A stretch of DNA of 64,000 nucleotides from Evansella cellulosilytica DSM 2522 (GTDB lineage: Bacteria; Bacillota; Bacilli; Bacillales; Salisediminibacteriaceae), in NCBI RefSeq assembly GCF_000177235.2, contig NC_014829.1, forward strand, positions 2,480,001-2,544,000, written 5' to 3'. The position numbers and the translations under genes were made by a program. The notes beneath the pieces were generated by a model. That model made no database searches. It was not told the DNA's origin and saw only the letters and a list, made by a program, of their open reading frames with translations. This document shows positions 1 to 64,000 of this stretch, piece by piece. Numbering within the stretch: position 1 is the first letter of the stretch; each line of letters starts with the position of its first letter.

Positions 1-932
1 TTGCGGCATTAGAAGGAATACATGAAAGCTTAATTCCGGCCATAGATCAATTACAACAAGCATTAAACAGAAAGTCTGAAGAATTAATGTCCGTATTAAA
101 AAGTGGGAGAACTCATTTACACGATGCAGTACCGATGAAATTAGGGCAAGAATTTGCTGGATACGCTGAGACAATAAGAAGCTTGTATGAAGAAATAAAA
201 CAAAATAGTGAGGAGCTTTACGAAATAGGTCTTGGAGGAAATGCTATTGGTACGAAAGTAAACTTGCATGAGTCTTATGCGAAGAAAGTAATTGCAGAAG
301 TATCAAAAAGAACAAACTATCCATTTCGCGAGCCTACAAATATATTTAGTTTTATGCAAAATAGGAATGCACCACTGAGGGTGATGGGAAGTTTAAAAGA
401 GTTATCTGTTCATCTAATTAAGATTACAAGTGATTTACGGCTACTAAGCTCAGGGCCAAGAACAGGTCTAGCGGAAATTACATTACCATCCGTACAACCA
501 GGATCAACAATTATGCCTGGGAAAGTAAACCCAGCAATTTTAGAAATGACACACATGGTATGTTGTCAAGTAATTGGTTACGAATCGACATTATCTACTG
601 CAGTAATGTCTGGTCAGCTTGAAATCAATGTAATGATGCCTATCATCGCATATACTTTGTTAGAATCGATTCATATTCTTGCGAATGCCATTACATCTTT
701 AGTAGAAAAATGCATAACTGGTATTAAAGCAAATGAAGCTACATGTAGAAAATGGATGGAGGAAAGTCTATCTTTAGTTACAGGATTGAGTCCATCTATG
801 GGCTATGATTTAGCTTCTGAAATTGGTCAGCAAGCTGAAGAAGAAAACAAAACCATTAAGCAAATTTTAATCGATAAAGGACTTAACACGAAAGAAAATA
901 TATCGGCAATTGATCCATCAAATTTTATATAA
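1..932 (+). CDS. Aspartate ammonia-lyase / class II fumarase family, C-terminal part
   Basis: This is the 3' part of a lyase gene that enters from the left edge; the reading frame is open from base 3, so about 309 residues are visible of the family's usual 460-475. Visible family signatures are GRTHLHDAVP (about 107-136) and the catalytic-loop signature GSTIMPGKVNPAI (about 500-536), which holds the active-site Ser region of the aspartase/fumarase superfamily. The residues after the signature (PAILEM) resemble aspartases (PVIPE) more than fumarases (PTQCE), so aspartate to fumarate plus ammonia is the favoured reaction. The enzyme is a cytoplasmic homotetramer in known members. The start is outside the window. 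A hairpin at 968-999 follows it. Confidence 0.85.
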   Translation, partial: AALEGIHESLIPAIDQLQQALNRKSEELMSVLKSGRTHLHDAVPMKLGQEFAGYAETIRSLYEEIKQNSEELYEIGLGGNAIGTKVNLHESYAKKVIAEVSKRTNYPFREPTNIFSFMQNRNAPLRVMGSLKELSVHLIKITSDLRLLSSGPRTGLAEITLPSVQPGSTIMPGKVNPAILEMTHMVCCQVIGYESTLSTAVMSGQLEINVMMPIIAYTLLESIHILANAITSLVEKCITGIKANEATCRKWMEESLSLVTGLSPSMGYDLASEIGQQAEEENKTIKQILIDKGLNTKENISAIDPSNFI

Positions 933-967
933 TGCTGTTGGACGAGTAATTTATTTCTCAAGTAAAA

Positions 968-999
968 CCTGCGGAAATATTGACTACAATTTCCGCAGG
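968..999. terminator. Bidirectional hairpin between convergent genes
   Basis: Perfect 11-bp inverted repeat CCTGCGGAAAT / ATTTCCGCAGG with a 10-nt loop, lying between the lyase gene on the plus strand and the protease gene on the minus strand. No clear T-run follows, so termination is inferred from position and stem strength. Confidence 0.7.
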
Positions 1000-1041
1000 C
1001 ATATCTTCATTCATAACAACACTAGTCTTATTTAAAAGGTT

Positions 1042-1872
1042 TTATAAAGAATCTATATATTCATTAAAATATTGTACAGGAACTACAAGTCCAACTCTGT
1101 TACGTACACCATCTATGTCAACACGGGTAGTTGCAAACACTACCCCAATTACTTTGCCATCTTCGTTAATAACTGGACTCCCGCTATTACCTCTATAAAT
1201 AGGTGCATCAATCATCAGCATTGGCAATTCACGGTTTTCTGTTAAACCAATAACTTGTCCTTTATTAGCAATAAAATTAAAAAATAACGGGTTTCCAATC
1301 ACAAAAATATCCTCATTCATTCTCCATGATTCCTCAAACTCTAAAACAGGATGGACTTCTGGTTCAGTCTCGATTTTTAATATAGCAATATCAATCTCTG
1401 CATCACTCTTAACAATTTGTGTAGAATATGTTGAGCCATTCTGAAATGTAACAGTAGGTTGTCCATTATCAATCACGTGAGCATTAGTAATTATGTAACC
1501 ATCGTCACTTATATAAAATCCAGTTCCTTTACTACTTGCATCGTTTACTACAACGATTGACTCTTTATATAATTGGACATCTTCATTATTGGAGAGCTCC
1601 TGTGAAATTGCTAAAAATTGTATTGAGTCTAAATTAAATAATCTTGGCCAAAGAGAAAGAACGTTACTCATCAATGCAAATGTTATGACGAGTGCAATTG
1701 TCACTTTCAAACCTTTTTTCCCTTTAGATTTGGAAGGTTTCTCCTCCTCCGGATTAAAAAACTCCTCTTTCGTATAATACCTTTCTCCGTCAAAAAATAA
1801 TTCTTCCTCTTTGTTAACATGCTCTTTAGGATTTTCTTCATTATCTGAATGGTTAATGAGATTCGCCCCCAT
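1042..1872 (-). CDS. Membrane-anchored trypsin-like serine protease (HtrA/S1C type)
   Basis: A 276-residue protein with an acidic cytoplasmic N-terminus (1-50), one transmembrane helix at about 55-74, and an extracytoplasmic chymotrypsin-fold domain from about 105. The catalytic triad is visible: His132 in TNAHVI, Asp161 in DIDIAIL, Ser230 in RGNSGSP. No PDZ domain follows, so it is shorter than DegP/HtrA and closer to the PDZ-less membrane-bound members seen in bacilli. Likely role is cleavage of misfolded or specific exported proteins outside the membrane; the substrate is unknown. It is a single gene, convergent with the upstream lyase. Confidence 0.85.
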   Translation of the reverse strand: MGANLINHSDNEENPKEHVNKEEELFFDGERYYTKEEFFNPEEEKPSKSKGKKGLKVTIALVITFALMSNVLSLWPRLFNLDSIQFLAISQELSNNEDVQLYKESIVVVNDASSKGTGFYISDDGYIITNAHVIDNGQPTVTFQNGSTYSTQIVKSDAEIDIAILKIETEPEVHPVLEFEESWRMNEDIFVIGNPLFFNFIANKGQVIGLTENRELPMLMIDAPIYRGNSGSPVINEDGKVIGVVFATTRVDIDGVRNRVGLVVPVQYFNEYIDSL

Positions 1873-1950
1873 ACGTTTCCATGGTGATTAGTACGATGTA
1901 TTCTTTATTTTAGCAAATATATCATTGATTTTTCCAGAAATATAAAAGAA

Positions 1951-1999
1951 AGAGGATGAAATAAAAGGTTCTTTTAATACCTTTTGAATTCCATCCTCT
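1951..1999. repeat. Family A hairpin, copy 1
   Basis: Left arm AGAGGATGAAATAAAAGGT (1951-1969), right arm 1979-1999 whose complement reads AGAGGATGGAATTCAAAAGG plus T. It lies downstream of the amidohydrolase operon end (2111) on the minus strand and upstream of the protease gene. One of about 16 related hairpins in the window. Confidence 0.75.
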
Positions 2000-2110
2000 A
2001 AAATAGCTCTGTTCAATGCAGAGATTTCTAAACCTAACTCAGTTTTCAACGTTAACAGCTGAGTAAGTATATAAAGCTGACCACTTCAGCACATAATCAC
2101 AAATTTTTTC

Positions 2111-2974
2111 TCATGATATAAAACTACTATCGTCACCCGAGTGAAAAGTCTCTTTTGATAGTTCAGAAAAAACTTCAAGTATGATATCTCTTATATTTTC
2201 AATCCTTTTTTTATCGATATTATTTACATTTACGACTCCATGTTCCTTATTAGGAACATAAAGCTCTCGATTAATTTCCAGTTGTATCCAAGGAATGTAA
2301 CCTACATTACCATGGGCACGTGTAATATAACCACCGGAAAAAGGCTCATTCATCGTAACGATTGGTAAATCAAATTTATCTCCAATAATGGGAGAAAATT
2401 TCGTTTCTAGTAATTGTTTGAATTTATGCATCAGTTCAGGTGGTGCAGTAATTGGCTCACTCACATATTCACCTGTAGATGAACCTCGATTTCCAATACA
2501 AAACAACGGTCTCTTTTCCCATATAGCATAGTCTGTCGTTGGTCCAATATTTAACATGGAATGACAATCTACTCCTAATCTAACTCGGGGATTTTGTGAA
2601 GCCTTTTTTAACTTCTCATGATAAGGATAATAATATTTTTCCAACAAAACGGCAATATCCTCTTCCAATAATCGAACCGAACTCCATACGGGATCTCCAT
2701 TAACGGTTCGTGTTTTGATTACCCCATCAGGATTTAAGGGTGGTAAATCATCAGCTGACCGGTTTAAATCTACGACAATGCGTGCAATATCCGTATCAAT
2801 ATATTCTTCTACTACATCCTTTAAATCATATAATTCTCTTGTAAATGTATCACTGTCTAACAAAATGTCCTCTTCTGATAATAAACAACATCCTTTTAAG
2901 TTATCTGGAATTTCCAGCCCTCCATGCGGAACTGAAATTACCAATGGAAGCTTCATAATTGTTTGTTTTTTCAT
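2111..2974 (-). CDS. N-formylglutamate amidohydrolase-family protein
   Basis: A 287-residue protein of the FGase family (PF05013 type). Family features seen: SVPHGG at 14-19 with a likely metal-binding His17, the strand VDLNRS at 68-73, and GVDCHSM at 134-140 with His138. HutG-type enzymes release formate from N-formylglutamate at the end of histidine degradation, but no hut gene is present here. The gene is the last of a three-gene operon, 2 nt after the ATP-grasp gene, so the partner genes suggest hydrolysis of an amide or gamma-glutamyl-type compound. The substrate cannot be read from sequence. Confidence 0.8.
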   Translation of the reverse strand: MKKQTIMKLPLVISVPHGGLEIPDNLKGCCLLSEEDILLDSDTFTRELYDLKDVVEEYIDTDIARIVVDLNRSADDLPPLNPDGVIKTRTVNGDPVWSSVRLLEEDIAVLLEKYYYPYHEKLKKASQNPRVRLGVDCHSMLNIGPTTDYAIWEKRPLFCIGNRGSSTGEYVSEPITAPPELMHKFKQLLETKFSPIIGDKFDLPIVTMNEPFSGGYITRAHGNVGYIPWIQLEINRELYVPNKEHGVVNVNNIDKKRIENIRDIILEVFSELSKETFHSGDDSSFIS

Positions 2975-2976
2975 CG

Positions 2977-5121
2977 TTATTCACTCAATAAATAAAGTGC
3001 TAGCAATAATGATCTCTGTATTAGTTCACTTCTGTGTATCGCTTCGTTAGGTGTGTATAGCTCTTTACTTGCAGGTGCGAATCCACATACTACTTGTAAA
3101 TCTCCACTAATTTCTCCTGCTGCACTTGCCAGAAGGCTTGAATCGGTACCGAACGGAATATTCCATTCTTCACTAAGACCTTTGAATTTTTGAAGCAGAG
3201 TGTTTTTCTTTTTTCGCAATAATGGCGGACGTTCCGTTAATTTCTCAATATATGTTTGCATACCATTTATATTTGTTCTAAAGATTTCACGTATAGTATT
3301 CTCTACCTCCTTAGCCATTTCTTCATCTAAATATGAGATGAGAATAGTGCCTTTTACTCTGTGAGGCATGAGTACGCTATAACGCTCTGAACGTACTTCC
3401 TGTACAGCTACTGTCAATTTTTTTCTTTTATCACTTAAGCTATTTAATTTTTCAGCTTTATCAATAAAATAGCTTAATACATCCATCGTTTTCGTTGATT
3501 TCCCTACTCTAATTGGATCACCTTCGACAATAATGTTAAACTGTTTCGAACCCCGTCTCTGGTCAGCAACTTTGCCACCAAGGAAACCAGGTTGAAGTAC
3601 GATAACTTCTTTAGCGTGCTTTGCTGCCTTCTTTAACATTGCATTACTGTAACGCATCCCTCTTCCTTCATCCGAATAGAAGAAAATGCCTAGCTTTGTT
3701 TTATTTAATGCCTTTTGCTCCTTTAATGCAGATAGAGCAGTGAGGAGTGTTACTAGTCCACCTCTGCTTGACCCTACGCCTTCACCGTATATCCACTCTT
3801 GCTCTGTTCTATACGGAATTGGAAATCCGGTCCTTTCGCCAGGAACATCAATCGGTACTACAAGTAAAGTCCCATCTTTATAGCCCGCTTTCGTTTCCCA
3901 TGTCCATGCGGAACGACCATTTGTATAATCAGCATCTAATTGTAGTCCAAGCTTTTTTAACCGATCATCTAATTTCTTTTGAACGGCACTTAAACCAACG
4001 GGGTCCTCCGTTCTGCTCGATATATTTGTCCAGCTTTTTAATTCCGACTCAATTTTACTTCGTTTGTTTGTTATTGAATTAAAAATATCAATGCCTTTCT
4101 TTTCAGCGCCTTCGTTTGTGTTCATGAGAAAATGTGGTCCGAAATATCGTTCACAAGTAATATCAACAATCCGATTCATTAAGTCTGAATAATTTAATCC
4201 GACCTTATCTGCAGCAAAAACAAATGAACCATCTGCGCCTAAACTAGCCATAGAATTCACTTCTAGAATATATGGGTTTCCCTCTTTATCTATCCGGAAG
4301 TCAACTCTCGCTGTATCATAGCAATCAAGTGCCTTAAATGTATCAATTGCTAGTTGTTGCACCTTCTTAGTTAATTCCTCAGAAATCGGTGCAGGACAAA
4401 CCTTTTCCACAGTTCTTCCACTTTTATTTTTCTTATCCTCAAACGTATATATTTGTGGTCCTTCCCCGAAAACTAATTCCACTGGTGGTAGTGCCTCAAC
4501 AGGGTTATTTCCTAACAGTCCTACATTTACTTCTCGCCCTTCGATATATTCTTCAACGAGCGTTGGGGAATTAAATTTTTCGTATATCGTTTTCACACCG
4601 TCTCTTAATTCTTCTTCATTGTTAACAATTTTTAAACCGAAAGAAACGGCTTCATTTTTAGGTTTAACAATTAACGGATATGATAAATCTTCATGAAATT
4701 TTGAGTCAGGATTATCTAATACTGTAAACTTCGGTGTAGGTAACCCTTTTTGCAAAAGTATCATTTTAGTGACTACTTTATCCAGTGCTAATGCATGTGT
4801 TTCTGGACCAGACCCTACATAAGGAACACCAATCATTTCTAAAATTCCAGGTACGTGCATATAACGCCCTTTTCCTTGAATCCCGTAGCTTAAGTTGAAT
4901 ACTAGGCCAGGTCTTTCTCCAGAAATAACTGAAGGCATAAAGTCTTCTAGTTTATTTATGATATTTTTATCGCCTTCAAATGTTTTTACTTGATGTCCAC
5001 CTGCTAATAGTCCGTTTTTTATGTTTTTAATTGTTTCAAGTCCATACTTTTCTCTATTAGGTGTACCAAACAAATTAATGACAGCTTGACTTTCTCGGTT
5101 ATAAACAATGGCAATTTTCAT
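2977..5121 (-). CDS. ATP-grasp ligase (D-Ala-D-Ala ligase-like) fused to degenerate M20 peptidase-like domain
   Basis: A 714-residue fusion. Residues 1-330 are a Ddl-like ATP-grasp domain: the N-terminal fold, GVPYVGSG at 98-105, lysine at IVKPK (151-155), and the Mg-binding set ARVDF (271-275) and EVNSMASLG (287-295), all intact. Residues about 375-714 resemble M20 metallopeptidases (GTDSS at 658-662, YTPNE at 689-693), but the metal ligands are altered: GHxD reads PID at 423-425, GRGxxD reads GEGVGS at 446-451, DEE reads DEG at 484-486, and the last His is Tyr689. The ligase half should join a carboxylate to an amine with ATP; the second half is probably a non-catalytic or changed fold. It is the middle gene of the operon, 24 nt after the gamma-glutamyltransferase gene. 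Confidence 0.8.
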   Translation of the reverse strand: MKIAIVYNRESQAVINLFGTPNREKYGLETIKNIKNGLLAGGHQVKTFEGDKNIINKLEDFMPSVISGERPGLVFNLSYGIQGKGRYMHVPGILEMIGVPYVGSGPETHALALDKVVTKMILLQKGLPTPKFTVLDNPDSKFHEDLSYPLIVKPKNEAVSFGLKIVNNEEELRDGVKTIYEKFNSPTLVEEYIEGREVNVGLLGNNPVEALPPVELVFGEGPQIYTFEDKKNKSGRTVEKVCPAPISEELTKKVQQLAIDTFKALDCYDTARVDFRIDKEGNPYILEVNSMASLGADGSFVFAADKVGLNYSDLMNRIVDITCERYFGPHFLMNTNEGAEKKGIDIFNSITNKRSKIESELKSWTNISSRTEDPVGLSAVQKKLDDRLKKLGLQLDADYTNGRSAWTWETKAGYKDGTLLVVPIDVPGERTGFPIPYRTEQEWIYGEGVGSSRGGLVTLLTALSALKEQKALNKTKLGIFFYSDEGRGMRYSNAMLKKAAKHAKEVIVLQPGFLGGKVADQRRGSKQFNIIVEGDPIRVGKSTKTMDVLSYFIDKAEKLNSLSDKRKKLTVAVQEVRSERYSVLMPHRVKGTILISYLDEEMAKEVENTIREIFRTNINGMQTYIEKLTERPPLLRKKKNTLLQKFKGLSEEWNIPFGTDSSLLASAAGEISGDLQVVCGFAPASKELYTPNEAIHRSELIQRSLLLALYLLSE

Positions 5122-5145
5122 CAGTCATCACGCCTCTCAAAAATA

Positions 5146-6798
5146 TTATATTACTGGTCCTTTCGCAGTTCCATCTCTTCTAGGGTCTGCAACACCGTAA
5201 AACTTCTCATCATTTGTAGTAGGGATTTGAACACCTTGTACACAGCCTAAGTAAAAGCTATAGGCCTCTCTCTTTTTTAGTTCAAAACCTGAAAGACTTA
5301 ACGCATCAATCACTTCTCTTTTAAAACGCTTTTTTTCTATGTGAAGTTCTCCGAGATCTGAGGCGTGGAAGCGTGGTGCAGCAATAGCAGTTGCTAAACC
5401 TTCCCCTTTATCAATTAATCTCGTAATTACTTGAGCAAGTGTCGTTGATATACGACTACTGCCTGGGCTTCCAAGTAAATAAACTGGGTGGTCATTTTTA
5501 CATATTAAAACAGGAGCAACACTACTCCACGGCCTTCTACCTGGTAGTAAATAATATGGATGGGCCATATTTTTGTATTCGAATGCACTCATATAATTGT
5601 TGTAAAAAAATCCAAGTCCATCTGCCATCTTTTTACTACCAAATACAAGTTCTATAGATTGCGTAATCCCAATAGCATTCCCATCCTTATCCACTACCGA
5701 TAAATGCGTTGTTTCTCCTGACGTTGGTGGTGGTGGAAATACATCCTTCAATGCCACATCAAAAATTTCCTTTATTCTCGAAGCAATTTCAACAGAATAT
5801 GCTTTATCAATAAGGATTTTATTTATAGATTGTAAATAATAATCAGGATGTATTGGCATGCGCTGCCGATAATTTAAAGCAAACCTAAAAGCTAATGCAG
5901 AGATGACAGCGCCAGTGGGTGTATCTGGATCAAGTATCTGTGGTTCAAAGCCTTCAAGTGTGTTTAATATTTGTACTAAAACTCTCCCCGCCCCTGGAGG
6001 CGGGAAAGTGTAAATATCATAGTCACGGTAATTGCTCTTTAATACATCCCTTTCAACTGGTAAAGGAATTTGGTTAAGGTCAGTTAAGGAGATAAGGCCG
6101 TCGCGACGTTGCATATCTTCTATGATTTTTTCTCCGATACTTCCTGTATAAAAATCACGCCAACCTTCCTCAGCCAATGTAGATAAGCAGTGTGCGAGCT
6201 CAGGTTGCTTTAAGATATCACCGACTTCTAAAGGATCATCGTTCTTGAAATAGTTTTTATATATTGTTTTATCTTTTCGTAAGTACTCTTCTTCTCGCAC
6301 AATGAGGCGATGGATAAGGTTTGTTATTTCTATTCCTTCTCTCGCTGCGCGTATAGCTGGCTGCACCGTTTCTTTAAACGGTAACTTGCCATATCTTTCT
6401 TGCATGTATCCTAACGTTGCAGGAGTAGATGGAACGGTTGATGAACGCAAACCGTATTTAATAGGTTTTTTAGGGTTTTTGTTTGGTTGTATGATAAAAG
6501 GAGCACGAGATGATCCATCCAATGCAAAAATACGCTTTTCCTTTTGTAAGGAGATGAGTGCCATCGATTGACCACCAAGTCCTGACGCTTGTGGCTCAGA
6601 GACACCTAAACAGAGTGCTGCAGCAACAGCAGCATCGATCGCATTTCCACCTCGTTCTAACATTTCGACTCCTGCATCAGTAGCATATTTTGAAGCGGTA
6701 GAAACCATCCCATGATTTCCAAAACCTTCATACTGATCTTTTCGTTTAAACCCTTTATCCATTAGCATACTCACTTTCTGATGTAAAATTAGGTACAA
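5146..6798 (-). CDS. Gamma-glutamyltransferase family protein (cytoplasmic type)
   Basis: A 550-residue Ntn-hydrolase precursor of the GGT family. The autocleavage and nucleophile motif is GETTHLSVVDKDGN, with Thr363 as the expected new N-terminus of the small subunit. The N-terminal RGGNAIDAAVA (49-59) and SEPQASGLGG (67-76) are typical. There is no signal peptide, unlike secreted Bacillus GGT, so it should act in the cytoplasm. The TTG start at 6798 has AAGGAAGGG 6 nt upstream; ATG codons at 6768 and 6762 are alternatives with weaker sites. First gene of the operon with the ATP-grasp fusion and the FGase-type gene. Family reaction: removal or transfer of gamma-glutamyl groups; the physiological substrate is unknown. 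Confidence 0.85.
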   Translation of the reverse strand: MYLILHQKVSMLMDKGFKRKDQYEGFGNHGMVSTASKYATDAGVEMLERGGNAIDAAVAAALCLGVSEPQASGLGGQSMALISLQKEKRIFALDGSSRAPFIIQPNKNPKKPIKYGLRSSTVPSTPATLGYMQERYGKLPFKETVQPAIRAAREGIEITNLIHRLIVREEEYLRKDKTIYKNYFKNDDPLEVGDILKQPELAHCLSTLAEEGWRDFYTGSIGEKIIEDMQRRDGLISLTDLNQIPLPVERDVLKSNYRDYDIYTFPPPGAGRVLVQILNTLEGFEPQILDPDTPTGAVISALAFRFALNYRQRMPIHPDYYLQSINKILIDKAYSVEIASRIKEIFDVALKDVFPPPPTSGETTHLSVVDKDGNAIGITQSIELVFGSKKMADGLGFFYNNYMSAFEYKNMAHPYYLLPGRRPWSSVAPVLICKNDHPVYLLGSPGSSRISTTLAQVITRLIDKGEGLATAIAAPRFHASDLGELHIEKKRFKREVIDALSLSGFELKKREAYSFYLGCVQGVQIPTTNDEKFYGVADPRRDGTAKGPVI

Positions 6799-6995
6799 AA
6801 TAAGCCCTTCCTTACAAGAAAGAAGAGCTATTGATACACCTTCGCTATATTTATTTTGGATTTATCACTAAAATTTTATTAATTTCAAATGTAATTATAT
6901 GACATGAAATGGCATTCAGCAAGATAATTTATCGTTGCCGAATGTATGATTTTTCTTAGATTTACGATTAGTATTTTATTTTAACAAAGATAAAT

Positions 6996-7022
6996 AAAAA
7001 ACAGACCTTTTGGGTCTGTTTT
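6996..7022 (-). terminator. Terminator of the yebC-like gene
   Basis: AAACAGACC / GGTCTGTTT hairpin with a 4-nt TTTT core, ending 8 nt below the stop codon and followed on the minus strand by a T-rich stretch. Confidence 0.85.
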
Positions 7023-7029
7023 CGTAACT

Positions 7030-7749
7030 TTAATGATCTAAATCAACGTTATGATATACTTGCTGAACATCTTCTAAATCTTCCAGAGCATCTATTAATT
7101 TCTCAAACTGAGCTTCTTCTTCTCTTGAAAGGGTGATGTCGTTTTGCGCGAGCATCGTTAGTTCAGCAATAGTAAAATCTGTTACACCTGCTGATTTTAA
7201 CGCTTCTTGAACCGAGTGGAATTGATCTGGTTCTGCATATACAATGACGGTATCTCCTTCTAATATTATATCCCGAGCATCAACATCTGCTTCCATAAGT
7301 ATTTCAAGTACTTCTTCCTCTGATTTACTTTCTATACCAATAACCGCCGTAGCATCAAACATATAGGAAACTGAGCCATTAACACCCATATTTCCACCAT
7401 TCTTGTTAAAGGCTGCCCTTACTTCAGCAGCAGTCCTATTCACATTATTTGTTAAAGTGTCGACGATGAGCATAGAACCATTTGGTCCAAACCCTTCATA
7501 ACGAAGTTCATCAAAATTTTCTTCTGCTCCGCCTTTCGCTTTCTCAATTGCTCGATCAATAATTGATTTTGGAACATTATACGTTTTTGCACGTTCTACA
7601 ACGAACTTTAAAGCTTGATTTAATTCTGGATCTGGATCCCCCTGCTTTGCCGCAACGTACAATTCACGACCGAATTTAGCATAAATTCTACTCGTATTTT
7701 TATCTTTTGCCGCTTTTTTCTCTTTAATATTATTCCATTTTCTCCCCAT
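7030..7749 (-). CDS. YebC/PmpR-family regulatory protein
   Basis: About 239 residues; start chosen at the ATG at 7749 because the protein then begins [17 protein letters not shown], the standard YebC N-terminus, while the upstream Met codons add non-family residues. Conserved blocks: [61 protein letters not shown]. Known family members bind DNA as transcription regulators or act in translation of proline-rich stretches; which applies here is not visible. This is the YeeN-like subgroup common in Firmicutes. Single gene with its own terminator at 6996-7022. Confidence 0.9.
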
Positions 7750-7858
7750 GCACTTCCAACTCTCTTTCAACATTATCATATGTATGTAAAATGAAATATC
7801 TTGTCTTCATGATACACTAGCTTTTATGATTCATCAATGAGTCCTCATTTTAAACAAA

Positions 7859-7903
7859 AGAGGGTTACCAAAAGGTTCAAAATTACCTTTAAAGTAACCC
7901 TCT
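7859..7903. repeat. Family A hairpin, copy 2
   Basis: Arms AGAGGGTTACCAAAAGGT (7859-7876) and ACCTTTAAAGTAACCCTCT (7885-7903). Intergenic, between the yebC-like gene and the traB-like gene. A degenerate second hairpin (family B) follows at about 7938-7962. Confidence 0.8.
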
Positions 7904-7937
7904 TAGTATGTGTGTTGTCACTGCAGTCACTTATAAA

Positions 7938-7962
7938 CTACTAATGACCACTTGTTAGTGTA
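7938..7962. repeat. Degenerate family B hairpin
   Basis: CTACTAA ... TTAGTGTAG imperfect inverted repeat, adjacent to a family A hairpin as in four other places in the window. It lies just below the stop codon of the TraB-family gene (7994) and may serve as its terminator. Confidence 0.4.
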
Positions 7963-7993
7963 GCAATCGTGAAAATGAAGATAGGACTAGTCA

Positions 7994-9160
7994 TTATAAG
8001 TTTTCTATAAATAGTCTTACAACGTCAGCGCCCCCAATGATCGTCCCTAACGTACTGCCGATGTTTGTTAATACGACAATGAGCAATATGCGTGTCACTT
8101 TATTATTCCAGAATCCTTTAACTGTATAAACATCATCTGATAAAGACTCAAAATCTGAAACATTTGGTTTCCTCATGTAAGCTTGTACAATACCTGCAAA
8201 CCACCCAGCGGCCATCAATGGATTTAAAGAACTTAACGGTGCTACTAAAAACGCTGTGACAACAGCAAACGGATGACCGAATGCAATAGATGCACCAATA
8301 GCAGAAAATGAACCATTCCAAAGAACCCAGCTTAATGTCTGTTGAAAACCAGCACTTGGATTCATGTAAAAGGTGTAGGCAATAATACTAATAATGATGA
8401 GTGGTATTGACCAACCGATGATTTTAGGTACTTTTGATTTTGGTGGTCTTTTTGTAATTGCTTTTAAGTCATGTTGTTTATGGAACTCCTTTTGTATTCC
8501 TGGAACATGGGCTGCACCTAACACAGCAACAATCTTTTTCCCCGGAGCATCCTTAATTTTTTGGGCTAAATATTGATCTCTCTCATCAATTAGAGGAACC
8601 TTCAATTGCGGAAACGATTGGGTAAATTCATCTAACATTGAATTTAACATATCTTGTTCCTTCAGCTTCTCTAACTCTTCTTCGGAGATTTTTTCGTTGC
8701 TAAAAATACTTGCAATTATTGCTGTAAGTAATTTAGCCTTCCCCATAACACCAAGACCATGCCATATCCGAGCAAAAGTGATTTGAATGTTCCTATCCGC
8801 TAAAATGAGGTCTGCACCTATCTCATTTGCAGATTCGATCCCCTGAATCATTTCTTGTCCAGGCTTAATACCAAATTGTTTTGCCATTCTTTTTTGAAAG
8901 GAGGATATAAATAAATTCATAAGCAATAAAGTAGCTTTTTTCTCCTTAATTACTTTAAATATATCCATATTCCGCCATTTGTTGCCGTCTTTTATCGATT
9001 GATATCGCTGTTCATCTAATTCTACACATACGGAATCAGGGTTCTCAGCTTCAATTATTTCCTTTACTTGCTCAGCACTCTTTTTTGAAACGTGGGCAGT
9101 GCCGATGAGTATATATTCCTTATCGTCAGTATGTATTCTCGTTATATTTTCTTCTGACAT
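7994..9160 (-). CDS. TraB-family membrane protein
   Basis: A 388-residue protein with an N-terminal TraB/PrgY domain (about 8-235): LIGTAHVSKKSAEQV at 18-32, VCVELDEQRY, and AVLGAAHVPG near 213-222. This domain is related to EreA/ChaN-type hydrolases; PrgY in enterococci limits pheromone activity. The C-terminal 140 residues hold several hydrophobic helices (about 247-265, 280-330, 365-385), so it is membrane bound. Start ATG at 9160 with AAAGGAG upstream. Function in bacilli is not established; a role in degrading or sequestering peptides is possible but unproven. Confidence 0.8.
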   Translation of the reverse strand: MSEENITRIHTDDKEYILIGTAHVSKKSAEQVKEIIEAENPDSVCVELDEQRYQSIKDGNKWRNMDIFKVIKEKKATLLLMNLFISSFQKRMAKQFGIKPGQEMIQGIESANEIGADLILADRNIQITFARIWHGLGVMGKAKLLTAIIASIFSNEKISEEELEKLKEQDMLNSMLDEFTQSFPQLKVPLIDERDQYLAQKIKDAPGKKIVAVLGAAHVPGIQKEFHKQHDLKAITKRPPKSKVPKIIGWSIPLIIISIIAYTFYMNPSAGFQQTLSWVLWNGSFSAIGASIAFGHPFAVVTAFLVAPLSSLNPLMAAGWFAGIVQAYMRKPNVSDFESLSDDVYTVKGFWNNKVTRILLIVVLTNIGSTLGTIIGGADVVRLFIENL

Positions 9161-9221
9161 AAAAGTTCTCCTTTAATGTATTCTCCAATACATTAAATAA
9201 TAACGTATTTGTCGGTCACTG

Positions 9222-10412
9222 TCACTTGTTTGTCTCATAAAATGATTTTCCTGGGAATTGATATCCATTTTCTATCATTTGCTTTATCTTATTCTCGTTT
9301 ACCTTTTCTTTTCCTGCCTTTATCCCTAACACTTTTTTAATCACATCAACTTTAATACCAGCTTGTTCCCACTTTTGTACCGCACTGTTTTGTAGTTTAT
9401 GGAGAGGGAATGAATGCCTTTCTAATGAATCGACTATTTCCCTTTCTGTCATGCGTAGGTAGTTTTCGTTAACGAACAATGCGTCGTTAAACGTAAACTC
9501 GTTTATTTTGCGATCTAAGATTACTAGTTTTTTTCTATTTTCAATACTCTCCGCAATATCTTCCGTTTGTTTTTCTAATTGTTCTTCATTATCGTTTTCT
9601 CCATCTATAGTCATAAGCAAGTCCTCAAGCCTCATCTGTTCCTCTACAAGGTTTTCAATTGAATGAATCTTCTCTTCAAGACTTGCTTCATAAAAACTAG
9701 TGAGGTTTTTTTGACGAATAAAATCTTCAAACTTCTCTCCTGGAAAAAGTTCAACTATTGCCTTTTGAATAAAGGTAATGCGATCAAAAAGTTTTCGGAA
9801 ATCTATGTACTCTTTTACTAGCCTCATAGTATTTGCTGAAAATGTGATTGTCATTTTGTACTCTTCCTCATCACTTTTTTCATCAAAAGTGGAAATGTTC
9901 ATCGCTTTTAAATCTGCAGAGTCGAATCCTTTTTCTATAACTAAGCGGAATAAGAGATAATTTTGCATACTATTTCTTAGATTAGTATATGAACTAAGTG
10001 GTAAGTCTTTGATCGTTGGCTCTGCTCTAAGATTGATACCTTTTTGATCAGTTAAAATTTGATTAAAAAGCTCTTTTTCCGTATGAAAAATATCAGATTC
10101 CCTTTCTACTATTAATAAATCTTCTGCAACTACATCTACATTTGTAACGGCATTTTCATCAATCTTTATATGATTATACTTTGCAAATAAAATGATAACC
10201 TTTATGTCATGTTCTATTTGTGCAGTTGTTTTTTTATTATTCTTTAAGTACGACTTGTATTCAGTTATATGTTTTTCGTTAAAAGGTTCTTTCGCCTTTA
10301 CATTTGCAAAATTTAAAAAACGTTTCACAGTATAAAACCACGTTCTATCAGCACCAATACGTTCTTTTAGTATCATTACATCTGTAAACTGCTCTATTAA
10401 TTTAGTATCCAT
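9222..10412 (-). CDS. Tyrosine-recombinase-like protein without catalytic residues
   Basis: A 396-residue protein of unknown function. The first 85 residues resemble the SAM-like core-binding domain of tyrosine recombinases. Residues 141-175 resemble the opening of the catalytic domain (NYLLFRLVIEKGFDSADL, like 'LLLLLTGLRISEL'), and 340-364 resemble its end (LQNSAVQKWEQAGI, DVIKKVLGI, like 'LRHTFAT..L..G.....I...LGH'). The expected Arg, HxxR and Tyr nucleophile are not seen: the HxxR position reads LQNS. A charged, probably coiled-coil stretch at about 225-300 is inserted. Most likely a domesticated, DNA-binding or structural derivative rather than an active integrase. No attachment sites or partner genes were found. 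Confidence 0.5.
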   Translation of the reverse strand: MDTKLIEQFTDVMILKERIGADRTWFYTVKRFLNFANVKAKEPFNEKHITEYKSYLKNNKKTTAQIEHDIKVIILFAKYNHIKIDENAVTNVDVVAEDLLIVERESDIFHTEKELFNQILTDQKGINLRAEPTIKDLPLSSYTNLRNSMQNYLLFRLVIEKGFDSADLKAMNISTFDEKSDEEEYKMTITFSANTMRLVKEYIDFRKLFDRITFIQKAIVELFPGEKFEDFIRQKNLTSFYEASLEEKIHSIENLVEEQMRLEDLLMTIDGENDNEEQLEKQTEDIAESIENRKKLVILDRKINEFTFNDALFVNENYLRMTEREIVDSLERHSFPLHKLQNSAVQKWEQAGIKVDVIKKVLGIKAGKEKVNENKIKQMIENGYQFPGKSFYETNK

Positions 10413-10613
10413 ATTGAAACCTCCTCATAATTGATCGATAACATAATTTTAACATTATTTTTATGAACTATATTTAAAACATCTTTTAAAAATCAATATC
10501 TACAAATTTAGACAAATCACTTATCATGGCTAACTTTTTTTTCTTTATATAGTACGTAAGATATTACTGAAAATTGGAATTAAGTCGATTGGTAGGAAGC
10601 TTATATGAATTAA

Positions 10614-10651
10614 AACAAAAAAGCTCTAATCGACATGCTGTCTTTAGAGCT
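10614..10651 (-). terminator. Probable terminator for the PRPP synthetase paralog transcript
   Basis: AGCTCTAA / TTAGAGCT stem (10622-10650) followed on the minus strand by a T6 run. It lies about 190 nt past the stop codon, so the transcript would have a long 3' tail that includes the dispersed repeat. Confidence 0.6.
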
Positions 10652-10734
10652 GTTCTTAATGAGGGACTATGCAAAACTATGTTGTTGATTTTCTCTTCAG
10701 GACACTTGCTTACCGTGGACTTTGCTACAAGAGC

Positions 10735-10775
10735 GCACTGAAAAAGTGGTGTTCTTTCACTTTTTCACTACCTCC
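10735..10775. repeat. Family A hairpin, copy 3, inside another repeat
   Basis: Arms GCACTGAAAAAGTG (10735-10748) and CACTTTTTCACTACCTCC (10758-10775). It interrupts the degenerate dispersed repeat of 10700-10810. Confidence 0.55.
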
Positions 10776-10839
10776 ATCCTGCTGGATCTTCAGTTATTTT
10801 TTCCGCAGACGTCATGAACATTATCTAATAATGAACATT

Positions 10840-11793
10840 TTATTTAAACAAAGTACTTACTGAACGATTATTTTGAACTTTAATAATAGCTTCGCCTAAT
10901 AGAGGTGCGATAGAGAGCGTCGTTATTTTATCAATTCGTCGTTCATCTGGTAAATGGATGGAATTTGTTGTTACTAGTTCCTTTATCGGAGATTCCTCAA
11001 TCCAAGTCGATGCCGGTTCTGATAAAACTGGATGTGTACAGCATGCATATACTTCCTTTGCCCCTCTTTCGATAAGCGCATTTGAAGCAGTAGTTACCGT
11101 TCTCGCGGTATCAACCATATCATCAATAATAATCGCCGTTTTTCCTGAAACGTCTCCCATTATTTCCATTCCACCTGGAATATATGTTTTAGGGCGTCTA
11201 TTTCTATCTATAAATGCAATTGATGAATCTAGTGCATCTGCTAGCTTTCTTGCGCGCACTACACCGTTATTTTCAGGGGCAACCACCACTACATCATCAA
11301 GAGCCTTATCGATAAAATACTTCGATAAAAGTGGAAATGCTAGTAATTGGTCAACTGGCACATTAAAAAAGCCTTGTACTTGTGGTGAATGCAAATCAAC
11401 AGTAATGATTCTCGAAGCACCAGCTTTTTCTAATAAATTTGCTATTAATTTTGCAGTAACTGGTTCTCTTGAGCGAGCTTTACGGTCTTGTCTTGAATAA
11501 CCGAAGTAAGGAATGACACAGTTAATTGTCTTTGCAGAAGCCCTTTTAAGTGCATCAATCATAATCAGTAGCTCCATGATATAGTCATTTCCTGGTTGAG
11601 CCGTAGATTGAATTAAATATATATCACAGCCACGAATACTTTCTTCAATATTCATTTGAATTTCTCCGTCACTAAAACGCGTAATCGTGCTTTTCCCCAA
11701 ATCGATACCAATATGTTTAACAACTTCTTCGGCAAGTGGAATATTAGAATTTAACGAAAAAACTTTCATATTGGTATTATCATTTGCTAGCAT
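10840..11793 (-). CDS. Divergent ribose-phosphate pyrophosphokinase (PRPP synthetase) paralog
   Basis: A 317-residue class I PRPP synthetase-like protein; the ATG at 11793 is preferred over an upstream TTG because GGGGGAG lies 9 nt before it. Conserved blocks: [53 protein letters not shown]. The family makes PRPP from ribose 5-phosphate and ATP. Two functional loops differ from the usual enzyme: the SPDHGG loop reads APENNG (172-177) and the PRPP loop DTAGT reads DTART (228-232, Arg231 instead of Gly). The main prs gene of bacilli sits beside gcaD and spoVG; those neighbours are absent here, so this is a second copy, perhaps regulatory or altered in activity. Confidence 0.8.
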
Positions 11794-12131
11794 TGTACAC
11801 TTCTCCCCCAATTTTAAATGTTTTATTATTATGTATAACTTCTGTTATTGTGCTCTTACTATTTAAATAAATACCTTACCTTGGCGCAATAATAGTATAC
11901 CGATTAATAAAATGGAGTGCAAATTTCGACTCATTTTTTATATTTTTGTTTTCACTGCATAGAATTACAAAAATATGGTAGAAAAGTCCTGTTCTCCCTC
12001 GTTCTTTAGATGTATTTTTCATTTTTTGACACTTAACTACTTCTTGTGCAATTCAAAAGTATGATATATTATATAATAAGAATTATTATAAAAAAGAATA
12101 TTTCAATAACTCGGACGGGTTGGTGAATATC
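11794..12131. other. Intergenic region upstream of the AimR-like gene
   Basis: Divergent promoter region of 338 nt. No coding sequence for a missing N-terminal DNA-binding domain of the AimR-like protein was recognised in any frame. Contains the promoter described at 12044-12072. Confidence 0.5.
12044..12072 (+). promoter_or_regulatory. Sigma-A-like promoter of the aimR/aimP-like pair
   Basis: TTGTGC at 12044-12049, 17-nt spacer, TATTAT at 12067-12072, in an AT-rich stretch. Transcription would begin about 50 nt before the ATG at 12132. Position and spacing fit; strength is not known. Confidence 0.55.
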
Positions 12132-13163
12132 ATGGTACAAAAGGATACATCATTTAATAATCCTGATAATATATTTAGAACATCTGATAATTTGGATGAG
12201 TACATAAAAGGACTTGACCCTAATAGTTATTTAGCTAGAGTGGCTTTAGAATATACCGTCAGTAATAGTAAAATAGAATTGCATGAAGAACTAATAGATT
12301 GTCTACTACACTCCGGAAATCAAGAAAGTAAGGAATGGGCTGAAGTATACAAAATTGACAACTTAGTTTCTAAGCAAGAATTAAGTCTACCTGATTCAAT
12401 AACACAACTAACATATATACTATGTTCTTCTAAGGAAATGTCTGTTTTACAAAAAATATTTCAGTTATATAACTACTACGATCTAAAAGCATTTCAAATG
12501 ATAGAAATTGTCAGTGAACTAATAAATAAAGAATTAAAAGAAATTCCTGATGGATACATGAAGGACTCCCTTCAATCACGTTTGGATCTTGCGATGCAAA
12601 GTGTATATACACATTTAAATGAACTTGAGAAAGCTAGAATTTATGGTGAAAACCTCAAAGATATTGCTCTAACACCAGTAATGAAAGCAATAGCATATAA
12701 AAATCTAGGAATGACTTATCTTTATGAAGATTACGATAAACTCTGTACATATTTTGAAATGTCATTAAAAATATTTAAAGAAATGGATAACTCAGATCGA
12801 TTATATAATGTCCAATCTAAGTATAACTTTGCCCAAACTTTTTGGAGTTATCCAGATAAAACAGTGTGGCTAAGGAAAGAAACTATTGATGAACTGCAAA
12901 TTTATGCATATTCACTTATTAAGAGTGGTAATAAAGAAGAGGCTCATAAAATATTAGATAGTACCAAAAACTCTTTATCAAATGACTTTCAATTTGGTTA
13001 CCATTACTATTTTCTAGGATTACTTAATGATAATGAAAAGAATTACTATGAATCTGTTAAATACTTCAGCAAGTCTGGGGATAGATTTTTTAGACAGTTA
13101 CCGCTTATTGCTCTAAAAGAAAAAGGTGTGGACACTTCGCTGCTATCAGCTTTAAGTGTATAA
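12132..13163 (+). CDS. AimR-family (arbitrium receptor-like) TPR protein lacking the HTH domain
   Basis: A 343-residue all-helical TPR protein of the RRNPP type, closest in recognisable blocks to AimR: RVALEYTVSNS, ESKEWAEVYKI, IPDGYMKDSLQSRLDL, LNELEKARIYGENL, AIAYKNLGMTYLYEDYDK, FGYHYYFLGLL, SVKYFSKSGDRFFRQLPLI. AimR proteins are cytoplasmic phage receptors that bind a short imported peptide and control transcription through an N-terminal helix-turn-helix of about 65 residues. Here only about 30 residues precede the first AimR-like helix, so the DNA-binding domain is missing and the protein has a Rap-like layout. The ATG at 12132 is chosen because GGTTGGTGA lies just upstream; a TTG at 12120 is possible. 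The gene is followed after 30 nt by a repeat-bearing propeptide gene, the receptor-peptide order of such systems. No phage genes lie nearby. Confidence 0.8.
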   Translation: MVQKDTSFNNPDNIFRTSDNLDEYIKGLDPNSYLARVALEYTVSNSKIELHEELIDCLLHSGNQESKEWAEVYKIDNLVSKQELSLPDSITQLTYILCSSKEMSVLQKIFQLYNYYDLKAFQMIEIVSELINKELKEIPDGYMKDSLQSRLDLAMQSVYTHLNELEKARIYGENLKDIALTPVMKAIAYKNLGMTYLYEDYDKLCTYFEMSLKIFKEMDNSDRLYNVQSKYNFAQTFWSYPDKTVWLRKETIDELQIYAYSLIKSGNKEEAHKILDSTKNSLSNDFQFGYHYYFLGLLNDNEKNYYESVKYFSKSGDRFFRQLPLIALKEKGVDTSLLSALSV

Positions 13164-13193
13164 TAAATAATAAAATTAATAGGAGTGAGATCT

Positions 13194-13409
13194 TTGAAAA
13201 AGTTCATAAAAGGATTAATTATCGCAGTAACACTAGTTGCGGCGTCAACTAGCATCCCAACTTCCAGCGTTGCATATGATGTTGATTTTAGAGTTCGTTC
13301 GATTGAGGTCGTTGATGTTCAACCCCTTTACGATGTTGACTTTAGGGTCCGATCAGTTGAACAATTTGATGTACAACCGCTATATGATGTTGATTTTAGA
13401 GTTAGATAA
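13194..13409 (+). CDS. Secreted propeptide with three tandem copies of YDVDFRVR (AimP/Phr-like)
   Basis: A 71-residue pre-pro-peptide. The TTG at 13194 is the start because AGGAG (13181-13185) lies 8 nt upstream; the GTG at 13185 overlaps that site. Residues 1-27 are a signal peptide (MKK, hydrophobic core, SSVA at the end). The rest is repeats: YDVDFRVRSIEVVDVQPL (28-45), YDVDFRVRSVEQFDVQPL (46-63), and a final YDVDFRVR (64-71) ending at the stop. The units differ only in the spacer part, while the YDVDFRVR core is invariant. This is the architecture of a signal-peptide precursor that releases several identical copies, and it directly follows an AimR-like receptor gene. The exact mature peptide is not known. 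Confidence 0.85.
   Translation: MKKFIKGLIIAVTLVAASTSIPTSSVAYDVDFRVRSIEVVDVQPLYDVDFRVRSVEQFDVQPLYDVDFRVR
13275..13406 (+). repeat. Tandem 54-bp repeat within the propeptide gene
   Basis: Units at 13275-13328, 13329-13382 and a partial unit 13383-13406. The core codons for YDVDFRVR are kept at the protein level while the third bases differ between copies (for example GATTTTAGAGTTCG versus GACTTTAGGGTCCG), so selection on the peptide rather than a fresh duplication is indicated. Confidence 0.9.
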
Positions 13410-13421
13410 TTCGTTTATTTG

Positions 13422-13457
13422 AAAGCAAATGGATCAAAGACCCATTTGCTTTTTTTG
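13422..13457 (+). terminator. Terminator of the aimR/aimP-like pair
   Basis: AAAGCAAATGG / CCATTTGCTTT hairpin with a 9-nt loop followed by TTTT. It closes the two-gene transcript 13 nt after the propeptide stop codon. Confidence 0.9.
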
Positions 13458-13507
13458 AACTATAGCTCATTAAAAAAACATGAGATAAATTGGTTATCTT
13501 AAACCTG

Positions 13508-14098
13508 CTAACTCTTCACCAACACTTCCTTTACCTCTAACATTTTATTTAGCTTTGTTACGTCTTCTTGTAGTTCGGACATTAATTGGACCAATTTTTG
13601 CTGTTCTTTTAGTTGGTGTGCCTCGAATTCAAAGTGGTGTTCTCTTAGTTTGTATAGTAAATCTGCATTTGTTTTGTCGTTTTGTAACTGAATACTATTG
13701 GCTTCCTCGAAGGATTCCTTCACTCCAGTAATTTCATGTGACAGCTTATTCAATTCTGATTCATGTTCAGCTTTTAACGTATCGATTCTTTCATACAATC
13801 CTTCAAGTAACAAATTAAGAATTTCATGTTCATTGATTTCATTTAATTTAGTCGTTTCTTGATCAGTTTTTAAAGTGTGGATTGTTTTCTGAATATCACT
13901 AATTTGCTTACCAATTTTCTCCTGTTGCTGCTTCTCCATTTTATGCAACTGATTTTTAAGCGCTTCTACCTCTTCCTTTTGTAAATACTTTAGGTTTTGT
14001 AATAACTCATATAGATCATTAGTTTTTGCGCTAATTTGAAATGTATTTTGTGTTAATGATACTATTTTAGACTCCATATCTGCATTTTTTTGCTCCAT
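13508..14098 (-). CDS. Coiled-coil protein, probably 5'-truncated by a frameshift
   Basis: A 196-residue hydrophilic protein almost wholly predicted coiled coil (rich in Glu, Lys, Gln, Leu heptads), no signal peptide and no known family recognised. The reading frame remains open upstream of the ATG at 14098 for about 33 codons (sequence beginning KAVPGLFQRQ), up to a run of nine A (14195-14203, plus strand). An ATG at 14213 in another frame, with a promoter at 14256-14285, would join this frame if the run had eight A. The real gene may thus be 13508-14213. Function unknown. Confidence 0.6.
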   Translation of the reverse strand: MEQKNADMESKIVSLTQNTFQISAKTNDLYELLQNLKYLQKEEVEALKNQLHKMEKQQQEKIGKQISDIQKTIHTLKTDQETTKLNEINEHEILNLLLEGLYERIDTLKAEHESELNKLSHEITGVKESFEEANSIQLQNDKTNADLLYKLREHHFEFEAHQLKEQQKLVQLMSELQEDVTKLNKMLEVKEVLVKS

Positions 14099-14194
14099 AC
14101 GGTCGATAGAATCAACTAGGTTATTGTGATAAAAAAACTTCTGATTACTATTATTGACTTTTTTCTGTCGTTGAAATAATCCAGGTACTGCTTT

Positions 14195-14213
14195 AAAAAA
14201 AAATACTCTTCAT
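14195..14213 (-). other. Nine-A homopolymer with out-of-frame start codon
   Basis: On the minus strand ATG at 14213 reads MKSIFF then stop because of a T9 run. One base fewer would fuse MKSIFF to KAVPGLFQRQ and the coiled-coil frame. Either slippage, an on/off switch, a decayed start, or a sequencing indel. Confidence 0.6.
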
Positions 14214-14255
14214 ATTCAAAACCCCATTACTTTTTTTCTTGGCGTTTGCCACTAT

Positions 14256-14285
14256 ACTATATGTAAGGAATGGGTGTTTTGACAA
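14256..14285 (-). promoter_or_regulatory. Promoter for the coiled-coil gene
   Basis: On the minus strand TTGTCA (14285-14280), 18-nt spacer, TATAGT (14261-14256). The expected transcript start, about 14250, lies just upstream of the ATG at 14213, which supports the longer gene model. Confidence 0.55.
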
Positions 14286-14315
14286 TTGATTATTAAAGTT
14301 TATTTTGTTTTATTT

Positions 14316-15266
14316 TTACTGACATACGAATACTTCACGTTGGAAGCTGCTCCCTTTTTTAACGACACATTTATCTATTACAGTAAAGCCCGTTTCTAAA
14401 AAAGTATGCTCAATAGGCTCGATCGTTATCAAAACGAGCTTTTTTGTAAATAACCTTGCACTAGTAAGCATTTCTTTTTTCTCTTTTTCTGTTAAAACTG
14501 AACACTTATTATACGGCATGTCTATAATAGCAACATCGTATTTTTTTGTAATCTTTCTCATATCTTGAATGACAATATTTGTTTCATAATGAAAATGCAT
14601 GACGTTTTCTCTTGCATTTTTTGGTACTAAAGGGTTTATATCACAGCCTTCGATATTAATTCCCATCGAAAGCGCTTCAATGATAACCGTTCCTATACCA
14701 CAGCAAGGGTCAATAACTTTTAGGTTACTGTTAATTACAGGGACTGCAATATTCGTAATTGCACGTGCAATTCTTGTATTTAAAGCTGTAGAATATTGAT
14801 AGGGCTTTTCTTGGTGGTAATACCAAACGGGTTTACTTTCTGTATATCTACCAAAAACCCAACAATCCTCTACCCGTATCAAGCCGTATTTCATGTTAGG
14901 GTTGTGTAGTGATGCCTGCCCATCAATCTCTAACCCTACTTCCCGTTCAATTTTTCTTCTATCAATAAATGACAACTCACTATTTATTGAATCTTTGTTT
15001 TTCAAATATACAACCTTAAAAGTCGAATTTTCGGAAGGGATTTTTGCAATTGTTTTAGTTAAGCTTTGTATATCTGATTCCTGACATAATATTTCTAACT
15101 TTCCTTTTATAAAAGGACTTCGACTCGGATCAATGTTAATATCACTACTTAAAATGTGGGAGTCGCTGTTATAATTAAACAATGTTCTCATTTCTAGCTG
15201 GCACAAAGCATACTCCTCTTCAGTATAACTATAAAAATAATAATATTTTTTATTCTTGTTTATCAT
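14316..15266 (-). CDS. TRM11/UPF0020-type RNA (guanine-N2) methyltransferase
   Basis: A 316-residue protein. The C-terminal half is a Rossmann methyltransferase of the UPF0020 family: SAM motif DPCCGIGT at 186-193, acidic CDINP at 208-212, and the catalytic motif DMPYN at 249-253 in place of the usual D/N-PPY, typical of enzymes that methylate an exocyclic guanine amine. The N-terminal half (1-150) probably corresponds to a THUMP-like or other RNA-binding region but is not clearly recognisable. Likely target is tRNA. Single gene with its own upstream region. Confidence 0.75.
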   Translation of the reverse strand: MINKNKKYYYFYSYTEEEYALCQLEMRTLFNYNSDSHILSSDINIDPSRSPFIKGKLEILCQESDIQSLTKTIAKIPSENSTFKVVYLKNKDSINSELSFIDRRKIEREVGLEIDGQASLHNPNMKYGLIRVEDCWVFGRYTESKPVWYYHQEKPYQYSTALNTRIARAITNIAVPVINSNLKVIDPCCGIGTVIIEALSMGINIEGCDINPLVPKNARENVMHFHYETNIVIQDMRKITKKYDVAIIDMPYNKCSVLTEKEKKEMLTSARLFTKKLVLITIEPIEHTFLETGFTVIDKCVVKKGSSFQREVFVCQ

Positions 15267-15397
15267 ATGTTATTACATCCTTATTCATTTACATGCATAG
15301 TAGCATAACCTTTATAGTAGTGAAAAGCAACATGATGATATGAAAATTTTTCAAGACTATCTATTTTCATATTTTCTAAATGTGAGTGCGAAAAAAA

Positions 15398-15423
15398 AAG
15401 CCACCCTTTTTCGGGGCAGCTAA
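15398..15423 (-). terminator. Terminator of the DUF59 gene
   Basis: On the minus strand GCTGCCC / GGGTGGC stem with a CGAAAAA-type loop followed by a run of T. Sits within 10 nt of the stop at 15430. Confidence 0.8.
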
Positions 15424-15429
15424 AGCTTT

Positions 15430-15744
15430 TTAACCATGTACACCTAAGGCGATTTTTGCAATTCGAGACATTTTATCTTTTGACCAAGGTGGATTCCAAA
15501 CAACATCCACATGAACCTCCTTTAAATGAGGCATTCCTGCTTTTAACGTTGTTTTTACGTTATGAACGATCTGCCCTGCAACTGGACATCCCATTGAAGT
15601 CATCGTCATTTTAATATTTGCAACATCATGATCATCAATATAAATTTCATAAACAAGTCCTAAATTAACAATATCAACACCTAATTCAGGATCTTGAACA
15701 TCTTCTAATATTTCAAACGCTTTATCTACTAATCCCTCACTCAT
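15430..15744 (-). CDS. MIP18/DUF59-family iron-sulfur cluster assembly protein (SufT/PaaD-like)
   Basis: A 104-residue single-domain protein: DPELGVDIVNLGLVY at 18-32 and TSMGCPVAG near 49-57, with the conserved cysteine. Members of this family aid Fe-S cluster maturation or metal handling in the cytoplasm. Length is standard for the single-domain form in bacilli. Single gene, terminator at 15398-15423; no suf operon nearby. Confidence 0.88.
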   Translation of the reverse strand: MSEGLVDKAFEILEDVQDPELGVDIVNLGLVYEIYIDDHDVANIKMTMTSMGCPVAGQIVHNVKTTLKAGMPHLKEVHVDVVWNPPWSKDKMSRIAKIALGVHG

Positions 15745-15903
15745 CTACTACCACCCTTTCCAACAAAAGAAGAAAATATCAATTGTATGTTACTTTATAT
15801 GATAACACATTTTTTGATATGGAAATGGTGATTAGTATCACTATGAATAAATTTTCATAACAGAATTACTATTGGAAATTTTCATTTTTTAAGGCATATA
15901 AAA

Positions 15904-15932
15904 AACAGACTCTTAAAAAAGAGTCTGTTTTG
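15904..15932 (-). terminator. Terminator of the cold-shock gene
   Basis: ACAGACTCTT / AAGAGTCTGT stem with T-rich tail on the minus strand, 14 nt below the stop at 15946. Confidence 0.9.
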
Positions 15933-15945
15933 ATTGGTTTGCGAA

Positions 15946-16146
15946 TTATAGTTTGTTAACGTTAGTAGCTTGTGGTCCGCGTTGTCCTTGCTCTACTTCG
16001 AAAGAAACGTCTTGACCTTCTTCTAATGTTTTGAAACCTTCACCATTGATAGCTGAGAAGTGTACGAATACATCGTCTCCACCTTCAACTTCGATGAATC
16101 CAAAACCTTTTTCTGCATTAAACCATTTTACTTTACCTTGTTCCAT
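15946..16146 (-). CDS. csp: Cold-shock protein (CspA/CspB family)
   Basis: A 66-residue OB-fold nucleic acid chaperone. RNP1 KGFGFIEV and RNP2 VFVHFSAI are intact, and the protein starts [10 protein letters not shown]. The ATG at 16146 is preceded by AGGAGG at ideal spacing. A long 5' leader of over 100 nt, common for csp genes and able to act as a temperature-sensing mRNA, precedes it; no specific cold box could be defined. It binds single-stranded RNA/DNA in the cytoplasm. Confidence 0.97.
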
Positions 16147-16390
16147 GTTTGTTGCCTCCTGCGTGGAATATCTCCACAATTTATTACTATTCTTGCCCAA
16201 GACATGTTTCAAAGAAGAACTAAAAAATTCTATTTGTAACACCGAACAACAATAATTGAATTAATCATATCATTTTTTTATTTAAATGGCAAACTAATTT
16301 TACTATTTAGGCTAAATAATTTTAGATGTTGTAAAATGCTACAAATTCTATATAATGTAAGTAAATATACCTTTTATAACTAGGTAGGTG

Positions 16391-16729
16391 ATGCATGTGT
16401 TTAATCGTGAGTTAGTGAAAGGCAGTACTTCCCTCATTTTACTTCAGCTTTTGAATGAGAAAGATATGTACGGCTACGAACTAGTAAAAGAAATGGAAAA
16501 ACGAAGTGAGTATACCCTTCAAGTAAAGGAAGGTACATTGTACCCTGCTTTACATAAATTAGAAAAACAACTACTTATACAATCATACTGGAAAGAACAG
16601 GAAAAGGGCCCTGCTCGAAAATACTATAGTATAACGGATGAAGGAACAGAGATACTCCATCAGAAAACAAGTGAATGGAAAAAATTCGTAAAAACAATTG
16701 ATAAAGTGATAGGGAAGAATAATGTATGA
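16391..16729 (+). CDS. PadR-family transcriptional regulator
   Basis: A 112-residue winged-helix repressor: [14 protein letters not shown] and [16 protein letters not shown] are the PadR recognition region, followed by [11 protein letters not shown]. The ATG at 16391 is used, preceded by GGTAGG; GTG at 16388 is also possible. It overlaps the next gene by 4 nt (ATGA), the usual PadR-HAAS arrangement in which the regulator controls its membrane partner. Possible operators are the palindromes at 17384-17402 and 17448-17466. Confidence 0.92.
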
Positions 16730-17370
16730 TTCGTTCTAAACAAGAGTATATTTCCATCTTAAGAAAAAAACTGCGTCGCTACCGTCATTCAGAAGAAATT
16801 GTAGCAGAAATTGAAGTGCACGTTCATGAAATGTTGTTAGAATTTACAGAAGGTCACAAAATGAGCGAAGCAGATGCAATGAAGAAAGTAATCGAAAAAT
16901 TAGGATCTCCTAAAGAGATTGCAGCTATGTACCATGAAGAACTAGGGGTTACAGAATCTAAAACACAATGGACTTTTATCACCGTTAATTTACTATTCTT
17001 TATTGTCGGTATTAGCCTAACAGCAATTTACCACCTTGTTTCATACTCATTTGCAACGCACATCTGGAGTATTTTAACGAGCATTCCATTTATCATAATT
17101 GTATTGTATATGTTTTTTTGGGGACTTCTAGGGTACGAAATAGGAAAAGAGTTTGCATACAAAGGAAAGAGACTCCTAAAAAAAACACTCTACATATCAC
17201 TTATTCCGAATTTGATTTTAATGGCACTTGTTATTTTTAGAATTATCCCTTTAGGATGGTTTGATCCATTGTTAACTGGACCATTTATTATTTTATGTAT
17301 TATATGCACGGCGCTCGTATTCCCTATTAGTTATGCTGGTTATCGATGGGGTGTTATGCGCTCCGTGTAA
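16726..17370 (+). CDS. HAAS/DUF1700-type membrane protein, partner of PadR
   Basis: A 214-residue protein. Residues 1-75 are the helical HAAS signalling domain ([37 protein letters not shown]), followed by four hydrophobic helices at about 86-106, 122-145, 157-175 and 185-207. HAAS domains are encoded with PadR regulators and are thought to link membrane state to transcription. The start overlaps the padR stop, so translation is coupled. Confidence 0.85.
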
Positions 17371-17383
17371 TCTTTTACGCAAC

Positions 17384-17402
17384 TATATAGAATATCTAGG
17401 TA
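17384..17402. promoter_or_regulatory. Imperfect palindrome, possible PadR operator
   Basis: TATATAGA-ATA-TCTAGGTA, an imperfect form of the perfect palindrome 64 bp further on. Both lie between the HAAS gene and the DUF4173 gene. Confidence 0.45.
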
Positions 17403-17447
17403 AAAGGAGTGATGTCTTTTTGTTTAGGTATTCTTAATATAAATTAA

Positions 17448-17466
17448 TACATAGAATATCTATGTA
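17448..17466. promoter_or_regulatory. Perfect palindrome, possible PadR operator
   Basis: TACATAGA-ATA-TCTATGTA, perfect 8-bp half sites, ending 20 nt before the DUF4173 start codon. Placement overlapping the leader suggests repression of that gene. Confidence 0.55.
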
Positions 17467-17486
17467 ATTTAATGGAGGTATTTACA

Positions 17487-18920
17487 ATGAAAAAAATTTA
17501 TTATTTATTTATGCTGTCTTGCTTATTATTAAGTTTTTTTGCAAACAACCTTATTTTCACTACGAATATTGGCATTTCGTATCCTTTATTCATCATTATC
17601 TTTTATACGTTTTTTTTCTATCGTTTTAAACATGTCTCACCTTCAAACAAACAAATCACCTTACTTTTATTTTTTGTCATCTGTATGCTAAGTGTTAGCT
17701 ACTTTATATTTTCGAACATCATTTTTTATGTATTAAACTATATATTTATCCCCTTACTAATGTACATACATTCCGTATTATATACTACCGAATCGAAAAT
17801 TTTATGGTATAAACCGATCTTAATAACATTTTTAAAAAAGAAAATGAAACAGTTTTTAGGCTGCTATCACTTAATATTAAAAATATGTACGAGACGCGCT
17901 AAAAGAAATATCGGGAAATCTACGTACCATACTACGAAAAAAATCGCGATTGGTTTATTTATCTCAATTCCAGTAGTGTTCATTGTCCTTAATTTGCTAC
18001 TTCTTGCAGATGACAATTTTGCTCATATGATGTACGAAATCCCCCAGCTGATTTTTAATATTAACTATTCACTACTGTGGGACACATTAATCGTCATTAC
18101 ACTATTTAGTTTTTTTATTACTTATTTTATCGTATTAAGAAAAAATACAAATATAGAATATAAGCAACCCATTGTTAAGAACTATCAAATGGATACGATT
18201 ATCGTCGCAACCTTCTTAACTACACTAAATATTATTTATTTATTATTTGTTGTTGTACAATTCCAGTATTTCTTCAGTGGAACTTTGGAAACAGGCTTGT
18301 CTTATGCAGAATATGCACGACGTGGTTTTTTTGAGCTTATGATTGTAACGATCATCAATTATATAACACTACTCATTACACTCCACTACTCAACTAAAAA
18401 AGGCCCTAGTTTTATCGTAAAGGTACAGTTATCGCTTATGATCATGTTCAGCGCGATCATGTTGGCGTCTGCATTTATAAGATTAGCAATGTATGAACAA
18501 GCTTACGGATTTACGATGCTTAGAGTACTCGTTTATGCATTTATGATTTATTTAACCGTTCTATTTGCATATACACTGATGAAGGTTTGGGTTCAAAAGC
18601 TATCGATTGTACGGTTTTCAATCATTTTTACGTTACTATTTTATGTTGGTTTAAACATTATGCATGTCGATCAAATGATTGTTAATAACAACCTTACACG
18701 TTATGAAGAAACTGGAAAAATTGATATTCATTACTTAGGAACGTTGTCATACTCGGCTGTTCCAGCTCTTGTTGACTTATATGAATCAGAACCACATAAC
18801 AATGACTTAAAGGAAATTTTAATAATGAAAGATAAAGAATTATCAAATGAAAATTGGAAATCCTTTAATATATCACGTGTAAAAGCAAGAGAGGCACTTA
18901 AAAATATAAAACTTGATTAA
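17487..18920 (+). CDS. DUF4173-family polytopic membrane protein
   Basis: A 477-residue protein with about 11-12 hydrophobic helices; the ATG at 17487 follows GGAGG. The C-terminal tail (ENWKSFNISRVKAREAL) is characteristic of the DUF4173/DUF4153-like family. Function of the family is unknown; members are often next to PadR/HAAS pairs, as here, which suggests an envelope-related role under their control. Two palindromes sit in its upstream region. Confidence 0.75.
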   Translation: MKKIYYLFMLSCLLLSFFANNLIFTTNIGISYPLFIIIFYTFFFYRFKHVSPSNKQITLLLFFVICMLSVSYFIFSNIIFYVLNYIFIPLLMYIHSVLYTTESKILWYKPILITFLKKKMKQFLGCYHLILKICTRRAKRNIGKSTYHTTKKIAIGLFISIPVVFIVLNLLLLADDNFAHMMYEIPQLIFNINYSLLWDTLIVITLFSFFITYFIVLRKNTNIEYKQPIVKNYQMDTIIVATFLTTLNIIYLLFVVVQFQYFFSGTLETGLSYAEYARRGFFELMIVTIINYITLLITLHYSTKKGPSFIVKVQLSLMIMFSAIMLASAFIRLAMYEQAYGFTMLRVLVYAFMIYLTVLFAYTLMKVWVQKLSIVRFSIIFTLLFYVGLNIMHVDQMIVNNNLTRYEETGKIDIHYLGTLSYSAVPALVDLYESEPHNNDLKEILIMKDKELSNENWKSFNISRVKAREALKNIKLD

Positions 18921-19010
18921 AAAAGCGTATTTATCGTAAGTCGTTTGAAACCTTTTATAAATATAACCGTATATAAAACTATCATTAGACTATTTAGGAG
19001 GAATAGACCC

Positions 19011-19238
19011 TTGCCTATTCAAGTTATTTTTGTAGTAGTCATCGGAATCTTATTTATTTATTGCGGTTATTTAATTTTCTCTAGAAAAGCACCAAATTTA
19101 CTTGATCTATTCTTAAAACAAGGTGTTTCTTACAATGACAGTTTGTCCGCTAAAATATTTGGTACAATCATCATCATTGCTGGTATTATTGTTCTGTTGC
19201 TTCCTCTCATTCTAGGAATAGAAAATATGAATATATAA
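19011..19238 (+). CDS. Small two-helix membrane protein
   Basis: A 75-residue protein with hydrophobic helices at about 3-22 and 50-70. The TTG at 19011 is chosen because TTAGGAGG lies 10 nt upstream; an in-frame TTG at 18945 has no site. No family recognised. It follows the DUF4173 gene by 90 nt on the same strand and may share its transcript; a family A hairpin closes the unit. Confidence 0.65.
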   Translation: MPIQVIFVVVIGILFIYCGYLIFSRKAPNLLDLFLKQGVSYNDSLSAKIFGTIIIIAGIIVLLLPLILGIENMNI

Positions 19239-19258
19239 GTAATTATCAAATAAAAATC

Positions 19259-19299
19259 AGAGGGATGAAATAGGCTACTTACCCTATTTCATTCCCTCA
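19259..19299. repeat. Family A hairpin, copy 4 (also terminator)
   Basis: GAGGGATGAAATAGG ... CCTATTTCATTCCCTC, near-perfect stem, between convergent genes at 19238 and 19323. Confidence 0.8.
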
Positions 19300-19322
19300 A
19301 AAATCAAACTATGTCTCTTACT

Positions 19323-20537
19323 TTACCAAAATACATCTAATGCTTCACCTTCAAACCAAACTGTGTCGATGTTACATGCTTCAGCATCAATACCGTACTG
19401 CCAGCCAGCTAATGTTGCTCCCTCTGGAGCTTCTGGGTTGTAATCAGGTGCATTTTCCTCAGTAGTGATTCCATGATAAGGAGATGCAGTCCAAACATAA
19501 TAATCTTCTAAAATATTCTCATTTTCTTCAGCAGCTGTTTCAAATGCTACATATAGTTCTTCATCCGGACTAAAAATACCGTAAACGCCCGCTTCATACT
19601 CTGAATCTTGTAATGTTTCATACCACCCTAACAAGAATCCTGAATCAATAGGGTAAATAGGCTCAACGTTTGCGAAAAGTGCGACTCCTTCAGGAACTCC
19701 GAAATCTCTTGCCATATCAATGGCATCTTCTGCTTCGCTCACACCTTTATCATATCCAGTAGCATCTTCAAAGTGATTCCAAATTACTAAAATTTGAATA
19801 TCGTTTTCATGTAGTAAGTCTCTTCCTTCTGGTGTTAATCCGTAGGATACACCTTCCTTATCTCCTAAATAACGTCCCCAAACTTGTGGATCCCCGAAGT
19901 TTTCTCTTACACATGCAAGCATTTCATCTGTTGTTAAACTAGCAGAGTCTACACCCCAAACTTGATCTGGGACATCTTCTCCATTTCCATTTCCATCACC
20001 ATTTCCATTTCCGTTGTCTGTGCCATTTTCTTCTCCGTTTTCTTCTCCATTTCCATTTTCACCATTGCCATTGCCGTTTCCATTTTCGTCACCATTGTCT
20101 GAAACAATATTATTCGTAATATTGTTTATAATGTTATTAGTAATGTTTCCATCTCCGGTTATATCATTTCTTATGTTATTATCTACAGTACCACCGTTAC
20201 CTTCTATTGTATTATCAATAGAATTATTTACCTCACCGTTTTCTCCGTGTATTTCGTTTTCAATCGTACTATTAATTTCTCCGCTTCCGTAAATCTCGTT
20301 TGTAATTTCATTGTCTATAGTAGATCCATCTCCATCTACTGAATTGTTTACATTATTGTTACTTCCATTATCATTTGAGTCACTATTGTCCTCTGAATCT
20401 TCCATATTATCATCATCCATAACGCTAGCTGAAATTGGTTCAGAAGCATCTTCACTGCCCCAAATGTAAAAAGCTGTTGCAGTGATAATAAATAGCATTA
20501 ATGCAGTAAAAAAAGGAATTAATCTTTTCATATTCAT
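19323..20537 (-). CDS. Membrane-anchored DUF1906 (glycoside hydrolase-like) surface protein with Asn-rich repeat stalk
   Basis: A 404-residue exported protein. Residues 5-27 are a signal anchor, 28-68 an acidic low-complexity stretch, 69-145 five tandem repeats of 14-18 residues with the pattern G-x-G-x-I-x-N-x-I-x-N-x-I (for example GSGEINSTIENEIH), 146-192 a Gly/Asn/Glu-rich linker, and 193-404 a DUF1906/Rv2525c-like TIM-barrel (WGVDSASLT at its start, FANVEPIYP, AGWQYG near the end). This domain resembles glycoside hydrolases and lysozyme-like folds acting on cell wall; activity is unproven. ATG at 20537 follows AAGGAGG. The repeat stalk probably holds the domain away from the membrane. 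Confidence 0.8.
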   Translation of the reverse strand: MNMKRLIPFFTALMLFIITATAFYIWGSEDASEPISASVMDDDNMEDSEDNSDSNDNGSNNNVNNSVDGDGSTIDNEITNEIYGSGEINSTIENEIHGENGEVNNSIDNTIEGNGGTVDNNIRNDITGDGNITNNIINNITNNIVSDNGDENGNGNGNGENGNGEENGEENGTDNGNGNGDGNGNGEDVPDQVWGVDSASLTTDEMLACVRENFGDPQVWGRYLGDKEGVSYGLTPEGRDLLHENDIQILVIWNHFEDATGYDKGVSEAEDAIDMARDFGVPEGVALFANVEPIYPIDSGFLLGWYETLQDSEYEAGVYGIFSPDEELYVAFETAAEENENILEDYYVWTASPYHGITTEENAPDYNPEAPEGATLAGWQYGIDAEACNIDTVWFEGEALDVFW

Positions 20538-20628
20538 GTGTGTTTACCTCCTTTTCCCAACACATCATACGCAAAAAAAGGGTTATGTGTGCTGTTATAG
20601 TGGAGGAATGGGCTTTTTCATAATGAAA

Positions 20629-20658
20629 AAAGAGATTGCCATCAAGTAGACAATCTCC
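20629..20658 (-). terminator. Terminator of spoVIF
   Basis: GAGATTG / CAATCTC stem (20632-20657) followed on the minus strand by TTTTTT. Confidence 0.8.
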
Positions 20659-20680
20659 CAAAATTTATGTCATGAATATT

Positions 20681-20935
20681 CTATTTTTTATCCATCATTT
20701 TTGTAAGTTTATTTAAATTAATAGATTGTGGATCTTTCGTAATCGCCTTAACTAACTCATCTTCTTTTTCTTTCGGTACAGGTTTATTTGCGATAGCAGC
20801 TACCTTTTTAATAATGCCTCTTACTGTTTCCTCATCTTTAAAGTTTGCATCTTTGATCGACTCTGCTAGCTTAAAGATTTCTGCCATATTTACACCAGAC
20901 TTCTTCTCAATATTTTTGAACAGATCTTTATCCAT
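20681..20935 (-). CDS. spoVIF: Stage VI sporulation protein F (YjcC family)
   Basis: An 84-residue protein matching the SpoVIF family along its length: NIEKKSGVNMAEIFKLAESIKD pattern, then NFKDEETVRGIIKKVA and KEKEDELVKAI. In B. subtilis it is made in the mother cell under sigma K and is needed for spore coat assembly and GerE-dependent gene expression. The second of two adjacent ATG codons (20935) has the better distance to AGGAGG. Confirms an endospore-former. Confidence 0.92.
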   Translation of the reverse strand: MDKDLFKNIEKKSGVNMAEIFKLAESIKDANFKDEETVRGIIKKVAAIANKPVPKEKEDELVKAITKDPQSINLNKLTKMMDKK

Positions 20936-21142
20936 CATAAACCTCCTCCCATTATTCCGTATACATTAGTTGTATGTAGAACACCTTCAAATGGTTAGTC
21001 GTTTATAATGAAAAATGAAAAATCCTTTAAATTCCACACATGCTACAACTCATTAAACGTAACAAGAATAACCAGACTAGGGATAAGGAGTATAAATAAA
21101 CCTTATGAATCGTCATGGTTTCAAGCATAAGCACTTTATATA

Positions 21143-21727
21143 CTAATAAACACTATCGTACCATTTATTATAATCGACTAATGAATTTCTCGATTTTATG
21201 AGAGCATTAACTTTTTCTTCCACAGATATATTCGGATCATAAAGCTGCATACGATAATAAATATCTTCTTCTAAAAAATTTACGATAACAAAAGCACCGT
21301 TATTCCATTGATTAAAGTATCCTACTACTTTATCTTCTTGTGTAATTTCTCTTCCAACCTCAACTTCTTCTTGCCAATGATTAGGTTCATAATTAGAAAT
21401 CCAAATATCAAACTTACTGTTCCCTTCAAAATGGAGCATTGATAGCTCAACTTTCACTTCAGCTAAATCAGCATTTGCATAAATTAACCCAGGTTGCCAA
21501 TTGTTTGATTTATCGTTTGGAATAGGTAAAACAGCTGGTAATTTTGCTGTAAAAGGAAGTTCATCAAGAATTACTTCGTAGGCTGGGAATAAATATGTAT
21601 TTTTACTTTCATCATCGCTACGACCTATTTCATTAAACTTAGATGTATTAAATTCTTCGCCATTACTTGAACAGCTAATCATAAATAACAAGAGAATAGC
21701 AAGGCAAAACGGCAATTTCTTTTTCAC
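21143..21727 (-). CDS. Lipoprotein of unknown function
   Basis: A 194-residue protein with a lipoprotein signal (hydrophobic core then ISCSS; the Cys is lipidated). The GTG at 21727 follows GGGAGGG by 6 nt; a TTG at 21742 overlaps that site. The mature part is acidic with no family recognised (pattern resembles small Bacillus lipoproteins that carry a single beta-rich domain). Single gene. Confidence 0.7.
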   Translation of the reverse strand: MKKKLPFCLAILLLFMISCSSNGEEFNTSKFNEIGRSDDESKNTYLFPAYEVILDELPFTAKLPAVLPIPNDKSNNWQPGLIYANADLAEVKVELSMLHFEGNSKFDIWISNYEPNHWQEEVEVGREITQEDKVVGYFNQWNNGAFVIVNFLEEDIYYRMQLYDPNISVEEKVNALIKSRNSLVDYNKWYDSVY

Positions 21728-21878
21728 TATTATCCCTCCCAAAAATTGAGATTAATAGTAAGAATATGGTTGTCTTATTCGATTTATGCGTGCTACATCA
21801 ACACTACAAATGAAAAGCTATCTGAAATTACTTCATGATTCATGTATAATAGTAAATAATTCATCATTGGAGGTAAAT

Positions 21879-22607
21879 ATGAGTTTTTATCATATATTAA
21901 GTAAGTACTATGATGTCATCTTCCCAATAAATCCAGTTCAAACGTCATTTGTTAAAAGCCATTTAAAAGATAATACAACGATTCTTGATATTGCAGCCGG
22001 ATCTGGAAATCTTGCTATAGAACTAGCCCAACAAGGTCATCATGTGACCGCCATCGATCTAGATCCAAGAATGATTGATACGATTAATCATAAAAAAAAT
22101 GAGCTGGGAATATCTTTATCTACTCATGTTATGGATATGAGAAAGATAGATTCGTTGAATACACAACCTTATGATACAGTAGTTTGTGTTGGTAATTCTC
22201 TTGTCCATTTAAATTCAATAGCCGAAATTAAAAATTGTTTAAAAAAAGCTTACCTAAGTCTTCAAGAAAGTGGCAGCTTGATAATACAAATCGTTAATTT
22301 TGATCGTGTAGTTCAAGAAGAAACGACGAAGCTTCCTTTAATTGAAAGAAAAGAGAACGGAATTACGTTTAAGAGAACATACCAACATGAAAACGGTAGA
22401 ATAATCTTTCATGGAGAATTAACTGTAGAAATGGAAAATAAAAAGGAAGTCTTTAACAATAGTGTTGATTTGTATCCACTTACTTCGAGAGAATTGATGG
22501 ACGTATTAGAGGATTGTCACTTTAAAAATATAGAATGTTTTGGTAGCTATAAAGGAGAGAAGCACACGTTAACTTCTCCGGCAATCATTGTAGTAGCTAA
22601 GAAATAA
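21879..22607 (+). CDS. Class I SAM-dependent methyltransferase
   Basis: A 242-residue protein; ATG at 21879 follows GGAGG, and the frame is open further upstream without a site. Motif I LDIAAGSGNLAIELA, motif II TAIDLDPRMI, and VVCVGNSLVHL (motif IV region) are clear. Methyltransferase_25-like fold in the cytoplasm; substrate (small molecule or RNA) unknown. A strong hairpin follows at 22611-22648. Confidence 0.85.
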   Translation: MSFYHILSKYYDVIFPINPVQTSFVKSHLKDNTTILDIAAGSGNLAIELAQQGHHVTAIDLDPRMIDTINHKKNELGISLSTHVMDMRKIDSLNTQPYDTVVCVGNSLVHLNSIAEIKNCLKKAYLSLQESGSLIIQIVNFDRVVQEETTKLPLIERKENGITFKRTYQHENGRIIFHGELTVEMENKKEVFNNSVDLYPLTSRELMDVLEDCHFKNIECFGSYKGEKHTLTSPAIIVVAKK

Positions 22608-22610
22608 TTC

Positions 22611-22648
22611 CACCCCACTTTTTCGCTGATGGCGTGTGAAGTGGGGTA
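22611..22648. terminator. Bidirectional terminator
   Basis: CCCCACTT / AAGTGGGG stem between the convergent methyltransferase and dehydrogenase genes. Confidence 0.75.
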
Positions 22649-22679
22649 GCAATAAAAACTCATTGTAGCGTTAGTCTAA

Positions 22680-23399
22680 TCATGGATTCGTAGACCATAA
22701 TCCAGCAGATTTAATGAATACTCGTGGATGCAATTTTAATTGTGATACAATAAATTCTGCTAAGTCTTCGGGTTGCATTACCTTATCCGGGTTTCCATCT
22801 GTCAAGTTTTCCTTCAAAGCGAGCTCTGTTGCAACTGTACTAGGAGTTAAAGCGGAGACTCTAATATTATGTTTTCTAACTTCTAACGCTAAAGATTCTG
22901 TTAAACCTAATAATCCAAATTTTGATGCACTATATGCACTAGTAACTGGAGCACCTTTCTGACCAGCAGTAGAAGAAATATTAATGATGTCTCCACCCTT
23001 TTTTTCAATTAATTGAGGAAGAACCGTTCTCGTCACATAATATGCCCCTATTAGATTCACATCTATCATATTTTTCCATTCTTCTGGTGAAAGATCGAGA
23101 AAGCCTCCAAATTTTGCTGTACCTGCATTGTTGATCAATATATCAAACGAACCAAGTGAACTAGTTAAAGATTTGACAGCCTTTTCAACATCATCAAGTG
23201 ATGCTACGTCTCCTGAAGCATAAGCTACCTGTACTCCTAAAGATTCAATTTCGGATGCAACTGCCTTTAAATCCGATTCTGTTCGAGCAAAAAGTCCAAT
23301 GTTAACACCTTCCTTAGCAAGTGCTATTGCAGCTGCCTTCCCTATACCTTTACCGCTTCCAGTGATAAGTGCCGTTTTTCCTGTAAGTAATTGTCCCAT
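22680..23399 (-). CDS. Short-chain dehydrogenase/reductase (FabG-like)
   Basis: A 239-residue classical SDR. Cofactor loop TGSGKGIG at 13-20, NNAG at about 90-93, and the catalytic Ser, YSASK (Tyr and Lys) near 143-160. Resembles 3-ketoacyl-(ACP) reductases of bacilli outside the fab operon; substrate uncertain. NADP(H) use is likely from the family but not proven. Single gene. Confidence 0.88.
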
Positions 23400-23518
23400 T
23401 GTTTTTGTAACCTCTTTTCTTCATTTTTTATTCTCCTGCTAATGGTCCACCTTTAAGTGTGCTCTTCTTTTTATTGCTAGTAATTTAAAACAACAATCTA
23501 TGCGAAAAGAGCCTTAAA

Positions 23519-23908
23519 CTACGATAAAGCAATAATCAAGCTTAATAAAAATGCAATCGTGGATATTGGTGTCATTACAAGTTTTTCCTTTTTACTTTGT
23601 GAAACAAAATTTGCTAACGCATGAAAGCCGAGAAAAATAGTAATGATCCAAATTAATACAGGGTTTGGAAACCCTTCTGTAATAAAAAATATATTCGCAT
23701 GAAGTAGAACAGAATACCCCATAAATAAAAGGATAAACGCATTTACTGCGCTTGTAATCCGATGTTTTTTAGGTAAAACTTTGTATTTTCCACCAAGTGC
23801 AAACTCACCTAAAGGGTACCCTAATGATAATAACATCTGAAATAGTGCTATGAACAATAATATGATTGCCGTCACTATTGCAGAAAACGTAATGATAAAT
23901 CCCTCCAT
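23519..23908 (-). CDS. Four-helix membrane protein, unknown
   Basis: A 129-residue protein with four hydrophobic helices (about 5-28, 53-73, 82-100, 110-128) and a conserved-looking middle loop, KYKVLPKKHRITSA. No family could be named with confidence. ATG at 23908 with GGAGGGG upstream. Single gene. Confidence 0.65.
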   Translation of the reverse strand: MEGFIITFSAIVTAIILLFIALFQMLLSLGYPLGEFALGGKYKVLPKKHRITSAVNAFILLFMGYSVLLHANIFFITEGFPNPVLIWIITIFLGFHALANFVSQSKKEKLVMTPISTIAFLLSLIIALS

Positions 23909-24097
23909 ATTCCCCTCCTTCTCTCACTTATAAAATAGTATAAACTCAAACATCAATATATCCTTATTTTAACATTTAATACCATTAAATTATTTGATAT
24001 TTTTTTACTTTTCTTTTTCCTGAGAAAATTTTTACATATACCATAACAAACATGGAATCATAATTGTTGATGACAAAAGATGATTGAGGTGAACGCA

Positions 24098-24610
24098 TTG
24101 GAACAATTTAAATCAACTTATTCGGATTGGTTTCTCATTTCAGGACTACTCTTATCTATGGGAGGCACTACTTCTTATGCTTTATGTCTCACTGAAAAAA
24201 CCCTATTAGCGTTCATCTTATTTTTCATTTTACTAATAGTAACTATCTGTTGGTGGTTTCAAGTTTTTGAATACAACATGAAATTAGAGGAAAAAAAACC
24301 TTATTACGTAGATGGTCCCTTTTTAAATGCCTCGCAGAAAGATTATTTTACACTATCGTTACGTGAGGATTTAAATTCAGATAAAAAGCGGATATTTTAT
24401 TTTCGTGAACATGCAAGAAAGATTTTTTATCATTACGAAAATAAGCTTACTAACAATATTGCATTATCAAAAGAAGAACAATATATATTGAATCTCATCC
24501 TAATTGAAGAGCTAGATTTATGTATGGCATACTTTCGTTTTCAAGAAGTTTTTGATAAACAATGTGCTATGGATACCGAATACAACGAAAGTGAAAATAT
24601 AGTACTATAA
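24098..24610 (+). CDS. Protein with two N-terminal membrane helices, unknown
   Basis: About 170 residues; the TTG at 24098 follows GAGGTG by 6 nt and is preferred to the ATG at 24080. Two hydrophobic helices (about 12-34 and 38-60) precede a charged cytoplasmic-looking tail of about 110 residues. No family recognised. A small hairpin CCACCT-AAAA-AGGTGG (24617-24631 region) follows. Confidence 0.6.
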   Translation: MEQFKSTYSDWFLISGLLLSMGGTTSYALCLTEKTLLAFILFFILLIVTICWWFQVFEYNMKLEEKKPYYVDGPFLNASQKDYFTLSLREDLNSDKKRIFYFREHARKIFYHYENKLTNNIALSKEEQYILNLILIEELDLCMAYFRFQEVFDKQCAMDTEYNESENIVL

Positions 24611-24680
24611 ACGGCCACCTAAAAGGTGGTATTATTTCTACTCCCTAATCATAAATTAGTAGAAATATGTAAAAGAAAGA

Positions 24681-24977
24681 GTGAGTTACGTGAATACGCA
24701 AACTGAAGTAGTAATAAAAGGAAAAAAACTATTGTTAACCGGTGTTATTGCAACTTTGTTAACTGTAATCGCCACCTTCACTTTTAGCTTTCTATTACAC
24801 CCATTAACAATGTTGCAAATACGTTTGTGCATCATTGGATTAGGCGTCATGTATTGTATTGCTGTAGTATATTATATTTATAGAATGCTGGATAAATTAG
24901 AAGAAAATAAAAATAACGAAGGTAATAAAAATAAAGATGTTATCATTATTTTTAACGGTAAACAGCTCGGTAAATAA
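24681..24977 (+). CDS. Small two-helix membrane protein, unknown
   Basis: A 98-residue protein with helices at about 13-37 and 43-65 and a charged Asn/Lys/Glu-rich tail. Starts with GTG (24681 or 24690); no site clearly decides. Same strand as the upstream two-helix protein, 70 nt away. No family recognised. Followed by family A hairpin copy 5. Confidence 0.55.
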   Translation: MSYVNTQTEVVIKGKKLLLTGVIATLLTVIATFTFSFLLHPLTMLQIRLCIIGLGVMYCIAVVYYIYRMLDKLEENKNNEGNKNKDVIIIFNGKQLGK

Positions 24978-24980
24978 CTA

Positions 24981-25021
24981 AGATGACTCAAATGGAAGAT
25001 TTATTACCTATTGAGTCATCT
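24981..25021. repeat. Family A hairpin, copy 5
   Basis: AGATGACTCAAATGG ... ACCTATTGAGTCATCT, stem of about 14 bp, just after the stop at 24977; probably the terminator of that gene. Confidence 0.75.
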
Positions 25022-25155
25022 GGTCTTAACGAGAAAATGGAACATTCTCACTTTGAATCTACGTTATAACTCCTCTTCTTCATTTTCCTATCAAAACTTT
25101 TCCCCCTAGTCGATTCATTTCATGATCAACAATAATTGTATTGTTTCTAAGATAT

Positions 25156-25171
25156 GGTGATTTATCTCACC
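25156..25171 (+). promoter_or_regulatory. CRP/FNR-like palindrome upstream of the CuA lipoprotein gene
   Basis: GGTGA-TTTATC-TCACC, a perfect palindrome of the TGTGA-N6-TCACA class. A -10-like TATTAT at 25193-25198 puts the transcript start near 25205, so the palindrome centre is at about -41.5, the class II activator position. Confidence 0.6.
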
Positions 25172-25237
25172 TTCCCCTTTACAACTTTTCGATATTATTA
25201 AATGTGCAAAGTAATTGAAAAAATAGGAGGGGTTGTT

Positions 25238-25600
25238 ATGGTTAAAATTTTTTTAACGGGGTTATTCGTTTTTATTATGCTGGTCACTACAGCATGTGGT
25301 GGTAATGAAAATGGGGTATCGTCCAATAATACTGAAACTCGGGAAGGAAGCGAAATTACAGTCGTAGCAACAAATTGGGATTTTGATCAAGAAACGTACA
25401 CAGTACCTGCTGGAGAAGTGACAGTAAACCTTGTAAATGAAGAAGGTTTTCACGGAATTAAGATAGATGACACAAGCATTTCTATTGAAGGTGAAGGATC
25501 ATATACTGCATCACTTGAGCCCGGTGAGTATCGAATTTGGTGCAGCATCCCTTGTGGAGAAGGACACGATGTAATGGAAGCTACTTTAATTGTAGAGTAA
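25238..25600 (+). CDS. CuA-type cupredoxin lipoprotein
   Basis: A 120-residue exported lipoprotein: hydrophobic signal ending TTACGG (lipid-modified Cys), a Ser/Asn/Glu linker, then a cytochrome oxidase subunit II-like cupredoxin fold. The CuA ligand set is complete: CSIPCGEGHDVM gives Cys, Cys, His and Met, and the early His is in GFHGI. The ATG at 25238 follows AGGAGGGG. It has no transmembrane hairpin of a true subunit II, so it is probably a CuA electron carrier or copper donor to the ba3 oxidase encoded 1.3 kb downstream. Confidence 0.8.
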   Translation: MVKIFLTGLFVFIMLVTTACGGNENGVSSNNTETREGSEITVVATNWDFDQETYTVPAGEVTVNLVNEEGFHGIKIDDTSISIEGEGSYTASLEPGEYRIWCSIPCGEGHDVMEATLIVE

Positions 25601-25609
25601 CTACAAAAC

Positions 25610-25652
25610 GAGGGTGGCTAAAAAGATAGAACTAGTCTTTTAAGTTACCCTC
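25610..25652. repeat. Family A hairpin, copy 6
   Basis: GAGGGTGGCTAAAAAGAT ... AGTCTTTTAAGTTACCCTC between the cupredoxin and heme O synthase genes. Confidence 0.75.
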
Positions 25653-25712
25653 ACTATCAATTGAAAGTTAATTGTATCGATAACAAATTTTATTGAAAAA
25701 TGGGAGAATAAC

Positions 25713-26630
25713 GTGAAAAAACAAGCTAATATAATACATTCAAAGAAATTACCAACGTTAAAATATGATGTTACCGTATTTGACCTCATTTCTCTTTTTA
25801 AAGGAAAGGTATTATTATCAAACATATTGCCTGTGTTCACAGGACTTTGGCTTGCGCTCTATTTTAATAATTTAGTAATTACAGGACACTTGATTGATAT
25901 TGTTTTTACCATAACTGGAAGTACTTTACTCATGGCAGGAGCACTAACAATCAATAACTGGTACGATGCCGACATTGATCGATTAATGGAAAGAACACAG
26001 TCACGCCCTACAGTAACAGGTAGTATCCCACTCCATATTGTTCTTTCAACTGGCGTAACTTTTAGTATCATCGGATTTCTCTGCTTACTGTTTCTTTCTT
26101 ATGTATCCGCAATATATGGATTTATTGGCTGGTTTACTTATGTTGTATTATATACAATGTGGTCTAAAAGAAAATATACGTGGAATACGTTAATCGGTAG
26201 TATATCTGGCGCCGTAACACCACTCATTGGATGGGCCGTGATTTCCCCTACCTTTCATGTTGTTCCAATCACATTAGCAATTATTCTATTTATTTGGCAG
26301 ATGCCTCATACGTATGCAATCGCAATAAGAAAAAAACAAGAATATAACAGAGCTAACGTCCCCCTCCTCCCTGTAGTTCGTGGGATAACATTGACTAAAA
26401 GAAGAATGCTATTATACGTAAGTTGTTTACTACCGTTTCCTTTTTTTCTATCTTCCATCGGACCATTGTTTGTGTTATCCATTACCATCTTAAATATCAC
26501 CTGGTTAATGATGGCTGCCCAAGGTTTTTCGTCAAAAAATAACGCACAATGGGCTCGAACAATGTTCTTATATTCAGTAAATTACATTGTTATTTTATTT
26601 TCCCTCATCATTATCTTCACTTTAGTTTAG
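25713..26630 (+). CDS. ctaB: Protoheme IX farnesyltransferase (heme O synthase)
   Basis: A 305-residue UbiA-family prenyltransferase with about nine membrane helices. The active-site motif NNWYDADIDRLMERTQSRP (about 85-103) is the heme O synthase form. It adds a farnesyl group to heme B to give heme O, a precursor of heme A, needed for the a-type heme of the nearby ba3 oxidase. Lacks the usual long N-terminal extension only slightly; length normal. GTG start at 25713 with GGGAGAA upstream. The main ctaB of bacilli sits in the ctaBCDEF operon, so this may be a second, oxidase-specific copy. Confidence 0.92.
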   Translation: MKKQANIIHSKKLPTLKYDVTVFDLISLFKGKVLLSNILPVFTGLWLALYFNNLVITGHLIDIVFTITGSTLLMAGALTINNWYDADIDRLMERTQSRPTVTGSIPLHIVLSTGVTFSIIGFLCLLFLSYVSAIYGFIGWFTYVVLYTMWSKRKYTWNTLIGSISGAVTPLIGWAVISPTFHVVPITLAIILFIWQMPHTYAIAIRKKQEYNRANVPLLPVVRGITLTKRRMLLYVSCLLPFPFFLSSIGPLFVLSITILNITWLMMAAQGFSSKNNAQWARTMFLYSVNYIVILFSLIIIFTLV

Positions 26631-26704
26631 TCCTATATTTCTCCCACAAAAACATCTATTATATTTCAAAAATAATTGATGTTCTCTACTTAAATATAAT
26701 TTAT

Positions 26705-26795
26705 AGAGGTTGACTGAAAAGGTCTAATTATGAGGCACTGAAAAAGTATAAAACAACTTTTTCAGTGCCTTCTATTACCTTTTGAATCAACCTCT
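26705..26795. repeat. Nested family A hairpins, copies 7a and 7b
   Basis: Outer arms AGAGGTTGACTGAAAAGGT (26705-26723) and 26777-26795, 17 of 19 positions complementary. The loop holds a complete inner hairpin: GAGGCACTGAAAAAGT (26732-26747) and ACTTTTTCAGTGCC (26756-26769). One family member sits inside another. Confidence 0.85.
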
Positions 26796-26850
26796 TAAGT
26801 CACTCTTTTTTTATTCGCATACGTACTATGGATAACTATTTATCTTCTAA

Positions 26851-26864
26851 GTGATGTAGGTCAC
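26851..26864 (+). promoter_or_regulatory. CRP/FNR-like palindrome upstream of the ba3 oxidase operon
   Basis: GTGA-TGTAGG-TCAC. A -10-like TATAAA at 26890-26895 places the site centre about 44 bp before the likely transcript start. The same motif class is found before the CuA lipoprotein gene, suggesting joint oxygen or redox control of both units. Confidence 0.6.
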
Positions 26865-26921
26865 CTAGTTGATGGCGCTGTTCAATTACTATAAAAGAAA
26901 CAAGACAAAGGAGTGGAAAAC

Positions 26922-27074
26922 ATGGGGAGAGCAATGGAGAATCGAAAAGTCGATATTGATAAGAACGATGAAAAAAGGCCTTTAGTTGGTACGTGGTTTT
27001 CATTAGGAATAGTCGGTGTTTCGATTTTAGCAACTTACATCCTTTTAATAAGTATATATATGTTTCGATTATAA
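26922..27074 (+). CDS. Cytochrome c oxidase subunit IIa (ba3 type)
   Basis: A 50-residue protein: charged N-terminus (MGRAMENRKVDIDKND), the KRPLVGTWFSLGIV entry, and a single membrane helix to the end (MFRL). This is the layout of the subunit IIa that fills in the missing first helix of subunit II in ba3 oxidases. AAAGGAGTGG precedes the ATG, and the next gene starts 12 nt after the stop with its own AAGGAGG. Confidence 0.88.
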   Translation: MGRAMENRKVDIDKNDEKRPLVGTWFSLGIVGVSILATYILLISIYMFRL

Positions 27075-27086
27075 GGAGGAAATAAA

Positions 27087-27554
27087 ATGAAAATGCATCT
27101 TGATGAAAAGATTTGGCTTATATTAAGTTTTGGGATGATTTTAGGCTTTATGTTATTTACTGGTTACCAAACATTCGTGTTAGGCATGGGTCCTCCTAGT
27201 AGTATGGAAACGATTGACCCACAAAATGTAGAAGAGACTGAACCTTTTAATAATCCAGGCATAACACAAATTGGAGAAAATGAGTATGAAGTCGTTATGA
27301 TATTAGAGCTATTTATGTTCACGCCTGGAGATATAGAAATCCCAGCAGGTTCCACTGTCCATTTTACGATGACATCTAAAGATGTAACTCACGGGATTCA
27401 AGTTCCAGGTACGAACTTAAACGCGATGGTAACACCTGGTCATATTCAAAAAATCACACAAACGTTTCATGAACCTGGCGAGTATATCGTGCTTTGTAAT
27501 GAATATTGCGGTATTGGACATCAGCATATGGCAACAACCATCACTGTGAAATAA
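27087..27554 (+). CDS. cbaB: Cytochrome c oxidase subunit II, ba3 type
   Basis: A 155-residue protein with one N-terminal transmembrane helix (about 9-30) and an outside cupredoxin domain. CuA ligands are complete: THGIQ (His), CNEYCGIGHQHM (Cys, Cys, His, Met). It takes electrons from cytochrome c and passes them to subunit I. Shorter than aa3-type subunit II (one helix instead of two), as expected for ba3 enzymes that use a separate subunit IIa. ATG at 27087 follows AAGGAGG. Confidence 0.93.
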   Translation: MKMHLDEKIWLILSFGMILGFMLFTGYQTFVLGMGPPSSMETIDPQNVEETEPFNNPGITQIGENEYEVVMILELFMFTPGDIEIPAGSTVHFTMTSKDVTHGIQVPGTNLNAMVTPGHIQKITQTFHEPGEYIVLCNEYCGIGHQHMATTITVK

Positions 27555-27566
27555 GGGGGGAGCTTC

Positions 27567-29240
27567 GTGGAAGCAATTCATTCTATTAATCGTAAATCAA
27601 CTAACGTTCTCGGTATAAGTCGGGAGGACGCTCTATTATCGAAATCATATTTAATCGTGGCGTTTACAGCATTACTACTTGGTGGCTCATTAGGCATCTT
27701 ACAAGTACTTAATCGAGCTGGGCTTTTCGAATTACCACATTGGTTTGATTATTATCAAGTATTAACAGCACATGGTCTTCTATTAATACTCGTATTATCT
27801 GCATTTTTTACTATTGGTTATTTCTTTGCTGCTCATTCACACGCATTAGGAGGACTTTTGCCTAAAGTAAGAAAAATGGCTTGGATAGGCTTTGGAATGA
27901 AGATATTCGGCTTTGTTTTAGTTGTCATTCCAATAATTACTGGAGATGCTAGTGTCCTTTTTACCTTTTATCCTCCAATGGCAGCATCACCAATGTTTTA
28001 CTTTGGGCTAGTATTTATCGTACTTGGGGTATGGATGTGTGCCTTTGCTTCTTTTCGTCAAGTAGCTATTTGGCGTAAAAACAATAAAGGAGAACATTTA
28101 CCTATCATTTCCTATTTCGCTACAGGTGTATTTGTTCTACTCTTTTTCGGTAGTGTACCAGTTGCAATTGAAGTATTTATGATTATTCCATGGGTTCTAG
28201 AGTGGGTAGAAACTATTAATGTCATGCTTGCTAGAACATTGTTTTGGGCATTTGGTCATACTCTCGTAAACATTTGGTATTTAACAGCCATTTCAGCCTG
28301 GTATGTTGTTGTACCAAAGGTGATTGGTGGTAGGAGATTTAGCGACACATTAACACGAGTTGTTATTATTTTACTTGTCATTTTAAACATTCCAGGAGGG
28401 TTCCATCACCAAATCATTGATCCTGGGATTTCGGAATCTGTAAAGTTTTTACATGTCTTTATGAGTTTAGCTGTTGGCTTCCCTTCTTTAATGACTGCAT
28501 ATGCGATGTTTGCAACATTTGAAAGAACGTCTAGACGTAAGGGTGGAAAAGGTGTATTCGGTTGGATTAAAAAAATGCCGTGGGGAGACGTTCGCTTTCT
28601 TGCTCCTTTTTTAGCAATGCTTGCATTCATTCCCGGTGGAGCTGGTGGAATAGTACAAAGCACAAACCAATTAAACCAAGTCGTCCATAATACACTTTGG
28701 GTCGTCGGCCATTTTCACTTAACACTTGGAACAACTGTCGTCCTTACTTTCTTCGGGATTAGTTACTGGCTCGTGCCTTTTATCTCAAAACGAGTATTAA
28801 CTCCATCTATTAATAAGTTAGGTGTTATCACTTCACTTTTATGGGCTATTGGTATGGCAATTATGGCTGGTTCCATGCATGTAGTAGGATTATTAGGCTC
28901 ACCGCGGAGAACGTCCTATACAACATATGGAGATAACCTAACAGCACTTAGTTGGGATCCATATTTATTATTATTAGTCATTGGTGGTTTATTTCTACTA
29001 GTAGCTGGTGCTCTTCAAGTTTATGCAATCATTTACCTCATGTTCTTTGCACCTCAAGGGCAAACGGAATTTCCGATGGCTGATGTGGAGGAAGATGCAG
29101 TGAAAACACCATATTGGACAGAACGGTGGGGGATTATTATCTTTATTATGCTTTTAGTCATTGCAATGGGCTACGTCATACCGATAGTAGAATTTATCGT
29201 TCATGCACCGCCAGGATCCCCTCCTTTTAGAACATGGTAA
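27567..29240 (+). CDS. cbaA: Cytochrome c oxidase subunit I, ba3 type
   Basis: A 557-residue heme-copper oxidase with about 13 membrane helices. Visible metal ligands and marks: TAHGLL near residue 70 (low-spin heme His), GHTLVNIWYL (CuB His), HHQIIDPG near 278 (CuB pair) and VGHFHLTLG near 380 (heme ligands). It reduces oxygen to water and pumps protons in the cytoplasmic membrane. The GTG at 27567 follows GGGGGG. Operon with subunits IIa and II; ba3 members have high oxygen affinity, matching the FNR-like site upstream. Confidence 0.95.
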   Translation: MEAIHSINRKSTNVLGISREDALLSKSYLIVAFTALLLGGSLGILQVLNRAGLFELPHWFDYYQVLTAHGLLLILVLSAFFTIGYFFAAHSHALGGLLPKVRKMAWIGFGMKIFGFVLVVIPIITGDASVLFTFYPPMAASPMFYFGLVFIVLGVWMCAFASFRQVAIWRKNNKGEHLPIISYFATGVFVLLFFGSVPVAIEVFMIIPWVLEWVETINVMLARTLFWAFGHTLVNIWYLTAISAWYVVVPKVIGGRRFSDTLTRVVIILLVILNIPGGFHHQIIDPGISESVKFLHVFMSLAVGFPSLMTAYAMFATFERTSRRKGGKGVFGWIKKMPWGDVRFLAPFLAMLAFIPGGAGGIVQSTNQLNQVVHNTLWVVGHFHLTLGTTVVLTFFGISYWLVPFISKRVLTPSINKLGVITSLLWAIGMAIMAGSMHVVGLLGSPRRTSYTTYGDNLTALSWDPYLLLLVIGGLFLLVAGALQVYAIIYLMFFAPQGQTEFPMADVEEDAVKTPYWTERWGIIIFIMLLVIAMGYVIPIVEFIVHAPPGSPPFRTW

Positions 29241-29282
29241 GTGATAACGCCTTATAATAGGTAACTTATTTGTTTTTCGCAA

Positions 29283-29310
29283 GAGATAGCTCGTCAAGTG
29301 GGCTATCTCT
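29283..29310 (+). terminator. Terminator after cbaA
   Basis: GAGATAGC / CTATCTC stem followed by TTCC and T-rich bases. May only partly stop transcription into the SCO gene. Confidence 0.65.
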
Positions 29311-29343
29311 TCCTATTAATCTATTTCTTAGGAAGTGACACAT

Positions 29344-29979
29344 TTGAAAAAAATTCAACGAACTACCCTATCTTCTATTATCGTTCTTTTATTTGGATTC
29401 ACGATTTTTTTTATTGGAACTGACGGCTTTAAAGCATTTACAGCTGAAACAGCAAGAGTAAATGCTTTAATTGATGCTAAACCATCCTTTCCTCAAGTGA
29501 CATTAGAGGATAGCAACGGAAGAACGTATACACTGTCCGAGTTTGAAGGAAAATATGTGTTTATTACCTTTATTTACACTTCATGTGGAACGGTATGTCC
29601 GATGATGGAACTAAATATGAGAGATGTACTTCACGGAATTCCTAGTACGTATATCGGAAAAGATATTATATTTCTCAGTATTAGCTTTGATCCTGAACGA
29701 GACGATCCTGAAACACTTGATGCGTATAAAGACTATTTTAGTGCGGATGGTGAGTTGTGGAGAATGGCAAGAGTGAATAATGCGGAAGAATTGGACGCTT
29801 TATTAGAGACCTTCGGCGTTATCGTAATACCAGACGGTAGTGGTGACTTTTCGCATAACTCCGCATTTTATTTAGTAGATCAATCTGGAATCTTAATTGA
29901 TGTCATGGACTACACTGATGTTGATACGGCTACTAAAAAACTATTAGACCTTTTAGAAAACGAAACGGAGGAAAAATAA
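29344..29979 (+). CDS. SCO1/SenC-family copper chaperone
   Basis: A 211-residue protein; TTG at 29344 follows AGGAAGTG, with a GTG at 29335 as alternative. One N-terminal membrane helix then a thioredoxin-like domain with the copper site CGTVC and the distant His in FSHNSAFYLVD. It delivers copper to CuA of oxidase subunit II on the outer face. Directly abuts the next gene. Confidence 0.93.
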   Translation: MKKIQRTTLSSIIVLLFGFTIFFIGTDGFKAFTAETARVNALIDAKPSFPQVTLEDSNGRTYTLSEFEGKYVFITFIYTSCGTVCPMMELNMRDVLHGIPSTYIGKDIIFLSISFDPERDDPETLDAYKDYFSADGELWRMARVNNAEELDALLETFGVIVIPDGSGDFSHNSAFYLVDQSGILIDVMDYTDVDTATKKLLDLLENETEEK

Positions 29980-30537
29980 ATGTCACAAGTAAAAATCGGT
30001 ATATTTTTGTTTTTTGTTTTGGCATTACCTCCTGTAACAAACTTACTAGAGTCCATCATGATTATTCATATGCATATGCAAATGCCCTTATTAATTATTT
30101 CAGGTTTCCTAATCGCACCAATATTTCAAAAAATGTTTCCACTGTTTTTTTCAAAATGGAATGAGAATGGAACACCAGGAATTTTATTATTCGTGTTAAT
30201 CATGATATATTGGATGATTCCTAGAACAATGGATGATGCATTAACAAGTGACATTGTGCAATTATTCAAATTTATAAGCCTCACCTTCCTTGCTGGTGTC
30301 CCTTTAAGAGATAGTTGGAAAAAGATTACAAATAAAATAAAAACTTTTATCATTATCTTTTTTACAATAACTTTTTATGCAATGGGAATCGTTTATATAT
30401 CATGGCCAGACCAACTTTGTAATAATTACTTAATTATTGAGCAAATAACTCTTGGTTGGGGGTTTATTACAATGGCAATATGTTCAACTATTTATCTTAG
30501 TTATACAGCCATAATAAATCCTGCAGAGTATGAATAA
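29980..30537 (+). CDS. Membrane protein in the ba3 oxidase cluster
   Basis: A 185-residue protein of about six helices that starts at the base after the SCO stop codon. HMHMQMPLLIISGFLIAP near 25-45 is His/Met-rich and resembles parts of CtaG_Caa3-type assembly proteins, which suggests copper or oxidase assembly. Half the length of CtaG, so the assignment is tentative. Confidence 0.7.
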   Translation: MSQVKIGIFLFFVLALPPVTNLLESIMIIHMHMQMPLLIISGFLIAPIFQKMFPLFFSKWNENGTPGILLFVLIMIYWMIPRTMDDALTSDIVQLFKFISLTFLAGVPLRDSWKKITNKIKTFIIIFFTITFYAMGIVYISWPDQLCNNYLIIEQITLGWGFITMAICSTIYLSYTAIINPAEYE

Positions 30538-30542
30538 GTCTT

Positions 30543-30562
30543 GATGGAATGCTCGTTCCATC
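30543..30562 (+). terminator. Hairpin after the oxidase cluster
   Basis: GATGGAA / TTCCATC stem with a 6-nt loop just after the stop at 30537; no strong T-run. Confidence 0.5.
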
Positions 30563-30640
30563 TCCTAGTGAAATTATACTTACTAATCAATAAGGATAAT
30601 ATGATATAATAGATAAAATTGAAGTGAAAGGAGGTAAATA

Positions 30641-31123
30641 ATGAATACAAAAACAAATGATACACCTAGTTTGCAGCATATTAAAAGTGCATTGTATACT
30701 GTTAACCGCCACGCAAAGACGGCGTTAGATTCTCGTGAGTTATATTATTTAAAGAGGAAAACATTAAAGAAATTAGTTGAAGAGAACCTAGCAGAAAAAA
30801 TATGCCTTGAATATAGTTTAAACCCAAGCAAAGGATTTCAAAGCTCTGTAGTACTTGTAAGAGTAGGTCATTCTAAAAGCAAGGAACCATTTTACTTTCA
30901 TACAATAGCAGAAAAAAGTGATTTTAAGCTAGAGCACAAAGGTAAGATAAACCAATCCATCCAGAACCCTCGCGTCCAAATGGCGTTAGTAACTGCAAAA
31001 AGTATTCTTTATAAATACTTAGGAGAAACCCCAAAACAGAAAAAAACCTCTCATAAGAATAAAAATAAAAAGCTAGAAAGTGTATTCGTATCTTCCTATT
31101 TAGATGGGAGAAAAAGATTTTAA
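30641..31123 (+). CDS. ykyB: YkyB-family protein
   Basis: A 160-residue basic soluble protein matching B. subtilis YkyB: SALYTVNRHAKTA at 16-28, LKRKTLKKLV, and the spaced region YFHTIAEKSDF followed by NQSIQNPR. Function of the family is unknown. ATG at 30641 follows AAAGGAGG. Monocistronic. Confidence 0.85.
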   Translation: MNTKTNDTPSLQHIKSALYTVNRHAKTALDSRELYYLKRKTLKKLVEENLAEKICLEYSLNPSKGFQSSVVLVRVGHSKSKEPFYFHTIAEKSDFKLEHKGKINQSIQNPRVQMALVTAKSILYKYLGETPKQKKTSHKNKNKKLESVFVSSYLDGRKRF

Positions 31124-31144
31124 GAAAAAACTTGAGGGTGTCAA

Positions 31145-31191
31145 AGAGGTTGACTCAAAAGATCAAATTTTTACTTTTTAAGTCAACCTCC
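31145..31191. repeat. Family A hairpin, copy 8
   Basis: AGAGGTTGACTCAAAAGAT (31145-31163) and 31172-31191, same arm sequence as the outer pair at 26705-26795. A stray GAGGGTGTCAA just upstream (31134) looks like a remnant arm. Confidence 0.8.
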
Positions 31192-31218
31192 AAGCAATAT
31201 ACGGAGCAGCCCAATCTC

Positions 31219-31254
31219 TTAAAGCCTACTATAAGTGTCTATAGTTGGTGCAAG
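31219..31254. repeat. Family B hairpin
   Basis: CTTAAAGCCTACTATAAGTG then TATAGTTGG; shares the CACTATAAGTG-type core with 36031-36064, 55612-55652 and 61008-61041 and lies right after a family A copy. Confidence 0.6.
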
Positions 31255-31340
31255 TGTAGCTTTTCTTAGGTCTTTTATATACTTATGGGCCCCAATCTTT
31301 TGTAACTCACATTACATAATACATGGCTCTTACTCGTTTT

Positions 31341-32108
31341 TTAAACCTCTACAATTAACAATTCCTCTGCTTGTTCTCCATATGTACCTTGCATAATTAC
31401 GTTCCCATCTCTACCAACGGCTAACGAGCAACCTATCACCTTCCATTCATTCCATTCTCCACCTTTTATTACTCCAACATTACTTACCCCAATAACAGCC
31501 ATGTGATATTTGTTTGCTAAGTTTTTATATGGGTCAACCCACTCTTGACCATAAGGCTCTTTTTCATTATTGTGATCTCGTCTAACAGCCCATGAGCAAG
31601 GAGACAACAGGATACGTGCACCCATTAAACCTATCGTATTCCCAATTGGATCATTTTCCGCACGAAGATCTGCACAAACTGCTAAACCAATTCTACCAAA
31701 TTCAGTATCAATGACGTTCGTCCTATCACCGACAGAATAAACGTCAAGAGCAAAATCTAATTCATTAATTTTTCGATGCTTTAAAATAATTTCTCCTACA
31801 TTAGAAATCATAATAGCCGTATTATAAAGATGATTTCCGCACCTTTCTGTTAAACCCACAACTACATGAATGTTTAGCTCTTTCGCAATATCACAAAACA
31901 CGTCGCTGCAATATCCCGGTATCGGATAAGCCATATCCTTTGCACGAGGATATGTCCACCCTATGTCCATGCATTCAGGTAAAACGACAATGCTGCAACC
32001 TTTCGCTGCAGCTTCGCGAACCATCGTACAGGCGCGAGCTATATTTACATCTATTTGCCCAGCCTCAACTAACATTTGGATCATTCCAATTTTCACCTTA
32101 TTTGTCAT
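31341..32108 (-). CDS. Carbon-nitrogen hydrolase (nitrilase superfamily)
   Basis: A 255-residue protein; the ATG at 32108 follows GGAGG, which overlaps an in-frame ATG at 32120. The nitrilase catalytic triad is visible: Glu in VVLPECMD, Lys in HRKINELD, Cys in GLAVCADLR. The family cleaves non-peptide C-N bonds in amides, carbamoyl groups or ureido acids. Substrate cannot be told. Cytoplasmic, single gene beside an ABC ATPase. Confidence 0.87.
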   Translation of the reverse strand: MTNKVKIGMIQMLVEAGQIDVNIARACTMVREAAAKGCSIVVLPECMDIGWTYPRAKDMAYPIPGYCSDVFCDIAKELNIHVVVGLTERCGNHLYNTAIMISNVGEIILKHRKINELDFALDVYSVGDRTNVIDTEFGRIGLAVCADLRAENDPIGNTIGLMGARILLSPCSWAVRRDHNNEKEPYGQEWVDPYKNLANKYHMAVIGVSNVGVIKGGEWNEWKVIGCSLAVGRDGNVIMQGTYGEQAEELLIVEV

Positions 32109-32172
32109 ATGTACCTCCATAAACTGCGATTAAGATCCTTTACTTTCATATATCTCCAAGTAATAGTTAAAC

Positions 32173-32955
32173 TTAACTGTTTTTTATTGATAATAATGGC
32201 CGATTGTGATTCCAATTTACACTGACTGAAAAGTCGAAGAATTTTGATAGATTCTCTCCAGTGAGCAATGTTTTAATATTTCCAGAAGCAAAAACTTGTC
32301 CTTGTTTTAATAATAGTATTTTATTAAATACAGGCAGAATTTCTTCAGCATAATGAGTAATAAAAATAATTGTTGGTCCATTTGGATTCTTTGCAATTTG
32401 GTCGATGGATTGTAGTAATTTTTCTCTTGCAATAAAATCTAGACCATTTGTCGGTTCGTCTAAAATGAGTAATGCAGGATCTGCCATTAAAGCACGAGCA
32501 ATTAATACTCTCTGTTTTTCCCCTTGAGATAATGTTTCATAGTTACGATTTGCATGCGATAAGCACTCTAACTGCTCTAGCAAGGAAACTGCTTTTTTCC
32601 TCATGGCGTCAGTAGGCGTTTCGTATAGACCAATTGATGCGAAAGCACCACTAAGAACTACTTCGAATGCATTATCACCTAAATGAATCTTTTCTTGTAG
32701 GGAAGCTGATACAAAACCAATCTTCGAGCGGAGTTGTTCTGCTAAATACGTTTTTCCAAATTCCATTCCTAGAACAGTTACTTGGCCTTTTGTCGGAAAA
32801 TAATAGGCATTTATCAAATTTAACAGTGCAGTTTTACCAGCCCCATTTAAGCCATAAACTGTCCAATGTTCTCCCTTATTTACGTGCCAAGTAATGTCTT
32901 GTAGCAGCCAATTCCCCTCTCGTTTTAAATAAACATTTTCCATCTTTAAAACCAA
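32173..32955 (-). CDS. ABC transporter ATP-binding protein
   Basis: A 260-residue ATPase: Walker A GLNGAGKT at about 35-42, signature LSQGEKQR, Walker B ALLILDEPTNGLD, and the switch His in IFITH. TTG at 32955 follows AAGGAGGG. No permease gene is adjacent, as in the YlmA/ModF-like stand-alone group; a role in molybdate or other ion handling or in translation is unclear. Confidence 0.9.
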   Translation of the reverse strand: MVLKMENVYLKREGNWLLQDITWHVNKGEHWTVYGLNGAGKTALLNLINAYYFPTKGQVTVLGMEFGKTYLAEQLRSKIGFVSASLQEKIHLGDNAFEVVLSGAFASIGLYETPTDAMRKKAVSLLEQLECLSHANRNYETLSQGEKQRVLIARALMADPALLILDEPTNGLDFIAREKLLQSIDQIAKNPNGPTIIFITHYAEEILPVFNKILLLKQGQVFASGNIKTLLTGENLSKFFDFSVSVNWNHNRPLLSIKNS

Positions 32956-33104
32956 GCTATTCCCTCCTTCATAAGAAGAAACTTTATCAAAACCTGCCGT
33001 CTATTAAAATTAGATTTTCATAGTTATCGTAGCTTTAAACTGATTTTAAAACAAGATCTATGAATATTAGAGTGATAAAATATTTTGGCACTTTGATTTT
33101 TCTA

Positions 33105-34229
33105 TTAAACATTGACTTTTTTTATTTCTGTTTTTAACTCCTTGTATACTCGATTACCTTCATAAAAGAACAACTTTATCGTTTCTGTAAGAATTTTTCT
33201 GTTTTCTGGTTCCATACTACTCACGATTTTGATTATTTCAACGATTTTTCTCCACTTATCTTGAGTCAAATCATCTATCGTTTTTACATTAGTTGTATCA
33301 AAAATAATAAACAATGCATCTACAAATTGACTTCGCTGTGACTCATCCATTTTATTTAACAGTGATTTTAATGTGCCATCAACAATTCTACTTTCTTTCG
33401 TTACACTTTTCACACAAATAAAGTTACTTCCTAAAACTTCCCATGACATTGGATCATGCTGCATCATTACTTTCCTACTGCTTTTTACGATAACGAATTC
33501 TTCTTCATGCTCAAGCATCATTCCTACAATGGAGGATTGTGGTATAATCGTTTTCACCTTACCTAGCATTTCTTTATATTCTTTACATTCAATTACATCT
33601 CTATGAAATCCGGGTCCATCGTTATTGTATACTGAAATAATTCGTGTTTTAGTAGAATCATTACACTTAATAGCAGCATAAACAGCTAAGTTCCCACCTT
33701 TGGAATGTCCTCCTAATATTAATTGTTTATTCGTGCTTCCAACAGCTGTCTCTAAATAATTTATAGCCTCTATTTGGGCAGGAACAGGAGACATAAACGT
33801 CATATTAAAATTTTCCTTCCACCCAACTATTGTATTATCTGTCCCACGAAAAGCAACAAATATAGTATCTTTATTGATAGAAATATTAATGGCAGAAAAT
33901 TGCTTATGCTCATTATAATCAATAATATTGACATACTTTGAAAGAGTAAGATTCGAAAACCGTTCACTTTTAGCTATGCGTTTAAACAGTTTTATAGACT
34001 CCTTTATTAAAGGAGAAAGAGTATTCGTTCCTTCTTCTCTATTGAGTTTATCAAATAAATCAGCGGCGCATTTTATAGTAATGCTCTTTGAACAGTGTAA
34101 ATCGGGTACAATTTTTTCAAAGTTTACATATGACAATTGAGATAAAATGAGATTATCAACATCATTAAATGGTGCTTGGTCAAAGGTTAAGTCTCCTCGC
34201 CAATCTATATAATCCAACATATTTGCCAA
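33105..34229 (-). CDS. Mbeg1-like lipase/esterase (DUF2974)
   Basis: A 374-residue alpha/beta-hydrolase. N-terminal MLDYIDWRGDLTF is the family mark; the nucleophile elbow is GGHSKGG (Ser). A Lipase_3-like middle (AFRGTDNTIVGWKENF) is clear. The substrate is unknown. No signal peptide, so cytoplasmic. Single gene. Confidence 0.87.
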   Translation of the reverse strand: MANMLDYIDWRGDLTFDQAPFNDVDNLILSQLSYVNFEKIVPDLHCSKSITIKCAADLFDKLNREEGTNTLSPLIKESIKLFKRIAKSERFSNLTLSKYVNIIDYNEHKQFSAINISINKDTIFVAFRGTDNTIVGWKENFNMTFMSPVPAQIEAINYLETAVGSTNKQLILGGHSKGGNLAVYAAIKCNDSTKTRIISVYNNDGPGFHRDVIECKEYKEMLGKVKTIIPQSSIVGMMLEHEEEFVIVKSSRKVMMQHDPMSWEVLGSNFICVKSVTKESRIVDGTLKSLLNKMDESQRSQFVDALFIIFDTTNVKTIDDLTQDKWRKIVEIIKIVSSMEPENRKILTETIKLFFYEGNRVYKELKTEIKKVNV

Positions 34230-34462
34230 CTTTTATCACCCTTTTTAATAATGAATCCGTTATATACATATCATTAATAATTATAATGTAAATATATTAA
34301 TATATGTTTCATATTTCAATATTTTAACTTTAACTAAATATATGGCATGATATTATAGAACCTATGTAAAAATAGAAGCTATCACCTTTAAAAAACGAAA
34401 TCATTAATGTTAAATTCAAACATGTTAATTATTTTATTACATCAATAGTTTTAGGAGGACTC

Positions 34463-35644
34463 ATGACTAGTACATCAAGTGAGATAGAACATTCATTTAA
34501 AATTTTAAGAATTTTTAACTTTGCCATTTACGGCACTATGGCTTTACTAATGCCTTACTTACCTTTATATTTTCAAGGTGCTGGATTTACCAATGTGCAA
34601 ATAGGTATTTTAATGGCATCTGGTCCATTCGTTTCACTTATTGCAAACCCATTTTGGGGATATTGGAGTGATAAACTCCAAAATACGCGTAAAGTACTGA
34701 CCATCATGTTAATTGGAAACCTTATTTTAAGCCAGATTTTCTTCCAAATGACAATCTTCGTTTATGTTTTTGCGATTATGCTCTTCTTCTTTTTTTTCCA
34801 GACAGCTTTAAATCCGATGAGTAATAGTATCATTTTACATGCGATACAAAATACACGTTACCAGTTTGGGACGTTTCGTTTATGGGGGTCACTTGGATTT
34901 GCTATTATGGCAGGAGTGGCAAGCCCATTTATACAAATGATTGGTACTGAAAATCTTGGGTACATATATGGTGCATTTATGATCGTTGTAATTTTTCTTT
35001 GCTTTGGTTTACCATCGCAAGGAAAGGCATCTGGCAAGGTTTCATTTAGTGGTTTTACAAAGCTCTTTAAAAATGGATATTTTACAGCATTTTTACTACT
35101 AGGTATTCTTATCTCTATCCCAAATCGTATGAATGCAACGTTTATTTCCATCTTTATTAGTGACTTAGGCGGTGGTGAAATATATGTTGGGGCATCTTGG
35201 TTATTAGCAGCTATATTGGAGGTTCCGGTCTTTTTAATTTTAGACCGCTATTTACGTCATTCTGAAAGGTTAATGATGGGATTATTAGGATTAGTGAGTT
35301 TGCTATTTGCAATTAGATGGTTATTAATGAGTATTGCCCCTACACCATTATCCATTACTTTTATACAGCTTTTACACGGATTTAGCTTTGGGATCTACTT
35401 TTACACTGGAACGCAACTCTGCGCTTTACTTATCCCTGACAAATACCGGGCAAGTGGGCAAGCACTTTATGCACTAGCCTGGATGGGGGTCTCTGGGATA
35501 ATCGCAGGCGTAATAGGTGGTTGGATTTTTGATACGTTAGGTGCACGCCAAATGTACTCTGTTGGGATGTGGATGTCTATCATTGGTGCTCTCGGATTTG
35601 CTTTTATTTGGATGTTACAAAAAAACAGAGGTAAACGGAGCTAG
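34463..35644 (+). CDS. MFS transporter (MFS_1_like / PPP-type)
   Basis: A 393-residue protein with 12 membrane helices. It begins with FNFAIYGTMALLMPYLPLYF and carries the WGYWSDKLQNTRK loop between helices 2 and 3, typical of the nucleoside/phenylpropionate-like MFS group. The transported compound is not identifiable. ATG at 34463 follows AGGAGG. Confidence 0.88.
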   Translation: MTSTSSEIEHSFKILRIFNFAIYGTMALLMPYLPLYFQGAGFTNVQIGILMASGPFVSLIANPFWGYWSDKLQNTRKVLTIMLIGNLILSQIFFQMTIFVYVFAIMLFFFFFQTALNPMSNSIILHAIQNTRYQFGTFRLWGSLGFAIMAGVASPFIQMIGTENLGYIYGAFMIVVIFLCFGLPSQGKASGKVSFSGFTKLFKNGYFTAFLLLGILISIPNRMNATFISIFISDLGGGEIYVGASWLLAAILEVPVFLILDRYLRHSERLMMGLLGLVSLLFAIRWLLMSIAPTPLSITFIQLLHGFSFGIYFYTGTQLCALLIPDKYRASGQALYALAWMGVSGIIAGVIGGWIFDTLGARQMYSVGMWMSIIGALGFAFIWMLQKNRGKRS

Positions 35645-35768
35645 TAATGCTACCACTTCTAGTACGTAAACGAATAATTCATTCTAATCGATTATCCTCA
35701 AGTAAAGTGTATTAATTTCACGTTTATAACAAATATTAACATTGTTAGAAATTTAAGGAGGGATTACA

Positions 35769-35948
35769 ATGGATGCACAAAGAGCGCAGGAAATTTGTTC
35801 TTCTACTGAGATGAAAAGTGTACTCTACAACGGTCAACAAATTTATATTGAGCATGTCGACCAAGGGACTGGGCAAGCTACTATTCATCCGTTAGACGAT
35901 CCAAATAAAAAGCAAAGCGTCTCAGTTACAGAGTTAACAGAACAGTAA
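35769..35948 (+). CDS. sspH: Small acid-soluble spore protein H
   Basis: A 59-residue protein MDAQRAQEICSSTEMK..., matching SspH: RAQEI start, MKSVLYNGQQIYIEHVD, and a C-terminal VSVTELTE. Made in the forespore under sigma G in known bacilli and located in the spore core. AAGGAGG precedes the ATG. Confidence 0.95.
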   Translation: MDAQRAQEICSSTEMKSVLYNGQQIYIEHVDQGTGQATIHPLDDPNKKQSVSVTELTEQ

Positions 35949-35960
35949 AATGAAAAAGTG

Positions 35961-35998
35961 GGCGACTCATAAGGTTTATTTTTACCTATTGAGTCGCC
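35961..35998. repeat. Family A hairpin, copy 9
   Basis: GGCGACTCATAAGGT ... ACCTATTGAGTCGCC, just after sspH; probable terminator. A family B hairpin follows 33 nt on. Confidence 0.75.
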
Positions 35999-36030
35999 TT
36001 TTTGTGCAATGTGTGGAACTTTCGTAGTCA

Positions 36031-36064
36031 CTTAAAAGTTCACTATAAGTGGCCTATAGTGGGC
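36031..36064. repeat. Family B hairpin
   Basis: TTAAAAGTTCACTATAAGTGG then CCTATAGTGGGC, near-symmetrical, after copy 9 of family A. Confidence 0.6.
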
Positions 36065-36128
36065 ACGCAGGGTGTACCCTTGGTTGGGACTTTTGTAGCT
36101 ATTGAACTCCCTACTTTTTAGTAGTTGA

Positions 36129-37699
36129 TTAATTAACGTTAGCTTTAGTTAATTTGAGATTTTTTACTCTACCACCTGAAAAACTAAAACCTGTCACATG
36201 ATCACCTTCATAAATAAACTCAACGACAAAAGTAAAAGGGGCATTTGTTACAAACTTATTTTTATTCAGTTGATAAAGGACTTGTTCATCGTGCCTACTG
36301 TGAGAAAGATATAAGACTCCATCTCTATTGATTATATCGTAAGAAGTATCTATTTCTTTACTTTCATATTGCCCGATAAACTTTTCACAGTTTATCGGTT
36401 TAAACGGTTGAATTTTTGCAAGCGGAACGTGCTTATCCTTCGTCCTTAACAGACCACTCTCTCTATTTAAAAACAGGTTTAAATTTAAATGTTCAATTTT
36501 GAAATGATTTCCTGCTACATGTACTAGCGGTTCATAGCCATAGTCATTTTTTATAAAAGCTTTCCCATCTACCACTTTGATGGTAAAACTCATAAAAAAT
36601 TCATCTTTAGACGGAAAGTAGTCACCCTCGACATCTTCAATATCTATCTTTTCAACTAATTCTTCGTAGTCATCTACCTCTTCATCACTATTTTTTATGT
36701 TAAGTACGACGTCCGCAATAGATAATGCTGCATTTTTCATTGCGATATTTTGCGTATTTGAAAATAAAACAATATCAACATCTGCCTCGATAAAACGTAT
36801 GACAGCACTTCTATAAGCTGCATCCGCCCCCCGTGCTCAATATATGAATGTCCTTTATATTTATCAATAAATATCCCACCAGCATAACTACTTACTGATC
36901 CATCTGTTAATGTCGGTCTCTCATACATCATTTTTAGCGTTTCCTCTTTACAAATAGACGACTGCTTAAAGTTGTCCATCCACTTTAAAAAATCAGTAGC
37001 TGTTGTGTTTAATGACGTTGCCCCGTAAGTACCATAATTTAGTACACTGTAAACATATTGCCCCTCACCATTATTGTAATAAGAATTTGCTTTGTTTCGA
37101 ATAATTTTCGAAAAATGATCTTTAAAGAATGTATTCTCCATGCCTAAAGGCTTAAATATTCTTTCATAAGCAAAATTTTGAAGTGAAGCACCACACATTC
37201 TTTCAACAATTTCTGATAGTAAAGTAAAGTTTGAATTACTATATAAAAATTTCGATGTTGGAGTAAAATTAAGCTCTTTTTGTTTACTTATAACACGAAG
37301 TGCATCTCTTTGCGTAATTGTATCAACAATTCTTACTCCACTTAAACCTAGTAATTCCCACTGATCTCTTATACCACTGACATTGTTTATCATGTTTCTA
37401 ATCGTTACTTTTTCTGTGAAGTTCACGAGATCAGGAATATACTTACTAATGTCATCATCAATATGTATCTTGCCATCCTCATGAAGCAATAATATGCACA
37501 TCACCGTTATTTGCTTTGACACTGACGCTACATGGAAAACTGTCTCATCTTTAACCGGAACGTGGTGTTCTATATTTGCATAACCAAAATTCTTTTTATA
37601 AATAGTTTCCCCATCTTTTCTTACGATAACTTGACCTCCCGGGCAAAAACCTTGCTGCCATTTAGAAAATATGGAATCTATTTTCTCCTCTATATTCAC
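36129..37699 (-). pseudogene. Beta-lactamase-type serine hydrolase interrupted by a frameshift
   Basis: Two overlapping frames (36737-37699 and 36129-36740) form one gene of about 523 residues. The first holds the class C beta-lactamase/PBP-like domain: nucleophile SVSKQ (Ser and Lys of SxxK), YSNSN (YxN), and HGG near its end. The C-terminal frame has the rest of this domain (its missing link would read ADAAYRSAVIRFIEADVDIV) and a lipocalin-like tail (KIEHLNLNLFLN). The break lies at a run of six C (plus strand 36827-36832); seven would restore the frame. Either a real loss or a base-call error. The intact family members are D-amino-acid peptidases or esterases. Confidence 0.8.
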
Positions 37700-37770
37700 T
37701 TTAAAACCTCCAAATCACTAGACTAATATGATCTTTGTCAACTTAAACAGAAGTCCACTTTCCAAAAAGC

Positions 37771-38322
37771 TTATACTCCTTTTGAGAGCTTTAAAGCAAG
37801 CTTTTCTATTTTAGGATCATTTTTAGTAAATCCAACCTTCTCAAAAACGGCCATCATAAATTCATAATGCGCATGTCCTCTACTAGTAATAATTCTATCT
37901 GTCACACATAAATCAGTATCAACATACGTTCCGTCTTCATAATACTCATTGTATATGGCATGGATATGCGGCATTGTCGTGTATTCACAATCTAATAATC
38001 CGGCTGATCCAAGTATCATAGATGACGCGCAGCTTGCAGCAATAATACCGTCATATTCTTGAAGAAAATCAATAAGAGTTTGTTTATCTAATAAACTTTC
38101 ATTTATTTCTCCACCAGCTAGCAAGATCAAATCATATTCCTTAGGATCTTTATTATCTAGAATCTCAGAGTCAACATAGATTCCTCCATCAGTTGCTACT
38201 AAACCACCATCTACAGAAAGTGTATTTATTTCCCAGCCGTCTTGCTTTAAAAACATCTGCATGAGACTAACTTGCCAAATCGCAAAGCCTTCATATACAA
38301 TAAACCCTATTTTTTTCATCAT
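37771..38322 (-). CDS. DJ-1/PfpI-family protein
   Basis: A 183-residue single-domain protein of the class I glutamine amidotransferase-like fold. The nucleophile elbow is AASCASSMIL, with Cys as the likely active residue, and GGEINESLLD precedes it. Members act as glyoxalases/deglycases, chaperones or peptidases; which applies is unclear. Two adjacent ATG codons at 38322 and 38319. Confidence 0.85.
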   Translation of the reverse strand: MMKKIGFIVYEGFAIWQVSLMQMFLKQDGWEINTLSVDGGLVATDGGIYVDSEILDNKDPKEYDLILLAGGEINESLLDKQTLIDFLQEYDGIIAASCASSMILGSAGLLDCEYTTMPHIHAIYNEYYEDGTYVDTDLCVTDRIITSRGHAHYEFMMAVFEKVGFTKNDPKIEKLALKLSKGV

Positions 38323-38423
38323 TCACCTCATTATAGTCTGTCTTTATATCTCAATACTGTAGTAATATCATCATAACAAAAGTACAGGGAAGAATCCTCT
38401 GTTTACTCATACTTAAGTCGTAT

Positions 38424-38458
38424 ACTGAAAAAAGGTTTCATTTTTTTACCTACTGAGT
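38424..38458. repeat. Family A hairpin, copy 10
   Basis: ACTGAAAAAAGGT ... ACCTACTGAGT, between the DJ-1 gene and the phosphorylase gene. Confidence 0.6.
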
Positions 38459-38513
38459 CTACTTTAGCTATTGGACACACCCACTTTTGGTTTATACATT
38501 GTATCTTTAAATA

Positions 38514-38547
38514 GAACACGCCAGCACCAAATGGCACTAGCGTGTTT
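38514..38547 (-). terminator. Terminator of the GH94 gene
   Basis: AACACGC ... GCGTGTT strong hairpin with an inner AGTGCC / GGTGCT pair, just below the stop at 38559. Confidence 0.75.
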
Positions 38548-38558
38548 TATTATGTTTA

Positions 38559-40973
38559 TTAATCTTCTAGAACTACGACAACTTTATGCGTTTTTCCATC
38601 ATTAAAGATTGGCGCTTTGTTCCCCTCAATTTTTTCACCATCAACAGTCATTGATTTAACACCTTTACTAATATGGTTGCTGTTAATGACTTCAATTTCA
38701 TATGTTGCATTTCTGAAGTATTTAGTTGCTTTAAAGCCATCCCACTCTTTTGGTATACACGGATTGATGATCAGTCCGTCATAAGCAGCCATAATACCTA
38801 AAATGTACTTCGTACCTGCTTGATACATCCAAGATGAAGTTCCTGAAAGCCAAGAGTTACGTCCAAGTCCGAACTGAGGATGCTCGTCACCTAAAATGTT
38901 TTGTGGATAAACATAAGGCTCGATTTCATACTCATCGATCTTGTCATTTTTGTATACTGGATTTACTTGCTTATAATATTCGAACGCTCTGTCTCCGTTA
39001 CCAACAATTGTTTCAGCAATCATTGCCCAAGGATTTGTGTGTAGGAAGATTCCCCCATTTTCTTTAGCTCCTGGCGGGTAAGTTGTAATACCACCTTTAT
39101 TCGGGTCAAAGCCATTGAATCCTGGATAACTAAGTTTAATACCATTTTTCGTGTTTAGAATTCTATAGACGGAGTCTAACGCTGTTTCCGCTCTTTCTTC
39201 AGTGGCAAAGCCGGATATTGTTGCCCACGTTTGGCCGTTTACGTATATTTGACCATGTGCATTTTTATGTGATCCTAAAGGTTCGCCATCATGATCAATG
39301 TATCGGATGTACCATTCTCCATCCCACCCTACATTGTTTACAACTTCTTTCATTTCAGCATACCAAGTTTTATACGTTTCAACTGTCTCGGTTTCTCCCA
39401 AGAACTCTAACAGATCAATTAGCTCAAGTAATGCTTTTCCATATAAATGAGCGTTAATAAATGACTCAGCACCAGTTGGTAAGTTGATTGTATCGTTCCA
39501 ATCTGCAAACCCTAACAATGGTAGGCCATTTGCGCCAGTATCATTTCTTGTAAAATGAACAGAGCGCTTCAAGTGCTCTAGAACTGTCCCTGACTCTTGT
39601 GGATTTCCTTCACTATCCTTTTCGTAGAATGGAATTTCTTTATTTAGGAAATCAATATTTCCGGTTTCTTTTACGTAACTACATACAGATTGTACAATCC
39701 AAAGGTGGTCGTCACCATAATAATCTGGTCTATCTGGTCTTTCTCTTGAATCTCCTTCGTTAGCCTCCATTGTAGACGCAAAGAACTGATGCATTGCAGA
39801 ACCATTTCTTTTTTGAGTGTGAAGAAGTTTTTCAATTAGTTCACGTGCATCTTCAGGATAGTTTGGAATAACGCCTAATACGTCCTGTGAGCTATCTCTA
39901 AATCCAATACCTCTTCCACCAAATCCTAGCTGATAAAGAGAAAGGTCTCTTGACCAGTTTTTTGTAATGTAACATTGTCTTGGATTATGGATGTTAAGAA
40001 GTGTATTCATTTGCTCATCAGGAGTTTCAACCTGTAGTTTAGAAAGATAATTATCCCAGAATTTCGCTAAAGAATTGAACGCTTCATCGACATTTTTCTC
40101 ATCACGGTATTTATTAATAGAATTTTGTTCTCTAGAAATTTCTTCACCTTGCCCTAACTGGGTGATTACTCTTTTTGATTCTCCAGGAGCTATCTCTCCA
40201 AGATGATGAAGTAATGCACCAATGTTGTCGCCTCTACTTGCTTCATAATTACTTAACTCTTCATTTTGAAGACTAAGTGGATTTGCCCAAGTACCAAATT
40301 CATTATCTCCTAGGAAAATCTTACGATCAGATTCAATGGATGAAATTGGGTGGTTCGAAGTAAAGTAATTAACACTTGTCCCTCTATTCATAAATGCATT
40401 TTGTGTTAAAACCTTAAATCCATTTTCTTCTTCAATTAGCTTAGACTCCATCGTTTGAGGTACCCAATCCGCATTTGTAAATTGCTTTAATGCATCAAAA
40501 TGTGTGTACTCAACAACAGGAATTAAGTCAAGCTCAACAGGTGTTGTTCTTAAATTTGTAACTTTAATATCACGAATTAATCTAGGATCATTTTCTGGTA
40601 CAAAAACTGTAATTTCTGTTCTAATACCGTTAATTTCAGAGATATATTTAGAGTATCCAAGACCTACTCTACACTCATATAGATCATATTTATCTAGTGT
40701 CGGTACATAGTAAGGAGAAAAAATGTTATAGCTATCATTTTCCTTTACTCTTATGTATGTTGTTTCACCGTTGAATTCGTAACTCGGCAATTGAGGTAAA
40801 TATTTTACAATTCTGTTTAAAGCCGGGTCTCCTTTACAAATAAGTGAGCCTCCCGTTTGGTCTACAAATCCACCAAATTTTAAGTTACCTACATAGTTAA
40901 TCCATTTTGTTGGTGTTTTAGGGTTCGTTATTACATATTCTCTCGTTTCGTCATTAAAATATCCGTATTTCAT
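38559..40973 (-). CDS. GH94 disaccharide phosphorylase (cellobiose phosphorylase-like)
   Basis: An 804-residue protein, close to the 811-residue cellobiose phosphorylases. N-terminal beta-sandwich then (alpha/alpha)6 barrel. Motifs: GFRDSSQD at 357-364, YGDDHLW at 419-425, and the general-acid region ADWND at 490-494. The family splits beta-glucosides with phosphate to give glucose 1-phosphate; whether the substrate is cellobiose, chitobiose or laminaribiose-like is not settled by the sequence alone, though the length and motifs favour cellobiose. No transporter or regulator is nearby. Cytoplasmic. ATG at 40973 follows AAGGAGG. Confidence 0.85.
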   Translation of the reverse strand: MKYGYFNDETREYVITNPKTPTKWINYVGNLKFGGFVDQTGGSLICKGDPALNRIVKYLPQLPSYEFNGETTYIRVKENDSYNIFSPYYVPTLDKYDLYECRVGLGYSKYISEINGIRTEITVFVPENDPRLIRDIKVTNLRTTPVELDLIPVVEYTHFDALKQFTNADWVPQTMESKLIEEENGFKVLTQNAFMNRGTSVNYFTSNHPISSIESDRKIFLGDNEFGTWANPLSLQNEELSNYEASRGDNIGALLHHLGEIAPGESKRVITQLGQGEEISREQNSINKYRDEKNVDEAFNSLAKFWDNYLSKLQVETPDEQMNTLLNIHNPRQCYITKNWSRDLSLYQLGFGGRGIGFRDSSQDVLGVIPNYPEDARELIEKLLHTQKRNGSAMHQFFASTMEANEGDSRERPDRPDYYGDDHLWIVQSVCSYVKETGNIDFLNKEIPFYEKDSEGNPQESGTVLEHLKRSVHFTRNDTGANGLPLLGFADWNDTINLPTGAESFINAHLYGKALLELIDLLEFLGETETVETYKTWYAEMKEVVNNVGWDGEWYIRYIDHDGEPLGSHKNAHGQIYVNGQTWATISGFATEERAETALDSVYRILNTKNGIKLSYPGFNGFDPNKGGITTYPPGAKENGGIFLHTNPWAMIAETIVGNGDRAFEYYKQVNPVYKNDKIDEYEIEPYVYPQNILGDEHPQFGLGRNSWLSGTSSWMYQAGTKYILGIMAAYDGLIINPCIPKEWDGFKATKYFRNATYEIEVINSNHISKGVKSMTVDGEKIEGNKAPIFNDGKTHKVVVVLED

Positions 40974-41337
40974 TATGCCCCTCCTTAATACTACTTAGTT
41001 TAGGTTTACGCTAAAACATTTTCGTACACCACATCAAGTATATAACAATCCGTTTTAATTTCAAAGAGAACTTTGTGAAATTATTTCAACAATTGGACAT
41101 ATTTTGACATGGTATTTTTCTTTTTTACGTTCTCTTAAAAACCTTCCATATCAATAAAAAAGTGACACAATTATATTGTATCACATAAGAAAATTATTTA
41201 TTATTTTATATTATATAATACTGCACTCATTCCACTTAAATAATAGGTTATATTCACTAAAAGGTTTTCGTAAATCAAGGCAAATGAAATAGTTGATCAT
41301 TCACTAACTAAGCTAACTATCATCTAATATATCCTTA
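40974..41337. other. 364-nt intergenic region
   Basis: Upstream region of the phosphorylase gene. AT-rich; no gene seen. The imperfect palindrome GTTTACGCTAAAAC (41004-41017) lies about 30 nt before the start codon and could be a LacI-type or catabolite operator; it is weakly supported. The rest shows nothing recognisable. Confidence 0.4.
41004..41017 (-). promoter_or_regulatory. Possible LacI-type operator before the GH94 gene
   Basis: GTTTACGCTAAAAC, approximate dyad centred on CG. Fits the form of sugar-repressor sites but no regulator gene is nearby. Confidence 0.3.
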
Positions 41338-41799
41338 TTATTCCTTACCAGTATTATATTTATCCATATCATCAAGCATTTTCACTCGTCTTCTAAATTC
41401 CTCTGATGTACTGAATGTTGATTGTAAGAATCTCTCAATTAATTCCTTCGCTATAGTGGGGCCGATAATTTGAGCTCCAATAGCAATCACGTTTACATTA
41501 TCATGCTCGACACATTGATGCGCAGTATAAATATCATGGCATACAGCAGCTCTTATCCCTGGTATTTTATTTGCTGCAATACTAGCACCAACTCCAGTCC
41601 CACATATCATAATCGCTCTCTCTACTTTCTGATTAACAACAGATTGACAAACTTCCTTTGTAATTACTGGAAAATCAACAGGATTCTTGTCAAAAGAACC
41701 GAATTCAATAACTTCATGACCAATATCTTTTAAAAATTGAAGAATTAGTGCTTTTAATGGAAAACCAGCATGATCAGATCCGACAGCTATTCTCATCAT
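41338..41799 (-). CDS. rpiB: Ribose 5-phosphate isomerase B
   Basis: A 153-residue protein of the LacAB/RpiB family: MRIAVGSDHAG start, the active-site CGTGVGASIAANK (Cys as base), AAVCHDIYTA and HDNVNVIAIGA. It interconverts ribulose 5-phosphate and ribose 5-phosphate in the pentose phosphate pathway. The ATG at 41799 or the next codon starts it. Single gene. Confidence 0.93.
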   Translation of the reverse strand: MMRIAVGSDHAGFPLKALILQFLKDIGHEVIEFGSFDKNPVDFPVITKEVCQSVVNQKVERAIMICGTGVGASIAANKIPGIRAAVCHDIYTAHQCVEHDNVNVIAIGAQIIGPTIAKELIERFLQSTFSTSEEFRRRVKMLDDMDKYNTGKE

Positions 41800-41924
41800 C
41801 TCTCGCCCCTTTTGTAAAAATGAGTAGTCTACTTCATTTTACCATATAAGAATTAAAAATCTTTGTCACTTCGTACAACAAATTGATGCTATGTTATAAT
41901 GATACAGACTCCCTAGTAATAGGT

Positions 41925-42020
41925 AGAGGGCACTAAAAAAGGGCGATATTTGATGGCACTGATAAAGGTCGTTTTTTTACCTTATTCAGTCCCTCCGCTA
42001 TTTACCTTTTACAGTGCCTC
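41925..42020. repeat. Nested family A hairpins, copies 11a and 11b
   Basis: Outer arms AGAGGGCACTAAAAAAGGG (41925-41943) and ACCTTTTACAGTGCCTC (42004-42020). Inside lies an inner hairpin GGCACTGATAAAGGT (41955-41969) and ACCTTATTCAGTCCCTCC (41979-41996). Second nested case in the window; ends about 27 nt before the ykuI start. Confidence 0.8.
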
Positions 42021-42046
42021 AATAGGTATTTATGGTGGTGATTGCG

Positions 42047-43258
42047 TTGGATCCATTAGATATTCTTTTAAATAAAGATAAAATTGTTCCTCATTATCAG
42101 CCGATTATTAGTGCTGATAAACAAATCGTTGTAGGTTATGAAGTATTTGCTAGAATGCTCACAAAGAATGGCCCGCAAAGTTTGGGCTCATTTTTTAATG
42201 ATGAATCTATCCCAGATGAATATCGTGATGAAATTGATGACGTTATACAAAACATGGCATTAGAAAGGTTCATTGAATCACCTGAACTTTATATAGTTTT
42301 AAATATTAACATGCAATCGTTGTTAAAAGATGACGGCGATTATTTAATGGAAAAGCTTAATTACTATAAAAATAGAGGATTATTATTAAACCGAGTAGTT
42401 TTGGAATTGAAGGAAAAGGATTATGCAGACAGTTATTCTGACATAAAACATTTAATTACTTATATTCAAAGTACTGGAGTAAATATAGCAATCGGAGATG
42501 TTGGTATTTCTTCTGCTAACCTTGAGAGATTAGCTAATTTAAAGCCTAACATTGTAAAAGTAAATGTCGGATTCCTAGAAGGAGATACTTTTCCCGAACT
42601 ATATCGCGATGTACTTTACTCACTGTCTTTATTAACGAGAAAGCTAGGGTCAACTTTATTATTTGAAGGTATAGATAATTATGCTAAGTTAAACTTTGCA
42701 TGGCGCAACGGGTCACGCTATTATCAAGGCTATTATTTAGGAAGACCTAAAGGAGACTTTGTTGAACCAGAATTTTGTAAGACAAAAATAAAAAAAGAAT
42801 TTCACTTATTTATTGAACACGAGCGAAAAAAAATTGCTGCACAGCACTTATTAACTGAAAAACTTAGCTTATCTTTAAAAGAAATTTTAAAAAACATCAA
42901 TATGAATAATAATATAGACGAAATTGTATTTCGAATTGCTGAAGCAATGGAAAACTATACTTTCAGAGTATACATATGTGATCACGATGGTTTTCAGCAA
43001 TCCTCAAATGCGGTGAAAGGAGAGCATGGTTGGATACTCCAAAGAGAAACTAGACAAAAAAATTGGAGTTGGCGTCCTTATTTCATTGAAAATATCGTTA
43101 GAATGGATCTTGAAAAAAGAGGTATCTTGTCCGATTTATACACTGATATTGAAAAAGATGAAATGATTAGAACATATTCTCATCCACTACAAAACGGGTT
43201 ATTTTTATTTATTGATATTCCCTATTCGTTCTTGTACGAACAAGATGCACTACTCTAA
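42047..43258 (+). CDS. ykuI: YkuI-like EAL-domain protein, probable c-di-GMP receptor
   Basis: A 403-residue protein that matches B. subtilis YkuI in both halves: EAL domain (about 1-235) and the YkuI_C PAS-like domain ending in FIDIPYSFLYEQDALL. A TTG start at 42047 gives the MLDPLDIL-type N-terminus of YkuI and has GGTGGTG upstream; an ATG at 42032 is the alternative. EAL residues: EVF at 32-34, Asn86, Glu120 (ELKE), Lys171 and Glu207 are kept, but the metal-binding DDFG reads GDVG at 150-153 (first Asp lost) and KID reads KVN. Likely binds c-di-GMP without cleaving it. Cytoplasmic, single gene. Confidence 0.9.
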   Translation: MDPLDILLNKDKIVPHYQPIISADKQIVVGYEVFARMLTKNGPQSLGSFFNDESIPDEYRDEIDDVIQNMALERFIESPELYIVLNINMQSLLKDDGDYLMEKLNYYKNRGLLLNRVVLELKEKDYADSYSDIKHLITYIQSTGVNIAIGDVGISSANLERLANLKPNIVKVNVGFLEGDTFPELYRDVLYSLSLLTRKLGSTLLFEGIDNYAKLNFAWRNGSRYYQGYYLGRPKGDFVEPEFCKTKIKKEFHLFIEHERKKIAAQHLLTEKLSLSLKEILKNINMNNNIDEIVFRIAEAMENYTFRVYICDHDGFQQSSNAVKGEHGWILQRETRQKNWSWRPYFIENIVRMDLEKRGILSDLYTDIEKDEMIRTYSHPLQNGLFLFIDIPYSFLYEQDALL

Positions 43259-43296
43259 TAAAATAATCATAACCACTGCAATTATATTTAGTTATT

Positions 43297-43341
43297 CTGC
43301 GGGGATTAAAATATCCCATGCACGTATGGTTTCCCCGCAGA
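43297..43341. terminator. Bidirectional terminator after ykuI
   Basis: TCTGCGGGGA ... TCCCCGCAGA, 10-bp GC-rich arms between the convergent ykuI and lipoprotein genes. Confidence 0.8.
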
Positions 43342-43370
43342 AAGATAAACATTAACAACGATATTATGAT

Positions 43371-44105
43371 TCACTCTCTTTCACTAGTAAACCCTTTGAT
43401 TTCATCAAAATCACCCGTAATCATAATAACATCGTCTGTATCGAATAAAACATAGCTAGGGAATTGATCGATACCTAATAATAAAGCATCTTCCGTAGGT
43501 CCATCAATCCCAGTAACAACTGAACCCGTTTCAAATATATGTGATTTTGATATCAAATCCATAAACTCGTCAGCTTCATCTATATTGTCTTGATAACTTT
43601 CACTACTATCAAAAAATAACACTGCTGTATACATTCCTTCGCCGTATGACTTTAGATTATTGAGTACATCTTGTTCTGTTAATATATCTCCGAAATATTT
43701 TACCTTTTCAGCTGTATATACAGGGAAGGTATCAATAGAATGAAAAGGACCATCATCAAAGTTTACTTTTGTACGTTCCTTTATAAATTCCTCTTTTACC
43801 CAGATTTCCACATTTCCGTAAGATAACTCTTCCAATTCGATTTCTTCATTATCTTCATTTACTATTGCCGTCTCGTCTGTTAATTCTACAATATAAGCAT
43901 ATGCATATTCAGTACTATATGAGTTGACAGAATCATTTTCATTGCGATAATCATCAACATGTACTAATGCCATCTGTTTTTCCTCATAAATCGAATAAGT
44001 ATAGCCTACAATTTCAGCATCCCTATTAAGTTCTTTTTTCTCAATACCATCACTACAAGCTGATAGCAATAGCAAAACGAAAATGAATATACCTGTATTC
44101 TTCAT
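43371..44105 (-). CDS. Lipoprotein with thioredoxin-like C-terminus
   Basis: A 244-residue protein. Lipobox LSACSD at the end of the signal sequence (Cys about 17). The middle is acidic; the C-terminal 100 residues look like a thioredoxin fold (AVLFFDSSESYQDN, FPSYVLFDTDD with the cis-Pro), but no CxxC is present. Function unknown. Single gene. Confidence 0.65.
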   Translation of the reverse strand: MKNTGIFIFVLLLLSACSDGIEKKELNRDAEIVGYTYSIYEEKQMALVHVDDYRNENDSVNSYSTEYAYAYIVELTDETAIVNEDNEEIELEELSYGNVEIWVKEEFIKERTKVNFDDGPFHSIDTFPVYTAEKVKYFGDILTEQDVLNNLKSYGEGMYTAVLFFDSSESYQDNIDEADEFMDLISKSHIFETGSVVTGIDGPTEDALLLGIDQFPSYVLFDTDDVIMITGDFDEIKGFTSERE

Positions 44106-44434
44106 TTAAACAACACCTTCGTTTTTTTTTATTTTTTTGGCTCTGTTAAAGGCTAATGTTGATCTCGCGAAAGGTCAACAACAGAGTATGACATGGCCTA
44201 TTTTAAAAAAGTCATTCCATTACACTTTATGTCATATTCTATATTGTTTTATTGTTATTTTACAGTAAAGTGCTTATACAGAAACACCTCTATTATGTCA
44301 TTCTCAACATGTTAGCGATATGTATACTTTTTTAAAAATATTATACGTACTATTTTTAATGTGTAGATAAGGATGAAATGCAATAAAAAAACTGTTATCG
44401 TAGTTATATGATTAATGAGTAAAGTGAGGAAATA
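44106..44434. other. 329-nt intergenic region with solo inverted repeat
   Basis: Divergent promoter region of the lipoprotein and GNAT genes. Contains GGCTCTGTTAAAGG...CAACAACAGAG (44139-44186), which resembles a lone IS-end or small non-autonomous element. No gene recognised. Confidence 0.4.
44139..44186. repeat. Inverted repeat resembling an IS end
   Basis: Starts GGCTCTGTTAAAGGC and ends GTCAACAACAGAG with CTCTGTT/AACAGAG termini and a GTTGA/TCAAC inner pair. No transposase nearby, and no second copy in the window. Confidence 0.35.
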
Positions 44435-44986
44435 ATGATGATGATTAGACAAGCAACTGTAAATGATTGGAAAGGTATAGCGAAAGTACAAGTTGATAGT
44501 ATGCGCGAAGCATATAAAAACCATTTTCCAGCAAAAGTAATTGATAATATGAACTATCTTGACCGTGAAAATAGGTGGCAGAACGACCTTCCTAAAACAA
44601 TTAGCGGAGGTACGATGAATTATGTAGTCGTAAATGAAAAAGATATAATTATTGGGTTTGCATTAGGTGGTACAATGAGAGATCCGCGTCTTAGGATTAA
44701 ATATACTGGGGAACTATATGGGATTTACCTAGTTCCAGAATTACAAGGACAAGGATTTGGAAAAAAGTTATTAGAAAGCGTAGCTTATCATTTAGCATCA
44801 CAACATCACAATAGCATGGCACTTTGGACGTTAAAACCTCATAATTCATGCTTCTTTTTTGAGCGAATGCAAGGAAAGGAAGTTTATGAAAAAAATACGA
44901 TGATAGGTGGAAAAGAATTAAAAGAATGTGCTTATGGTTGGGATGATGTACAATCTATTTTGTCAGAAACGAATCACCTAAACTAA
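44435..44986 (+). CDS. GNAT-family N-acetyltransferase
   Basis: A 183-residue acetyltransferase with the coenzyme A loop in LVPELQGQGFGKKLLESV and a preceding ELYGIYL strand. Start among the ATG repeats at 44435-44441; AGTGAGGAAA upstream. Substrate unknown. Followed by family A hairpin copy 12. Confidence 0.88.
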   Translation: MMMIRQATVNDWKGIAKVQVDSMREAYKNHFPAKVIDNMNYLDRENRWQNDLPKTISGGTMNYVVVNEKDIIIGFALGGTMRDPRLRIKYTGELYGIYLVPELQGQGFGKKLLESVAYHLASQHHNSMALWTLKPHNSCFFFERMQGKEVYEKNTMIGGKELKECAYGWDDVQSILSETNHLN

Positions 44987-45005
44987 ATTAAAGGTCATGT
45001 TGAAA

Positions 45006-45050
45006 AGAGAGCGATTCAAAATGTCATTATGGACCTTCTGAATCGCTCTT
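45006..45050. repeat. Family A hairpin, copy 12
   Basis: AGAGAGCGATTCAAAATGTC ... GGACCTTCTGAATCGCTCTT just after the GNAT gene; probable terminator. Confidence 0.7.
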
Positions 45051-45090
45051 AAGGTAAGTCGTCTTTACCTTCAATTACTATTAAGAGGTT

Positions 45091-45288
45091 TTATCCTTCT
45101 TCATCGCTTCTATGTTTTCTCATTACCTTTGTAGGTGAATAGCCTGGATTAGAATGCAGTTCATAAATGGCATCTACCTCTTTCGCCACCTCTAAATCTT
45201 GTTCATCTCGTGCAATATCCTTTTTAGGTGTTTGTGGTAACGTTTGTTTATTTTTATCTCTTGCTTTTTGTTTATGTGCTCGTCCCAT
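45091..45288 (-). CDS. YfhD-like small basic protein
   Basis: A 65-residue protein beginning MGRAHKQKARDKNKQTLPQTPK, the YfhD family pattern. The ATG at 45288 follows AAGAGGTGAAAAT. YfhD proteins are small, basic and of unknown role, possibly spore related. Confidence 0.75.
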   Translation of the reverse strand: MGRAHKQKARDKNKQTLPQTPKKDIARDEQDLEVAKEVDAIYELHSNPGYSPTKVMRKHRSDEEG

Positions 45289-45443
45289 ATTTTCACCTCT
45301 TTTCCTATTATATTTTTTGAAATAAAAACTACACTTATGTACTATTTTATTTGGATAATGATGGGATAAAATGATAAATTCACACATTTTTCGCTTTAGA
45401 ATATATTAATTAACAAAGTGATTTGAATAGAAGGAGGGTAAAG

Positions 45444-45710
45444 ATGGCTAAGTATCGGAGGAAGCCAATCATTGTAGATGCTGTTAAAATCACAAGGGAA
45501 ATGACTATAAATTCATCAAAAGGCACTTTAAAAGGGGAACCAGGGGATTATCTAGTAACAGAGTTAAATGGGGAACAATACCCTTGTAGTGCAAAGGAAT
45601 TTGAAAATAATTACGTGCCTACAAAAAGTTGGATTGATGTTAAAGGTGTAATAAAACGTTCATTTAAAAAGCTTAAAATAAAAACAAAGGAAATTGTTGC
45701 AAAAAGTTAA
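45444..45710 (+). CDS. PGDYG-domain small protein
   Basis: An 88-residue protein, MAKYRRKPIIVDAVKI, GEPGDYLVTELNGEQYPCSAKEFENNY, matching the PGDYG domain; the ATG at 45444 follows AAGGAGGG. Often a phage- or mobile-element-associated domain of unknown role. Followed by a family A hairpin. Confidence 0.7.
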   Translation: MAKYRRKPIIVDAVKITREMTINSSKGTLKGEPGDYLVTELNGEQYPCSAKEFENNYVPTKSWIDVKGVIKRSFKKLKIKTKEIVAKS

Positions 45711-45711
45711 A

Positions 45712-45749
45712 AAGGAGCTAAAAAGTATGTAATACTTTTTAACTCCTTT
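45712..45749. repeat. Family A hairpin, copy 13
   Basis: AAAGGAGCTAAAAAGTA ... TACTTTTTAACTCCTTT between the convergent PGDYG and RND genes; bidirectional terminator by position. Confidence 0.75.
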
Positions 45750-45758
45750 CACGTTTAG

Positions 45759-48700
45759 TTACAATGAAACAACAGAATCTTCATTATTATCATGTTTTAC
45801 TATTTCCTTATTTTCGTCCTTATTTTTTCTTCTCTTAAAAATGCTAGTAGCTGATGATATTAAGCGATAAACTGCAGGAATTAGTAGCAGCGTTATAAAA
45901 GTTGAAAAAAGTAAACCAGAGATGATAACCGTAGCCATTGGCGCTTGATAGTTACCAGTCGTACCAACTGCTAATGCTAATGGTAGCATCCCCCCTGCTG
46001 TTGTAAAAGTTGTCATAAAGATTGGACGAATTCTATTTTTACCAGCTTCAATAATAGCTTCTTGCATGCTATAACCTGCTAATCTTAGTTTATTCGTTCT
46101 ATCTATTAATAGTATGGCATTGTTTAATACGATTCCTATGAGCATAATGACTCCCATTGCTGAAATAACGCTTAACTCTCTTTGTGTTATGAATAGACCA
46201 GCAATAACACCAACTATTGTCATTGGTATAACAGACATAACGATAAACGGATGAATAAAATGATTAAATTGAACCGCCATCACTAAATACACTAAAAATA
46301 TCGCAATCACTAATACGAGCAACATTTCCATCATTAGTTCCTGCTGTGCTTCTAAATCTCCAGCAACTGAAACGGTATATTCTGCTGGTACTTCGTAATT
46401 TTCTATTAACGACTGCACCTCTCTATTTATAGTTCCTAAATCTGTTCCCTCAATATCTGCAGTAATAGATAGGAATCTTTCCCCATTTTCATGTCTTATT
46501 TCATTAGGTACATTCACAGTTTCTAAACGAACGTAATCAGATAATTTCTTTTCCCCATTCAAGGTTTGGATTGGGAGATTTAATAAGTCACTCTTTATTT
46601 CAATAGGTTCCTCTAAAGAAGCAACCAAATCAATCATCTCATTTTCACTATTTATCTCTCCTAAAGGAAACTCACTAAACTGCTGTTCTATAAATTGCAT
46701 AATGTAAGTTTTAGATATATTATCCTCTTCCAGAGCAAGTTCATTGAGATGTATCATTTCTTGTGTAGACATGCGCTCCATCGAGTTTGTAGTACCAACT
46801 ACACCATCAATTTTATTTAAGTTATTAATTACATCGTCAGCGATATCAGATAACGTGTCAAAGTTTTCACCTTTAATATTTAACTGAACTGGAGAACCGC
46901 CTCCGCCATCCATTAAGCTAAACACACCACGAATAGGATAGTCTTCCTGCAAACTTCGTAATGAACGAGAGATTTCTTCGTTCACCTCTTTTTGCTCTCG
47001 TGTAACATCATCATCCTTTGTCATGTTAATAATTAAATATAGAAGATTTCCATTATCCATGACATAGTTTGACTCGACGTCCTGAATTCCCGCTACCGTT
47101 TCACTCACCTTGCTCACAATTGTTTGTTTCTCACTCGGTGTTACTCCAGTTTCAATTTCAACACCAATCTCTGCATAACGATTTAATACATCAGGCATAA
47201 TTGTCATTGGTATTTTTGTTATAAGGAAAAGTGATCCAACAAATAGAGAGAAAAACATTAGAATGACTAAAGCACTATGCCGTTTTTTACGAACTGTCCA
47301 TGAAATTAATCTTCCATATGTGTTCATGATACGTTGTCGTTTATTTCCTTTGTTTTTCCTAATCGTTAACAATTTTTCTGAAAGTGATGGAATAAGTGTG
47401 AAGGCTACTATAACTGAGCTAATGAGTGTTATTGCAACAACTGCTGATAGTACAAGAACAAACTGACCCATTTCACCACCGATAATACCTATCGGAAGAA
47501 ACACAACTATCGTCGTTAGCATCGATGCGATAACAGCAGTTGCAACTTCTTTTGTACCTTCTAATACTGCCTGTAAATGATGATAACCTTGTTCCTTTTT
47601 CCGATAAATAGATTCTAATATTACTATAGATGAATCGACCATCATACCGATACCTAAACCCAGTCCAATTAAAGTTAGCATATTAAAGCTATAATCTAAT
47701 AGCCACATCGTTAAAAATGTGAGTAATATAGACGTTGGTATAGATAGCCCTATGATAAAGGTGGCCCTTATATTTCTTAAAAATAGTAGCAGTATGACGA
47801 TCGCAATAATTGCACCGATAACAATATTACTTGTTACTCCCTCAATCGAATCTTGGACATAATCAGCTTGTGCAACTACTTCATTAAAAGAAAATCCGTC
47901 TACTAACCCTTCTTTAAATATGAGATTTACCTCTTCACGAATAGCTTCTGCCATTTCTATTTGTGTTGTGTTTGCAGCACGCCCAACCTCTATGAATATA
48001 AAGTCTTTTGAACCGTTTTTCCAGACGGAAGATGCACTTTCTTTTTCCTGTAAACTTACAGTTGCAACACTACTTAACTGTATACTTCCACCAGTGTGTA
48101 AAGGTATTTTGATCTCCTTTACATCATTAATTGAATGTAGTGAACTATTCCAGCGAACAGTTGGGGTATCGACCTCACCTATGAGTTGCCCCATCGTTAC
48201 TTCACTGTTTGCTTTTTGTACCTCTCCTAATACATCCGGTATACTCAGATCATTTTTTTGTAATTCTTCTCGATTAAATAAAATGAGCATTTCTTTTTCT
48301 TCTAACCCTACTATTGATACATCTCTTACTTCACGAAGAGATTCTAACCTTGGCTTCACTATATTTTTTGCAAAGTAAGACATTTCCTCCATGTTCCCGT
48401 CTGATATGTCCATAAAAAACTCATAGTCTTGGTTCGTACCATAAAGTCCTGTATAAACTTCATTTACCTGTGACATCGAATTAGTAGTACTATTTACTAT
48501 CGAATCTAATTCCTGTAGAACGTCTTCCCCGCTCCCCGCTTCTAGCATTAATTGGATAGAGCTTCTACCTATTCCAGAAGATGACACTATTCTTTCTACT
48601 CCTTGTATTGTTTGGAGTCTACTTTCTAAAGGACTCGTTATGTTTCTTTCTACTTCAATGGCAGCTAATTCACCAGCATCGACCTCTACATAAGCTACAT

Positions 48701-48827
48701 CAAAGTCAATTGATGGAAACAATTCCTTATCTAGTTTTGTCATCGCATATGTTCCTAAAATTAAAATCAAACAAACAAGTAAAACGACTAAAATTTTTCT
48801 TTGTACAATAAACTTTAATAATCCCAT
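45759..48827 (-). CDS. RND efflux transporter (HAE1/SwrC-like)
   Basis: A 1022-residue AcrB-like pump with 12 membrane helices and two large outside loops. N-terminal MGLLKFIVQRKILVVLLV, KLDKELFPSIDF, and MVDSSIVILESIYRK in helix 4 (charged relay region) fit the SwrC/YerP-type pumps of Gram-positive bacteria. No membrane-fusion or outer-membrane partner is next to it, as usual in Firmicutes. Substrates may be lipophilic antimicrobials or surfactants. ATG at 48827. Confidence 0.93.
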   Translation of the reverse strand: MGLLKFIVQRKILVVLLVCLILILGTYAMTKLDKELFPSIDFDVAYVEVDAGELAAIEVERNITSPLESRLQTIQGVERIVSSSGIGRSSIQLMLEAGSGEDVLQELDSIVNSTTNSMSQVNEVYTGLYGTNQDYEFFMDISDGNMEEMSYFAKNIVKPRLESLREVRDVSIVGLEEKEMLILFNREELQKNDLSIPDVLGEVQKANSEVTMGQLIGEVDTPTVRWNSSLHSINDVKEIKIPLHTGGSIQLSSVATVSLQEKESASSVWKNGSKDFIFIEVGRAANTTQIEMAEAIREEVNLIFKEGLVDGFSFNEVVAQADYVQDSIEGVTSNIVIGAIIAIVILLLFLRNIRATFIIGLSIPTSILLTFLTMWLLDYSFNMLTLIGLGLGIGMMVDSSIVILESIYRKKEQGYHHLQAVLEGTKEVATAVIASMLTTIVVFLPIGIIGGEMGQFVLVLSAVVAITLISSVIVAFTLIPSLSEKLLTIRKNKGNKRQRIMNTYGRLISWTVRKKRHSALVILMFFSLFVGSLFLITKIPMTIMPDVLNRYAEIGVEIETGVTPSEKQTIVSKVSETVAGIQDVESNYVMDNGNLLYLIINMTKDDDVTREQKEVNEEISRSLRSLQEDYPIRGVFSLMDGGGGSPVQLNIKGENFDTLSDIADDVINNLNKIDGVVGTTNSMERMSTQEMIHLNELALEEDNISKTYIMQFIEQQFSEFPLGEINSENEMIDLVASLEEPIEIKSDLLNLPIQTLNGEKKLSDYVRLETVNVPNEIRHENGERFLSITADIEGTDLGTINREVQSLIENYEVPAEYTVSVAGDLEAQQELMMEMLLVLVIAIFLVYLVMAVQFNHFIHPFIVMSVIPMTIVGVIAGLFITQRELSVISAMGVIMLIGIVLNNAILLIDRTNKLRLAGYSMQEAIIEAGKNRIRPIFMTTFTTAGGMLPLALAVGTTGNYQAPMATVIISGLLFSTFITLLLIPAVYRLISSATSIFKRRKNKDENKEIVKHDNNEDSVVSL

Positions 48828-49041
48828 AAAATTCTCTCCTCTTTTCTATAACAATGAAATATCACTGGAATAAATTTCTATTATCATTGTATATAGCAAA
48901 GAAGTGAAAAACATTTGTCTGCGGAAGTAAATGATGTAAGTCTATAGTCGTATTTTTATTTAAGCCTATGAATAAGTGTTGACTTAAAAAAGTGGACAGT
49001 TATGATGACTTTTCCAACCGTAATTTCCTTACATAAATATA

Positions 49042-49079
49042 AAAAGCGCTTTAAGGAATTTAAACTCCTTAAAACGCTA
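49042..49079 (-). terminator. Terminator of the small membrane protein
   Basis: AGCGCTTTAAGGA ... TCCTTAAAACGCT stem, 9 nt below the stop at 49088. Confidence 0.7.
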
Positions 49080-49087
49080 CTGTGTAT

Positions 49088-49291
49088 TCAGCCTTTATAA
49101 TAAAAATATAGTAATGTAAATATTATTGCTGGAACAAAAGTGACAACATATATTCCCGATAGGATATACATTCTTTGCTTTGTGCTTTTCGTATAATTTT
49201 TATCATTTGGATTCATTCCAATATAGATTGTAGCAATAAGTGCAGCAATACAAATGAGTGCACTAATAATAATTAGTGGTAGGTAATTCAT
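49088..49291 (-). CDS. Small two-helix membrane protein
   Basis: A 67-residue protein with hydrophobic helices at about 4-26 and 43-64 and a basic loop (NYTKSTKQRM). No family recognised. It has its own terminator. Confidence 0.6.
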   Translation of the reverse strand: MNYLPLIIISALICIAALIATIYIGMNPNDKNYTKSTKQRMYILSGIYVVTFVPAIIFTLLYFYYKG

Positions 49292-49416
49292 ACATATCCC
49301 CCAAACATATATAAAAACTAACGCTATTATACTTTATCATAGAAGCTTTTACTAGTAAAAGGCTATAAATTCTAACTTTATTTAAGGGACGTGAGGGAAC
49401 TCTAAGGCAAAATCAT

Positions 49417-49460
49417 AGGGAACTGAAAAAGGTTGGTCTTTAACCTTGTCAGTTCCCTCC
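49417..49460. repeat. Family A hairpin, copy 14
   Basis: AGGGAACTGAAAAAGGTT ... AACCTTGTCAGTTCCCTCC. A second copy of the left arm (GTGAGGGAACTCTAAGGC, 49391-49408) precedes it. Confidence 0.75.
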
Positions 49461-49491
49461 ATAAAAACATTTTCATCATTTAGCGAGTTAA

Positions 49492-50334
49492 TTATTGTTG
49501 ATATGGAATTCCTAGTAGGTCAGGTACTGTTACAAATTCAACTCCTTGTTCTTGTAACGATGGAATGATCTGTCTTAAAGCCTCTATTGTATTTGTTCTG
49601 TCTCCTTCCCATTCAGCACCATCGTGCATCAAAATAATGGCCCCAGGATGCGTATTACTGAGTACGGTATACGCAATCTCATCTGCTGGATCCTCTTGCC
49701 AATCTAGCGAATCGACCGACCAAGCTACAACTGAGTAATTCATTTCTCCAATTTTTTGAACAAACTCATCATCAAGAAAACCATATGGTGCACGAAACAA
49801 ACTCGTTCTATAGCCTATTATTTCAGCCAATACATTTTCTGTCTCGGTTATTTCTCTCTCAAGTGTATCAATATTTTCATCGACTAAGTTTGGATGCCAA
49901 TATGTATGGTTTCCAATGATGTGCCCTTCCTCCGCAGTCCGCTGGACAATTTCTGGATATGCCTCTGCTCTAGCTCCCATTACAAAAAATGTAGCAGGCA
50001 CGTTAAATTCACTTAGGACATCCAAAACCTGCTCTGTGTATCTAGGATCAGGACCATCATCAAACGTAAGTGCAACACGGTTATCTCCTGAATCACCTTG
50101 TAAGACTACAATATTCGGATAACGCTGTTGTAATAATATATTTGATACAGGTTGACGAATCCTTTCTGTTTCAGGGCCTCCTTCAGGGTTGGGTATGTCT
50201 TCATTTTGTCTATCTTTGTTCCACCACCATACTGGTTCGGCTACCTTCTCAAACTCTGCGTGAGCATAAATAAACGGTAGTAAACTGAAAAACATCATCG
50301 CTATTAACGTCACTCGCAAAATACCATATCCCAT
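49492..50334 (-). CDS. Polysaccharide deacetylase (NodB domain)
   Basis: A 280-residue secreted protein with an N-terminal signal peptide and a carbohydrate esterase 4 domain. Metal and catalytic motifs: TFDDGPDP, GNHTYWHPN (two His), RAPYG, and LMHDG near the end. Family removes N-acetyl or other acyl groups from peptidoglycan, chitin or similar. Similar to the PdaA/B-type or YxkH-like proteins of bacilli; the target is not fixed. Single gene. Confidence 0.9.
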   Translation of the reverse strand: MGYGILRVTLIAMMFFSLLPFIYAHAEFEKVAEPVWWWNKDRQNEDIPNPEGGPETERIRQPVSNILLQQRYPNIVVLQGDSGDNRVALTFDDGPDPRYTEQVLDVLSEFNVPATFFVMGARAEAYPEIVQRTAEEGHIIGNHTYWHPNLVDENIDTLEREITETENVLAEIIGYRTSLFRAPYGFLDDEFVQKIGEMNYSVVAWSVDSLDWQEDPADEIAYTVLSNTHPGAIILMHDGAEWEGDRTNTIEALRQIIPSLQEQGVEFVTVPDLLGIPYQQ

Positions 50335-50528
50335 AAACTACACTCCTCTTTCATCACGTTTTTCCTTCTTCGTAAAAGCTTCGGATATTACTCAAGCTTA
50401 TTTTTAAATTAAACTAATTTTTTTATTCTACAAATTCTGAAATAGGTGTTATAGAAAAATTTAAAAATAAACGAATAATATTAGAACGACAAATTGTCTT
50501 TTAGAATACAATATTGGAAGAGGGTGTG

Positions 50529-51008
50529 GTGAAAGTGACAGCAAAAGACAATGAAAAAAATCAAGAAGGTAATGTGGAAGCAACGTTGGAACTTATTAGA
50601 ATCATTCATCGAAACCTTGGAATAATAACCGCCATTTTATTATTAACTGGGCAAATAACTATAATGGGTGTATTTGTTACTCCGAGAGGATTTAGAGTAA
50701 CAATGGCTGGTCCGATTACTGGATCGAGAAGAATAGAAAGCAAAACAGGAAATCCGTTAGTTAACTTGACGATAGATGTTATTGACATTTTAATAGCAAA
50801 GCAACTATTACAAGATAAATTTTTTATAACTGGGAGTGCATTAACACCATTCGGGTTTACTATTAATGCAGGTGGACCTCTTTTAGGGGTTGAAAGAATG
50901 GTACCTAAAGTGCCTTCATTATTTCATGATCTAGATAACTTTAATATGCTCGTTGCCAAGTTGTTAAACTTCGATCCAAGTATTGCAAATAAATACCAAA
51001 GGAAGTGA
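50529..51008 (+). CDS. Unknown protein with internal duplication
   Basis: About 159 residues; the GTG at 50529 follows AGAGGGTG. Charged N-terminus, one hydrophobic stretch (about 30-52), then a repeated motif: VTPRGFRVTMAGPITGSRRIES and LTPFGFTINAGGPLLGVERM, about 70 residues apart. No family recognised. The stop is 5 nt before a 42-residue membrane protein gene, probably the same operon. Confidence 0.6.
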   Translation: MKVTAKDNEKNQEGNVEATLELIRIIHRNLGIITAILLLTGQITIMGVFVTPRGFRVTMAGPITGSRRIESKTGNPLVNLTIDVIDILIAKQLLQDKFFITGSALTPFGFTINAGGPLLGVERMVPKVPSLFHDLDNFNMLVAKLLNFDPSIANKYQRK

Positions 51009-51013
51009 GTGAA

Positions 51014-51142
51014 ATGCATTTAACTGATCTGCCCACTACTCGTCCATCAAAGACATTAGGCTTTATCATCGGAATATCGCTAATTTTATTTATATACTTT
51101 TTTACCGAATTTGAGGATTTGCCTGAACCAGATTCAAATTGA
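51014..51142 (+). CDS. 42-residue membrane protein
   Basis: [16 protein letters not shown] then one membrane helix (about 16-32) and an acidic tail. The ATG at 51014 follows GTGAG and sits 5 nt after the previous gene's stop, indicating co-translation. Not recognised as a known family. Confidence 0.6.
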
Positions 51143-51210
51143 AGGTCCAATATTCCCCTCCTGTATCGAATAGTATTCATTTGACAATAATAAATATGGA
51201 GGTGGTATAT

Positions 51211-51465
51211 ATGTCAAGTCCATATTTATGTCCAAGCTGTAAAACGAATCGGTCCCGATTTAATATTATTGAACAAGTTGCTACACCAGTAAAAATGGAC
51301 CCACTAACAGGGGAAGTCGTCAACACGTACACGAACGACAATTTAGACGCCTTCCATACAGCTTATCAAGGACCAGTTAATAAAGTACAATGTGGATCAT
51401 GTGGTCTTATCGAGGATGAAAAATCATTTGTAAAGTTTGCAGAGCATAACCCTAGAAAAAGTTGA
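51211..51465 (+). CDS. Zinc-ribbon protein, unknown
   Basis: An 84-residue protein with two Cys pairs (CPSCK near 8-12, CGSCG near 61-65) that probably bind zinc. The ATG at 51211 follows GGAGG and lies 69 nt after the membrane peptide gene. Function unknown. Confidence 0.65.
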
Positions 51466-51570
51466 TAAAAATGCTCGTTCTATAATATGAGCAAACTTTA
51501 AGGTGATGTGAGAACCCACGTCCCATGATACTTGGGCGTTTTATTATCATTTAAGACGAATATAAATAAA

Positions 51571-51613
51571 AAACATTTAACTAGCTAGCCGAAGCTTGTT
51601 AAATGTTTTTATT
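51571..51613. terminator. Hairpin downstream of the SpeD gene
   Basis: AAAACATTTAAC / GTTAAATGTTTT stem with T-rich flanks; bidirectional between the zinc-ribbon and SpeD genes. Confidence 0.7.
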
Positions 51614-51673
51614 TTACTGGGCGCTTAGAATTCCCTTAGAGGAAATTTAAAAACTTAGCAAAACCCTTTTTCT

Positions 51674-52495
51674 TTATTTTTTTTCACGCCATCCCATGTT
51701 CCTACCGTAATATATTTCATCCATTTCTAACTGAAGTCGTTCAGTAATTTCTTTTTCTTGTTCACTCGTTAGATGTTCTTTTTTATAGCCAAATAAATAA
51801 TTATTTATGTCAAAATCCTTAATTCTACATTTCGTATGAAAAATATTCTCTTGATATATATTGACGTCAATCATATCATATTGTTCTTTCACTTCTTCAG
51901 GAATATAATTTTGGATCGAACTAATATCATGGTCAATAAAAAGCTTATGTCCACTTATGTCTCTTGTAAATCCCCGAACACGATAATCCATCGTCATAAT
52001 ATCTGTGTCAAACGAGTGAATCATGTAGTTTAACGCTTTTAAGGGTGAAATTTCTCCACAAGTAGCTACATCGATATCAGCCCTAAACGTACTAATCCCT
52101 TCATCTGGATGATACTCAGGATAAGTATGAACAGTTATGTGACTTTTATCTAACTGCATGACAACCGAATCAGGCAGCGGTCCTGGAGATTCATCAAAAG
52201 AATCTGTCGGTACTTCCACTACTGGACCTTCTGAAACTAATACCGTCACACTTGCACCTTGTGGTACGTAATCTTGTTTGGCTACGTTTAAAACATGTGC
52301 TCCGATAATCTCGGCAACATTTTTCAAAATTTTCGTCAACCGCTCTGCACTATACTGTTCATCAATGTATTCTATATATGCTTCCCTTTCTTCTTTCGTT
52401 CTCGTATAGCATATATCATACATATTAAAGCTTAATGATTTCGTTAAGTTGTTAAATTCATGTAATTGAATACGCTGTTCATGCGTTAAACTCAC
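51674..52495 (-). CDS. speD: S-adenosylmethionine decarboxylase proenzyme, long (E. coli-type) form
   Basis: A 273-residue protein; the GTG at 52495 has GGGGG 7 nt upstream. The self-cleavage site is in [12 protein letters not shown] (Ser becomes the pyruvoyl group), with [11 protein letters not shown] and [18 protein letters not shown] and YYGRNM typical of the 264-residue E. coli enzyme. It provides decarboxylated SAM for spermidine synthesis. B. subtilis has the short 126-residue type, so this lineage carries a different class. Single gene. Confidence 0.93.
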
Positions 52496-52588
52496 TTTTG
52501 ATCCCCCTCTTTGAGTAAACACTTTCTGTACAGTTTATATTTATGCTACCCATTTATTTATAAATAAAAACAAATTTAAATAAAGAAA

Positions 52589-52621
52589 AAGGCCGTTCTC
52601 GCTATAGCGTAGAACAACCTT
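52589..52621 (-). terminator. Terminator of the first chemoreceptor gene
   Basis: AAGGCCGTTCT / AGAACAACCTT stem just below the stop at 52632. Confidence 0.75.
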
Positions 52622-52631
52622 GAACATTGAA

Positions 52632-54341
52632 TTAAACTTTAAATTTTCTCACTTCATTTAATAATTCTTCAGCCATACTAGATAACGTTTCAGCAGATGC
52701 AGAGATTTCCTCCATAGAGGCCATTTGTTCTTCTGTTGACGCTGCGACATTTTGAGAATAGCTTGCTGACTCCTCAGCAATTTTTGCTGCTTCCTCAATA
52801 AATGTTTGCATTTTATTTGTTCCTTCCGTATTTTCTTTAACAGCACGTAAAATTTGGGCAATTTGCGTTGTCAAATCGTTTACAGACAACGATATTGTTT
52901 CAAACTCGTTTCCAGCGTCATTCACTAAAGTTAAACCACCTTCTACAGACTCTCTACCTTCTCCCATCATAGTAACAGAGCGATCAATATCTTCTTGAAT
53001 GTAGTGAATTAAATGTCTAATCTCCTCTGCAGATTTATTGGATTGTTCAGCTAACTTTCTTACCTCGTCTGCAACGACAGCAAAGCCTCTGCCGTGCTCG
53101 CCAGCACGAGCAGCCTCTATTGCTGCATTTAATGCTAATAAGTTTGTTTGTTCTGCAACATCTGTAATTAATGATATAATCGAACCTATTTCTTTTGATT
53201 TATCTCCCAATTGTTGCACTACATCTGATATTTCAGCAGTTTTCGAATTGATTTTATCCATTTGTTTCATAGCTTTTTCTATTACGACCTTACCGTTATT
53301 AGACTTATCACCAGCATCATTCGCAAAGCTACTAACCAATTCCACACTCTCAGTGATCTGTTTCATACCTACAGCAATATCTTTTACTACTTCCTTTGCT
53401 GCACCTGTACTTTGCACTTGTGTCTCAGCACCTGTAGCAACTGATTGAATAGATCCCGTAATTGTTGTCGTTGCTTTCGTAGTTTCATCCGCACTACTTG
53501 ATAATTGTTCAGAAGATGCAGCTACTTGATCAGTATTAGACGCAATTTGTGCTACCATTTTTCTAAAGTTATTTGTCATATTCCTAAAAGATTCATTTAA
53601 AACATAAATCTCGTCACGACTTTTCACTGTAAGAGAATCAACTGTTAAGTCACCATCTGCTAACCTTTCAGAGATTTGGGCTAGCTTCACAATTGGCTTC
53701 GAAATCATAGTTGAAATAATAAATCCACCAACAATAGCTATCACAAGTGCTACAGCACTTATTATTAAAATAAGTATCATCGCTGTTGCTGATTCAGCTG
53801 TTGTTTGTTCACTATGTTCTGCTACAATCTCATTTAATAAATCATTTAACTGTTGTGACTCATTTATCATTCTATTTTCTAATAGAACTAAGTCTCGGTT
53901 AGATGTATCACTACTCCCCATACCATTAGTCGTTATATCTTCAACTTGGTTACTATAACTATTATTTAAGTTTTGCAAGATTGTGAGACTGTCTGTTACT
54001 TCTTCGACCGTGCTTAGCTCTAACCCATTATTTATTAACTCACTTCCAATTTGACTTAATTCAGTAACACGGTCTAAATCTTCTATATCACCATTTAAAA
54101 AGTATCCACGAAAATGACTCGTTTGTTGACTAATATTTGATTCAATTGAAGATGAGACACTTCTTATTTCCATTACATTATTTATTAAGTAATCATAAGA
54201 TTGATTTGTATTCCTCATACTAGTAAACGAAACAACACTCCCAATACTAAAAATAATACAAATTAATATAAAACTTGATAGTAATTTTGTTCTTAATTTG
54301 GCGTTCCATGTAAAGGTAAATCTCTTAAAAAAGCTTTTCAT
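52632..54341 (-). CDS. Methyl-accepting chemotaxis protein
   Basis: A 569-residue receptor: membrane helices at about 20-40 and 186-210, an outside helical sensor (about 45-180), HAMP (about 210-265), and a cytoplasmic signalling domain with the hairpin tip [11 protein letters not shown] near 395-405. It ends [13 protein letters not shown]. The stimulus is unknown. It is transcribed from a leader that contains a c-di-GMP-I riboswitch, so its expression should fall or rise with c-di-GMP. Paralog of the receptor at 55716. Confidence 0.93.
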
Positions 54342-54383
54342 GATGTAATCCCTCTCTTATGTTGTGAGTAATTATGTATTTTT

Positions 54384-54416
54384 ACAAAAAAAAACTATCC
54401 TAAAAAAAGAATAGCC
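54384..54416 (-). terminator. Expression-platform terminator of the riboswitch
   Basis: On the minus strand CTATTC-TTTTTTT-A-GGATAG then T10. The arms repeat the P2 arms of the aptamer (CTATTTC and GGATAG), so the two stems could exchange partners. Confidence 0.75.
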
Positions 54417-54512
54417 AAAAAGTGTCTTGGTAGTCTGGCGGTCTTTGCAATGCGTTAGCTTTAGACCCATGACTTTGCGTCCTATCCTTTCGAAATAGTT
54501 TGCCTTTATCAA
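54412..54512 (-). promoter_or_regulatory. Cyclic di-GMP-I (GEMM) riboswitch aptamer
   Basis: Minus-strand sequence AAGGCAAACTATTTCGAAAG, GGATAGGACGCAAAGTC, ATGGGTCTAAAG, then TTGCAAAGACC and ACTACCAAG. These are the conserved blocks of the GEMM-I fold: GGCAAAC, the P2 GAAA tetraloop, GGACGCAAAG, the tetraloop receptor TCTAAAG, and the ACTACCAAG-type 3' side. It lies in the leader of the chemoreceptor gene that starts at 54341, followed by an intrinsic terminator. Confidence 0.92.
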
Positions 54513-54665
54513 AATTATGATATAAAGTATTTCTAGTAATATAGTAACGAAAAACGATACCTCTAACAACATTTTTTTACAAAAAAATATAAAAAAACTT
54601 AAATTAATACAAATATCGACATTTGATATATTGTTTCAATTGTTGTATGAGAAAGGATGTAACAC

Positions 54666-55478
54666 ATGAAATATTCCATGATTGTACTTGATTTAGATGA
54701 CACATTATTACTTGAAGACTTAACTATTGGCAACCACACTAAAAAAGCTTTAATGAAAGCGCAAGAGCTTGGAGTCAAAGTAGTATTAGCATCTGGTAGA
54801 CCAACATTTGCTATGCAACATTTAGTGAAAGAATTATCTCTCGACAAGTATGGGAGTTACATTTTACCGTTTAATGGTGCAAAGATAATCAATTGTAAAA
54901 CAGACGATTCTTTATTTAGTAGTACGTTAAACCCGAAAACAGTTCACCACTTATATGAACTTAGTCAAAGAGAAAATGTTTTTATTCACTCGTATATAGG
55001 AGATACTATTATTACAGATAAGAACAATGAATACACAGAGATTGAGGCTAAAATTACCGGGTTACCTATTAAGGAAGTATCCAGTTTTATCGATACAATC
55101 CAAGAGCCAGTTGTAAAAGTATTAATGTGCCATGCCCCTGAAAAGCTCGTTAAAGTCGAAAATAAGTTAAAAGAAGAATTAGGTGATTCACTCAGCATTT
55201 TTCGATCTAAGCCTTATTTCCTTGAGTTTATAGAGCCGGGGGTAACGAAAGGATCTAGTCTAGAAAAATTAATTAATCACTTAGGCATAAATCGTAGTGA
55301 AATAATTGCTGTTGGTGACAGCTATAACGATTTAGAAATGATTAAATTTGCTGGTCTAGGTGTGGCGATGGGGAATGCGCCAGAAGATATAAAGGAAATA
55401 GCTGATTATGTTACGGACACAAATATAAATGAAGGCGTTGCATCAGTTGTAGAAAAATATATTTTAAATACATTGTAA
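54666..55478 (+). CDS. Cof-type HAD-IIB phosphatase
   Basis: A 270-residue hydrolase: LDLDDTLL (nucleophile Asp), LASGRPT, cap domain, and VGDSYNDLEMI near 215-226. The family removes phosphate from sugar phosphates or flavin mononucleotide. Substrate unknown. ATG at 54666 after AAAGGATG. The terminator is family A copy 15. Confidence 0.9.
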   Translation: MKYSMIVLDLDDTLLLEDLTIGNHTKKALMKAQELGVKVVLASGRPTFAMQHLVKELSLDKYGSYILPFNGAKIINCKTDDSLFSSTLNPKTVHHLYELSQRENVFIHSYIGDTIITDKNNEYTEIEAKITGLPIKEVSSFIDTIQEPVVKVLMCHAPEKLVKVENKLKEELGDSLSIFRSKPYFLEFIEPGVTKGSSLEKLINHLGINRSEIIAVGDSYNDLEMIKFAGLGVAMGNAPEDIKEIADYVTDTNINEGVASVVEKYILNTL

Positions 55479-55480
55479 AA

Positions 55481-55528
55481 ATAAGGATGTATCATGAGGT
55501 AATCAGTCACCTTGTGATACATCCTTAT
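55481..55528. repeat. Family A hairpin, copy 15
   Basis: ATAAGGATGTATCATGAGGT ... ACCTTGTGATACATCCTTAT, perfect except for a few positions, just after the HAD stop. Confidence 0.75.
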
Positions 55529-55611
55529 ATTTTTGTAAAAAGTGGTATCTTAAAAGCGCAATTTTTTTCTATTGAATTTATCTTAAAGCAATAGCGGGTC
55601 CACCGTAGTAA

Positions 55612-55652
55612 CGTAAAAGCCCACTATAAGTAGGTTCTTATAATGGGCTTTT
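55612..55652. repeat. Family B hairpin
   Basis: AAAAGCCCACTATAAG ... TTATAATGGGCTTTT, 84 nt after family A copy 15 and 64 nt below the second chemoreceptor's stop. Confidence 0.65.
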
Positions 55653-55715
55653 GGCAAGTGAAAACATTGCAATTTCTTTTATAACTTATAAAACAGCTTC
55701 ATCAAGTCTTTTGTA

Positions 55716-57464
55716 TTAAATCTTAAATTTACTAACTTCATCCTGTAGCTCTTCAGCCATACTAGAAAGTGTTTCAGCAGATGCAGAAATTTCCTGCATC
55801 GATGCCATTTGTTCTTCAGCAGATGCTGCAACATTTTGCGCGTAGCTAGCTGAATCAGTTGCTATATCTGATGCCTCTTCTATATAAACTCTCATTGTTT
55901 CAGCATCTGAAGTGCTCTCCTTCACTGCTTGTAAAACATGATAAATATGATCAGTTATTCCATTAATTGATTTGGAAATTGTTTTAAATTCTGTCCCCGC
56001 ATTATTTACCAAAGTTAAACCGTCTTCTACAGATGTACGGCCTTGCCCCATCATAGAAACAGATTTATCTATATCTTCTTGTATGACATGAATCAAACTA
56101 CTAATCTCCGAAGCAGATTTATTAGATTGTTCAGCAAGTTTTCGTACTTCATCAGCCACAACAGCAAAACCTCTACCGTGTTCTCCAGCACGTGCAGCTT
56201 CAATTGCTGCATTCAATGCTAATAAATTAGTCTGTTCAGCAACGTCTGTTATAAGTGTAATAATAGAATCGATTTGCTTTGATTTATCTCCTAAGTTTTT
56301 AATGACATGAGATATTTCAGATGTTTTCGCATCTATGGCCTGCATTTGCTTTATAGCTTTTTCAACAACACCAACACCATTATTAGACTTTTCTCCTGCT
56401 TCATTCGCAATATTTGTAACAACTTCCACACTACTTGATATGTTCTGAATACTTTCTGTCATGTCCGCTACAACTTGTTTGGCCGAATCTGTACTCTTCA
56501 TTTGAGTATCTGCTCCAGAAGCCACAGATTGCATCGATTCAGTGATCGTGGAGGTAGCTTTACTCGTTTCTTCTGCACTACTCGTTAACTGCTGAGAAGA
56601 TGCAGCAACTTGTTCAGTATTCATAGCAATTTTTGAAAGCATGTTTCTTAAGTTATTGCTCATCTCAATAAAAGATTCATTTAAATCATAGATTTCATCC
56701 CGGCTTTTTATCTTAAGTGGTTCAACTGTTAAATCACCAGCTGCAAGCTTTTTTGACATATTTGCAATTTTAATAATTGGTTTTGTAATAATAGTGGCAA
56801 TAAATATTCCACCAATGACTGCGAAAATTAAAGCAGCAGCACTGATCGTTAAGACTAATGTCATCGCCATGGCAGTTTCTTGCTCTGACTCTACCCTTCT
56901 CTCTTCTACAATTTCATTTAAAAATACGGTTAAATCAGCTGCATAACCACGCAAGTTATTTTCCATCGGTAAAATATTCCTATTTGCATAGTCAATACGT
57001 CCTGAACTCATCGACCTTACTTGTAGTGCTGTATTTAAGTAGCTTTTATTTAAAGTATCAAGTGCATTTAATTGTTGTTTTGTTTCCTCCAGCGTACTTA
57101 ATTCCATTGCCTCTTCTACAAGTTCACTAACATGATTGTTAATCATTGTCATTTGATCCATTTCTGACTCTTCCTCTGTTAGTAAATAACCACGAAAATG
57201 ACTACTTTGCTGATTGACACTTGACTCAATTTCACTCGTTATATTTCGAATTTCAATTACTTGGTTGATCAAGTAATCGTATGATTGCGTTGATTTCTGC
57301 ATGTTAAAGTAAGATATCCCACTTCCTATACTAAAAATAAAGCAAATAAATAAAAAACTAGCTAGTAATTTAAATTTTAGATTAAAGCTTCTCTTTACTT
57401 TTAGTTTCTTTGGTAACTTCCATTTCTTTTTTTGACCAACTTTAAAAATATTTTTCAATGTCAT
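55716..57464 (-). CDS. Methyl-accepting chemotaxis protein, paralog
   Basis: A 582-residue receptor with the same plan as the receptor at 52632: membrane helices at about 32-52 and 200-222, HAMP, and signalling tip [11 protein letters not shown] near 410-420. The N-terminus is basic and slightly longer ([15 protein letters not shown]). The leader has no c-di-GMP aptamer but keeps a similar terminator (57495-57525). Confidence 0.93.
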
Positions 57465-57494
57465 CTCTCCTATCTGTCATTCTACCCTTAGAAA

Positions 57495-57525
57495 TAAAAA
57501 AACTATTCGTCATTTTTAGAATAGT
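57495..57525 (-). terminator. Leader terminator before the second chemoreceptor gene
   Basis: ACTATTC ... GAATAGT with T7 on the minus strand, about 35 nt upstream of the start codon at 57464. Terminators in a 5' leader suggest attenuation. Confidence 0.7.
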
Positions 57526-57750
57526 CAAAATTTTAAAATGTAGTTTTCACATGAACAACTTTTGTAATTGATCACAAAACCGTTTATGTTTCTAACCTTT
57601 TAAATTATTTGACTTTTTTAAAAATGATGAATTAGCAACAAATTATAGCATAAAAATAATATTACTGGATAAAGTTACATAAAACAACATAATTCTGTTA
57701 ATTATGATGAAAAGTACTATTTTTTTTAATAGAGATTGCTCTTATAAAAA

Positions 57751-57787
57751 AAGAGATCCCTCTCAAAGAAAGTATTGAGAGAGACTG
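57751..57787 (-). terminator. Terminator of the S9 peptidase gene
   Basis: CTCTCAA / TTGAGAG stem with flanking GAGA and a T7 run on the minus strand, just below the stop at 57794. Confidence 0.7.
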
Positions 57788-57793
57788 TAGTTA

Positions 57794-59887
57794 TTATAAT
57801 TGATAATAATTAAACCAAGCAATTAAACGATCATATCTATCCTTTTGATGTAAAGGGCGACTTAAGCCATGGAATTCGTCAGGATACCTGATCATAATTG
57901 CTTCTTTCTTTAACCTTTTTAACGCTGTAAAAAATTCTTCTGTTTGCGATGGTGCTACCCGCATGTCATTCTCACCATGCATTAACATGACAGGAGTCTT
58001 TACTTTTTCTACATGTCCAAGTGGCGAGTGTTTCATTAAATGAGGATAATCGTTCCAAGGCTGACCTCCATATTCAAATTCATCAGCCAAAGTTATATCC
58101 GACGTACCGTATCCACTAACGAGGTTAGTGACACTTGCACCAGCACAGATCGCTTTAAATCGGTCGGTCTGTGTTGCGATCCAACACGACATATAGCCAC
58201 CATATGACCATCCATGTACAAACATTTTTTTCTCATTTACGAATCCTTTGGCTAATATTTTGTCAATTCCATTCATTATATCTATATAATCAAGATTCCC
58301 CCAATTTTTATCGATACTACAACTAAATTTTTGACCATATGTTTCGCTTCCTCTTGGATTAGTATAATAAACAATGTACCCTTGCGCAGCTAGTAATTGT
58401 GCAAGAAACATAAACGTAGGTCCATATGCTGCATGTGGTCCACCATGTATCAGTAAAACAAGAGGATATTTACTTGTTTTCTTAAAGTGACTAGGATAAA
58501 TAATCCAAGCATCTATATCTACATTCCCGCTAGTTTTATAAGTTGTTTTTTCCCATTGACTAAACGTGACTTCTTGTAAAATTTTATCATTACTATTTGT
58601 AATTTGACTTAAATCATCATCAATTAAAAGATATAGTTCCTGAGGTGTTGTAGGATTACTTACTGACAAAATTACATTCTTTTCGTTTGTATACATGCTT
58701 GATATAGATTGCTTTTCGCTACTCAGCAATGGACTTATTTCAAATGATGGAAGCCTTAGCTCATATAATGAGCCTGCACCTTTATCTGATATAATAAATA
58801 ATAGTCTATCCTCTTGCCACCCTACATTTGCTCCCCCTTTAAAGCCAACATCTGAAGGTTGACCACCAATTGGTCTATCCAGTTGTCTTGTGATGTTTTG
58901 AGCGTCACGTTCGGTAAGTGGACCTTGTTTGATTTCTCTACTAATGTTATTCGTAAATTCTTCAACTTGTAATACCCATAGATCGTTTGTTGTGGAAGCA
59001 CCCTCCATATTGTTATGGCCACTAAAACTAACAAATTTTCCACATGGAGACCAATTCGGACTACTCGTAGGACCAGGTGCATCATATAATAAATAGTTTT
59101 TCTTTGTCTTTAAGTGGATAATCCATAAATCATTTTTTTGTTCATAATCCGCTTCCTTTGACTTTCTAGCACAAACGACTAAATACTCATTATTAGGTGA
59201 TAAGCTAGGAGCACTATAGTCATAATCATCTGTAGTAATTTGTATTCCTTGCGCTTTAAAGTTTGGTGTTATTTGATTTGGTACAGCCGTAATAAATACA
59301 TGATTGTTTCCATGGCCAAAATACCCTTGTCCATCAAAACGATATGTGAAACGACTTATGACCTTTACTTCATTTTTCTTTTTTTCTTTCTCTTTATCTT
59401 TCTCATCTTTTGTTTTATGTTTATTGCTCTCAATAGCCTTTAGTCTATCATAATCATAATCTGGAGCTCCAGGATAAGGTGTCCAAGCTTCATGATAATC
59501 ATTAAAAACATTAGCCGAGTACAGAATATTACTACTATCTGATGTCCAAATGAGCGGTCCCATAACAGCTTCCTCTGTTTTTATACAGTACGGCTCTCCA
59601 CCGTCCATTGGAAGGATCCATATTTGACTTTTTTCACTACGCGTTGAAATAAAAGCAAGCTTTTCTCCGTCTGGAGATAGCTTAGGGTTATTATCTTTGT
59701 CAGAGTATGTCAGTTGCTTTTTTTCACCTGACACTAAGTCCATTAAATAAATATTTGATCTCATTTCATCCTTCTCTTTATCAAGTTCTTGAATGACATA
59801 TATTAATTTATTATTATCATTCGTTAACTGTGGATTTCCTGTAGATTTGAAACGATATAAATCGTTTGTATGTAGTGTCCTTTTCAC
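57794..59887 (-). CDS. S9-family peptidase (prolyl oligopeptidase / acylaminoacyl peptidase type)
   Basis: A 697-residue cytoplasmic enzyme: N-terminal beta-propeller (about 1-430) with repeated TolB-like blades (for example KLSPDGEKLAFIS), then an alpha/beta-hydrolase with nucleophile GWSYGGYMS, Asp in HGENDMRV, and His in DEFHGLSRP. It cleaves short peptides, often removing acyl-amino acids or acting on D-amino acid or Pro peptides. Substrate not fixed. ATG at 59887 follows GGAGG. Confidence 0.9.
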   Translation of the reverse strand: MKRTLHTNDLYRFKSTGNPQLTNDNNKLIYVIQELDKEKDEMRSNIYLMDLVSGEKKQLTYSDKDNNPKLSPDGEKLAFISTRSEKSQIWILPMDGGEPYCIKTEEAVMGPLIWTSDSSNILYSANVFNDYHEAWTPYPGAPDYDYDRLKAIESNKHKTKDEKDKEKEKKKNEVKVISRFTYRFDGQGYFGHGNNHVFITAVPNQITPNFKAQGIQITTDDYDYSAPSLSPNNEYLVVCARKSKEADYEQKNDLWIIHLKTKKNYLLYDAPGPTSSPNWSPCGKFVSFSGHNNMEGASTTNDLWVLQVEEFTNNISREIKQGPLTERDAQNITRQLDRPIGGQPSDVGFKGGANVGWQEDRLLFIISDKGAGSLYELRLPSFEISPLLSSEKQSISSMYTNEKNVILSVSNPTTPQELYLLIDDDLSQITNSNDKILQEVTFSQWEKTTYKTSGNVDIDAWIIYPSHFKKTSKYPLVLLIHGGPHAAYGPTFMFLAQLLAAQGYIVYYTNPRGSETYGQKFSCSIDKNWGNLDYIDIMNGIDKILAKGFVNEKKMFVHGWSYGGYMSCWIATQTDRFKAICAGASVTNLVSGYGTSDITLADEFEYGGQPWNDYPHLMKHSPLGHVEKVKTPVMLMHGENDMRVAPSQTEEFFTALKRLKKEAIMIRYPDEFHGLSRPLHQKDRYDRLIAWFNYYQL

Positions 59888-60023
59888 ATTCCATCCTCCT
59901 CAATACGTTTTTTGATTTTTAAGTAAACATCGTTAAATGTTTAATGTCTATATATTAGGTTAAAGAGTTACATGTTGTATATAATGATTAAGAGTATATA
60001 TAGTATCGAAAGGATGAATTGTT

Positions 60024-60833
60024 ATGAATGATATAGTAGTCTCTTTACGAAAGAAAGTGAAAGAACATGCTCCACTTATACATAATATAACAAATGTAGT
60101 AGTAACAAATTTTACTGCAAACGGTTTATACGCCATAGGTGCTTCCCCTGTAATGGCATACGCAAAGGAAGAAGTTGCAGATATGGCTAGTATTGCTCAA
60201 GCCCTTGTTTTAAATATTGGAACATTAACAGCGGAGGATGTAGAGGCGATGTTTATTGCTGGCCAAGCCGCGAATAAAAACAATGTTCCTATTGTTTTAG
60301 ATCCTGTAGGTGTTGGTGCTACCTCCTATCGTACCGAAACTGCAAAAGCACTCTTAGAAAAAATAGATATACAGGTCGTTCGCGGAAATGCAGGAGAAAT
60401 CGCCAACTTAATTGATGAAAATGTTGAAATGAAGGGTGTAGATTCTAATGTTCAGATCAACAATCTCGTTGATTTAGCAAAAAAAGCAGCCGTAAAATTA
60501 AAAACTGTAATAGTGTTAACCGGAAAAACCGACATAGTAACAGACGGTGTGACATACTATCAAATTCAAAACGGCGATGAACTGCTTACTAAAGTAACAG
60601 GAACAGGCTGCTTGTTAAGTGCTGTAGTTGCCTCTTTCATCACACAAAGTAATAATATTCTCGAAGCGTCTGCAGCTGCTGTATGTTTTTATGGATCTGC
60701 GGCTGAAGTTGCTGCTAGTGCTTCATTAAACAAAGGTCCAGGTCATTTTCAACTACACTTCCTAGATTACCTTTACACGATAACAGATGAAAAAATAAAA
60801 GAGTTAGTAAAGTTAGAAAAATCGATTGATTAA
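60024..60833 (+). CDS. thiM: Hydroxyethylthiazole kinase
   Basis: A 269-residue ribokinase-fold kinase. NITNVVVTNFTANG at 21-34, PVMAYAKEEV, VLDPVGVGAT, and the GTGCLLSAVV anion-hole motif near 192-201 (TGTGC) are the ThiM marks. It phosphorylates the thiazole moiety for salvage into thiamine phosphate. No thiE or thiD is adjacent and no TPP riboswitch was seen upstream. ATG at 60024 after GAAAGGATG. Confidence 0.93.
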   Translation: MNDIVVSLRKKVKEHAPLIHNITNVVVTNFTANGLYAIGASPVMAYAKEEVADMASIAQALVLNIGTLTAEDVEAMFIAGQAANKNNVPIVLDPVGVGATSYRTETAKALLEKIDIQVVRGNAGEIANLIDENVEMKGVDSNVQINNLVDLAKKAAVKLKTVIVLTGKTDIVTDGVTYYQIQNGDELLTKVTGTGCLLSAVVASFITQSNNILEASAAAVCFYGSAAEVAASASLNKGPGHFQLHFLDYLYTITDEKIKELVKLEKSID

Positions 60834-60929
60834 CTAACAAATATGTGATTCCACAAGAATTAGCTTCTCTAGCATTATCTACAAAGAGAAATATTTTTTT
60901 CCTAAAGAAGAACTCAAAAGGTGAAAAGT

Positions 60930-61066
60930 AGAGGGAACTGAAAAATTCAGTATTTAACTATTTTAACCACTCAAAGCAATGAAGTGAGTCGTTGCAACCT
61001 TTTAAAAGACTACTATGAGTGGGTAATTTCTCATAGTAGTCATGCAATCTTTTGATTCACCCTCAT
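60930..61066. repeat. Family A arms around a family B hairpin, copy 16
   Basis: Left arm AGAGGGAACTGAAAAATTC from 60930, right arm AATCTTTTGATTCACCCTCAT (61046-61066). Between them lies a perfect family B hairpin GACTACTATGAG (61008-61019) and CTCATAGTAGTC (61030-61041). Confidence 0.75.
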
Positions 61067-61068
61067 GT

Positions 61069-61323
61069 CTATTCGTCTGCAATTGTATTTGGAAATAACA
61101 ATGACATATTTAATGCTCTATCTGCTGTTTCTTTATGGTTTGTGTGAGCTTCAATTTCTTTATTTATTTTTTTTATATCTTCTTGGATGATATTTATTTC
61201 CTCAATTAGTAAATGATCACTTGCTAATTTGTGCTCTAACATTTGTTTCGTCTCATTTAAAATATATAGTTTCTCTATCTTCTCGAAGTAGGAGTCATTT
61301 TTACCGTTTTCTTTGCTTTTCAT
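61069..61323 (-). CDS. Small coiled-coil protein
   Basis: An 84-residue charged protein with a central coiled coil (EKLYILNETKQMLEHKLASD). ATG at 61323 follows GGAGAGGG; an upstream ATG at 61338 overlaps that site. It overlaps the end of the 61301-61441 gene by 23 nt, which suggests a shared transcript. No family recognised. Confidence 0.6.
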   Translation of the reverse strand: MKSKENGKNDSYFEKIEKLYILNETKQMLEHKLASDHLLIEEINIIQEDIKKINKEIEAHTNHKETADRALNMSLLFPNTIADE

Positions 61324-61441
61324 TTTTTCCCTCTCCATTAAGGTCTGATTCTATTTGTCTAGGATGTGGGGTATCATGTAATATATCGTTTAATGAAGAT
61401 TTTTTCTTCCTTCTTTTCACTTCTTCTTCGCTCGTATTCAA
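61301..61441 (-). CDS. 46-residue basic protein
   Basis: MNTSEEEVKRRKKKSSLN..., highly charged; TTG at 61441 follows AAAGGAG by 8 nt. Ends QRKR. Overlaps the next downstream gene by 23 nt. No family recognised; the context of tiny spore-like genes suggests a sporulation role. Confidence 0.5.
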   Translation of the reverse strand: MNTSEEEVKRRKKKSSLNDILHDTPHPRQIESDLNGEGKNEKQRKR

Positions 61442-61455
61442 ATTTACACACTCCT

Positions 61456-61593
61456 TTACCCCTTTGAACCTGGCCCATTTTTAGGTCGATTATGATTACT
61501 CCTTGAATATTGCTCTTTAACGTCAGGCATGCTTTCTTCTGGTGTTTGATTATTTGTTACTGCTGCATTTCGTTGTCCTTTACGTTTTCTCAT
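61456..61593 (-). CDS. 45-residue basic protein, spore-type
   Basis: MRKRKGQRNAAVTNNQTPEE ... NGPGSKG. Very basic N-terminus, Asn/Gln/Gly rich, no Cys. ATG at 61593 after AAGGTGA. Resembles small spore-core proteins in composition but no named family matched. Confidence 0.5.
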   Translation of the reverse strand: MRKRKGQRNAAVTNNQTPEESMPDVKEQYSRSNHNRPKNGPGSKG

Positions 61594-61651
61594 CTTCATT
61601 CACCTTCTAACAATTATTCATTTCTGAACATTTAAACCTATATAAATACAA

Positions 61652-61804
61652 TTATCTTTTCGTATTACTTTTTTTTGCCTTTTCGTGACCTTCACTTATT
61701 ATTTCACCTGCTCGTGCATCATCTGGAGACTTTCCTAAAGGATTAACACTTTGTGCTGCAGGTATATCAGGATTTCCACTTCTATGTGCTTTTTGTTTAC
61801 CCAA
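61652..61804 (-). CDS. SspL-like small acid-soluble spore protein
   Basis: A 50-residue protein MGKQKAHRSGNPDIPAAQ... ending AKKSNTKR, the C-terminus of SspL. TTG at 61804 follows GGAGGTG. Probably made in the forespore. The rest of the sequence is less typical, so the family is tentative. Confidence 0.6.
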   Translation of the reverse strand: MGKQKAHRSGNPDIPAAQSVNPLGKSPDDARAGEIISEGHEKAKKSNTKR

Positions 61805-61863
61805 TTTTAATTCACCTCCTACAGTATCTATAATATAACCCTACATAGGACATATTATTTAGC

Positions 61864-63348
61864 TTAGTTTAGGTAGTCTGCTATAACCATCGTTATCTCT
61901 TCTTCTATCATTTTTGCTTTTTTACTATTTGTTATGTCATTCGTAATAATTGAAAAGATAATCGATTCTTCCCCCTTTGTCTCTAAATAGCCTGATAATG
62001 ATGATACTGAGGTCAGTGTACCCGTTTTCGCTTTGACTTTCCCCTTCATTCGGCTATTGGTGAACCTATCCTTTAATGTTCCTCCTAAGTATTTACTATC
62101 ATGACCACTAATCGGAAGAGAGCTTTTAAATAATGGGAACCAATGTTCCTTTTTGATCTCATAAAGTAATTTTGTAATATCATTTGTAGATATAGCATTG
62201 ACATGTGATATACCTGATCCGTCTCTTATAATCGTATTTTCAGTTTTCATATCATAATGGGCTAGCGCTTCTTGTAAAGCTCGAAGTCCACATTCCCAAC
62301 TTCCGTCACCATATTTGAACTTCCCCATCTCTTTCGTTATCGATTCCCCTAAAACGTTATCACTATATTTCATAAACGGGAATAACAGTTCAGAAAGTGG
62401 GCTTGAATGATGGACAGTAAACAGCTTTGCTTCCTTTGGAGTATCTCCTAATGTAACATTTCCTAAATGTCGAATTTCTTCTTTTTTCAAATACTCACTA
62501 AATAAATGTAAAACATAGTTTGTAGGCTCCCAAACTGACATTAATTTTTCAATTTTTTTTTCCGTCTGATTGATATGTCCATTTATATAGATTTGATTTG
62601 TACCATGTTTTTTCTTAATTGAAATATTATTCCTTTCACTATCTGTAACAGTAATTGATTCATTAATAACTTCAACATATTCAGTATCTGGAACGGTTTT
62701 AATCACTGCCGGTTGTCCGATCTGTTCATTCGGCATAATCTCAATTATGATTGTTCCGCCTTCTACGTTTTTCTTTGGAGCTACCGTTAGCGCTGAAATT
62801 GGTGCACCATATCCGTACATTTCATCACTCCAAGGCATATCGATTGGATGTCTTATTGAATCAAACCAACTATCATCTGCCACAATATCTCCAAATATGT
62901 ACTTAATCCCTTGTTGTTTAAGCTCACTAACTAGCTTTTCTATGTCAGTTGGTAATAAGGTGGCATCACCTTTACCTTTAATGTAAACATTACCTTTAAG
63001 CAATTGCCATCGTGTATTACCATCAATCAGAAGCTCTGTTGTAAAATGATAATTTGGACCTAACAGCTCTAAGGCTGCAATGGACGTTAAAATTTTCATA
63101 TTAGAAGCTGGTGTTAGAAGCTGATTAACATTTTGTTCATAGAGCAGTTCTCCAGTTTGAAATGACCGCACACTAACGCCTATTTTGCCATGATTGATAT
63201 CACTATGATGAATAATTAATTCATCCAAGTCTTCCTTTAATGCCAATGTGTCTAATGCTGCTGCTTCAGAGTACGGAATGAAAATTAAATATAACAAAAT
63301 AATGGATAATAGTAGACACATACTTTTTAAGTATAGAGATTGCACCAT
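61864..63348 (-). CDS. dacC: D-alanyl-D-alanine carboxypeptidase / endopeptidase (PBP4 type, S13)
   Basis: About 494 residues; signal peptide ends SEAAA. Penicillin-binding motifs: SNMK (SxxK) in LLTPASNMKIL, YSDNVLGES (SxN), and KAKTGTLT (KTG). Two inserted domains between SxxK and SxN, as in DacB/PBP4a. It trims peptidoglycan side chains outside the membrane. ATG at 63348 (63363 is an alternative). Divergent from the TerC-like gene. Confidence 0.92.
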   Translation of the reverse strand: MVQSLYLKSMCLLLSIILLYLIFIPYSEAAALDTLALKEDLDELIIHHSDINHGKIGVSVRSFQTGELLYEQNVNQLLTPASNMKILTSIAALELLGPNYHFTTELLIDGNTRWQLLKGNVYIKGKGDATLLPTDIEKLVSELKQQGIKYIFGDIVADDSWFDSIRHPIDMPWSDEMYGYGAPISALTVAPKKNVEGGTIIIEIMPNEQIGQPAVIKTVPDTEYVEVINESITVTDSERNNISIKKKHGTNQIYINGHINQTEKKIEKLMSVWEPTNYVLHLFSEYLKKEEIRHLGNVTLGDTPKEAKLFTVHHSSPLSELLFPFMKYSDNVLGESITKEMGKFKYGDGSWECGLRALQEALAHYDMKTENTIIRDGSGISHVNAISTNDITKLLYEIKKEHWFPLFKSSLPISGHDSKYLGGTLKDRFTNSRMKGKVKAKTGTLTSVSSLSGYLETKGEESIIFSIITNDITNSKKAKMIEEEITMVIADYLN

Positions 63349-63418
63349 TGGACGCCCTTTCATAAAAAAGTAGACAAGTATTGAAACTTCTTTTCATAAG
63401 CTAAATTAGGGTGATGGA

Positions 63419-64000
63419 ATGGAATTAGTACATATTTTTGTTATAAGCTTTTTAAGTGATCTAGATAACATAGTCATATACGCATCAATTTTAAAGCATT
63501 ATTCATCCTCATTAAGATTAATTTTCATCCTTGCAATTGTTTTATCATTGACGAGAACTTTTTATATTAACATCCTACACACACTAAATGAAGTAATAGC
63601 GATGGAACTTTTTTCTGGCGTTATTTTATTATTTATCGCTGTAAAAATGGCCACAGAAGAAGGGGATATGGCTTCAACTAGGAACAGTTCTGTCCCAATG
63701 GCATTCATTTCAATTTTATCCATTGATTTTTTACTTAGTTTAGACAGTATTCTCTTAGTATCAACAGTGTCCGATACTTCCTTTCTCATATTTATTGGAA
63801 TGATTAGTAGTTTATTTGTTCTTTTTCGCTTCTCAAATTTACTTTATATGATTTTGAGTCACTTTCCTTTAATCTACGTTGTGATTGCATCATTTATCGC
63901 CTATACGGCTGTTGAGAATATGATGAAGGATGAGCTAGTATATGATCTTTTATTACCTTTAGCGATGCCACTAGACTACCTTGTTCCAATGCTGTCAAAA
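63419..64000 (+). CDS. TerC-family membrane protein, 5' part
   Basis: 194 residues are visible and the frame stays open to the window end. About six membrane helices; SDLDNIVIYA near the start and LLSLDSILLVS near 100 are the paired Asp-bearing motifs of TerC/YjbE-type proteins, which are linked to metal export, notably manganese in B. subtilis. The ATG at 63419 follows AGGGTGATGG. Confidence 0.8.
   Translation, partial: MELVHIFVISFLSDLDNIVIYASILKHYSSSLRLIFILAIVLSLTRTFYINILHTLNEVIAMELFSGVILLFIAVKMATEEGDMASTRNSSVPMAFISILSIDFLLSLDSILLVSTVSDTSFLIFIGMISSLFVLFRFSNLLYMILSHFPLIYVVIASFIAYTAVENMMKDELVYDLLLPLAMPLDYLVPMLSK

Follow-up and report, generated by a model that had tools for sequence, protein, structure and literature searches.

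The window, a stretch of 64,000 nucleotides from the 4.68 Mb, single-contig genome of Evansella cellulosilytica DSM 2522 (NC_014829.1, positions 2,480,001 to 2,544,000), carries a receptor gene followed by a small propeptide gene, both on the + strand. The receptor (12132 to 13163) is an AimR-like TPR protein of 343 aa that lacks the helix-turn-helix (HTH) domain, as determined from family matches, Foldseek and a scan of the upstream DNA. Its gene begins with an ATG at 12132, with GGTGA five nt 5' of it, and has its stop at 13163; an in-frame TTG at 12120 is a less likely start.

The propeptide (13194 to 13409) is 71 aa long and is separated from the receptor by 30 nt, its best start being a TTG at 13194 with AGGAGTGA five nt upstream. 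It has a lysine-rich start and a hydrophobic stretch, and continues as YDVDFRVR-SIEVVDVQPL-YDVDFRVR-SVEQFDVQPL-YDVDFRVR. The signal and the ribosome site were called with a heuristic of our own, not SignalP, that yields some false hits. The three YDVDFRVR blocks are putative pheromone repeats (13275 to 13298, 13329 to 13352 and 13383 to 13406, all + strand) and are spaced by 54 nt; the first two are followed by a serine, and the third is C-terminal and stands directly before the stop, without the serine.

A hairpin with a run of T (13421 to 13453, + strand; -14.8 kcal/mol, z -5.0, none of 200 shuffles as stable) is the likely terminator of the two-gene unit. It is absent from the output of a consensus terminator scan, whose lone site is a weaker one inside the receptor gene. 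The gene after the hairpin, which encodes a 196-aa protein without a Pfam family (13508 to 14098, - strand), is convergent to the pair, and on the left lies a homologue of prs, for ribose-phosphate pyrophosphokinase (10840 to 11811, - strand); Pfam and the comparison of neighbours place both flanks outside the unit. The preliminary description of this locus had the propeptide directly after the receptor, with promoter and terminator in common. The adjacency stands and the hairpin is a likely terminator, whereas a common promoter can only be presumed from the 30-nt gap, and a promoter scan found no more sites than in shuffled sequences.

Receptor family and the missing HTH domain

The receptor belongs to the AimR family, whose curated cut-offs it exceeds along the TPR domain: Pfam PF22871 (AimR) gives 335.3 bits (E 4e-100, cut-off 26.7), and NCBIfam NF038310 (AimR pheromone receptor) gives 191.9 bits (E 2e-56, cut-off 70) from model position 59 onward. 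It also matches PHROG 1728 (E 1e-56) and the sequences of the AimR crystals (E 3e-42), the latter beginning at chain residue 55. An AlphaFold2 model computed with five Evansella sequences has a pLDDT of 90.1 and a pTM of 0.85, with residues 1-8 under 50, and in a Foldseek comparison with the PDB ranks 1 to 16 are all AimR (5zvv with E 4e-15, TM 0.87 by query and 30% identity). The best Rap protein is found at rank 19 (E 2e-3, TM 0.61), below a proteasome subunit and MalT, and the three-helix-bundle N-domain of Rap is absent from the receptor, both by Pfam RapH_N and in the predicted model. The preliminary description had claimed an AimR-type TPR body along the whole length and had set a structure comparison with AimR and Rap as a check. 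This comparison bears the claim out, as the nearest fold is AimR itself, and an unrelated TPR family is ruled out by the matches to the crystal sequences together with the 16 top-ranked folds.

The HTH of SPbeta AimR comprises residues 1-59 and the regulatory domain residues 62-386, according to the part of PMC6458997 used here. Given that the NF038310 match starts at position 59 and the match to the crystal chains at 55, the gene corresponds to the regulatory domain and has no HTH. Its N-terminus lies approximately where the DNA-binding domain of AimR ends, and about 34 residues stand ahead of the aligned core.

A profile built from HTH-bearing AimRs was used to search three forward frames of the 700 nt located 5' of the receptor. 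The window scored -0.4 bits, and shuffled sequences scored up to 2.7; on the same upstream reading, 28 HTH-bearing loci, most of which are part of the profile, gave 14.9 to 84 bits, and 76 HTH-less ones 3.8 bits at most. The open frame of the window gives 68 residues ahead of the aligned core, and that of the other Evansella loci only 30-42, so that a longer start is impossible at the latter. The open-frame lengths in the relatives and the three-frame scan rule out both a wrong start and an HTH in another frame, and the HTH is absent, with none hidden upstream, in all nine members of the clade described below. The early observation that the N-terminal HTH is missing was therefore correct, and the homologues, which had been named as the place where a wrong start would become apparent, show no hidden domain.

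Relatives and chromosomal setting

Relatives of the receptor were found by sequence search in four of the nine genomes of the genus Evansella, a patchy distribution. At E 0.001 the AimR domain is matched in 85 of the 397 genomes sampled from the order, 79 of them over the cut-off; the family has 6 such genomes out of 35, 5 of them over the cut-off. From the order and family matches 80 regions (L046-L125) were picked by hand, and 109 receptor frames were found in them; removal of four duplicates (named Evansella loci) and one partial frame, and addition of four phage or plasmid AimRs, gave 108 aligned rows. With an HTH called at a profile score of at least 40, the profile being made from part of the same rows, 76 receptors are HTH-less and 32 HTH-bearing.

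The window receptor falls in a clade of nine, all HTH-less, with five members from Evansella (four genomes) and four from genus g71 (SH-aLRT 100 with 108 rows, 99 with 49 rows). It lies within a wider supported group (97 with 108 rows, 99 with 49 rows) whose other members are HTH-bearing AimRs, those of phi3T and SPbeta among them. A second HTH-less clade has 63 members (SH-aLRT 100), and the remaining four HTH-less rows are L049, L076, L115 and L116. A single origin of all HTH-less receptors was rejected at an AU p of 0.023, obtained from a quick tree of 49 of the 108 rows, chosen after the first tree. Both trees are quick, without bootstrap and unrooted, and an unrooted tree does not set the direction of change; the nested position of the window clade is most simply read as a loss of its HTH. 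Within the second clade, L106, L095 (at 7088) and L090 (at 8168) match the HTH profile weakly, from model position 15-18 onward (22, 22 and 14 bits), and may, from their sequence, carry a degenerate HTH.

Farther afield, a search of 398 genomes of the class with alignment A2 (E 1e-30) gave 7 matches, of which none but the window's own was assigned to the window clade, by score and frame length only. A scan of viral contigs with the same alignment produced 141 pattern matches and no relatives. By tblastn, 23 of 50,697 phage records and 5 of 72,556 plasmid records were matched, all from Bacillus, with at most 30% identity among the 25 of the 28 matches listed. One of the four isolated HTH-less rows, in L049 (5959-6921, genome G171), is a 320-aa AimR with an AimP-like peptide ending in GFGRGA, beside integrase, repressor and antirepressor genes; it appears to be prophage-borne and is possibly a further independent case.

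The surroundings of the window pair are chromosomal. By Pfam, the 31 other window proteins tested include no phage gene, and the same holds for the 20 kb on the left-hand side, where 10 of the 16 ORFs reaching 150 aa were tested. In all four Evansella genomes that have the pair, the distance to a prs homologue, 65-81% identical to that of the window, is at most about 7 kb, and there are more neighbours in common; the position between prs and the 196-aa gene is found in the window only. The preliminary claim of a location outside any prophage thus agrees with the neighbours tested and with those common to the four genomes. Separately, the 396-aa product of 9222-10412 matches an integrase-type N-domain weakly (E 3e-4, under the cut-off), and its homologues occur near a prs homologue in two other Evansella genomes.

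Of the five pair-less Evansella genomes, the surroundings of the right-flank gene were inspected in four: two have a prs homologue adjacent to it, at about 290 bp, and the other two have none within 1.5 kb. No clear target-site repeats surround the pair. The adjacency of the prs and 196-aa homologues in two genomes suggests that the pair is a discrete unit that can be absent. At the g71 loci, two other neighbours are common to all four.

The second HTH-less clade occupies fixed chromosomal sites of its own. Nineteen of the 80 loci (including L050, L053 and L054) have the order spoIID, spoIIQ (M23 peptidase), receptor, spoIIID, mbl and two flagellar hook-type genes, and a twentieth, L123, has the left half of this arrangement and is then cut. 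Eleven loci lie in a region with ywhD, pbpG, speE, speB, receptor(s), ywiB and argS, with not every gene found in each, and in seven the receptor adjoins a YdjM-type gene; all of these belong to the second clade. For SpoIID, M23, SpoIIID, Mbl, arginase, DUF1934 and YdjM, a single example of each was verified against Pfam; the names SpoIIQ, SpeE, PbpG, ArgS and YwhD and the flagellar assignment are presumptive.

The putative pheromone and the receptor pocket

The same heuristic finds a signal-like small ORF within 350 nt of 36 of 76 HTH-less receptors, 13 of 32 HTH-bearing ones and 48 of 651 other genes. In the window clade, a propeptide stands beside eight of the nine receptors, against the 48 of 651 for control genes. 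The tandem receptors of E. vedderi are a special case, as no propeptide of its own was found for the upstream one. For AimRs outside mobile elements, a propeptide frequency of 11% is given in the part of PMC9765709 used here, with a sampling and a method that differ from those of the 36 of 76 count.

The first two repeats of the window propeptide differ by five nt within their eight codons, and all five differences are synonymous. As the synonymous share of random single changes in the repeat is 0.21, five out of five corresponds to a rough p of 4e-4, which is too small, since transitions account for four of the five changes and the limits of the block were set with the block already in view. 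The ten-codon linker between the repeats has three replaced residues. Likewise, the six-copy and two-copy propeptides of g71 vary only synonymously up to the serine of the core, and residues are replaced beyond it. The propeptides of the relatives carry ADASFRVCS in E. caseinilytica, ADASFRVRS in Evansella sp. AB-P1 and E. vedderi, and, in g71, PSTSPRIQS in six copies, PNGSPRIQS in two, PSGSPRIQS and PSTSPRIES. Taken together, the clade has a peptide core [SD][FP]R[VI][RQEC]S, which is kept while the remaining propeptide diverges; judged from these sequences, the core is conserved and apparently under constraint.

The roles of individual residues were taken from the part of PMC6458997 that describes SPbeta AimR, and the residues were compared in the nine clade members and 11 HTH-bearing relatives. 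The pocket residue Asp360 is Asp in all nine members (Asp317 in the window) and in 6 of the 11 relatives. Other peptide anchors are lost in the clade: N202 became S/A, R228 became V/I/L/K and E300 became I/T/V/G, of which N202 and R228 are described in the same part of that paper as fully conserved for binding of the arbitrium peptide. In addition, all nine have His for N206 and Phe for N329, and eight have Asn for T236. With the anchors altered, the peptide may sit differently in the receptor. As for the residues given there as DNA-backbone contacts (K79, K145, R82 and N109), K79 and K145 are lysine in none of the nine, and in 6/11 and 9/11 of the HTH-bearing relatives, respectively; R82 (kept in 9/9) and N109 (in 7/9) are not clearly lost. 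This pattern is consistent with a receptor whose re-cut pocket still accommodates a peptide with an arginine, and which has less need of DNA contacts.

Mode of action and alternatives

The pair resembles AimR-AimP of phi3T and SPbeta in the TPR regulatory domain along the full length (30% identity to phi3T), in the receptor followed by a signal-bearing propeptide (gaps of 30 nt in phi3T, 13 in SPbeta and 30 in the window) and in the conserved pocket Asp for the peptide Arg. It differs in having no HTH and no phage genes found around it, in several changed pocket anchors, and in its peptide, which is of the FRVR type and repeated in one propeptide, whereas phage peptides are xxxRGA. Of the features that define arbitrium, the window has an adjacent secreted propeptide (its export predicted by the sequence heuristic), while phage or mobile element encoding is contradicted by the neighbours tested and by those common to four Evansella genomes, and the RGA-type peptide of PMC6458997, as far as the part used goes, is replaced by YDVDFRVR. 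Where arbitrium has an aimX under AimR control downstream, the window has the hairpin and then the convergent gene. With a TPR superhelix, by model and fold comparison, and a linked signal propeptide, the window protein counts among the RRNPPA receptors in the wide sense. The likeness to Rap-Phr of Bacillus consists of an HTH-less TPR receptor and a linked secreted peptide, both chromosomal; the Rap three-helix N-domain is missing, the fold match is weak, and the receptor subfamily is another one.

Chromosomal AimR homologues (PMC9765709) and RRNPP subfamily 21 (PMC12700828) are, in the parts of these papers used here, also AimR-type receptors outside prophages, and the RRNPP_detector clusters (PMC10075063, in part) are close prior work. 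In those parts, the published sequence tree places subfamily 21 of Alkalihalobacilli within AimR and HTH loss is named only for Rap and subfamily 17 (PMC12700828), and chromosomal AimRs are mostly without propeptides (PMC9765709). No description of an HTH-less AimR was found by literature searches or in the portions of main text covered, which include PMC9765709, PMC10075063, PMC12700828 and PMC11945551, and such a class may already be listed in the supplements.

The pair is probably a host-encoded, chromosomal quorum-sensing system, whose receptor acts on a protein partner and is Rap-like in logic without being a Rap. The earlier label of Rap-like is kept in this limited sense, given the absent Rap N-domain and the much weaker fold match. 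We infer export, maturation, import, peptide binding and a protein partner as follows. The propeptide would leave the cell via Sec, be trimmed to a short peptide comprising roughly (D/S)FRVR(S) and be taken up again; the peptide would then enter the TPR channel of the receptor, with the first arginine of the core on Asp317 (Asp360 of SPbeta AimR), and close the superhelix as AimP closes AimR. Because the DNA-binding domain is gone, closure cannot shift HTH domains on an operator, and would most likely alter how the receptor binds a partner protein, by analogy with Rap. No gene for such a partner is linked to the pair. Sporulation or another stationary-phase output is a first guess, made only because the sister HTH-less clade is often found between sporulation genes.

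Action on DNA after all, with the receptor as a subunit whose partner is an HTH-bearing AimR or some other HTH protein, seems unlikely. Each of the four g71 genomes (L133-L136) does have a longer AimR in addition to a single HTH-less receptor that comes with a propeptide; both longer receptors tested carry an HTH, and a propeptide was seen beside none of the four longer ones (two checked by eye). However, Asp360 is Gln in the two g71 HTH-bearing receptors compared, which therefore probably read another peptide, and the other three Evansella genomes have no HTH-bearing AimR over the cut-off. The window genome has a single PF22871 match, the receptor itself, and no RapH_N match, so that an obligate HTH-bearing AimR partner is unlikely there.

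It is quite unlikely that the receptor of this same pair works exactly as a Rap, on Spo0F or ComA. Rap proteins are HTH-less TPR receptors too, and a RapH_N match is found in only one of the nine genomes of the genus, so the Rap niche may be open in the other eight, but the three-helix bundle is lacking, with roughly 34 residues ahead of the core and residues 1-8 of the model under a pLDDT of 50, and the best Rap fold is the distant one at rank 19.

Decay of a dead SPbeta-like prophage, leaving an AimR-AimP pair that lost its HTH, is very unlikely. The nesting of the clade among HTH-bearing AimRs, including those of phi3T and SPbeta, the patchy presence and the flanks that adjoin in two pair-less genomes would suit such a remnant; against it, the ORFs of nine receptors from two genera are intact and have their N-terminal limit at a similar place, the peptide repeats vary only synonymously, pocket residues are invariant across the clade, and the neighbours tested include no phage gene. 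Least probable is a decoy or eavesdropper that soaks up the arbitrium peptide of infecting phages, as proposed in the part of PMC9765709 used here for chromosomal AimRs without propeptides and compatible with the HTH-less, GFGRGA-associated AimR of L049, since the window receptor has its own, different peptide and N202 and R228 are changed.

The quorum-sensing reading has wider implications. Arbitrium is regarded as a phage transcription switch, and here a chromosomal receptor is without the DNA-binding half and has its own constrained peptide, which makes the role of an AimR core unable to bind DNA testable. Besides Rap, it offers a second case of HTH-less peptide receptors, in which two or more origins can be compared. 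It also suggests that a different role is possible for many of the bacterial genes that match the 'lysis-lysogeny pheromone receptor' model. We tentatively propose that HTH-less AimR-like receptors might make up a large and so far overlooked group of quorum-sensing proteins of Bacillales hosts. This group would have originated at least two times, act on proteins as a parallel to Rap, and in one major branch be built into the sporulation block spoIIQ-receptor-spoIIID; phage arbitrium would then be an offshoot of this broad host signalling family that binds DNA, or else the family's source.

Two further arrangements were observed among the relatives. Tandem arrays of HTH-bearing AimRs occur in L070 (genome G039, seven receptors) and L071 (genome G150, five full-length), where a signal-bearing propeptide stands beside one L070 receptor only and none in L071. 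Some receptors of the second HTH-less clade have adjacent peptides with DPxxGG or DPGDPGMG motifs.
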